From Coriobacteriia bacterium (lineage in GTDB: Bacteria; Actinomycetota; Coriobacteriia; Anaerosomatales; Anaerosomataceae), in contig JAFGAG010000072.1 in assembly GCA_016933785.1 (NCBI GenBank), forward strand, positions 1 to 38,636: a DNA stretch of 38,636 nucleotides, in the 5' to 3' direction. Position 1 is the first letter of the stretch. Every line of letters begins with the position of its first letter. Position numbers and translations under genes: made by a program. Positions 1-38,636 of this stretch are shown in pieces. Below the pieces are notes generated by a model. That model searched no databases. It was not told the DNA's origin and saw nothing but the letters and a program-made list of their open reading frames with translations.

Positions 1-542
1 CCATCCACCACCATCACCGCACCGTGCTCGTGCGCTATGTCGGCCAGATCGGCGATAGGCTGGATCGCGCCCGTCACGTTCGATGCATGCTGACAGACAA
101 CCATCCGCGTGGAGGCGGCTGCAACCGCACGCTCCACGTCCTCGGCATCGACGTGGCCCTCGGAATCGACCGGGACCCGTGCGACCTTCACGCCACGCGA
201 GATAAGTGTGAAGAGCGGACGCGTGACGGCGTTGTGCTCGGCTGAGACGATGACGACCCTGTCTCCGCGCCTGAGACTGCCCTTCAGCACGAGGTTCAAG
301 GCCTCGGTGCAGCCCGGCTGGAAGGCCAGGTCCCGCTCGTCGGGGATACCGAGAAGCGCCGAGAGCTGACCGCGCGCGTGGGCGATGGTCTTGCCCGCCG
401 CGATCGCAAGCGCATGCGCTCCGCGCCCGGGGTTTCCACCCGCGGACTCCATGGCCTGCGCCATCGCCTCTGTGACGCAGGGTGGCTTGGGCCACGAGGT
501 GGCGGCATGGTCGAAGTACACGATACTGTGTGGTGTGCTCAT
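1..542 (-). CDS. Cysteine desulfurase / class V aminotransferase-like protein (partial, runs off the window start)
   Basis: Own translation from ATG at 540-542: MSTPHSIVYFDHAATSWPKPPCVTEAM...GGNPGRGAHALAIAAGKTIAHARGQLSALLG...LAFQPGCTEALNLVLKG...AEHNAVTRPL...VCQHASNVTGAIQPI. The YFDHAATS and EHNA-type motifs fit a NifS/CsdB-like fold. No stop codon in the window, so it is absent from the ORF track. Confidence 0.85.
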   Translation of the reverse strand, partial: MSTPHSIVYFDHAATSWPKPPCVTEAMAQAMESAGGNPGRGAHALAIAAGKTIAHARGQLSALLGIPDERDLAFQPGCTEALNLVLKGSLRRGDRVVIVSAEHNAVTRPLFTLISRGVKVARVPVDSEGHVDAEDVERAVAAASTRMVVCQHASNVTGAIQPIADLADIAHEHGAVMVVD

Positions 543-545
543 CGC

Positions 546-1031
546 TTAACCGTGTCCCCCGCCGGCCATCATCTCGACCGCATGCTCGAGCACGCCTTCG
601 ACGAATCCGAACGACTCCCGGACCGCCTTCTCGGAGCCCGGCATGTTGATGATGAGCGTAGAGCCGCGCTGTCCGGCAGTCGCGCGGGAGACCATCGCCC
701 GGCTCGTGATCTTGAGGCTTTCGCCCCGGATGACCTCACCGATGCCGGGGACCTCCCGATCGCAGATCGAGAGAGTGGTCTCGGGGAGCACATCACGCGG
801 ACTGAGGCCGGTGCCGCCGGTCGTGAACACGATGTCACAGTGATCCACATCGGCCATCTCGATGAGTGCCGCCGAGATCGCGTCACGGTCATCGGGGAGC
901 AGGTGATAGGCCACGACCTCCCAGCCGTGCCCGGCGGAGAGGGACTTCAGTGCAGCGCCCGAGGTATCCTCCGCACCGCCCGCGGCGCGGGTGTCCGAGG
1001 ATGTGAGCACGCCGATCCGCAGGGCAGCCAT
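546..1031 (-). CDS. MogA/MoaB-family molybdopterin adenylyltransferase-like protein
   Basis: 161 aa; IVFTTGGTGLSPRDVLPE motif typical of MogA/MoaB; ATG overlaps the upstream MOSC gene stop. Confidence 0.9.
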   Translation of the reverse strand: MAALRIGVLTSSDTRAAGGAEDTSGAALKSLSAGHGWEVVAYHLLPDDRDAISAALIEMADVDHCDIVFTTGGTGLSPRDVLPETTLSICDREVPGIGEVIRGESLKITSRAMVSRATAGQRGSTLIINMPGSEKAVRESFGFVEGVLEHAVEMMAGGGHG

Positions 1032-1474
1032 CAGACATCTGCCTCCACGACCGTGATCTCGGCGCCGACGGAGACGTCCCCGCCCTCGAGCACGACGGCG
1101 AAAATGCCCTCCTTGGGCATGACGCAGTCACCGGCCTGGTAGTAGATGGCGCACTTGGTGTGACACTCCTTGCCGATCTGGCTCACCTCGAGCAAGGACG
1201 AGCCCACGCGGACACGGGTGCCGACCGGCAACGACACGAGATCGATGCCCCGCGTGGTGATGTTCTCGGCGAAGTCACCCGCATCCACGTCGAGACCCTT
1301 GGCCTGCATCTTGGCTATCGACTCCTCGGCGAGCAGGCTCACCTGACGGTGCCAATCACCGGCGTGGGCATCCCCCTCGAAGCCGCTTCCCACGACAAGG
1401 GTGCCGCTGGCTCCCGGGGTCTTGCGGACGGTCTTCTTCGTCGAAAGATTCACCGATGTGACGGTCGCAGCCAT
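1031..1474 (-). CDS. MOSC domain-containing protein
   Basis: 147 aa; GDAHAG...RQVSLLAEESI...GDFAENITTRGIDL...VSQIGKECHTKCAIY is the classic MOSC pattern with conserved Cys. Confidence 0.9.
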   Translation of the reverse strand: MAATVTSVNLSTKKTVRKTPGASGTLVVGSGFEGDAHAGDWHRQVSLLAEESIAKMQAKGLDVDAGDFAENITTRGIDLVSLPVGTRVRVGSSLLEVSQIGKECHTKCAIYYQAGDCVMPKEGIFAVVLEGGDVSVGAEITVVEADV

Positions 1475-1477
1475 TCG

Positions 1478-1978
1478 TCAGTCCTCCTTGCGGGTGAGTC
1501 CATCATCAGTACGCGTCCAGTCACCTGAGGCGCCGCCGGACTTCTCCAGCAGGCGAACGTCAGCGATCTCCATGCCACGGTCGACCGCCTTGCACATGTC
1601 GTAGAGCGCTAGCGCGGCTGTCGCCGCGGCCGTGAGCGCCTCCATCTCGATGCCGGTCTTGCCGTCGGTGGCACAGGTGGCGGTGATGTGGACGCAGGCG
1701 TCTCCGGGCTCGAGCTCCACGGCGACTTTGGTGATGGCGATAGGGTGGCAGAGCGGTATGAGGTCGGCAGTGCGCTTGGCGGCCTGGATACCGGCGATAC
1801 GCGCGACAGCGAAGACATCGCCCTTCGGCGACCGGCCCTCGACTATCATCGCGAGCGTCTCTGGCTTCATATGGATCGTCGCTCCGGCCACCGCGACACG
1901 GTGTGTCACGGGTTTCGTACCGACGTCGACCATGTGCGCCGAACCCTGGCTGTCAAGATGTGTCAGGTGATCGCCCAC
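1478..1978 (-). CDS. moaC: Cyclic pyranopterin monophosphate synthase MoaC
   Basis: [16 protein letters not shown]...[21 protein letters not shown]...[33 protein letters not shown]. Probable GTG start at 1978 just after the moaA stop; the ORF track start at 2050 would overlap moaA. Confidence 0.93.
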
Positions 1979-1982
1979 TGCC

Positions 1983-3005
1983 TCAGCCTCCGATCTGCGA
2001 CATGTGTCGTACGGTGCCATGCTGCTGGTTGTGGCCCTCAGGCTTCGCACGCAGCGCTTGACGAATGAGTTCTAGAACGTCCTCATCGGTACCCGTGCGT
2101 AGCGCCGTTCGGACATCGATCTCGTCATCCGAGAAGAGGCACGTACGAAGACCGCCATCTGCGGTCAGGCGTAGCCGGTTGCACTCTCCGCAGAAGTGGT
2201 GCGACAAGGGTGCGATGACGCCAAGTGTGCCAGGGGCGCCGGGGAATCGGTAGTAGCGCGCCGGGCCCCAACCACCGGGCGCATCATCGCGGGAGACCGG
2301 CGTGAGCTCGCCGAGTCCCGCGGCAGCTCCCTCGGTAGCGATACGCTCGAGGATCTCATCGGTGGGGACGTGGTCGTCCTCGCTCCAGCCGTCGGCCTCG
2401 GCGCTCGCACAGCTGTGCTCGCCCACTTCGCCGACCGGCATGTACTCGATGAAACGCACGTGCACCGGACGATCAAGCGTCATGCGCGCGAAACCGAGGA
2501 GATCCTGATCGAGCGAACGCACCACGACCACGTTGAGTTTGACCGGGTCCATGCCCGCGTCGAACGCGGCCTCCATGCCCTCAAGCACATCGTCGAGTCG
2601 GCCCCGACGAGTGATGCTCGTGTAGATGTCGGGGTCGAGCGTGTCGAGGGATATGTTGATGCGCTTCAGTCCAGCCGCCGCGAGATCCGCCGCATACTGG
2701 GACAGCAGCGTCCCATTGGTGGTGAGCGCAATCGCCTCGATGCCTGTCGTTTCGCGCAACCGCCTCACGTGATCGACGATGCCCTGCCGCACGAGCGGCT
2801 CGCCACCGGTGAGGCGAATCTTGCTGATCCCCTCGCCCGCCGCGATCCGCGCGAAGCGCTCTATCTCCTCGAAGGAGAGGATATCCTCGTGTGCCTTCCA
2901 CTCGATGCCGTCAGGCGGCATGCAGTAGACGCACCGCAGGTTGCACCGGTCGGTCACGCTTATGCGCAGGTAGTCGATCCGCCTGCCGAACGTATCAGTC
3001 GCCAT
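1983..3005 (-). CDS. moaA: GTP 3',8-cyclase MoaA (radical SAM)
   Basis: [12 protein letters not shown] radical SAM motif, [11 protein letters not shown]-terminal [23 protein letters not shown] second cluster, C-terminal GG. Confidence 0.96.
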
Positions 3006-3077
3006 GTGTGTACTCCTTGGGGCGGGCGAACGGACTTGAGAGGGCCCCCGGCGAGGACTGTCTGAGCGCCGGACTTC

Positions 3078-3605
3078 TCATGGCCGGTCGTCTCTCGTGC
3101 TGTTGAGGAACGTGCGCTCGACGAGATCGGCCAGTCCCTCGGCATCATCCAGACCGAAGACCGGGATATCCGTCACTTCAAGCTCGCCGTTGTCGGTCAC
3201 CAGCGCGAAGAGCTCGGAGGTGTCGCAGACGAGTTCGGTGGAGCGGGCCCTGCGCGACACCTCGATCCGCACGTCACCCGCCCGCCGGTAGCCCTCCGTG
3301 AGCAGGATGTCCACGCCGGAGGCGAACGCCAGCAGTTCTTCGAGCGTGGCTTCATGATCCATCGAGCGCGTCATGCCGAGCTTGCTCGGCGAGCTCACGA
3401 GGGAGACCTCCGCGCCGGCCTTGGCGTGGCGCCATGAGTCCTTGCCCGGGACGTCGATGTCGAAGTCGTGCACGTGATGCTTGACGCTGCCCACGCGGTA
3501 GCCGCGCTGTGCGAGCGCACGGATGAGCCGCTCCATGAGCGTCGTCTTGCCCGAATCACTCTTGCCGACGACGGAGACGACGGGGATGCCGGTCCCCGCG
3601 CTCAC
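3078..3605 (-). CDS. mobB: Molybdopterin-guanine dinucleotide biosynthesis protein MobB
   Basis: VVSVVGKSDSGKTTLMERLIRAL...VGSVKHHVHDFDIDVPGKDSWRHAKAGA; GTG start at 3605 abutting the upstream gene stop. Confidence 0.92.
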   Translation of the reverse strand: MSAGTGIPVVSVVGKSDSGKTTLMERLIRALAQRGYRVGSVKHHVHDFDIDVPGKDSWRHAKAGAEVSLVSSPSKLGMTRSMDHEATLEELLAFASGVDILLTEGYRRAGDVRIEVSRRARSTELVCDTSELFALVTDNGELEVTDIPVFGLDDAEGLADLVERTFLNSTRDDRP

Positions 3606-3606
3606 G

Positions 3607-3828
3607 TCAGAAGCACCCGAGGTCGCAGTTATGGACCCGTAGCCCGGCAGCGTCGGCCGCAGCGCCAGCGACCTTGTAGGACACGCCCTGGTCCTCGGCG
3701 AACTTGCGCAGCACCGGGCACGTGATCTTGCCATCGCGCGCCTTGGCTTTGACCGCTTCCATCATCTCGTCGGTCACCTGCGATGCCCACCGGGGGTCTT
3801 TGAACTTCTGGTTCTCACTGCTGCTCAC
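3607..3828 (-). CDS. Small conserved-looking protein with C-terminal NCDLGCF
   Basis: VSSSENQKFKDPRWASQVTDEMMEAVKAKARDGKITCPVLRKFAEDQGVSYKVAGAAADAAGLRVHNCDLGCF; GTG start at 3828 overlaps the moeA stop. Helix-turn-helix-like text followed by a CxxxC tail. Confidence 0.75.
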   Translation of the reverse strand: MSSSENQKFKDPRWASQVTDEMMEAVKAKARDGKITCPVLRKFAEDQGVSYKVAGAAADAAGLRVHNCDLGCF

Positions 3829-5075
3829 GCCGTACCCTCCTCGATATCGATCCGTATACACATGACCTCGGTGCCGGCGGCGACGAACGACTCGCCCTCG
3901 GGCAGGGAGATCAGGCAGTTGCCGCGGTGCATCGCTGTGAGCAGCGCGGAGGATTGGTTGCCCGAGATCGCCGCGGTGTAGCCGCCGCCGGGTGAGCGCG
4001 TGAGACGCCCGCGTAGGAAGTACCGGCGGTCGGACTTCTTCTTCGTATCGTGGTTGAGCGTGGCCACCACGCGAGGACGCGCGAGCGCGGTGAATCCTGC
4101 CATCTTGCGTATCGCCGGACGGACGAACATCTCGAAGCCCACCATCGTCGACGTGGGATTACCCGGAAGGCCGAAGAACGGCGTCCCGCCGATGGTGCCG
4201 AACGTCTGCGGTGCGCCCGGGCGCATGGCGACCTTCCAGAAGTCGAGTTTGCCCATCTCCTCGAGCACCTTCTTCACGACGTCGAAGTCACCCATGCTCA
4301 CACCACCCGTGGTGACCATGAGGTCGAACTCGGGCGCACGCTTCAGGAGTGCTCGCGTGTCCTCCTCGGTATCCCGCGCGATGCCGAGAACGTACGGCTC
4401 TCCGCCGGCCTGAAGCACCTGCGCCGCAAGCGAGTGCGAGTTGGAGTTGCGGATCTTGCCGGGACCGGGTTTCACCGTGACCTCGACGAGCTCGTCGCCG
4501 GTCGAGACGATGGCCACCCGTGGCCTACGGCGGACCAGCAGCGTGTCGTGCCCGACGGATGCCGCAAGACCGATGGCGGCCGGTCCGATGGTCTCGCCGG
4601 CGAGTAGGACCGCCTCACCCTCGCGCACCTCCTCGCCGCGCGAGCGGATGTTCTCACCGGGTGTGACCGGCCGCAGCACCTCGACGGTGCCACCGGTGCT
4701 TCCACCGTTGCTGCCGGCGCGAGTCCTCTCGACCATCACCACCGCGTCCGCGCCATCCGGCACCGGAGCCCCGGTCATGATCCGGGACGCCTGACCAGGG
4801 CCGACCGGGATCTCCGGCTGGACACCTGCGGGGATGTGATCGACGACCTGGAGCGTCACCGGAGACGCCTCGGACGCATCACGCACGTCAGCGAAGCGCA
4901 CGGCATAGCCGTCCATGGCCGAGTTGTCGAAGGGTGACACGTCGATGTCCGAGATGACATCGGCCGCGAGCACGCGGCCAAGAGATTCAAGGAGCGTGAC
5001 CCGCTCGGTATCGAGCGCCACGATCCTGGAGAGTACCTGTTCCTGTGCCTCTTCGACGCTTATCACCTCAGTCAT
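3825..5075 (-). CDS. moeA: Molybdopterin molybdenumtransferase MoeA
   Basis: SPFDNSAMDGYAVR, GPGQASRIMTGAPVPDGADAVVMVE, STGDELVE, TTGGVSMGDFD, FGLPGNPTSTMVGFEMFVRP. Confidence 0.95.
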   Translation of the reverse strand: MTEVISVEEAQEQVLSRIVALDTERVTLLESLGRVLAADVISDIDVSPFDNSAMDGYAVRFADVRDASEASPVTLQVVDHIPAGVQPEIPVGPGQASRIMTGAPVPDGADAVVMVERTRAGSNGGSTGGTVEVLRPVTPGENIRSRGEEVREGEAVLLAGETIGPAAIGLAASVGHDTLLVRRRPRVAIVSTGDELVEVTVKPGPGKIRNSNSHSLAAQVLQAGGEPYVLGIARDTEEDTRALLKRAPEFDLMVTTGGVSMGDFDVVKKVLEEMGKLDFWKVAMRPGAPQTFGTIGGTPFFGLPGNPTSTMVGFEMFVRPAIRKMAGFTALARPRVVATLNHDTKKKSDRRYFLRGRLTRSPGGGYTAAISGNQSSALLTAMHRGNCLISLPEGESFVAAGTEVMCIRIDIEEGTA

Positions 5076-6474
5076 CCTCTCTTGACGTCACGTTGATGCG
5101 TGACGCGTTCGTATAGACGACCAGCTTACCACCGCGCGCGTATCCCACGAGCGTGAGCGACGCGCGCTCGGCGATGTCCACCGCAAGATCCGTCACCGCG
5201 GTACGGGAGACCACGATCGGGATGCGAGCCTTGGCCGCCTTCACGGCCATCTCGTAGCTGATGCGTCCCGTGGTGAGCAGAACGCCGTCGCGCGCGTCGA
5301 TGCGGTCGAGCCAGATGCGGCCGAAAAGCTTGTCGAGCGCGTTGTGGCGGCCGACGTCCTCCCGGACGACGAGAAGCTTGCCGTCGACGGCGATGCCGCA
5401 GGAGTGCATCCCACCTGTATCCCGGTATGAGGAGGCCGACCGCGCAAGCTGGCCGACGAGGTCGTAGATCTGCTCGGAACCGATACGTGCATCCGAGACC
5501 ACCGGCTCGATGCCCCTCGCGTGGCCGACGGAAGCGAACGTGATGCCCTTGCCGCATCCGGACGTCACGTAGCGCTTGCGCTCCGCGACATCGGGTGGCG
5601 CCTCCTCGCGGGAGCGCACGTAGACGAGGCCGCGCTTGTGATCGACGTCGACGCTCTCAAGGGCTTCGCGGTCGGTGATGAAGCCCTCGGACAGCAAGAA
5701 TCCCACACCCAGGTCGGCGAGATCTTCAGGCGTCCCCTGCATCGTGGCGATCTCGCCGTCGTTGAGGAACACCGTGATGGGCCGCTCCGACGGCATGCCG
5801 CGTGCCGCGCGGGTGCCGACCTCGATCACCGAAACGCGAGTGGCTGGTTGCTCGTCCGAGTCCGATGCGAGGTCACGCGACTCCAGCAGCTCCTCCGGAG
5901 TGTTGATGTTGACGATACTGCGGAGGCCGGGGTCCACGTCCTTGAACGTATCGAGAGGGACCTCGACCGTCTCGACTGATGACGCGATCGCGATGAGACG
6001 GCGACGCCCCGATGCCAGCACCCGCCGCGCCTCAGGCAGACAGCTCACGTGGTAGAGGGCGAGCAGCGGCTCGGGACCCTTCTCGCCCACCGGCATCACC
6101 ATCTGGGCGCCGGCACGCGCGTCCCAGAGCGCCCGGATGACCGAGGGTTCGAGCCAGGGCATGTCGGCTGCCACCGCCAGCACCCACTCATCCTCGGCGG
6201 CCGCAAGCGCCGTCACCAGCCCGCCGAGCGGGCCCTGGTAGGCGACCTCATCGGTCAGGATCCGCACCGAAGGCGGCAACCCCGCCGCCTCGATAGCTTC
6301 AGGGCGGTTCGTGACCACAGCGACATGCTCGCACACGCTGGCCGCAGTCTCAGCGACGCGCCGCACGAGCGGCTCGCCATCGAAGAGGAGCAGCGTCTTG
6401 TCGACGCCCATCCGCTGGGACCGGCCACCCGCCAGAACGGCGGCAGTGACCGGGATCCGGTTCGTTTCGTGCAT
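5068..6474 (-). CDS. MobA-FdhD fusion: molybdenum cofactor guanylyltransferase domain + formate dehydrogenase accessory sulfurtransferase domain
   Basis: N-terminal AAVLAGGRSQRMGVDKTLL...AVAADMPWLEP (MobA); C-terminal ITVFLNDGEIATMQGTPEDLADLGVGFLLSEGFI...TSGCGKG...GGMHSCGIA...VREDVGRHNALDKL...TTGRISYEMAVKAA (FdhD), one continuous frame. ATG at 6474 preceded by GGAGGT. Confidence 0.93.
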   Translation of the reverse strand: MHETNRIPVTAAVLAGGRSQRMGVDKTLLLFDGEPLVRRVAETAASVCEHVAVVTNRPEAIEAAGLPPSVRILTDEVAYQGPLGGLVTALAAAEDEWVLAVAADMPWLEPSVIRALWDARAGAQMVMPVGEKGPEPLLALYHVSCLPEARRVLASGRRRLIAIASSVETVEVPLDTFKDVDPGLRSIVNINTPEELLESRDLASDSDEQPATRVSVIEVGTRAARGMPSERPITVFLNDGEIATMQGTPEDLADLGVGFLLSEGFITDREALESVDVDHKRGLVYVRSREEAPPDVAERKRYVTSGCGKGITFASVGHARGIEPVVSDARIGSEQIYDLVGQLARSASSYRDTGGMHSCGIAVDGKLLVVREDVGRHNALDKLFGRIWLDRIDARDGVLLTTGRISYEMAVKAAKARIPIVVSRTAVTDLAVDIAERASLTLVGYARGGKLVVYTNASRINVTSREDD

Positions 6475-6538
6475 ATGCCTTACCTCCATCGCGAGTGCCG
6501 GCCCGCGAGCACCGCACCCGGTGGGCACAGCTTCCGTA

Positions 6539-7669
6539 TCATACCCCAGTGGGTACGCCGACGGCAGACTGCACTCTCACGGAGGTCGCCTTGAACAGCG
6601 CGAGCACCTCCGATCCGGGCTCGAGGCCCAGTTCGCGCGATGCCGCACGCGAGACCGATGCGGCGATTCTGAGACCGTTCGATGAAAGGCTCACGCGATC
6701 GGTACTGCCCATGCGCTCGACCGCCTCCACGCGCATGCGCAGACGGTTGCGTGCCGACGACGGGGGCAACTCCGCGTCCCCGCTGAACAGCGTGACGTCC
6801 TCGGGCCTGATGCCGATGAGGACGTCGACGCCCACCGGGAGATCGGTACGCGCGTGGACGTGTTCGGAAGCCACCATGATGTCGGCTATGCCCTCCTCGG
6901 TAGCGACTATCCCACCGCGCAGGGCGGTGTCCATGCCGATGAAGTCGGCGATCCACTCATCGGTGGGCAGCGTCATGACCTCGTCCACCTCGCCGGTCCG
7001 CACGACCCGACCCTCGCGGATGATGCTCACCCGGTCGGCGACCACCATCGCCTCGTCCTGATCGTGTGTGACGTAGAGCGCCGTGACACCCTCGGCGGAG
7101 AGGATCTCGGAGAAGTCGGTCACGAGCCGACGTTTGATGAGCGGGTCGAGGTACGAGAGCGGCTCATCAAGGAGCAGGATGCGCGGCTCGAGCACAAGCG
7201 CGCGGGCGAGCGCGACCCGCTGCGCCTCTCCTCCCGAAAGCCTCAGTGCAGAGGACTTCTGGGTGCCGCCGAGACCCACGCGCTCGAGCGCCGCGGCCAC
7301 GCGGTCGTCGCGCTCCGATCGGGGAACGCCGCGAAGCCTCAGCCCGTAGGCTACGTTCTCCGCGACCGTCCCTTTGAACAGATACGGGTTCTGGAAGACC
7401 GCCGCCATCATCATGCGGGCGTCCTTGTCCCCCGCCGTGACGGGGCGACCGTCCAGCGTGACGCGACCGTGCGTCGGCTTCTCCAGTAGTCCGAGCACGC
7501 GCAGGAGCGTCGACTTGCCGGAGCCGGATGGGCCGAGGATGGCGTGCGTCTCGCCGTCGCAGAGATCGAACCGCGCGACCTCCACCACGGTGCGCCGGTG
7601 GTAGCGAACGGTGATGTCTTCCCCCGTGATGATCGGCGTACCGCCGCAGTGATGCGTCCTAACGCTCAT
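6539..7669 (-). CDS. tupC: Tungstate/molybdate ABC transporter ATP-binding protein with C-terminal TOBE-like domain
   Basis: Walker A GPSGSGKST, signature LSGGEAQRVALARAL, Walker B ILLLDEP; adjacent to tupB/tupA. Confidence 0.9.
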   Translation of the reverse strand: MSVRTHHCGGTPIITGEDITVRYHRRTVVEVARFDLCDGETHAILGPSGSGKSTLLRVLGLLEKPTHGRVTLDGRPVTAGDKDARMMMAAVFQNPYLFKGTVAENVAYGLRLRGVPRSERDDRVAAALERVGLGGTQKSSALRLSGGEAQRVALARALVLEPRILLLDEPLSYLDPLIKRRLVTDFSEILSAEGVTALYVTHDQDEAMVVADRVSIIREGRVVRTGEVDEVMTLPTDEWIADFIGMDTALRGGIVATEEGIADIMVASEHVHARTDLPVGVDVLIGIRPEDVTLFSGDAELPPSSARNRLRMRVEAVERMGSTDRVSLSSNGLRIAASVSRAASRELGLEPGSEVLALFKATSVRVQSAVGVPTGV

Positions 7670-8393
7670 AGCGGCCGCCCGACTGCTGCACGCGGGTGAA
7701 GCCGTTCATTATCACGAACGAGATCCCGATCAGGATCAGCCCGAGGGCAAGGGCGAGGCCGAAGTTGCCCTGGCCCGTCTCCAGCTGGATGGCCGTGGTC
7801 ATCACGCGCGTCTTGCCAGCGATGTTGCCACCCACCATGTTCACGGCGCCGACCTCGGAGATGATGCCGCCGAAGCCCGCCGCGACCGCCGCCATGACGC
7901 CCCGCCGGGCCTCCTTCACCGTCAGGACGGCCTCCTGCAGTTTGGACGCGCCGAGGGACCGAGCCTGGAGACGAAGCTCTGTGGGGACCGACGCGATCGC
8001 CGCAAGCGTCACACCCGTGACGAGCGGCGTGGAGATGATGACCTGCGCGATGATCATCGCGGTGACCGTATACAGCACGCGGGGCATATCCTGCCCCACC
8101 CACGCGAGATAGAGGTCCCAGATCGGTCCGCTCCGGGAGAGAAGCATGTAGACAGTGAGTCCGACGACCACCGGAGGAAGGCCCATACCGGTGTTGACGA
8201 TCGCTATGATCAGCCCGCGACCGCAGAACCGATGCGCCCCGATGAGGTATCCGAGTGGAACGCCGATACACATCGCGAGGAAGAGTGAGATCCCGGAGAC
8301 CCTCAGCGACAGGCCGATGATCTCGTAGAGCGCGGCGTCACCGCCGAACAGCAGCTTCACCGAGTCCACGAGCGCGTACCAGAAGACTTCCAT
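7659..8393 (-). CDS. tupB: Tungstate ABC transporter permease
   Basis: Hydrophobic; GMGLPPVVVGLTVYMLLSRSGP...ALAAIASVPTEL..ARSLGA...GGIISEVGAVNMVGGNI typical of TupB. Confidence 0.92.
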   Translation of the reverse strand: MEVFWYALVDSVKLLFGGDAALYEIIGLSLRVSGISLFLAMCIGVPLGYLIGAHRFCGRGLIIAIVNTGMGLPPVVVGLTVYMLLSRSGPIWDLYLAWVGQDMPRVLYTVTAMIIAQVIISTPLVTGVTLAAIASVPTELRLQARSLGASKLQEAVLTVKEARRGVMAAVAAGFGGIISEVGAVNMVGGNIAGKTRVMTTAIQLETGQGNFGLALALGLILIGISFVIMNGFTRVQQSGGRYER

Positions 8394-8471
8394 CCCGCTC
8401 CTTCACACTTACGACACACGGAGCGCCTCCGCAGCAGCGGCGACGCCCCGTGAGATGCGATCGCGCCTGCC

Positions 8472-9359
8472 TCACCCGGCGTTCGGGAAGAACAGCGGTG
8501 CACCGAACTTCTCGACACCGTACTCGCCGATGATCGCCTGGGCCTCGTCACTGACGATCCAGTCGGCAAAGACCTGGGCGCCCTCCATGTTGGTGGCGTC
8601 GGTCACCGGGATGACACCATACTGGTTGAATAGTACCGCGTCACCCTCGCACAGGATCTCGAGCTGCAGGTCGTTGTTCATGTTCAGGTACGTGGCACGG
8701 TCGGTGAGTGTGTAGGCCGCCATCTCGGAGGCCATGGTGAGCACGTCGCCCATGCCCTTGCCGGCCGAGTTGTACCAGCCGCCGGCCGGTGTGATGGCAG
8801 ACTTCTCCCACAGCGCCTTCTCAGCCGTGTGCGTGCCGGATTCGTCGCCGCGCGAGATGAACGTTGCACCTGCATCGGAGATCTTCTTCAGTGAGTCGGC
8901 GACCGTGGCACCCTTGATCCCCGCAGGATCGGCGGCCGGGCCGACGATGATGAAGTCGTTGTACATGACGTCGTGGCGATCGATGCCGAAGCCGTCGGCC
9001 ACGAAGGCCTCCTCCTTGGCCTTGGCGTGCACCAGGAGCACATCGGCGTCCTTGTTCTGGCCGAGCTCGAGCGCTTCACCGGTACCCACGGCGATGACGT
9101 TCACCTTGTACTCCGGGTGCGCCTCCTCGAAGGCCGGGATCAGCACTTCGAACAGGCCGGAGTCCTGGGTGGACGTGGTGGACGCGAGGATGAGGTCGGT
9201 GGTCTCGATAGGCTCCTCGGCGACTGGCTCTTTCGCGGCGGGTTCCTCGGCGGCGGGCTCCTCTTCAGCCGCGCAGCCCGCGAGCGAGAACACGAGGGCG
9301 AACGCGAGGAAGACCACGCCGTAGCGCCGGATAGCCTTGCCCCTCAAGCGGTCGATCAT
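8472..9359 (-). CDS. tupA: Tungstate ABC transporter substrate-binding lipoprotein
   Basis: Lipobox FSLAGC, then LILASTTSTQDSGLFEVLIPAFE (TupA TTTSTQDSG hallmark), DVLLVHAK, FISRGDESGTHTAEK. ATG at 9359 with AAAGGAG 6 nt upstream. Confidence 0.95.
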   Translation of the reverse strand: MIDRLRGKAIRRYGVVFLAFALVFSLAGCAAEEEPAAEEPAAKEPVAEEPIETTDLILASTTSTQDSGLFEVLIPAFEEAHPEYKVNVIAVGTGEALELGQNKDADVLLVHAKAKEEAFVADGFGIDRHDVMYNDFIIVGPAADPAGIKGATVADSLKKISDAGATFISRGDESGTHTAEKALWEKSAITPAGGWYNSAGKGMGDVLTMASEMAAYTLTDRATYLNMNNDLQLEILCEGDAVLFNQYGVIPVTDATNMEGAQVFADWIVSDEAQAIIGEYGVEKFGAPLFFPNAG

Positions 9360-9361
9360 GG

Positions 9362-9470
9362 AACGCTCCTTTCCAAGTCCGGGAGGCGGAGCCGTTTCTG
9401 GCTCCACCCTATGGGCCCCGTCGCCGTGGCGGCCGCTGTTCCGCGGTAGGCGTTGGGGGCTCGGAGGCTC
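9362..9470 (-). ncRNA. Candidate molybdenum/tungsten cofactor riboswitch (Moco RNA motif-like) in the tupA leader
   Basis: Minus-strand RNA: CCUCCGAGCCCCCAACGCCUACCGCGGAACAGCGGCCGCCACGGCGACGGGGCCCAUAGGGUGGAGCCAGAAACGGCUCCGCCUCCCGGACUUGGAAAGGAGCG-uuccAUG. Closing pairings CUCC:GGAG and CCAA:UUGG; 9-bp hairpin GGUGGAGCC-AGAAAC-GGCUCCGCC (9385-9408, one G-U); 3' portion CGCCUCCCG...UUGGAAAGG resembles my recollection of the E. coli moaA Moco leader. The SD AAAGGAG is part of the closing stem. Confidence 0.75.
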
Positions 9471-9565
9471 ACCGCCCGCGCATCGGGCGCGGCACGATAA
9501 AGTGCATCTTAGCGTAATACTCGGACGACGCAAGCGGCACAGGGCCCGGCCGATGGGCGCAATCG

Positions 9566-10453
9566 CTAGAGTGCGCCCCTGAGATGATCCGCGAGCGCAT
9601 CCGCAGCCCTCGTGAGAGACGTGCGGGGAAGCACGAGGAAGAGCGGCCGCGCTACCGGGAATCCGGCGCCCGGGACAAGAGCGACCGTGCCCAGCTCGAG
9701 CGCCTTCTCGGCGACCTGCCTGCTCACGATTCCGAGGCCCATGCCCCCCTCGACCGCGCTCACGATCGCTTCATTCGTGCCGAGCTCCATGACGATCGCG
9801 AGATCGGCAGGGTCCACGCCGCTGCGCCGGATGATCTCTTCGGCGGCGATACGGGTCCCTGACCCGGCCTCCCGGACGATGAAGGGCTCGCCGGCCGCGT
9901 CGGAGAACGTGACCGCAGGACCACCGGCCAGCTTGTGCTTCGCCGGGCAGATGAGCACGAGCTCGTCGGTCCCGAGCGGCTCGTAGCGGACGCGAGCGCC
10001 GGGGACCTCCGCCCCCGTCATCCCGAGATCGGCCTCGCCGCGGGCGACATGCTCCACCACATCGGCCGAGTCATAGACCCGAAGGGTGGCGCCGACCTTC
10101 GGGTACGCCCGAAGGAAGGTGCCGAGTATGCGTGGGAGCAGATACTGACCCGGAGTGGTCGAGGCGGCGATGGTGATCCGCCCGGTGACGACGTCACCCA
10201 TCGACTCGATGGCGTGATGGGCCTCGTCCACCTCGGCGAGGATCCGCCGAGCGTAGGGCACGAGCATCTCCCCCGCCTCCGTGAGGCCGATCTTGCGGTA
10301 ACCGCGATCGAAGAGCGTCGCTCCTACGTCGGACTCCAGGGACTGCACGTGCATGGTCGCCGCCGGTTGTGAGATGCCGAGCGTGCGAGCGGCATCGGAG
10401 AACGAGCGATGGTCGACCACCGCTATGAAGGTCTTCAGCTGGCTGATGTTCAC
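9566..10453 (-). CDS. LysR-family transcriptional regulator
   Basis: N-terminal wHTH NISQLKTFIAVVDHRSFSDAARTLGISQPAATMHVQSLESDVGATLFDRG...LTEAGE and LysR substrate domain. GTG start at 10453 preferred over the ATG at 10477. Confidence 0.93.
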   Translation of the reverse strand: MNISQLKTFIAVVDHRSFSDAARTLGISQPAATMHVQSLESDVGATLFDRGYRKIGLTEAGEMLVPYARRILAEVDEAHHAIESMGDVVTGRITIAASTTPGQYLLPRILGTFLRAYPKVGATLRVYDSADVVEHVARGEADLGMTGAEVPGARVRYEPLGTDELVLICPAKHKLAGGPAVTFSDAAGEPFIVREAGSGTRIAAEEIIRRSGVDPADLAIVMELGTNEAIVSAVEGGMGLGIVSRQVAEKALELGTVALVPGAGFPVARPLFLVLPRTSLTRAADALADHLRGAL

Positions 10454-10532
10454 GGGCGGCTCCCTCTCCGGGTGCATTCATGCTAACCCACAGCCGGGAC
10501 TTGCGGGAATCGGGCGGTATGCGATACTCATG

Positions 10533-10555
10533 AAAGTGAGATTGATTCTCACTTT
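10533..10555. promoter_or_regulatory. Perfect 9-bp inverted repeat, Fur-superfamily operator-like site
   Basis: AAAGTGAGA-TTGAT-TCTCACTTT, 10 bp upstream of the Fur-family start codon and in the divergent intergenic region with the LysR gene. Confidence 0.75.
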
Positions 10556-10565
10556 GGGAGGACCG

Positions 10566-11012
10566 ATGAGTTCGCGCCGCACAATCCGCTCCACCGAACC
10601 CATGGCGCTCTACGGCCGCGGGCGCGTCAGCGCACAGCGAGCAGCGATCGCGAAAGCCGCCGAGGCGATGAGCGGCGCCTTCGTCGCAGAGGAGCTGCAC
10701 CGAGCGGTCACCTCCGTGGAACCCGGGATAGGACTGGCGACGGTCTACCGGGCCATAAGCGCCATGCAGTCGGCCGGGACGCTCGTGACCGTCGGCGAGC
10801 GTGACGGCTGCGCCCTGCTCGCGATCTGTGTGCGCGGCGACCACCATCACCACCTCGTCTGCACCGAGTGCGGCGCCGTGGTAGGTATCGACTGTCCTAT
10901 CGACGAGACCACGATGCGCGCGGCGGCGCGCGAGGGTCATCTCGTGACGAGTCACCAGATCGTCCTCTACGGGCTGTGCGCCCGATGCCGGGCCCGGACG
11001 GAGAACACCTGA
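10566..11012 (+). CDS. Fur-family metal-responsive regulator
   Basis: ATG at 10566; RAAIAKAAEAM...HRAVTSVEPGIGLATVYRAISAMQSAGTLV...DHHHHLVCTECGAVV...LYGLCARCRA (Fur DNA-binding region, HHHH and two CxxC). Confidence 0.92.
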   Translation: MSSRRTIRSTEPMALYGRGRVSAQRAAIAKAAEAMSGAFVAEELHRAVTSVEPGIGLATVYRAISAMQSAGTLVTVGERDGCALLAICVRGDHHHHLVCTECGAVVGIDCPIDETTMRAAAREGHLVTSHQIVLYGLCARCRARTENT

Positions 11013-11851
11013 TGTCACACATACACATCCCCGACGGAGTGCTGCCCTGGTGGTTGTGGCTTTCGGGCTGGATCGCCGCCACGGTGCTCATCGGCATCGC
11101 CGCGGATCGCGCCACGCGCTCGGGCTCCAGGCGGGCGGTCCCGCTCATCGGGGCCGTGTCGGCGCTCGTACTCGTGGCGATGTCGAGCGAGATCGTGCCG
11201 ATCGCCTATCACGTGAACCTCACCGTGATCGCAGGCGTGCTTCTCGGGCCATGGCTGGGATTGATCGCGGCGTTCATCGTGGTGCTCGTGCTCGCACTCC
11301 TCGGGCATGGTGGTGTCACGGTGGTCGGACTCAACGCACTCGTCATCGGCACCGAGATCGCACTCGGCTGGGCACTCGTACGCACGGGGGTGCGGCTCGC
11401 TGGCCTCAAGAGGATCCGTCCGGTCGCGGCCGTCTCGACGGTGCTCACGCTCGCGGTGACCACCACGATGCTCGTGGGCATCGTCGCGCTCGCAGGGGCC
11501 CCGGCCACCGGACGTGAGACCGGCGCACTCGATGCCGAGACGCTGGAGTTCCGGAACCCGCTCTCAGGCGGTCTGTTCTCGATCGGCCTCCTCGGAGGCC
11601 ACGACCACGAGCACGCGGAGGACGAGCACGAGGGCGAGCACGCCGAGGACGAGCACGAGGGCGAGACGCTCGCAGTGTCGCGCTTCGCGGCGGTGGTCTA
11701 CACGCTTGGCCCGATCGGCTGGCTGCTCGAGGCGCTCGTGACGGCCGCCGTTCTGGGATATGTGGGCAAGGTCCGGCCGGGACTGCTCTTCGGCGGCCAG
11801 GGCGTGCAGGGTCGCGTGGGGCGCATCGGCGACGAACACGGAGGTCGCTGA
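11012..11851 (+). CDS. CbiM/NikM-like ECF transporter substrate-binding membrane component with His/Asp/Glu-rich loop
   Basis: Start MSHIHIPDGVLPWWLWLSGW; multiple TM segments; GHDHEHAEDEHEGEHAEDEHEGE loop. ATG overlaps the Fur gene stop. Confidence 0.85.
   Translation: MSHIHIPDGVLPWWLWLSGWIAATVLIGIAADRATRSGSRRAVPLIGAVSALVLVAMSSEIVPIAYHVNLTVIAGVLLGPWLGLIAAFIVVLVLALLGHGGVTVVGLNALVIGTEIALGWALVRTGVRLAGLKRIRPVAAVSTVLTLAVTTTMLVGIVALAGAPATGRETGALDAETLEFRNPLSGGLFSIGLLGGHDHEHAEDEHEGEHAEDEHEGETLAVSRFAAVVYTLGPIGWLLEALVTAAVLGYVGKVRPGLLFGGQGVQGRVGRIGDEHGGR
11609..11662 (+). repeat. 27-nt in-frame tandem duplication (2 copies) encoding EHAEDEHEG x2
   Basis: gagcacgcggaggacgagcacgagggc / gagcacgccgaggacgagcacgagggc, one silent difference. 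Confidence 0.95.
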
Positions 11852-12645
11852 TGGACGTCACCGCCGTCGACCGCTCGGCCGTCTCGGGCGACACTCTGCT
11901 GCATCACGCCGCACCCGCGAGCAAGCTCGCGGCGACCGGACTGCTGCTCGGTGCCGTGATGGCAGTGAACGATCCGCTCGTGGCCGCAGGCGTTGCGCTC
12001 TCGCTCACGGGTGCGGGCGCCGCCGTAGGGTTGCCGCTCAGGAAGATGCTGCCGCTCGCACTCTATCCCGCGCTCTTCGCGCTCATCTTCGCGTTCGCCG
12101 CCGCCCCGGGGCCGGTGACCGGCGCAGTGGTGGTTCTCAAAGCCGTCACGGCCGCACTCGCCGTCGTGACGCTCATGTTCTCGACCCCCTACCCGCAGGT
12201 CTTCGCCCCGATCCAGCGCGTGACACCCCAGGTCGTGGGTGACGCACTCCTGATGACGTACCGGTCGCTCTTCATCCTCGCCGAGAAGTTCGCCGATCTC
12301 ACCCGGGCGGTGCGGCTGCGCGCGGGGCTGTCTGCACGGCAGCCCGTGCGATCAGCGCAGGCCACCATCCGCGCGCTCGGTGGACTGCTCTTGTACTCGC
12401 TCGACCTCTCGCAGCGGGAGTACGACATCCTGTACCTTCGCGGTTACGAGGGCGGGCTCCGCGTCACCACACGACGGAGCGTCGACCACAAAGCGGACAC
12501 GGCGGCCGTGCTGTACGCCGCACTGATCCTGGCGGTCGTTCTTGCCTTCCGTATGACGCCGGCACTCTCGGGCTACTCGTGGCTCGTGACCGTCGCAGGT
12601 GCGGTGGACCTCCTCACGGGACTGTCGATCGGACGGAGACGCTGA
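11851..12645 (+). CDS. CbiQ-family ECF transporter T component
   Basis: HHAAPASKLAATGLLLGAVMAVNDPL...LLMTYRSLFILAEKFADLTRAVRLRAG; ATGA overlap with the upstream gene. Confidence 0.88.
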   Translation: MDVTAVDRSAVSGDTLLHHAAPASKLAATGLLLGAVMAVNDPLVAAGVALSLTGAGAAVGLPLRKMLPLALYPALFALIFAFAAAPGPVTGAVVVLKAVTAALAVVTLMFSTPYPQVFAPIQRVTPQVVGDALLMTYRSLFILAEKFADLTRAVRLRAGLSARQPVRSAQATIRALGGLLLYSLDLSQREYDILYLRGYEGGLRVTTRRSVDHKADTAAVLYAALILAVVLAFRMTPALSGYSWLVTVAGAVDLLTGLSIGRRR

Positions 12646-13526
12646 TGCCCAAGCACACCCACGACCACGGCCGCCTCGCGGATGCCAAGGAGATCATCAG
12701 GATCAGCTGCGTGCGACACACGTACGAGGACGGCACGAGCGTGCACCTGTGTGGGCTCGACTTCCTCGCGCACACTGGCGCGCGGGTGGCCGTGCTCGGC
12801 CCCAACGGGTCGGGCAAGACGACGATGCTCTACCACATCCTGGGACTCATGAAGCCGCAGGAAGGTGCAGTGACGGTCTTTGGAGTGTCGCCCTCGGAGC
12901 AGTGGCCCACGATCCGGAGGCGCATCGGTGTGGTACTGCAGAACGTCGACGAGCAACTGCTCGCACCCACGGTCATCGACGACGTGATGTTCTCGCCGCG
13001 GCAGTACGGGATGACCGAGGCGGACGCGCTCGCGGCGGCGCACCGCGCGCTCGACCTGCTCGGGATCAACGACCTCGCCGATCGCGTACCGCACAACCTC
13101 TCGGGTGGCGAGAAACGCAAGGTGGCGCTCGCCGGTGCGCTCGTGATGGATCCAGAGCTGCTCATACTCGATGAGCCGTTCGAGGGACTCGACCCCAAGT
13201 CGCGCTCAGGGTTGCTCGCTCTGCTGGACCAGCTTGCACGGGAGCGGAACATGACGATCGTGATGTCCACACACGACATCGACTCCGTGCCCGAGTTCGC
13301 CGACTACGCGTACGTACTTGCCCCAGGCGGGCGGATCGCACTCTCGGGAACGCCGGAGGAACTGTTCTCGCACGCAGACGTGCTGGCGGAGGGCAATGTG
13401 ACCCCGCCGATCCTCGCCGAGTTGTTCGCACGCCTGCGCGCGGCGGATGCCACAGCTCCGGCGCCCGCGCTCTCGGTCGCCGACGCGGTCGACGCGCTCA
13501 CCGCGTGGAAAGGCTGCACCGAGTAG
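12645..13526 (+). CDS. CbiO-family ECF transporter ATP-binding protein
   Basis: Walker A GPNGSGKTT, Q-loop GVVLQNVDEQLLAPTVIDDVMFSPRQYGM, LSGGEKRKVALAGAL, ILDEPFEGLDP. Confidence 0.93.
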   Translation: MPKHTHDHGRLADAKEIIRISCVRHTYEDGTSVHLCGLDFLAHTGARVAVLGPNGSGKTTMLYHILGLMKPQEGAVTVFGVSPSEQWPTIRRRIGVVLQNVDEQLLAPTVIDDVMFSPRQYGMTEADALAAAHRALDLLGINDLADRVPHNLSGGEKRKVALAGALVMDPELLILDEPFEGLDPKSRSGLLALLDQLARERNMTIVMSTHDIDSVPEFADYAYVLAPGGRIALSGTPEELFSHADVLAEGNVTPPILAELFARLRAADATAPAPALSVADAVDALTAWKGCTE

Positions 13527-13529
13527 CTC

Positions 13530-13555
13530 CGCAGTGATGAACGTACGTGACTGCG
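13530..13555. terminator. Small inverted repeat between convergent genes
   Basis: CGCAGT ... ACTGCG located between convergent stop codons at 13526 and 13557; no T tract. Confidence 0.3.
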
Positions 13556-13556
13556 C

Positions 13557-13802
13557 CTACTCCTCCACCGGAAAGATCGCGGTGATGCCGTCGCGCGCGA
13601 TCACGATGAACGGCGGCGTGGCGACGAGGCGGTCATCCTCCACGCGGTGGATCGAGGCATCGGTCACGGCGTAGAAGTCCTTGTTCTTCGCATTCAGTGA
13701 GTCCGAGAGACGTGCGCCCTCGAGGATATGCATATCGCCCTCGATGCGATGGTCCTTCGTGATGATCATGACGCGGATGGTGTCCTTCTTGGTGATCGTC
13801 AT
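13557..13802 (-). CDS. Small hypothetical protein
   Basis: 81 aa MTITKKDTIRVMIITKDHRIEGDMHILEGARLSDSLNAKNKDFYAVTDASIHRVEDDRLVATPPFIVIARDGITAIFPVEE; coherent beta-rich composition, unlike shadow ORFs. Confidence 0.7.
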   Translation of the reverse strand: MTITKKDTIRVMIITKDHRIEGDMHILEGARLSDSLNAKNKDFYAVTDASIHRVEDDRLVATPPFIVIARDGITAIFPVEE

Positions 13803-13986
13803 GCCCGTGCCTCCTAATGCCGAACCGCATGTGTGCCCGCCCAGTTCTTCCGGATGATCGTGCCTGCGTGCTCGCCGCGAAGCGCACGGGTGAGGTTGCC
13901 GCGCTCGAGCCCATCGACCATCTGCACGCGATCCTATTGTACGCCACCGGCCGCCGTGGCCAGGAGCGACGCGTGCAGCCGCAAGC

Positions 13987-15696
13987 CTACTCGAGCGCCA
14001 GCGACACCGCCGATTTCACATCGGCGCAGACTGCGGCCCCTCCGCCAAGGAAGCGTGCAGAGCGGACCACCGCCTTGTTCGCCACGAGGCACCCCCGGGC
14101 CGCCGGTGCGAGCGCAGCCGCCCGGGTGAGCAGCATCACGGAGCCGAGCCTACCCTGGAGCGCACCCCCGGCGAGCGCGTCGGGGAAGTCCTGGCCTGTG
14201 GCGATCGCGACTCCGTCCCAGTGCAGACCCTGGTCTGCCGCATAGCCGGCGACGACCGCGGCGGTCGCGTAGCGATCGTCACCGCTCAGCCGCGTCACTG
14301 CATCTTCACCGAGGCTGACGGTGAGACCTGCGACCACCCCATCGGATACGACGGAGGCCCCGCCGAGTACCAGTACCCGTGTGGCTCCGATCTCTCCAAG
14401 CGCCAGAGCGGTCGACTCCGGCAGCTCGTCCGGATCAGTCAGCAGGAGCGGCCATCGCTTCGCCACGCAGAGTGGAGAAGCGGCGAGCGCATCGGGGAAG
14501 TCTGTGCCGGTGGCGATGAAGCACGTCCCGTCGTAGGCGTCTCCGGATGCGGCAGCCACTGCTCGGGCGATCGATTCGGCAGTCTCATAGCGATCCGAAC
14601 CGCCGATCCGTTGCACCGCGTCCTCACCGAGCACGCCTCTGAGACAGGCCTCGACGGACGGGCCGACAGCCCCCTCGCCGCCAATGATCACCGCCGAGGT
14701 GGCTCCAAGCCGTTCGATCTCAGCCAGGACGGCTGCCGGAAGCGACCCACCGCGCGTGAGCAGGATGGGGGCGTTGCGGACGCCGGCAAGCGCTGCTCCA
14801 CCGAGGGCGTCAGGCCAGTTCTCACCGGTCGCGATGACGACACACGACGCCTTGGCGAACGAGGCCTGGCTCATCCGTATCGCGGTCTCATACCGATCGG
14901 GGCCCGCTACGGTGGTGAAGGCGACATCGGGATCGATCGCCTCCGGATCGATCGTGAAGACAGCAGTCGTGGTGGATGAGTTGCCGGACATGTCGGTCGC
15001 GGTGACCGAGAGGGTGTGCTCGCCGGGGGCGTCGACGAGACCACCGGAGCCGAACGCTGTCCCATCCAGCATGCCGGTAACCGACTTCAGCGCGGCGTCC
15101 TTCGCCATGAACTCGGGCGTGATACCCAAGGCGTAGACACCGCCGTCCTTCACGCACGAGAGCGTGATCGCCGGAGCGGTCGTGTCGGGCAAGACATCGC
15201 GGAAGTGGATGTAGCCGGACGGCTCGGCCGCCGGTATCATACGCCGGTTGTACTGGAGCCGCAGCCCGTAGTTGTACTCTTCGACCACGACAGTGCCATC
15301 ACTGTTGACGGCTTCGACATACGCGACATGCCCGAGCGCACTCACCGTCCCCGCCGCCCACCAGGCGATCGCTCCGACAGCCGGGGTGCTGTTCACCGGA
15401 TAGCCGAGGACGAGCGCGTTCGCCCCCCAGTTGCCAGCATTGCCCCAGCGGCCGCCATCCATGAAGTTGTAGAAGCTGCCCATGCCCGCGTTGCGGTTCA
15501 TACGCCACGCCACGAACGACGTGCAGTAACGGTAGTAGAAGCCCCAGGGGTCGACCGCGCCAGGGTCGGCCGCGGGATACGGGTAGTCGTCGGCCGCGAA
15601 CGCAGCCGCGGGCGACACCAGCAGGACGATCGCGACCAGGACGGCGACCGTCATGTCCAGGTACCTATGCGCCTGAAGACCTCTGATCGCTACCAC
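13987..15696 (-). CDS. Secreted CHAP-domain protein with three CWB2-type cell wall-binding repeats
   Basis: Signal peptide; CHAP-like YCTSFVAWRMNRN...GALGHVAYVEAV; three repeats VAGPDRYETAIRMSQ..., IGGSDRYETAESIAR..., LSGDDRYATAAVVAG... each with (A)TG..(W/F)PDAL. Start may instead be the internal ATG near 15654. Confidence 0.92.
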   Translation of the reverse strand: MVAIRGLQAHRYLDMTVAVLVAIVLLVSPAAAFAADDYPYPAADPGAVDPWGFYYRYCTSFVAWRMNRNAGMGSFYNFMDGGRWGNAGNWGANALVLGYPVNSTPAVGAIAWWAAGTVSALGHVAYVEAVNSDGTVVVEEYNYGLRLQYNRRMIPAAEPSGYIHFRDVLPDTTAPAITLSCVKDGGVYALGITPEFMAKDAALKSVTGMLDGTAFGSGGLVDAPGEHTLSVTATDMSGNSSTTTAVFTIDPEAIDPDVAFTTVAGPDRYETAIRMSQASFAKASCVVIATGENWPDALGGAALAGVRNAPILLTRGGSLPAAVLAEIERLGATSAVIIGGEGAVGPSVEACLRGVLGEDAVQRIGGSDRYETAESIARAVAAASGDAYDGTCFIATGTDFPDALAASPLCVAKRWPLLLTDPDELPESTALALGEIGATRVLVLGGASVVSDGVVAGLTVSLGEDAVTRLSGDDRYATAAVVAGYAADQGLHWDGVAIATGQDFPDALAGGALQGRLGSVMLLTRAAALAPAARGCLVANKAVVRSARFLGGGAAVCADVKSAVSLALE

Positions 15697-15848
15697 CGTC
15701 CCGAAAGCCTATCGTGTCCCAGCCATTCTAGGTGAGTGCTGAGGCAGCGCAAACCGCGAGGCGCAGGACGGACCCGCACCGCAGACAGCATGCGGGTCGC
15801 ATAGTACGATTCGCACACAGCGTGTCCCAACTGGGCGGAGGGGTGAGG

Positions 15849-16664
15849 ATGCAGGCGAATGGGAAGACCATCGCGGTGACCGGCGGCGGTAACGGTATCG
15901 GCCGGGAGCTCGTGCTCCAGTTGCTCGCGAAGGGCGCGCGGGTCGCAGCCCTCGATATCAGCGAGGACGGCCTGGCCGAAACAGCCCGGCTCGCCGCAGC
16001 CGACGCGGAGAGGTTGTCGACGCACAATGCCAATATCGCCGATCGAACGGCCGTCGAGGCGTTGCCGGCAGCCATCATCGAAGCGCATGGGCAGATCGAC
16101 GGCATCATCAACTGTGCGGGTATCATCCAGCCGTTCGTGAAGGTCAACGCGCTTGAGTACTCGGCAATCGAGCGTGTCATGAACGTGAATTTCTGGGGCG
16201 TCGTACACATGGTCAAGACGTTCCTGCCGCACCTCCTCGAACGCCCCTCGGCACACATCGTCAACATCTCGAGCATGGGTGGGTTCCTACCGGTGCCCGG
16301 ACAGTCGATCTACGGCGCCTCCAAGGCGGCCGTGAAGCTGATGACCGAAGCGCTCCACTCGGAGCTCACCGATACGAACGTGCGCGTAACCGTCATCTTC
16401 CCCGGTGCCATCGGGACGGATATCTCGAAGAATTCGGGCCTCGATGCCCCCACGGCAGCCGAGGCCAAGGAGAGCGGCGCGCCAGAGTTCAAGACGACCT
16501 CACCGCAGGAAGCTGCGCGAGTGATCATCGACGCGATGGAACGCGACGCATTCCGCGCGACCATCGGTAAGGACGCGGCGCTGATGGATCGGCTCTCGCG
16601 TCTCATGCCTGAGCGGGCCGCAGCGATCATCTACAAGCAGATGAGGAGCTTGCTCGCAGGCTGA
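15849..16664 (+). CDS. Short-chain dehydrogenase/reductase
   Basis: IAVTGGGNGIGREL (TGxxxGIG), NCAGI, ISSMGG, YGASKAAVK (YxxxK). Confidence 0.93.
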   Translation: MQANGKTIAVTGGGNGIGRELVLQLLAKGARVAALDISEDGLAETARLAAADAERLSTHNANIADRTAVEALPAAIIEAHGQIDGIINCAGIIQPFVKVNALEYSAIERVMNVNFWGVVHMVKTFLPHLLERPSAHIVNISSMGGFLPVPGQSIYGASKAAVKLMTEALHSELTDTNVRVTVIFPGAIGTDISKNSGLDAPTAAEAKESGAPEFKTTSPQEAARVIIDAMERDAFRATIGKDAALMDRLSRLMPERAAAIIYKQMRSLLAG

Positions 16665-16675
16665 GGTCGGAACGC

Positions 16676-17053
16676 TCACCGTTGCCGGTCGATCTCAGCC
16701 CGGACTTCCTCAGCACGATACTCGACGATCCGGCGAATGAGATCGGCTGGCAACGGCTCGTCGAGCCCAAAGCGCACGGACCCTTTGCCGCGCACGTATG
16801 GCGCAAGTTCCTCCTGGAACGCATCCATGCCGCTTGGCGTGGGGTACAGGCCCACATGCCGCGCGAAGCCGCCGAAGTGGACCACGTGCTTCCCCGCGAT
16901 GTCGAACGTGGGTATGCCGTAACTCATCGTCTCGACCGCCTCAGGGATCACCGCACGTATGATGGCGCGCACCCGGGCCAAGTCAGCCCGTGCCCTTGAT
17001 GGCGCTTGTGCGATGTACTCATCTATCGCGGCCGTGCCTTCCGTTGTGTCCAT
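16676..17053 (-). CDS. DUF1801-like (iron chaperone-like) protein
   Basis: IDEYIAQAPSRARADLARVRAIIRAVIPEAVETMSYGIPTFDIAGKHVVHFGGFARHVGLYPTPSGMDAF, typical YdhG/DUF1801 text; ATG at 17053. Confidence 0.85.
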   Translation of the reverse strand: MDTTEGTAAIDEYIAQAPSRARADLARVRAIIRAVIPEAVETMSYGIPTFDIAGKHVVHFGGFARHVGLYPTPSGMDAFQEELAPYVRGKGSVRFGLDEPLPADLIRRIVEYRAEEVRAEIDRQR

Positions 17054-17247
17054 TGTGTTCCTCGCTTCAGCAGTCGCGGCTCTCTTGCTGTACGGTACCC
17101 TCCCGGCCTCCGGTCCTTTCGGCAACGCTGGTACCCACCTGACTGTCCGCGCTCAACCCCGCACCTGCGCTACACTGTGCTGCATCGCTGAAGTGCTTGC
17201 ACGGAGTGCGGTATGGCCCTGAGGACAAGCTGACAAGGGAGTGACGC

Positions 17248-18825
17248 GTGAGGACATCCGTCAAATCTATCGCACTGGCCATGGCACTGATACTTGGCGT
17301 CGTGGCTTTGCCGGGATGCTCCACGGGTGGCGAACCCGGAGGAACCGACGCGCCGGCCGAAGCGACGCTCAGTGAGACCTTCACTTTCGCCCAGGGTGCC
17401 GATCCCCGGGGCCTCGACCCGGCCCGCATCGACGACCTTGAATCCGCCAAGCCGATCGGCAACATATACGAAGGGCTGACGAAGTACGCCGCGGACTCCA
17501 CTGAGATAGAGCCATGTCTCGCAGAGAGCTGGACGATCAGCGACGACGGCCTGAGCTACACGTTCGAGCTCCGTGAAGGCGTCACGTTCCACGACGGCAC
17601 CGACTTCAACGCCGAAGCCGTGAAGTTCAACATCGATCGTCAACTACCGCCGCTGGTGGATGACGACATGCCGTACGCCTCGTTCACCTTCGGTACCGTG
17701 AGACAGGTCGTCGTCGAGGACGAGTACACCGTGCGCATCGACCTCACCCAGAAGAACACGGCGTTCCTTGCCAACCTCGCAATGAGCATGGCGGCGCCGA
17801 TGGTGAGCCCCGCGGCGCTCAAGGCGGGTGGCAACTCGGTCATGGATGCGCCGGTGGGCACTGGTCCCTACCGGTTCGTTGAGTGGAACAAGGGCGAGGA
17901 TCTGGTGCTCGTGCGCAACGAGGAGTACTGGGGCGAGCCCGCAAAGACCAACAACATCGTGTTCCGCTTCATCACCGACAACTCGGCCCGCGTGCTCGCG
18001 CTCAACAACGGCGAGGTCGATATGATCGACGGTATCGACGCGACCGTGGTGGATACGATCACCGGCGCCGGCAACGAACTCTTCGAGGCACCCGGCATGA
18101 ACGTCAACTACATGGCGTACAACACGACCCGGTCGATCTTTGCCGACGCTGCGAGCAGGAAGGCCTTCTCGCAGGCTGTGAACGTGGACGAGTTGGTGCA
18201 GAGTCTCTATCAGGGCTATTCAGAGACCGCAACGACCATTCTGCCGACTTTCATGCCCGGCTTCGACTCTTCGGTGGAGCAACCGGGCTACGACCCGGAG
18301 GCCGCCAAGGCTGGTCTTGCAGCAGCTGGCATCACCACGGTCCACATGATCACCTACACGAACCCCCGGCCGTACAATGCGGCCACAGGGGCATCCCTTG
18401 CCGCCGCCATCCAGGGCTACCTGCAGAAGGTCGGCGTCGAGTGCACGATCGACACCTTCGACTGGACCACCTACAAGGAGAAGGTCAAGGCGGGCGATTA
18501 CGACGTCGCCTTCTACGGATGGATCGGTGACAACGGTGACCCCGACAACTTCCTCAACCTGCTCGCGGACAGCGATCCGAACCTGAACCTCGCGCGGTGG
18601 GACGACGCCACCTACCAGCAGATGATCAAAGACGCGCTCGCCCTTCCCAACGGCGCCGATCGCAACGCAGCCTACGCCGCGTGTGAGAAGTACGTGGCCG
18701 AGCGCTCTGTGTGGTTGGTGATCTCGCACGCGAAGCAGCAGGCTGCATTCCGGCCCGGTGTGCGCGACTTCGTCTATCACGCCACCGGCAACCTCTACCT
18801 TGCGGACGCTGTGGTGGAGCAGTAG
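17248..18825 (+). CDS. Family 5 extracellular solute-binding lipoprotein (peptide ABC transporter), copy 1
   Basis: Lipobox VVALPGC; ADPRGLDPA...YEGLTKY...LAESWTISDDGLSYTFELREGVTFHDGTDFNAEAVKFNIDR; GTG start with AAGGGAG upstream. Confidence 0.94.
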   Translation: MRTSVKSIALAMALILGVVALPGCSTGGEPGGTDAPAEATLSETFTFAQGADPRGLDPARIDDLESAKPIGNIYEGLTKYAADSTEIEPCLAESWTISDDGLSYTFELREGVTFHDGTDFNAEAVKFNIDRQLPPLVDDDMPYASFTFGTVRQVVVEDEYTVRIDLTQKNTAFLANLAMSMAAPMVSPAALKAGGNSVMDAPVGTGPYRFVEWNKGEDLVLVRNEEYWGEPAKTNNIVFRFITDNSARVLALNNGEVDMIDGIDATVVDTITGAGNELFEAPGMNVNYMAYNTTRSIFADAASRKAFSQAVNVDELVQSLYQGYSETATTILPTFMPGFDSSVEQPGYDPEAAKAGLAAAGITTVHMITYTNPRPYNAATGASLAAAIQGYLQKVGVECTIDTFDWTTYKEKVKAGDYDVAFYGWIGDNGDPDNFLNLLADSDPNLNLARWDDATYQQMIKDALALPNGADRNAAYAACEKYVAERSVWLVISHAKQQAAFRPGVRDFVYHATGNLYLADAVVEQ

Positions 18826-18835
18826 CACGGAACGC

Positions 18836-18856
18836 CCCGGAGCGTCAGTCTCCGGG
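18836..18856. terminator. Hairpin between convergent SBP1 and oppF-like ends
   Basis: CCCGGAG-CGTCAGT-CTCCGGG overlapping the oppF stop; no T tract. Confidence 0.4.
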
Positions 18857-19831
18857 ATGCAGGTAGCAAGCGACCAAGTGGCCGGGGGACACCTCACGCA
18901 GAGGTGGCATCTCCACGTCGCAGTCGCATCCCACACAATCACTCTTCGCGTAGCAGCGACTGGCGAAGCGGCAGCCCGGCTTGGGGTCGATCGGGCTGGT
19001 GACGTCGCCCTCCAGCAGGATCCGCTCGGTGCGCAGCGCGGGATTCGTGACCGGTATCGCCGAGAGAAGCGCCTTGGTGTACGGGTGAAGCGGGTTGCTG
19101 TACAGCTCGCGCTTGGGGGCTACCTCCACGAGCTTGCCCAGGTACATCACGCCGACACGGTCGGAGATGTGCTTGACCACGTTGAGGCCGTGAGCGATGA
19201 ACAGGTAGGTCAGGCCGAACTCCTCTGACAGGTCGTCAAGCAGGTTGAGCACCTGCGCCTGGATCGACACGTCGAGCGCCGAGACCGGCTCGTCACACAC
19301 GATGAGCTTGGGCTCCATCGCAAGCGCGCGCGCGATTCCCACGCGCTGCCGCTGGCCGCCGGAGAACTCATGCGGGAACCGGTTGCGGTAGTTCGCCGAG
19401 AGACCGACCGCATTCAGCAGGTACCCCACGCGGTCGTCGATCTTCTCGGCGGGTTGGAGTCTGTTGACACGGATGGGCTCGGCGATGATGTCGCCCACCG
19501 GCATCCGCGGGTTCAGACTGGCGTACGGATCCTGGAAGATCAGCTGGATGTCCCGGCAGTACCGTCGACGCTCCTGCGGGCGCAGCTTAGCGAGGTCGAC
19601 GCCCCCGTACACGATCTCGCCCGCGGTCGGCGTGTAGAGATCCACCAACAGCTTGCCCACCGTAGTCTTACCGCACCCCGATTCCCCAACGAGTCCGAAC
19701 GTCTCGCCAGGGAAGATGTCGAGCGATAGGTCATCCACAGCCTTGAGCACCGATGTCGTGCGCCCGAGCAGATCGCGGTCCATGGTGAAGTGCTTCGAGA
19801 GGTGGCGCAGGCTGATCAACGGCTCGGTCAC
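18845..19831 (-). CDS. Oligopeptide/dipeptide ABC transporter ATP-binding protein (OppF-like)
   Basis: [39 protein letters not shown]-terminal Cys-rich [22 protein letters not shown] start at 19831 overlapping the upstream stop. Confidence 0.93.
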
Positions 19832-20889
19832 TGCCGCACCTCCGTCACGTCGACGAAGCAGCGGAGCTTGCGACCGTCCGCGCGCTCGACAAGCGGCGGC
19901 ATCTCGCGGACGCACTGCTCGGTGCGGTAATCGCAGCGGGGGGCGAATGCACACCCCGTGGGCAGGTTGAGCGGATTGGGGACCATGCCCCGGATCATGT
20001 AGAGCGGCTCATCGCTCTCGGTCTCATCCATACCAGGGATGGACTCGAGCAGCCCGAGGGTATAGGGGTGCAGCGGCTGCTCGAAGAGATCCTCCGCGCA
20101 CGCCTCCTCGACCACCTGCCCGCAGTACATCACGACGACACGATCTGCCGTCTCCGCCACCACACCGAGGTCGTGGGTGATCAGGATGACGGCCATACCG
20201 ATCTTCTCTCGCAGTTCGGCGAGCAGAGCGAGGATCTGCGCCTGGATCGTCACGTCGAGGGCAGTGGTCGGCTCGTCGGCGATGAGCACATCGGGGTCGC
20301 ACGACAGCGCCATGGCGGTCATCACACGCTGGCGCATGCCGCCCGACATCTGATGAGGGTAGTCTTTGACGCGCTTCTCCGGGCTCGGAATACCCACGAG
20401 GCGCAGCATCTCGATGGCCCGCTCGGCGGCAGCCTTCTTGTCCAGCTTGAGGTGGGTGCGGATGCTCTCGGTCAACTGATCCTCGATCGTGAAGACCGGG
20501 TTCAGGCTCGTCATCGGCTCCTGGAAGATCATCGAGATGTGGTTGCCGCGGACGTCGCGCATCTCCCGGGCCGGCAGCTTCAGCAGATCCTTGCCCCGGT
20601 ACACGACCTCGCCCGCGGCTACGCGACCCGGTGCCTGCAGCAGACGCATCGCTGAGAGTGCGGCCACGCTCTTGCCGGAACCCGACTCCCCCACGATCGC
20701 AAGCACCTCACCTTCGCGGACCGTGAAGCTGACGTCGCGCACTGCGCGAACGGTCCCGCGTTTCATCACGAACTCGGTGGAGAGGTCGCGCACGTCGAGG
20801 ATGACCGGCCGGCCGTCGCAGCGCGACGGCGTGCGCGTCACGTCGATGGCCATGGGCCCGCCGCTCATGCCGGTGTCTGGTGTCGTCAT
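19828..20889 (-). CDS. Oligopeptide/dipeptide ABC transporter ATP-binding protein (OppD-like)
   Basis: [52 protein letters not shown]. Confidence 0.93.
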
Positions 20890-20898
20890 CGCACGCCC

Positions 20899-21891
20899 CT
20901 ACTTGATCCGCGCACGGGGGTCGAGCGCATCGCGCAGACCATCGCCGAGCAGGTTGAACGCGAGCACCGTCGCGGTGATGGCCATGCCCGGATACAGCAG
21001 CGTGTGCGGCGCCTGGAAGATGAAGCCACGCGCACGGCCGAGCATGTCGCCCCACTCAGGCTGTGGTGGCTGTACGCCGAGGCCAAGGAATCCCAGCGCG
21101 GCGGTGTCGAGTATGGCGCTCGAGATACCGAGCGTGGCACGGACGATGATCACCGAGAGCGCATTGGGAAGCACGTGCCGGAAGATGATCCGGGCGTCCG
21201 ACAGGCCGACCACATGCGCGGCGGCGATGTAGTCGTTCTCTTTGATGGACAGGATGTTGCCGCGCACGATGCGTGCGTACTCGGGAATCGAGACAAGCCC
21301 GATAGCGATGACAGCCTTGTCGATGCCTTTGCCCAGCGCCGCCATGAGCGTGATCGCGAGCAGGATGGACGGGACGGCGAGCATCATGTCCATGAGCCGC
21401 ATGATCACCGTGTCCACCCAGCCGCCCGCGTAGCCAGCGATCGCACCGAGGATGATGCCGGTCGTAAGTGCGATCGACACCGCGAGCAGACCGACGGTGA
21501 GGGAGACGCGGGTCCCCGCGATGACCCTGCTGAAGATGTCCATGCCGAGCTGATCGGTCCCAAACCAGTGCTCCGCGCTCGGCGGCTTGAGCGCGTTGGA
21601 CATCTCGGTCTCGATCGGGTTGTAGGGCGTGATATACGGCCCGATGACCGCGATGACCACGAGCGCTGTGATGAACACAAGGCTCACGAGTGCCGCCCTG
21701 TTGGCCCGCAGGCTACGCCACATCTCGAGCCATTGATTCTCGGGCTTGTCGTGCAGCGTCTCGTCGTGTTCGTAGACGGGAATCTCTCCGTCCGGAAGCG
21801 CGATGCCCATCGCGAAGGTCTCATCGGCCTTCTGGCTCTCGCTTCCCCTCATCGGGACCTCGTCGACCGAGGATTGGTTCCACTCACTCAT
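20899..21891 (-). CDS. Peptide ABC transporter permease (OppC-like)
   Basis: GTDQLGMDIFSRVIAGTRVSL...EAANVVGLSDARIIFRHVLPN-type EAA motif...LGVQPPQPEWGDML. Confidence 0.93.
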   Translation of the reverse strand: MSEWNQSSVDEVPMRGSESQKADETFAMGIALPDGEIPVYEHDETLHDKPENQWLEMWRSLRANRAALVSLVFITALVVIAVIGPYITPYNPIETEMSNALKPPSAEHWFGTDQLGMDIFSRVIAGTRVSLTVGLLAVSIALTTGIILGAIAGYAGGWVDTVIMRLMDMMLAVPSILLAITLMAALGKGIDKAVIAIGLVSIPEYARIVRGNILSIKENDYIAAAHVVGLSDARIIFRHVLPNALSVIIVRATLGISSAILDTAALGFLGLGVQPPQPEWGDMLGRARGFIFQAPHTLLYPGMAITATVLAFNLLGDGLRDALDPRARIK

Positions 21892-21894
21892 GGG

Positions 21895-22914
21895 TCACCG
21901 CTCCTTCTTCGACGAGTACTTGATGCGTGGGTCGAGCGACGCGTACGCCAGGTCTGCCACGAGGTTGATCGTCACGAAGATGACCGCGACCAGGAGCACG
22001 ATGCCCTGGACCACGGGAAAGTCCGATTTCAGGATGCAGTCGACGGTGAACTTGCCGATGCCCGGCCATGAGAACACGCTCTCGGTGAGTAGCGCGCCCC
22101 CGAGCAGGGAGCCGAACTGTAATCCGATGACGGTAGTCACCGGGATGAGTGACGGGCGCAGCGCGTGCTTGCCGATGACCTTCGTTTCGGCGATGCCCTT
22201 TGCGCGTGCCGTTCGGATGTAGTCCTGGCTGAGCGTCTCAAGCATCGATGATCGGGTCATGCGCGTGATGATCGCCATCGAGTACATGCCGAGCGCGAGC
22301 GCAGGCAGGACAAGGTGCTCTAGTGCGTTGCCGAACGCGGTCCAGTTGCCTTCGATGATCGCGTCGACCATGTAAAACCCAGTCACTTCGACAGGCTTGA
22401 GAAGGACGTCGATGCGGCCCCCGGACGGAAACCAGTGCAGGAAGCCGCTGAAGAACATGATGAACAGGATGCCAAGCCAGAAGATCGGTATCGAGACGCC
22501 CACGAGGGCGAACAGCGACCCCGCGGCGTCGAAGATCGAGTTCTTCTTGACCGCCGCGATCACACCGAGCCCGATGCCGACGATCGAGGCGAAGATGATA
22601 GCGGCGATCGCGAGCTCGATAGTGGCCGGAAAGCGGGCGAATATCTCCTCGGTCACCGGCGTCTTGGTGTAGTAGGAAGTGCCCAGGTCGCCTTTGAGGG
22701 CGCCGCTGAGGTAGTTGAAGTACTGGGTGATGACGGGCTCGTTCAGACCGTTCACCTCGCGCCATGCCTCGATCTTCTCGATGGTCGCATGCTGACCGAG
22801 CACGATCGGCGCCGGATCGGGCGAGAAGACGCGCATGAGGGCGAACACGATGATGGAGACCCCGATCATCACCGGGACCACCATGAAGACTCTCTTGATG
22901 ACGTACTTCAACAT
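21895..22914 (-). CDS. Peptide ABC transporter permease (OppB-like)
   Basis: MLKYVIKRVFMVVPVMIGVSIIVFALMRV...LGTSYYTKTPVTEEI...YIRTARAKGIAETKVIGKHALRPSLIPVTTVIG. Confidence 0.94.
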   Translation of the reverse strand: MLKYVIKRVFMVVPVMIGVSIIVFALMRVFSPDPAPIVLGQHATIEKIEAWREVNGLNEPVITQYFNYLSGALKGDLGTSYYTKTPVTEEIFARFPATIELAIAAIIFASIVGIGLGVIAAVKKNSIFDAAGSLFALVGVSIPIFWLGILFIMFFSGFLHWFPSGGRIDVLLKPVEVTGFYMVDAIIEGNWTAFGNALEHLVLPALALGMYSMAIITRMTRSSMLETLSQDYIRTARAKGIAETKVIGKHALRPSLIPVTTVIGLQFGSLLGGALLTESVFSWPGIGKFTVDCILKSDFPVVQGIVLLVAVIFVTINLVADLAYASLDPRIKYSSKKER

Positions 22915-22947
22915 ATGCGGTCGCCTTCATGCGGGACTGCGAACGAT

Positions 22948-22980
22948 GCAGCCGGGAACCGTGCTGCGGCTCCCGGCTGC
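22948..22980 (-). promoter_or_regulatory. Strong hairpin between SBP2 and oppB-like gene
   Basis: GCAGCCGGGA ... TCCCGGCTGC, perfect 10-bp arms, in the SBP-permease intergenic gap. Confidence 0.6.
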
Positions 22981-23007
22981 GACCGCGTCGTTCGTCAGTC
23001 GTTCACC

Positions 23008-24597
23008 CTACTGCGCTTCGACAACCGCGTTCTTGAGGAACACGTTGCCTGTCTGGTGATACACGAAGCCGGACACCTGCGGCCTGAAAGCAGCAAGCGT
23101 CTTGGCGTGGGAGATGGGCAGCCAGATCGCGCGCTCGGCCACGTACTTCTCCATCTCGCCGTAAGCGGCGTTGCGCTCGTCGCCGTTGGGGAGCAGGAGC
23201 GCGTCTCTGATCATCTGCTGGTAGGTCGGGTCCTCCCAGCGGGCCACGTTCATGGTCGGATCCGGGTCGGACAGCAGGTTCATGAAGTTGTCCGGGTCGC
23301 CGTTGTCGCCGATCCAGCCGTAGTAGCAGATGTCGTAGTCACCAGCGCGGACCTTCTCCTTGTAGGTGGTCCAGTCGAAGGTGTCGATCGTGCACTCGAC
23401 GCCCACCTTCTGGAGGTAGCCCTGGATGGCGGTGGCCAGCGCAACACCGGTGGCGGCGTTGTACGGGCGCGGGTTGGTGTAGGCGATCATGTGGACCTTG
23501 GTGATGCCAGCGGCCGCAAGACCGGCCTTGGCGGCTTCGGGATCGTACTCGACCTGCTTGACCGTGGCGTCAAAGCCCGGTACGAAGGTCGGCAGGATCG
23601 TGTCGGCCACATCCGAGTAGCCCTGGTACAGACTCGTCACGAGCTCCTCGCGGTCGATCGCCTGCGAGAACGCGATACGAGCGGCCTGGTCCTTGAACAG
23701 CGAGGTCGTGGTGTTGTAGGCCATGTAGTTGATGTTCATACCTTCGGCCTCGAACAGCTCGTTGCCGGCACCGGTGATCTGGTCGACGACGGTTGCGTCG
23801 ATACCGTCGATCATGTCGACCTCGCCGTTGTTGAGCGCAAGCACACGGGCCGAGTTGTCAGCGATGAAGCGGAACACGATGTTCTTGGTCTTTGCGGGCT
23901 CGCCCCAGTACTCCTCGTTGCGCACCAGCACGACGTTCTCGCCCTTGTTCCACTCGACGAACTTGTACGGGCCAGTACCGACCGGGCTCTCCATGACCGA
24001 GTTGCTGCCGGCCTCGAGTGCCGCCGGGCTGACGATCGGGGCGGCCATGCTCATCGCAAGGTTGGCAAGGAACGCCGTGTTGGGAGCGGTGAGGTTGATC
24101 GTGACCGTGTAGTCGTCGACCACCTCGACGTCCTTGACCGAACCAAAGACGAAACCAGCGTAGCCCATCTCCTCGGTGACGAGCGGCGGGAGCTGGCGGT
24201 CGATGTTGAACTTGACGGCCTCGGCGTTGAAGTCGGTGCCGTCGTGGAACTTCACGCCTTCGCGGAGCTTGAAGGTGTAGCTCAGACCGTCGTCGGTGAT
24301 CGTCCATGACTCGGCCAGGCTCGGCTCCACCTCGGTGGAGTCGTCGTTGTACTTGAGCAGTCCTTCGTAGATGTTGACGATGATCTTGGAAGACTCGCCG
24401 TCATCCACCAACGCCGGGTCCAGACCGCGCGGATCAGCCCCCTGTGCGTAGGTGAACGTCTCGGCGAACGTCGCCTCGGCCGGCTCTTCAGCCGCCGGCT
24501 CCTCCTCGGGCGCCTCTTCCGCCGCACAGCCGGCGAGGGCTGTCACGACAAGCGCGAGGGCGAGCATGAGCGAAAGAAGACGTACAGACTTCTTCAT
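23008..24597 (-). CDS. Family 5 extracellular solute-binding lipoprotein (peptide ABC transporter), copy 2
   Basis: Lipobox VTALAGC; extensive near-identity with the 17248-18825 product. Confidence 0.95.
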   Translation of the reverse strand: MKKSVRLLSLMLALALVVTALAGCAAEEAPEEEPAAEEPAEATFAETFTYAQGADPRGLDPALVDDGESSKIIVNIYEGLLKYNDDSTEVEPSLAESWTITDDGLSYTFKLREGVKFHDGTDFNAEAVKFNIDRQLPPLVTEEMGYAGFVFGSVKDVEVVDDYTVTINLTAPNTAFLANLAMSMAAPIVSPAALEAGSNSVMESPVGTGPYKFVEWNKGENVVLVRNEEYWGEPAKTKNIVFRFIADNSARVLALNNGEVDMIDGIDATVVDQITGAGNELFEAEGMNINYMAYNTTTSLFKDQAARIAFSQAIDREELVTSLYQGYSDVADTILPTFVPGFDATVKQVEYDPEAAKAGLAAAGITKVHMIAYTNPRPYNAATGVALATAIQGYLQKVGVECTIDTFDWTTYKEKVRAGDYDICYYGWIGDNGDPDNFMNLLSDPDPTMNVARWEDPTYQQMIRDALLLPNGDERNAAYGEMEKYVAERAIWLPISHAKTLAAFRPQVSGFVYHQTGNVFLKNAVVEAQ

Positions 24598-24640
24598 GCT
24601 CCATCAATCCTTCCCTGTCTGGTCCCGCGTGAGTATTCGT

Positions 24641-24660
24641 CCACCGCTCGGTAGCGGTGG
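24641..24660 (-). promoter_or_regulatory. Leader hairpin upstream of SBP2
   Basis: CCACCGCT-CGGT-AGCGGTGG, perfect 8-bp arms with tetraloop, 44 nt upstream of the SBP2 start. Confidence 0.4.
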
Positions 24661-24757
24661 CCTCAGAAAGTGTAACGCAGCGCGACTGGACACGGAACGG
24701 CGCGTATCGCACGATCACCCCCCGCGGCAGGCACGGAGTGCGTCGCGGACCGGTCGT

Positions 24758-25351
24758 CTACCCGTGCGTCCTGCCTCTCGGGTACAGAATGCGCTCGGCA
24801 GCATACGCGACGCGTGGGTAAGCGAGGGCCTGCAGGCCCTCGGTCGCGGCGTCACCTTGAGCGATCGCGATCGAGACCGCGGGCGCGGCGACCAGCGTGC
24901 AGCGCCGCAACACGAGAAGCGGGAGCGCACCGAAGACGACCGCGTTTGCGAGTCCCGTTGCCGCGCCCACGCCCATCAGCATCGCCGAGGCGAGTGCCAT
25001 CGCCAACCAGAACGGTGCGCCACCCTCGGTCAGCCGGTATACGAACATGTGGAACCATCCATGCGTGTACGATTCGAGCAACCCGCTCTGGATCGGGAGC
25101 CATGCGATGACTCCCACGACACCTGCGGTGGCTGCGAGCAGGCCCGCCGGAAACCGTCGTGCGGCCTCGATCGCACCGGCCTCGGCACGCGCGAGCAGCG
25201 CCTCATCGATCTCGCCGACGTGTTCGACTCTGACGCCGACGAGGCGGGCGAGCGGCACCCAAAGCTTCACCGGACCGCCGAAGACGAGACGAAGCCACGC
25301 CCGCTCTGTGCGTTCGATCGGCAGGGGCTCGTGCCCGTCGTCCGTATCCAT
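24758..25351 (-). CDS. Hypothetical integral membrane protein
   Basis: About three hydrophobic segments (GLLAATAGVVGVIAWL, FWLAMALASAMLMGVG, LANAVVFGALPLLVL); ATG at 25351 or 25384. Confidence 0.65.
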   Translation of the reverse strand: MDTDDGHEPLPIERTERAWLRLVFGGPVKLWVPLARLVGVRVEHVGEIDEALLARAEAGAIEAARRFPAGLLAATAGVVGVIAWLPIQSGLLESYTHGWFHMFVYRLTEGGAPFWLAMALASAMLMGVGAATGLANAVVFGALPLLVLRRCTLVAAPAVSIAIAQGDAATEGLQALAYPRVAYAAERILYPRGRTHG

Positions 25352-25536
25352 GGGGCGCCTTCCGGTCCGGTGAGCAGGTCTCACCTCTCCATCGGATGAT
25401 AGCGCCGCCGGCTTGACGCCGGGGCTGGATCGACGCCGCGCCAGGTTTTCGTCCGTGGCCGGTTGGGGTATACCAGGAAACGGCGCGCCGACCCGTCCGG
25501 CACGCCATCCGTATGTCTGAGATCAGGGGGAACCAT

Positions 25537-26292
25537 ATGACGCCAGCGGGACAGCCAGTGCTGCAGGTCCTCGCACTCACCAAGCGCTACGGTGACCTTG
25601 AGGCCGTTGCGGGCATCGACTTCGAAGTCGCCGCAGGTGAGATCTTCGCGCTGATCGGTCCGAACGGAGCGGGCAAGACGACCACGCTCAGGATGGTCGC
25701 GACGATCCTCAAGCCCACATCAGGCGAGATCCTCGCCAACGGCTGCGACGCCGTGGCCGATCCCGACCGCATGCGCCAGCAGATCTCGTATCTGCCCGAG
25801 GAGGCCGGCGCGTACAAGAACCTGAAGGCGATCGACTACCTCAGGTTCGTAGCCGACATCTTCTTCGAGGATCGTGAGCGAGCCGCTCGGGCCGTGGCGG
25901 TCGGCCGCGAGGTCTCCGGCCTCGGCGACCGTCTTGACGACAAACTCGGCTCCTACTCGAAGGGCATGACGCGGAAGTTGCTTCTCGCCCGAACAGTGAT
26001 GACCGAGCCCGCCCTTGCGATCCTCGATGAGCCGACGAGCGGGCTTGACGTCATCAACGCGATCGAGCTGCGGGAACGGATCAAACAGATGGCGCGCGAC
26101 GGCATGTCGGTACTGCTGTCGAGCCACAACATGCTCGAGATCGAGTACCTCTCCGACCGTGTCGCGATGATCGCTGCTGGTCGCATCCACGCCACCGGCA
26201 CACCGGCGGAGCTCAAGGAGCGCTACAGTGCCGAGAACCTCGAGCAGGTCTTCGCCCAGGTGGCACGCGATGGCAAGGAGGTCGTGCGATGA
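25537..26292 (+). CDS. ABC exporter ATP-binding protein (NatA-like)
   Basis: GPNGAGKTTTLRMVATILKPTSGEI, SYLPEEAGAYKNLKAIDYL, YSKGMTRKLLLARTV, LAILDEPTSGLD; ATG at 25537 after AGGGGG. Confidence 0.92.
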   Translation: MTPAGQPVLQVLALTKRYGDLEAVAGIDFEVAAGEIFALIGPNGAGKTTTLRMVATILKPTSGEILANGCDAVADPDRMRQQISYLPEEAGAYKNLKAIDYLRFVADIFFEDRERAARAVAVGREVSGLGDRLDDKLGSYSKGMTRKLLLARTVMTEPALAILDEPTSGLDVINAIELRERIKQMARDGMSVLLSSHNMLEIEYLSDRVAMIAAGRIHATGTPAELKERYSAENLEQVFAQVARDGKEVVR

Positions 26293-27590
26293 GGCGCTTC
26301 CTGGTCCTGCTCAAGAAGGAACTCGGCGAGCTGATCAATCTGCAGACGCTCCTTCCGTTCGCCGTGGTCGTCCTGATGTTCATGGGCCTCGGTCAGACGC
26401 TCTCCTCGGTGAACGCGGAGGCGGACGCTTCAGTGGTGGTTGCGGTCGCCGATCGCGACGGTGGTGTGCTCGCGGGAGTGGTCACGGCGGCACTCGAGCA
26501 GGCTGGTCTCGAACCGGTGGCGGTGACGTCTACGATCGACGACTCCACCGCTGCGGATATCTTGGACGAAGCGGGCGCCGACATCGCTGTCGAGATCCCC
26601 GAGGGGTTCTCAGCCGCCCTCGCGGCCGGCGAGCAGCAGCACGTTGAGTCGTGGGCGCGCGTCCGCAACTTCTCGATCGTCGGCAACCAGGACATCGCTG
26701 CCCTCGGGACCGCGCTCGAGGTCGTGAACTCCACGGTCGCGGCGGCTATCGGCGCTGAAGCGGCGCCAGACGTTCCGCCCGTGATGCTGCAGCGACCCGT
26801 CATTACATCCGAGCACGTCATGGTAGGCGACAACACCGCGGAGGCCTCAGCGTCCGCAGTGATGGGCTTTGTCAGTCAGCAGACGATGTTCATCCCCATC
26901 GTGCTCTTCCTGGTCATCGTGTTCGCAGCGCAGATGATCGCAACCGCGGTTGCGACCGAGAAGGAGAACAAGACGCTGGAGACGCTTCTCTCCTACCCCG
27001 TCAGCCGCACGAGCATCGTCACGTCGAAGATGGTGGCCGCCGGACTCGTCGCACTCCTGGCGGCCGGTGCATACATGTTCGGCATGTCCGAGTACATGAA
27101 CGGCATCGAGAGCAGCTTCAGCGGCGGCCCGGGATCGGAGGCCGCTCTCCAGGCCTCCGATGCGGTGATGCGGCAACTCGGCCTCACGTTCAGTACGAGC
27201 GACTATCTGATGCTGGGCCTCACGCTCTTCGCGAGCATCCTGACCGCGCTCGCTATCGCGATCATCCTCGGGGCGTTCGCCGAGAACGTGAAGTCGGTCG
27301 GCACGCTCATCATGCCGCTCATGGTACTGCTGCTGATCCCGTACTTCCTGACGATGTTCCTCGACCTCTCGGTGCTGCCGGACGCGGCACGTTATGCGGT
27401 GCTCGCGATACCGTTCACCTATCCATTCATCACCGGCCCCAACCTTTTCCTCGGCAACTACGGGATCGTCTGGTGGGGCATCGGCTACCAGCTCGTGTGG
27501 TTTGCGATCTTCGTCACGATGGCCGCACGCGTCTTCTCGAGCGATCGCATCCTCACGATGAAGCTGTCCTGGGGTCGCAAGAAGAAGTGA
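26289..27590 (+). CDS. ABC-2 type permease (NatB-like)
   Basis: N-terminal TM, large extracytoplasmic domain, then VFAAQMIATAVATEKENKTLETLLSYPVSRTSIVTSKMVA. Confidence 0.9.
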   Translation: MRRFLVLLKKELGELINLQTLLPFAVVVLMFMGLGQTLSSVNAEADASVVVAVADRDGGVLAGVVTAALEQAGLEPVAVTSTIDDSTAADILDEAGADIAVEIPEGFSAALAAGEQQHVESWARVRNFSIVGNQDIAALGTALEVVNSTVAAAIGAEAAPDVPPVMLQRPVITSEHVMVGDNTAEASASAVMGFVSQQTMFIPIVLFLVIVFAAQMIATAVATEKENKTLETLLSYPVSRTSIVTSKMVAAGLVALLAAGAYMFGMSEYMNGIESSFSGGPGSEAALQASDAVMRQLGLTFSTSDYLMLGLTLFASILTALAIAIILGAFAENVKSVGTLIMPLMVLLLIPYFLTMFLDLSVLPDAARYAVLAIPFTYPFITGPNLFLGNYGIVWWGIGYQLVWFAIFVTMAARVFSSDRILTMKLSWGRKKK

Positions 27591-27666
27591 TCGTGATGGT
27601 CGCGGCCCGCTTTGAGGCGCCGCGACGGATGTGTCCGTTGGCCCGTGGTGTTCGGGCACAAGATCT

Positions 27667-27695
27667 GAGGCCGGGCCCTGGATGGGCCCGGCCTC
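27667..27695 (+). terminator. GC-rich hairpin downstream of NatAB-like genes
   Basis: GAGGCCGGGCCC-TGGAT-GGGCCCGGCCTC, perfect 12-bp arms; no T tract. Confidence 0.6.
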
Positions 27696-27843
27696 TCGTA
27701 TGCACACACAGCGGCCCCACAGGTAAGGGGGAGGTGCGGAAACAAAGACCCGCCGCTCAGTGGTCGAGTGAGCCGGCATAGCACACACGCCCGGGCGGGG
27801 TCTGGCGCACTCAGGGGCACGCGCTGCGTGATACCAGAACGTG

Positions 27844-27882
27844 CGGCGGATGGGCCGGATCGATGGGCCGGTCCATCCGCCG
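27844..27882 (-). terminator. Nested hairpin immediately after the first AOR operon
   Basis: CGGCGGATGG ... CCATCCGCCG 10-bp arms with inner CCGG...CCGG, 9 nt beyond the stop of the 27892-28278 gene; no T tract. Confidence 0.5.
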
Positions 27883-27891
27883 TGGTGCGAC

Positions 27892-28278
27892 TTACGCGTG
27901 TGTCACGACAGGTGTGTCCCGAGCGACGGGTTCATCCCCCGATCCAAGCAGCGCCATCGCCTCGGCGTACCGCGCTGCCACCACTGCTCGGGTGGGACCG
28001 GCCACCTTGAACGCTGGCGCACCCTCGCACGCTTCGCGGATCGCCACAGCAAGATCGGGGTCGTCGAGGCCTCCGGAGACCCAATCGGCCAATGTGTCAA
28101 CCGAGAAGACCGGCTCAAGAACCTGCGACACCTTGAGGAACTCTTCCACCGAGCACACCGGTACCTGCTCGAATCCGCCATGCTTGCCGACCACACTCAC
28201 GGTGAGTCGCTTGTGATACGGTTGCCGCGCAACGAGCCGCTCGGCCGCCTCGGGCGTCATCGGAGCCAGCTTCGCCAT
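27892..28278 (-). CDS. Small AOR-operon-associated protein (copy 1), unknown function
   Basis: 128 aa; located 3 nt after the AOR1 stop; shares a C-terminal pattern with the 35553-35957 product. Confidence 0.75.
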   Translation of the reverse strand: MAKLAPMTPEAAERLVARQPYHKRLTVSVVGKHGGFEQVPVCSVEEFLKVSQVLEPVFSVDTLADWVSGGLDDPDLAVAIREACEGAPAFKVAGPTRAVVAARYAEAMALLGSGDEPVARDTPVVTHA

Positions 28279-28280
28279 CG

Positions 28281-30356
28281 CTAGACCCCCAGCTTTCCGG
28301 CCGACTCGAGCGCGTCGGCAACGTCCGGGAGGCCGACCTCTTCAAGCGTCGCTCGGGTGGGCCAGCCTGTGGCGAGATCCCAGCCCTCGAGCGTGTAGAA
28401 GCGGTCCTTCCACTGCTCGACGCCGTCGATATCGAGCGCGCGGCCAAGCGCGTTGATATACGTCCACTCCCCGTCCACCTTGCCGGCAAGCGGGTAGAAC
28501 GGTCCGACGAGGCTCGTCTCGAGCGGGACCTGGTAGATATACGGTGCAAGCTTCACGATGTCGCGGTGGCGACCCTGCAGCGACCAGATCGCGTTGTCGA
28601 GATTCCAGATCTTCCGACCGAGTTCGATACCCTCGGCGTAGGTCATGTCGTCCCCGGTCACCGCATTCCAGAAGAGCGGCTCACCGTCGCCGGTCATGCC
28701 AACATCGTCAGCGGCCGCGAAGTTCGCCAGGTCGGGCCACCTGAAGTCGCAGTAAAGCGCGCTCTGTTTCCAGAATCGCGTGTAGTGCCGCTGCCACGAC
28801 ACCAGCTTGGCCATCGACTCCGAGTAGATGTTCTCGGTACTGAAGTCGACCATGTCCATATCGTCCTCATAGGGCACCATCTTGGCGGTGACGATCTCGG
28901 CATACCGCTCGGCTGTGATCGGCACGTCGAGCCCGGCGCCCATGTGGTTGATCACTGCCCAGAAGTGGGCGTTGAGCCCGTGCTCGTTCATGTCTCGCTC
29001 GCCCATGATCGACCCGTAACCCCACTCCACCTCCGTACGAGGGTCGTACCCGTGGTTGGCGTAGCCCCAGTACGGGAAGTCGAGAATACCGGTCCCCCAG
29101 TCTTCTTCCAGTCGGCCCCACTTCTGTGCGGCTCGAACGAACCCTTCGGCGATGTCTTCGCCGATGTCCTCGCGCATTGCGACCTTGGTGATGAAGTCCA
29201 CCGCGAACGAGGTCTCTCCGATGGTGGAGAAGTCGAGTTTCGTGTCGATCTCGAGGCCGGATCCGAGAATACCCATCTGGTTCAGCGCGTACAGATAGCT
29301 CAGACCCCGGGCAAGCTCGTAGGAGTTGATGCCGTAGCGCTGCACGAGATCGGTGGCGATCACCGACGCATCGGTGTGCGCGCCATGCTTTAGCGCATCG
29401 AACGTGGTGTACACGCCGGTCTCCTGGCACGACGACTCGTTGGCCAGCCCGTCGCTCCAGCGTGGACGGCATCCGGCGATGCAGCCCTGGCACGCCTGCG
29501 GGCCCATGGTCACCTCGGCCTTGCGCTTGAAGAACAGCGTGGGCGATGGCGCCCTGCCGAGCGAGGGGCCATTAGGCGGAGCCGGCTGCCCCGTCTCTGC
29601 GCCGAACTCGTCCTTCGCGAGCATGCGTGCGTTGAACAGGGCGATCGGATCGGCGATCTCCACCGAACCGGTCCCCACCACACTGATCGCCTTGAGGTTC
29701 TTCGAGCCGAACACCGCACCAAAGCCGCCCTGGCCGGCGCCGTTACCGGCGTCGTGGATGAGACAACCGAGACTTGAGAGGTTCTCTCCGGCGGGGCCGA
29801 TCGTCACGATCGCCGACCTCTGCGTGGTGCGCCCCGCGTCGCGCGCGGCGCCCACATTGTCCCAGCCGTGTGCTTCGTCCCCCTTCTGCTCCCAGATCGA
29901 CTTCTGCGTCTCCTGGGTGTCCTTGCCCCACAGTCCAGCAGCGTCGCGGAACTCCACGGAGTCGTTCACGATGTCTATCCAGACCGGAGCCTCGGACTTG
30001 CCGGTGATCACGACACCGTCCCAGCCCGCGTACTTGAGCTGTCCTCCGAACCGCCCACCGAAGTTGGAGCGGGTGAACCAGCGGATGGGGTAGCCCGCCG
30101 CACCGATTCCCTGTACCTCTACGCGGCCTGAAGCCGAGGGCACCATCGTGCCCGACAGCGGTGAGGTCATCATCGTGACGACGTTCTTAGGGTCGTCCCA
30201 CCCCACGTTCTTGTCCTCCACGAGATCCCAGAAGATCGCCGATCCCATACCGTGGCCGCCGCCCCACTGCTTGTATTGCCCGGTGTCGATCACCGAGTGC
30301 TCTCGCGCGGTGAGATCCAGCACCAGGATCTTGCCGCTGTAACCGTCCTTCGCCAT
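28281..30356 (-). CDS. Aldehyde:ferredoxin oxidoreductase family tungsten-pterin oxidoreductase (copy 1)
   Basis: GYSGKILVLDLT..., NFGGRFGGQLKYAGWDGVVITGKSE (pterin-binding AFOR_N), GNGAGQGGFGAVFGSKNLKAISV, CQGCIAGC cluster motif and later ALYCDFRWPD; ATG at 30356 with AGGAGG. Confidence 0.93.
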   Translation of the reverse strand: MAKDGYSGKILVLDLTAREHSVIDTGQYKQWGGGHGMGSAIFWDLVEDKNVGWDDPKNVVTMMTSPLSGTMVPSASGRVEVQGIGAAGYPIRWFTRSNFGGRFGGQLKYAGWDGVVITGKSEAPVWIDIVNDSVEFRDAAGLWGKDTQETQKSIWEQKGDEAHGWDNVGAARDAGRTTQRSAIVTIGPAGENLSSLGCLIHDAGNGAGQGGFGAVFGSKNLKAISVVGTGSVEIADPIALFNARMLAKDEFGAETGQPAPPNGPSLGRAPSPTLFFKRKAEVTMGPQACQGCIAGCRPRWSDGLANESSCQETGVYTTFDALKHGAHTDASVIATDLVQRYGINSYELARGLSYLYALNQMGILGSGLEIDTKLDFSTIGETSFAVDFITKVAMREDIGEDIAEGFVRAAQKWGRLEEDWGTGILDFPYWGYANHGYDPRTEVEWGYGSIMGERDMNEHGLNAHFWAVINHMGAGLDVPITAERYAEIVTAKMVPYEDDMDMVDFSTENIYSESMAKLVSWQRHYTRFWKQSALYCDFRWPDLANFAAADDVGMTGDGEPLFWNAVTGDDMTYAEGIELGRKIWNLDNAIWSLQGRHRDIVKLAPYIYQVPLETSLVGPFYPLAGKVDGEWTYINALGRALDIDGVEQWKDRFYTLEGWDLATGWPTRATLEEVGLPDVADALESAGKLGV

Positions 30357-30409
30357 TGCATTACCTCCTGGTATTCGCTGCGTCGTGCAGCGCGTGTTCG
30401 TGTGACCGT

Positions 30410-31153
30410 CTAGTGCGAGGCAGCAGATGCCTTGGGGCTCACCATGCCTGCGTCGTCAATCGGGTAACCAATCTGCGCCCAGCCCGCATCTCGAAGGTTC
30501 ACGACGTAGCCTTCCTTCGACTGCAGGGGGATCTCCTTCGTGAAACTGATGGCGCCCGTGGGGCACACCTGCTCACAGGCGCGTGCACCATCCGGTCCCC
30601 CATCGCGATCCCAGAAGGGCGTGTCTTGGCACAGGTCGCACTTCTGCGCGTGCCTCTCCTCCGTGTTCCAGATCACGCGGCTCGTGTCCATCGGGCATGC
30701 GTTGACGCACTCCTGACAGCCGATGCACTTGGCCACATCCACCGTACGTACGCCTGTCTCGCTGTCCACGTGCATCGCGCCGGTGGGACACGCTTCCACA
30801 CACGCCGGATAGGGACACTGGCGGCACTGGATGATCGCTTTGTCGTTCGGGAACGACTCGAACGGATCCTGAACCACCTGTATGCGGCTGAGCGATAGGC
30901 TCTGCACGCCATGATGCGTGAGTGAGCACGCCATCATGCAGGTGCTGCAGCCCTGACACTTCAGTGGGTCCACCAGCAGGTAGCCATCCGAGGCCGGTAT
31001 GGCGATGACCTCGTCAGGTAGGAGGAACCCCTTGACCACAAGCCCGCCAAGGACCAGGCCGAAGCCCGCCCCGCCGACACCGGTGATGAACTCGCGGCGC
31101 GAGACACCCGTGCCCTCGGCGGTAACGCCGGTCGTCGTATCCTTGTCCACCAT
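30410..31153 (-). CDS. 4Fe-4S ferredoxin-type electron-transfer subunit with N-terminal Tat-like motif
   Basis: SRREFITGVGGAGFGLVLGGLVVKGFLL; many CxxCxxxC motifs (CQGCSTCMMAC, CRQCPYPACVEACP, CIGCQECVNACP, CDLCQDTPFW). Confidence 0.93.
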   Translation of the reverse strand: MVDKDTTTGVTAEGTGVSRREFITGVGGAGFGLVLGGLVVKGFLLPDEVIAIPASDGYLLVDPLKCQGCSTCMMACSLTHHGVQSLSLSRIQVVQDPFESFPNDKAIIQCRQCPYPACVEACPTGAMHVDSETGVRTVDVAKCIGCQECVNACPMDTSRVIWNTEERHAQKCDLCQDTPFWDRDGGPDGARACEQVCPTGAISFTKEIPLQSKEGYVVNLRDAGWAQIGYPIDDAGMVSPKASAASH

Positions 31154-32082
31154 CAGTCGTTTCCTTTCGCTATCGTCGGCCCTGGGTGCGCCGGGGTGTC
31201 GTGAGATGCCGGGTGCCCTCCCGCCGCGACCACCGCGGCGGACGGCTCATCACCGAGGGAGGCCAGCCAGCCGGCGTGTTCGTGGCGCGCGTACTCCAGT
31301 GGCACGTATCCGGTGAACATCGAGCGCAGCACCGGCCAGCTCATCGGGAGGATCGCCGCGAAGAACACGTGCGCGAGGAAGAACAGCAGCATCGCGATCG
31401 TGGCGACGTCGTGCGCCGGCGTTGCGACGGCCATCAGCCAGCCGGGCACGTCGATCGCGTGAGCCGCGACCTTGAGGAGCCCGGTGATGATGATTACCGC
31501 CGTAGACGCGAGCGCGAGAAGGTACGCCATCTTCTCGCTCTCGAAGTACTTGCGCTCAGGCGGGAACGCGAGCTTCTTGAACCCGAGCAGAAGACCGTAG
31601 TGACGCCGCGTGAAGTCGACCGCGTCGCGCGTGGGCAGATGCTCGCGGAAGCGATGGGCCGCGAGTAGTGTGTTCGCCCCGTAGTAGAAAGTACCGAACA
31701 GGAACACCAGCACCGCGGTGAAGTGGACGTTCATCGCCGCACGCACCGGTGCCCCGCCTCCAAGCAGCGTAGGAACGAACAGGAAGCCCAGTGCGATACC
31801 GCTCACCAGCAGCACCGCCGTCCCCACGCCATGGGTCCAGTGCTCGACGATCGCCGCGTCGTCGTGCCTGAGCACGCGGTCGCCTTCGATCACCGGGTCC
31901 CTGCGCCTCGTGAGCCCGGCAGCCAGCACACCCACAAACGGTGCCAGCCACACAAGCCATGTCGCCGAGTCGAACAGGAGGCCTGTCCCCTCGGCCGATG
32001 CCAAACGCGCCGCATAGGCGATGCCGATGGCGAACACCAGCACTGCGAGCGCTCCGGCGGTGGCACGTCGTGCCATGCGCAC
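31153..32082 (-). CDS. Membrane di-haem cytochrome b-like subunit
   Basis: Multiple TM helices with His in IVEHWTHGVGTAVLLVSG, MNVHFTAVLVFLF, TPAHDVATIAMLLFFLAHVFFAAI; ATG overlaps the Fe-S gene region in operon order. Confidence 0.87.
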   Translation of the reverse strand: MRMARRATAGALAVLVFAIGIAYAARLASAEGTGLLFDSATWLVWLAPFVGVLAAGLTRRRDPVIEGDRVLRHDDAAIVEHWTHGVGTAVLLVSGIALGFLFVPTLLGGGAPVRAAMNVHFTAVLVFLFGTFYYGANTLLAAHRFREHLPTRDAVDFTRRHYGLLLGFKKLAFPPERKYFESEKMAYLLALASTAVIIITGLLKVAAHAIDVPGWLMAVATPAHDVATIAMLLFFLAHVFFAAILPMSWPVLRSMFTGYVPLEYARHEHAGWLASLGDEPSAAVVAAGGHPASHDTPAHPGPTIAKGND

Positions 32083-32528
32083 ACCCCTTTCCCTGTAGTC
32101 CGTAAGCGGATTGGCCGGATCCGTAGAGCGACTCCAGCTAAACAGGGTCTTAACTACTAGTCAAGCCATAGCAGTATTTATTTGGCGATACACTGAGAAC
32201 CAGCGCGCGTGTACGCGACTCTAACCAGCACACCTCTCATTTCCCGATTCTGCGATTTCGGTAAAATTCCCCACACCCAGCAGCACTGACGGCTCGCGTG
32301 TACCGCCCCGGCCCCCCATCGGGACCAAACGATCACAGTCGCGGCACCTTAACTGCCACCTTCACCAGGTGTAGTATCTTGTGCAGCCACACACGCGCTC
32401 GAGGACATCGGTCACAGGCGATTCGGCATTGGCAGACGCACCGTGCTGCGTATCGCGTTGCTGTCGTCGGCACACATCCCGCATCGCGCGCAGAGGCAGC
32501 GAAGGCCACCGACGGAGGTGATACGGAA

Positions 32529-33812
32529 TTGACACGTGAGACCGACCCGGAGATCGCGGCGCAGTTGATGGGGGCTTTGAGCTCTGGCCGCCTCGACCAT
32601 CTGTTCACCGAGACGAACACTCGCTACTACGGCCGCAGCGGGTTCGAGGCGCTGCGCTTCGGCTCTGGCCTGCCCCGTGAAGATGTCTGGCAGCTCCTAT
32701 CGTCGATACGGCGAGCAACGGGGCTGCTCGTCTTCGAAAGCGCATGGGGAGACTTCCAGGTGCGCGTCACTCCCACTGCCGAACTCATGCGCGGGCTGTA
32801 CGAGATCGATACCGCCCCAAGCCGCAGCCTCTTCGGTCGAAGCCGTATCCCGGCCGATGAAGAGTGGATCGTGATGGATCGGCTGCTCGTCGAAGAAGCT
32901 GTGCTCATCGCTCTCGGCAAGACTAATCCTGGCACCCCGCCCGCGCGCTTGTTGACGGAGACTCGTGAAGGCGTGATACGGATACTGTTCGACGATGCAA
33001 AGCCAGCCGACCTTGCGCAAACGATCGCAAGTCGCTTCTACCGAGCGATGCGCCGCCTGCCTGACGTGTATTCGGACCCCCTTACTCCTGAATACATAGC
33101 GGACACCCATCGGCTGCTGCGCGAAGGGGAACCTGACGCGGGCATCTACCGGACGACCGCAGAGCCCGATCCCGCAACCCGTCCAGCAGGACCAGGCAGT
33201 GCGCCCGAGCGCATCGCCGGCGAGATCGAAGCGCTCTGCGCTTATAGCAGGGCCGACGACGTCCCCTTCATACACCCGTTGATAAAGACGCTGGCGATCG
33301 GCTCGTGGATGCGCCGTGTCCAGCCGTTCGGCACCTACAACTACCTCGTGGGTCGCCTTGTCTCGATGGGCTTTGCGCTGCGATACGGCTACCAGGTGAC
33401 CGGCATCGCCGATCCCGAACTGCGTCTCCAGGAGCGGCCCGAGAACCCGGCCGGAGGCGACAGCACTGCCCGCTTCATCGCCCAACTCGAGGTTATCCGT
33501 CAGGCCCGGGCGCTCGCCGAATCGGAACTTCAGCAGCGGGTCGAGCGCTACAGGGAGGTCACCGCGAGGTTCGCGTCGCTTGGCGTCAATCATCGGCAGG
33601 CGTTCGTGCTCGATAGGGCGCTACGTGACCCGGAGGCTCGGTTCAATCTCAGACACCACGCACGCACCCGGCAGCTCGCGTACGAGACCGCCCGCCAGGA
33701 CTTCCTGAAGCTCATCGAGGTGGGACTCATGGAGCAGAGGAAGCGTGGCCGCGCTTTTGAGTTCAGGCTTGCGTCTGAAGCCGGGCCGCGACTTGACTCC
33801 CTCCGTGCCTGA
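32529..33812 (+). CDS. Degenerate Fic-domain protein with C-terminal winged helix
   Basis: TTG start at 32529 with GGAGGTG 8 nt upstream. IADTHRLLREGEPDAGIYRTT...IAGEIEALCAYS...FIHPLIKTLAIGSWMRRVQPFGTYNYLVGRLVSMGFALRYGY aligns by eye to Fic architecture; C-terminal LGVNHRQAFVLDRAL...ETARQDFLKLIEVGLMEQRKRGRAFEFRL is wHTH-like. Confidence 0.75.
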   Translation: MTRETDPEIAAQLMGALSSGRLDHLFTETNTRYYGRSGFEALRFGSGLPREDVWQLLSSIRRATGLLVFESAWGDFQVRVTPTAELMRGLYEIDTAPSRSLFGRSRIPADEEWIVMDRLLVEEAVLIALGKTNPGTPPARLLTETREGVIRILFDDAKPADLAQTIASRFYRAMRRLPDVYSDPLTPEYIADTHRLLREGEPDAGIYRTTAEPDPATRPAGPGSAPERIAGEIEALCAYSRADDVPFIHPLIKTLAIGSWMRRVQPFGTYNYLVGRLVSMGFALRYGYQVTGIADPELRLQERPENPAGGDSTARFIAQLEVIRQARALAESELQQRVERYREVTARFASLGVNHRQAFVLDRALRDPEARFNLRHHARTRQLAYETARQDFLKLIEVGLMEQRKRGRAFEFRLASEAGPRLDSLRA

Positions 33813-33930
33813 CTTTGAAACGAGAGCTCCGAGCTCTGGTTGGCCCCGCACGCATCAACCTGCGCGCACATCGTCCCCGGATGGCGCGGCGCGCGGCCTG
33901 GCTCTCGTGAGCCGATGGACGGCAAGAAAG

Positions 33931-33958
33931 GGGTCCGGACCTGCGGAGGTCCGGACCC
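33931..33958 (+). terminator. GC-rich hairpin downstream of the Fic-like gene
   Basis: GGGTCCGGACC-TGCGGA-GGTCCGGACCC, perfect 11-bp arms; no T tract. Confidence 0.6.
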
Positions 33959-34084
33959 GTGTCGCGCGCGTGACCCGGGTAAGGGGATGATGTGCGCCAG
34001 ACACTCATGAGTGATCGTGATCGGTGCCGGCATGCACCTTTCACATGAGAGCCTTTGCAGGGGGTCGCGCGCGAGCTCTGTGAG

Positions 34085-34144
34085 AAGTCCGGGGAGGACT
34101 TCCCAGGTCAGGGTCCCGACACATGTCGAGAGCCTGACCTGGGA
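34085..34144. repeat. Clustered inverted repeats in the convergent intergenic region
   Basis: AAGTCC-GGGGA-GGACTT (34085-34101) and TCCCAGGTCAGG-N20-CCTGACCTGGGA (34101-34144) with inner CGACA-CA-TGTCG. Confidence 0.8.
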
Positions 34145-34171
34145 ATCCCGGATCGCAGGACCGGATTCACA

Positions 34172-35458
34172 TCAGATGCTCCTCTGCATGCCGAGAGAGA
34201 GCGCCGCCGCGGTGGTCAGTTCGACGATGCGCTCCGCAGTAAGAGTCTTCGTGTCCACGACGAGATGCTTGGCATCGTAGTCACCCCAGTCACGACTGAG
34301 TATGTTCAACCCCAGGTCGTCGGCCCGCTCCGCGAACATCGTGCCCGGATACGGCGTGGTGTACGAGATCATGACCTTCGCTCCCGCATCCGCCAGAGTC
34401 CGCATGAACGCGAACGTCTCCGCGAGCGTCTGTTCGGTGTCGTCAGGGAACGGCACCATGAACGAGCAGGAGACCTTGATCCCCGCGTCCACCGCCCATC
34501 GGACGGCATCGTAGGCACTCTGCTTGTCGATGCCCTTGACCGAGTCGAGTATCCGCTGTGAACCGGACTCGACACCGTACTGGATCCCCGTGCATCCCGT
34601 CGCCGCCATGGCGCGCAACAGATCCTCGTCGACGCAGTCTACGCGGGTCGCACAGCCCCACGTGATGCCGGCGTCATGATGTGCAAGCGCATCGAGCAGA
34701 CCTTCGAACCAGAGGCGGTCAACGGTGAGGATGTCATCCACGAAGAACACATGGTGCGCTCCGTAGCTGGCTACCACGTCATCGACTTCGGCGAGGATGT
34801 CCTCCACGGGCCTCGGTCGCCGGCGTCCACCCCACAGTTGCGAGGCTGAGCAGAACGGACAGCGGTAGGGACAGCCTCCACGGGCAACGAGCACGTTGTG
34901 GGCATCCTGATAGAACTCGAGCGACAGCAGATGACGCGCGGGACGTCCGATCTCCAGTACCGACAGCGGATCGCGAGGACTGTTGAGTGTAGGCACGTCG
35001 TTGACCCTGTGGCCGAGACCGGCGATCTCCCGGATACTCTCGGGCGATGCGCCCTGTGAGAGGGCATACACCAGCTCTACAGCGGTCCGCTCTCCCTCGC
35101 CGATCACAACGTAGTCGATAGCTGATTCGCCGAGTGACTCGTGAGGACGCAGGCTCACGTGCGGACCACCCAACATGACAGGGATCTCGGACCCGTACGA
35201 CTTGACGATGCGCGCGATTTCGCGTGCGTTCGGATAGGTCTCCGTGTGTGATGAGATGCCGACCACGTCGGGCCTGAAACGACTCAGCGATGCCTGAACG
35301 CGCAGCGCGTTGAAGCCGGTCACATTGAGATCGAGGATCCGCACCACATGACCGTCGTCCAGAAGATGCTGTGCTACATAGGCAAGGCCCAGAGGGGGCG
35401 AAAGACGCGCGTGTGGCGTCACGATCGCCACCGGAGCCTCGATCAACAGGACCCGCAC
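34172..35458 (-). CDS. B12-binding domain-containing radical SAM protein
   Basis: N-terminal VLLIEAPVAIVTPHARLSPPLGLAYVAQHLLDDGHVVRILDLN...VGISSHTETYPNAREIARIVK...VMLGGPHVS; radical SAM VARGGCPYRCPFCSASQLWG. Confidence 0.92.
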   Translation of the reverse strand: MRVLLIEAPVAIVTPHARLSPPLGLAYVAQHLLDDGHVVRILDLNVTGFNALRVQASLSRFRPDVVGISSHTETYPNAREIARIVKSYGSEIPVMLGGPHVSLRPHESLGESAIDYVVIGEGERTAVELVYALSQGASPESIREIAGLGHRVNDVPTLNSPRDPLSVLEIGRPARHLLSLEFYQDAHNVLVARGGCPYRCPFCSASQLWGGRRRPRPVEDILAEVDDVVASYGAHHVFFVDDILTVDRLWFEGLLDALAHHDAGITWGCATRVDCVDEDLLRAMAATGCTGIQYGVESGSQRILDSVKGIDKQSAYDAVRWAVDAGIKVSCSFMVPFPDDTEQTLAETFAFMRTLADAGAKVMISYTTPYPGTMFAERADDLGLNILSRDWGDYDAKHLVVDTKTLTAERIVELTTAAALSLGMQRSI

Positions 35459-35489
35459 CTCGACACCTCCTTCGTCCGATCATCCGACA

Positions 35490-35530
35490 TGGCCTGCCGG
35501 GTCCACGATCCATGTGGGCCCGGCAGGCCA
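35490..35530 (-). terminator. Hairpin downstream of the second AOR operon
   Basis: TGGCCTGCCGGG ... CCCGGCAGGCCA, perfect 12-bp arms, 22 nt beyond the stop at 35553; no T tract. Confidence 0.6.
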
Positions 35531-35552
35531 CATTCGAGCTAACCGCTGCCGG

Positions 35553-35957
35553 TCACACCTGCACAGCATCCGATTCGAGCACTGACTCGCACTGCTCCAG
35601 GCGGTCGGTGAGCAGGGACCTGATATCGACCGCCAGGTACCCGAACGGCCTCCGTAGATCGACAGCATCGTCGAGAGCGTCGGCTAAAGCGGTGTCGCCG
35701 ATCTCGCTTCTCACCCACTGGATCAAAGACCCGGGCTCGACGTAGTGCACCTGCGCCAGCGGCGCTTGATGGAGGAGTGCCCTGGGCTCTTCCGGAATCA
35801 CGAGGAAGGCAGCCACCTCGCGCAGGCTGGCAAGCTTCACCGGACGGGTTCCCGCCATCGGTGTCAGGATCCCGCCTCTGAGTCGCACCTTGAGGTCGAC
35901 CGTGCGCAGGAAGTGCTCTGCCTCATCGCGTGTCGGAATCGTCAACACGGCGATCAC
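35553..35957 (-). CDS. Small AOR-operon-associated protein (copy 2), unknown function
   Basis: GTG start at 35957 overlapping the AOR2 stop; VIAVLTIPTRDEAEHFLRTVDLKV...PGSLIQWVRSEIGDTALADALDDAVDLRRPFGYLAVDIRSLLTDRLEQC. Confidence 0.75.
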   Translation of the reverse strand: MIAVLTIPTRDEAEHFLRTVDLKVRLRGGILTPMAGTRPVKLASLREVAAFLVIPEEPRALLHQAPLAQVHYVEPGSLIQWVRSEIGDTALADALDDAVDLRRPFGYLAVDIRSLLTDRLEQCESVLESDAVQV

Positions 35958-38044
35958 GCTCCCAGCCTGCCAGCGGACTCGAGCGAGTCGGCCACGTGGC
36001 TGAGGCCCAGCTCCTCGAGCGTGGCGCGCGTCGGCCAACCTGTCGCCGTATCCCAGCCTTCAAGCGCGTAGAACTTCGTCTTCCACTCTTCGAACCTCGC
36101 GCGGTCGAGTATCCGACCGGCCACGCTCTTATACGACCAGACGCCGTCCTCGTACACCGGCATGGTGTAGGGAGACTCGTACGTGGTCGTTCCCGGAGCG
36201 GCGCCAGTGAGGTAGTTGTACTCGGCAAACACTTCTACGTCCCGGTGGCGTCCCTGCAGTACCCAGATCGAACGGTCGAGGTTCCAGATCTTCCGACCGA
36301 GCTCCATGCCATCTTCAAAGGTCGTCTGGCCGCCAGTCACCGCGTTGAGGAACTTGGGTTCGCCCTCAGGCGTGATGCCCTCATAGTCGGGACCGTACGG
36401 GTTCACGAAATCGGCCCATGCCCAGTCGCAGTACAGCATCGACTGCTTCCAGAAGCGCGTGTAGTGGCGATGCCAGGCGACCGTCTTGGCCATAGCCTCC
36501 GAGTACACGCCCTCATCGCTGTAGTCGATCATCATCGGGTCATTGTACGGAGCGGTCTTCTTGCCGATGATCTCCGCGAGACGCTCGGCGCTGACAGCCG
36601 GCTCGATGCCGTGAAGGCCACAGATGGTGGGCGTCCAGTACACGTGCCAGTTGAAGTCGTGCTCGTTGATGTCCCGATCTCCGATAAGCGAACCGTACCC
36701 CCACTCGGCCTCGGTGCGGCTGTCGTAGTGGTGTGGAAGGCCGTACTCCTGCAGGGGCAGGATGCCGGACGTCGTGTCCTCCTCCAGCCGCCCCCACTTC
36801 TCTGCACATGCCCCCAGGCCCAGCGCCAGATCGGCTCCGATGTCTGTCTGGCTCAGGATGCTGTCGGCCAGCGCCTGCGCAAAGACAGCCGTACCCCACT
36901 GGTCGAACGGCAGCGATGACTGGATCTCCTTACCCTCACCGATGAGGTCCAGCTCACGAAGGTTCTCCAGCCAGAGCATCGTCGCTTCAAGAGCGAACGT
37001 GTTGAGCCCCGCGCGCTGTAGGATGTTCGCCGCTTTGACCGTCGCGTCGGTGATCTTGCCGTGTGCGGTGCGGTCGTGAGCGTTGTACCAGAACACGTCC
37101 ACGCAACTCGACTCGTTGCCCTCACCTGTCTCGGTGCGCGTACGACAGTTCCTGATGCATGCGGTGCATCCCTGCGGGCGGCTCTTCATTCCCTCGGGCA
37201 TATCGGTGATCGGTGTGATCGTTCCGCCGGGGTTCGACCCGAATGCCACGATACCCATGAGCGAATGTGGATTCTCTGCATTCCCCGCGTACGCGTAACC
37301 GTTCGCCCACAAACGGGCTTCCATCAACGCCTGCGGATCAGCGATCTCGACGCTTCCGGTGCCGAGGACGCTGATGGCTTTCAGGTTCTTGCTGGCGAAC
37401 ACGCCACCGAAGCCACCCTGCCCCGCACCGTTGCCCGCGTCGTGGACGAGTGCTGCCATAGGTCCGAACGTCTCCGCATTGGGACCCGTGGTGACCACGG
37501 CCGGCCGCTGTGTGGTGCGGCCGCTGTCCCTGCCGGTGCCTGCCTCGTTCCACGCGCCCTCGTGATCGAGGACGCTCGCCCAGATCTCTTCCTGCGTCTC
37601 GTAGGTGTCCAATCCCCAGAGTTCACCGGCATCCTCAAAGGTCACGGTACCGTTCACGATGTTGACCCACACCCTTGAGTCTGCCTTGCCGACGACAGCG
37701 ATGCCGTCCCACCCGGCGAACTTCAGTTGTGTCGAGAAGCGCCCGCCGAAGTTCGAGCGGGTATACCAGCCCGTGGGATGCGCCTGGATACCGATCGCTT
37801 GTACTTCGGTGCGCCCGGCAACCGCAGGGGCGAGTGTCCCTGACAGCGGCGAGGTCATGAGCGTGATCACATTCCCTGGATCCGTGCCCTTGACCGTCTT
37901 GTCCTCGCACAGATCCCAGAAGAGCGCTGAGCCGATGCCATGACCGCCGCCCCACTGCTCGTACTTCGCGGTCTCGATTTCCTCGACGGTCTTCGTCGTG
38001 AGGTCGATCTTGAGGATCTTACCTGCATAACCGTTTGCCATCAC
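35954..38044 (-). CDS. Aldehyde:ferredoxin oxidoreductase family tungsten-pterin oxidoreductase (copy 2)
   Basis: GYAGKILKIDLTTKTVEE, NFGGRFSTQLKFAGWDGIAVVGKAD, GNGAGQGGFGGVFASKNLKAISV, CTACIRNC and SMLYCDWAWAD; colinear with copy 1. Confidence 0.93.
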   Translation of the reverse strand: MMANGYAGKILKIDLTTKTVEEIETAKYEQWGGGHGIGSALFWDLCEDKTVKGTDPGNVITLMTSPLSGTLAPAVAGRTEVQAIGIQAHPTGWYTRSNFGGRFSTQLKFAGWDGIAVVGKADSRVWVNIVNGTVTFEDAGELWGLDTYETQEEIWASVLDHEGAWNEAGTGRDSGRTTQRPAVVTTGPNAETFGPMAALVHDAGNGAGQGGFGGVFASKNLKAISVLGTGSVEIADPQALMEARLWANGYAYAGNAENPHSLMGIVAFGSNPGGTITPITDMPEGMKSRPQGCTACIRNCRTRTETGEGNESSCVDVFWYNAHDRTAHGKITDATVKAANILQRAGLNTFALEATMLWLENLRELDLIGEGKEIQSSLPFDQWGTAVFAQALADSILSQTDIGADLALGLGACAEKWGRLEEDTTSGILPLQEYGLPHHYDSRTEAEWGYGSLIGDRDINEHDFNWHVYWTPTICGLHGIEPAVSAERLAEIIGKKTAPYNDPMMIDYSDEGVYSEAMAKTVAWHRHYTRFWKQSMLYCDWAWADFVNPYGPDYEGITPEGEPKFLNAVTGGQTTFEDGMELGRKIWNLDRSIWVLQGRHRDVEVFAEYNYLTGAAPGTTTYESPYTMPVYEDGVWSYKSVAGRILDRARFEEWKTKFYALEGWDTATGWPTRATLEELGLSHVADSLESAGRLGA

Positions 38045-38090
38045 ATACCTCCACTAACGTCCGATGATCCTGATCTGAATGGCCGGTCGA

Positions 38091-38636
38091 TCAGTGGCTC
38101 GAGGTCGAGGCGGGAGCGCCGTCAAAATGGAAGCCCTCCCACGGGGTCCCATTTCGAAGGTCCACGACGTAGCCGGTGTCAGCCTGTTCGGGGACCACGG
38201 ACGTGAAGCTGATCGCGTGCATCGGGCAGACCGCCTCGCACGCCCGCGTTCCATCCGGTCCGCCTTCCTGGCTCCAGTGCGGTGTGTCCAGACACAGGTC
38301 GCACTTCTGCGCGTGCTTGTCCTCGAAGTTCCACAGAGCCCGCGACGGCGTGAACGGGCACGCGTTCACGCAGCGCTCGCAGCCGATGCACTTGGCCTCA
38401 TCGATCGTGCGCACGCCTGTGTCGGTGTCGACGTGCATCGCACCGGTGGGGCACGCCTCCACGCACGCCGGGTACGGACACTGTCGACACTGGTTGATCT
38501 GGATGTCGTTCGGGAAGCTCGCGAAGGGGTTCTGGACGATCTGGATCCTTGAGAGCGAGTGATTCGTCACACCGTGGTGGGTAAGTGAACACGCCATCAT
38601 GCAACTCGTGCACCCGGAGCACTTCTTGGTGTCCAC
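38091..38636 (-). CDS. 4Fe-4S ferredoxin-type electron-transfer subunit (copy 2; N-terminus beyond window)
   Basis: KCSGCTSCMMACSLTHHGV...CRQCPYPACVEACPTGAMHVD...CIGCERCVNACP, colinear with the 30410-31153 product. Confidence 0.9.
   Translation of the reverse strand: MDTKKCSGCTSCMMACSLTHHGVTNHSLSRIQIVQNPFASFPNDIQINQCRQCPYPACVEACPTGAMHVDTDTGVRTIDEAKCIGCERCVNACPFTPSRALWNFEDKHAQKCDLCLDTPHWSQEGGPDGTRACEAVCPMHAISFTSVVPEQADTGYVVDLRNGTPWEGFHFDGAPASTSSH

Follow-up and report, generated by a model that had tools for sequence, protein, structure and literature searches.

The Moco RNA class (RF01055) was divided by Regulski et al. (2008) on the basis of P3, which was missing from 58 of 176 RNAs (PMC2408646). 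Genes of tungsten-cofactor metabolism were found in 17 of the 19 organisms having P3-less RNAs, and it was proposed that these RNAs sense the tungsten cofactor, Tuco (PMC2408646). In E. coli, the moaA riboswitch has P3, carries its ribosome-binding site in P1, responds to Moco and is insensitive to tungstate; when P3 was deleted from this RNA, control was abolished and no switch to sensing Tuco resulted (PMC2408646). The Moco RNAs of Syntrophomonas wolfei are P3-less and belong to operons of molybdenum or tungsten transport and MPT synthesis. They occur in multiple and tandem copies per genome, and putative intrinsic terminators follow the first two RNAs of a triple array (PMC2408646). In the accessible literature we found no demonstration of a selective tungsten-cofactor response of any P3-less RNA. 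The cofactor is unstable in its free form; a species described as tractable in the laboratory and as having both Tup and a pathway to Tuco is Eubacterium limosum (PMC13328260). The question since 2008 has been whether an RNA can tell W from Mo in a near-identical cofactor by lacking P3.

We analysed a stretch of 38,636 nucleotides (the window) from a coriobacterial actinobacterium of the order Anaerosomatales (OPB41), for which an earlier note had proposed a Moco/Tuco riboswitch in the tupA leader. The leader sequence quoted there agrees with the reverse strand of 9350-9470. The proposal was borne out by cmscan: RF01055 matches positions 9466-9366 of the minus strand significantly, with 58 bits against a gathering score of 36 (E 1.6e-11), and it is the sole match, with no other Rfam family found anywhere in the window. 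The features of the leader are as follows.

9366..9466, minus strand: Moco/Tuco riboswitch aptamer, P3-less subtype (RF01055 model positions 13-119, cmscan)
9463..9466, minus strand: P1 5' strand CUCC (GGAG partner paired in 99% of cells in 50 tupA leaders)
9411..9414, minus strand: 4-nt linker CCAU from P2 to the AGGG of P4, at the place of P3 (cmscan alignment)
9385..9408, minus strand: P4 hairpin, 9 bp, with the GAAA tetraloop at 9395-9398 (cmscan, sequence, alignment)
9366..9372, minus strand: AAAGGAG, the tupA Shine-Dalgarno sequence, whose GGAG is the P1 3' strand (sequence)

Like the P3-less subtype (PMC2408646), the leader has P1, P2, P4 and P5, a GAAA tetraloop on P4, the AGGG and CCUCCC...GGAAAGG core, the Shine-Dalgarno sequence within P1, and MPT-synthesis and tungsten-related genes downstream; P3 is deleted in the Rfam alignment. 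The gene context of RF01055 is also present, with tupABC, mobA-fdhD, moeA, mobB, moaA, moaC and mogA downstream. Unlike the described members of the subtype, the RNA heads a 10-gene tup-mob-moe-moa operon conserved within one order, and in this genus there is an A-C mismatch by the tetraloop, which closes the P4 loop in the window's genome, and the linker reads CCAU, not CGAU. Judged by its sequence, the tupA leader genuinely belongs to the Moco class of riboswitches and, within it, to the P3-less subtype. Both the class and the subtype are already known, and this leader adds another instance. A second RF01055 copy, for example at AOR genes, was not found in the organism's own genome (77% complete).

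For covariation we aligned 50 tupA leaders, namely the window's own and 49 from relatives. RNAalifold predicted 28 pairs, with two-sided changes at 17. When the named structure was scored on the same leaders, 17 of its 27 pairs had changed on both sides and 95.7% of cells were paired, so the covariation which the earlier note had expected in homologous leaders is present. The covariation score of 0.414 was equalled by none of 500 shuffles, which gave 0.168, and slid controls reached at most 0.094. The 121-nt leader also folds more stably than its dinucleotide shuffles (z -2.2). The hairpin GGUGGAGCC/GGCUCCGCC described in the note corresponds to P4 and shows genuine two-sided covariation. Its GAAA is invariant in the alignment; of the receptor expected in the P2 bulge, CCUA is present, but the other strand reads CACGG here. 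The closing stem CUCC:GGAG corresponds to P1 and is kept in 99% of cells. P1 is almost invariant, so that covariation cannot test P1 itself and the data are only consistent with it; such constancy is expected if P1 doubles as the ribosome-binding site. The other stem of the note, CCAA:UUGG, was rejected. Only 45% of cells can form it, and shifting the stem by 1-3 columns does just as well; CCAA sits in the P2 arm, and the GG of UUGG pairs in P5.

Behind the RNA, ten genes follow on the minus strand; the last two lines below give genes that lie 5' of it.

8472..9359, minus strand: tupA, tungstate-binding lipoprotein (NF041772 6.5e-61, below the equivalog cut-off; PDB 3lr1 1.9e-68)
7659..8393, minus strand: tupB-like permease (PF00528, NF038017; TupB 143 bits vs ModB 107)
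6539..7669, minus strand: tupC/wtpC-like ATPase with a TOBE domain (PF00005 and PF03459; best NCBIfam WtpC)
5068..6528, minus strand: mobA-fdhD fusion (PF12804 and PF02634)
3825..5075, minus strand: moeA, metal insertion (PF03453, PF00994, PF03454)
3078..3734, minus strand: mobB (PF03205)
1983..3005, minus strand: moaA (PF04055 and PF06463)
1478..2050, minus strand: moaC (PF01967)
1031..1474, minus strand: MOSC-domain protein (PF03473)
546..1031, minus strand: mogA/moaB (PF00994, TIGR00177)
9566..10477, minus strand: LysR-family regulator gene, immediately 5' of the leader (PF00126 and PF03466)
28281-30356 and 35954-38044, minus strand: AOR-type genes

TupA scores 206 bits with NF041772, whose curated equivalog cut-off is 400, and aligns over its length with solved TupA proteins, including PDB 3lr1, a 'periplasmic tungstate-binding protein'. 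In the order, 49 of the 55 tupA copies are preceded by the RNA at a distance of no more than 450 nt, and the same downstream gene clusters repeat across the 39 loci with sufficient downstream sequence. The AOR-type genes had been placed downstream of the operon; in fact they form units of their own 5' of it, with the same orientation, and within the window neither is accompanied by an RF01055 match of its own. At 28281-32082, an AOR-type oxidoreductase, a four-cluster Fe-S protein and a cytochrome b561-type subunit stand in a row, and this cluster looks like a membrane-linked tungsten enzyme.

We propose, with a probability of about 0.7, that the leader is an OFF-type, cis-acting translational riboswitch of the Moco class, P3-less (the proposed Tuco type), which senses a metal-pterin cofactor, likely in its tungsten form. 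The Shine-Dalgarno sequence had been taken to be the 3' half of the closing stem, and this geometry recurs at the tup loci: GGAG stands 6 nt before the start codon here and 5-8 nt before the predicted one at 49 of the 51 loci. Since the Shine-Dalgarno sequence sits within P1, ligand binding should repress translation, and the tupA leader is very likely a translational OFF switch. When the metal-pterin cofactor is ample, it would bind the aptamer core, most likely in the tungsten form, and stabilise P1 (CUCC:GGAG). The closed P1 would bury the Shine-Dalgarno sequence and reduce translation of tupA, and probably also that of tupBC and the mob/moe/moa genes further along the operon. When the cofactor is scarce, P1 would open, and tungstate uptake and cofactor synthesis would rise. 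We infer the ligand binding and tungsten as the metal, and we infer the direction of regulation from the E. coli moaA RNA, which likewise has its Shine-Dalgarno sequence in P1 and shares the predicted repression by cofactor; unlike this leader, it has P3, and the moaABCDE genes that it heads include no transporter. When the bare leader was folded, the P1-open and P1-closed forms came within about 0-4.4 kcal/mol of each other, depending on flank length. In the predicted open form, the first codons of tupA take up the 5' strand of P1, which leaves the Shine-Dalgarno sequence in a small loop. This modelled behaviour fits a switch but is no evidence for one, and the ON fold varies with flank length.

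We also assessed whether the ligand carries tungsten or molybdenum. Anaerosomatales offers an unusually clean setting for probing the metal preference of a known sensor class. The order is a natural test because its RNAs are nearly all P3-less, most genomes have a transporter for tungstate and none for molybdate, and one genome is reversed in both RNA and transporter. From 61 genomes of the order we recovered 106 RF01055 RNAs. A short linker without P3 was present in 102 of them, and this near-universal loss of P3 is confounded with ancestry. The remaining four have a hairpin there and all belong to one genome, G040. It has modABC; its modAB genes, which score above or near the curated cut-offs, stand behind a P3-bearing RNA, and no match to tupA or AOR was found in it. 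Across the 61 genomes, tupA is present in 50, AOR genes in 52, and modA above its cut-off in 11, being absent at that cut-off in 50. The window's genome contains tupA and seven AFOR_C matches; modA had no match in it (77% complete) or in a complete congener. The absence of P3, tupABC as the usual transporter and the rarity of modA in the order support the tungsten cofactor, already named in the earlier note, as the candidate ligand. On these sequence data, sensing of the tungsten cofactor is the better guess.

Outside the order we used a wider set of RNAs, mostly from Bacillota and partly picked for having a tupA relative. Automatic calling of P3 erred on weak P2 arms, and P3 was therefore assigned by eye from the linker, with four unclear RNAs left out. 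RNAs before tup genes lacked P3 in 18 genomes and had it in 3, whereas for those before mod genes P3 was missing in 5 genomes and present in 7 (Fisher p = 0.016, for genomes that are non-independent, two of them standing in both P3-less groups). Thus, the link between P3 and the transporter is real but imperfect, and it falls short of the near-perfect association described in 2008. The strict rule that a P3-less RNA means tungsten was rejected as an absolute one outside the order, given the exceptions in 3 and 5 genomes. The P3-bearing RNAs before tupA, which are counter-examples to the rule, are L301 (G079), L335 (G257) and L366 (G328). Also outside the order, MoeA-first RNAs are mostly P3-bearing (12 of 15) and MoaA-first RNAs mostly P3-less (10 of 11).

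It is possible, though we find it rather doubtful, that the same riboswitch recognises the metal-pterin cofactor, or molybdopterin, with no preference for W over Mo. Its association with tungsten would then be ecological, because the bacteria here mainly take up tungstate. Such indifference would agree with the P3-less RNAs before modA in G009, inside the order, and before mod genes in five genomes outside it, with the P3-bearing RNAs ahead of tupA in three, and with the fact that MPT genes are commonly targeted by both P3 types. It agrees less well with the association of P3 status and transporter type outside the order and with the E. coli Moco RNA, which ignores tungstate (PMC2408646) and thereby indicates that metal discrimination exists within the class. 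We give even odds to the fuller proposal that the P3-less RNA is selective for the tungsten cofactor and runs the tungsten regulon of the order, controlling uptake and synthesis by masking the Shine-Dalgarno sequence, and selenocysteine formate dehydrogenase, aldehyde oxidoreductase (AOR) and a diheme cytochrome through other copies, some of which apparently act by terminators.

These other copies bear on how the tupA leader works. P3-less RNAs precede formate dehydrogenase genes with one in-frame stop, a probable selenocysteine codon by sequence, at 38 loci (including L131 and L112), and further copies in the order precede AOR genes and a diheme cytochrome. Terminator-like hairpins lie between the aptamer and the formate dehydrogenase gene in the loci inspected. 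Hairpins followed by T-runs, read by eye past several aptamers in the formate dehydrogenase and GEGP-cytochrome leaders, suggest control by termination there. Control of the tupA leader by transcription termination instead of translation is nevertheless improbable: no terminator-like site was found in 9300-9700, the start codon comes just 6 nt after GGAG, and the spacing is uniform among tup loci. A consensus promoter was not found in 9300-9700 either. It is more improbable still that the aptamer no longer works and that the leader serves as some structured RNA or as a site bound by a protein, such as the LysR protein encoded upstream: a LysR gene is indeed conserved just upstream, on the same strand, at 28 RNA loci of the order, all of the tup type, but the AGGG, GAAA, CCUCCC and GGAAAGG core and all helices are kept well beyond the LysR-bearing loci. 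The LysR gene upstream of the leader may possibly provide a second layer of control.

The translational riboswitch that we prefer for the tupA leader is a single one, in contrast to the triple array of S. wolfei; as in that species, tandem RNAs do occur in some relatives. In L147, a tandem pair of P3-less RF01055 aptamers, at 1501-1623 and 1887-2007, precedes a gene for a GEGP diheme cytochrome, and a hairpin with a T-run comes after each aptamer. The 5' arm of these hairpins, CCUUUCC, could pair with the GGAAAGG of the aptamer itself, which suggests an antiterminator. At L115:9501-9621 and L129:9501-9623, RF01055 is followed by a terminator-like hairpin, and no Mo/W gene was recognised directly downstream; hrcA/dnaJ-like genes follow in the former and an alanine-racemase-fold protein in the latter. 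Two RNAs lie within one tup locus in L171 (1501-1630 and 2316-2446) and in L174 (1501-1626 and 2357-2484). In both loci, a small lipoprotein-like gene (about 213-237 aa) is located between the RNAs, and a longer TupA variant follows the second.
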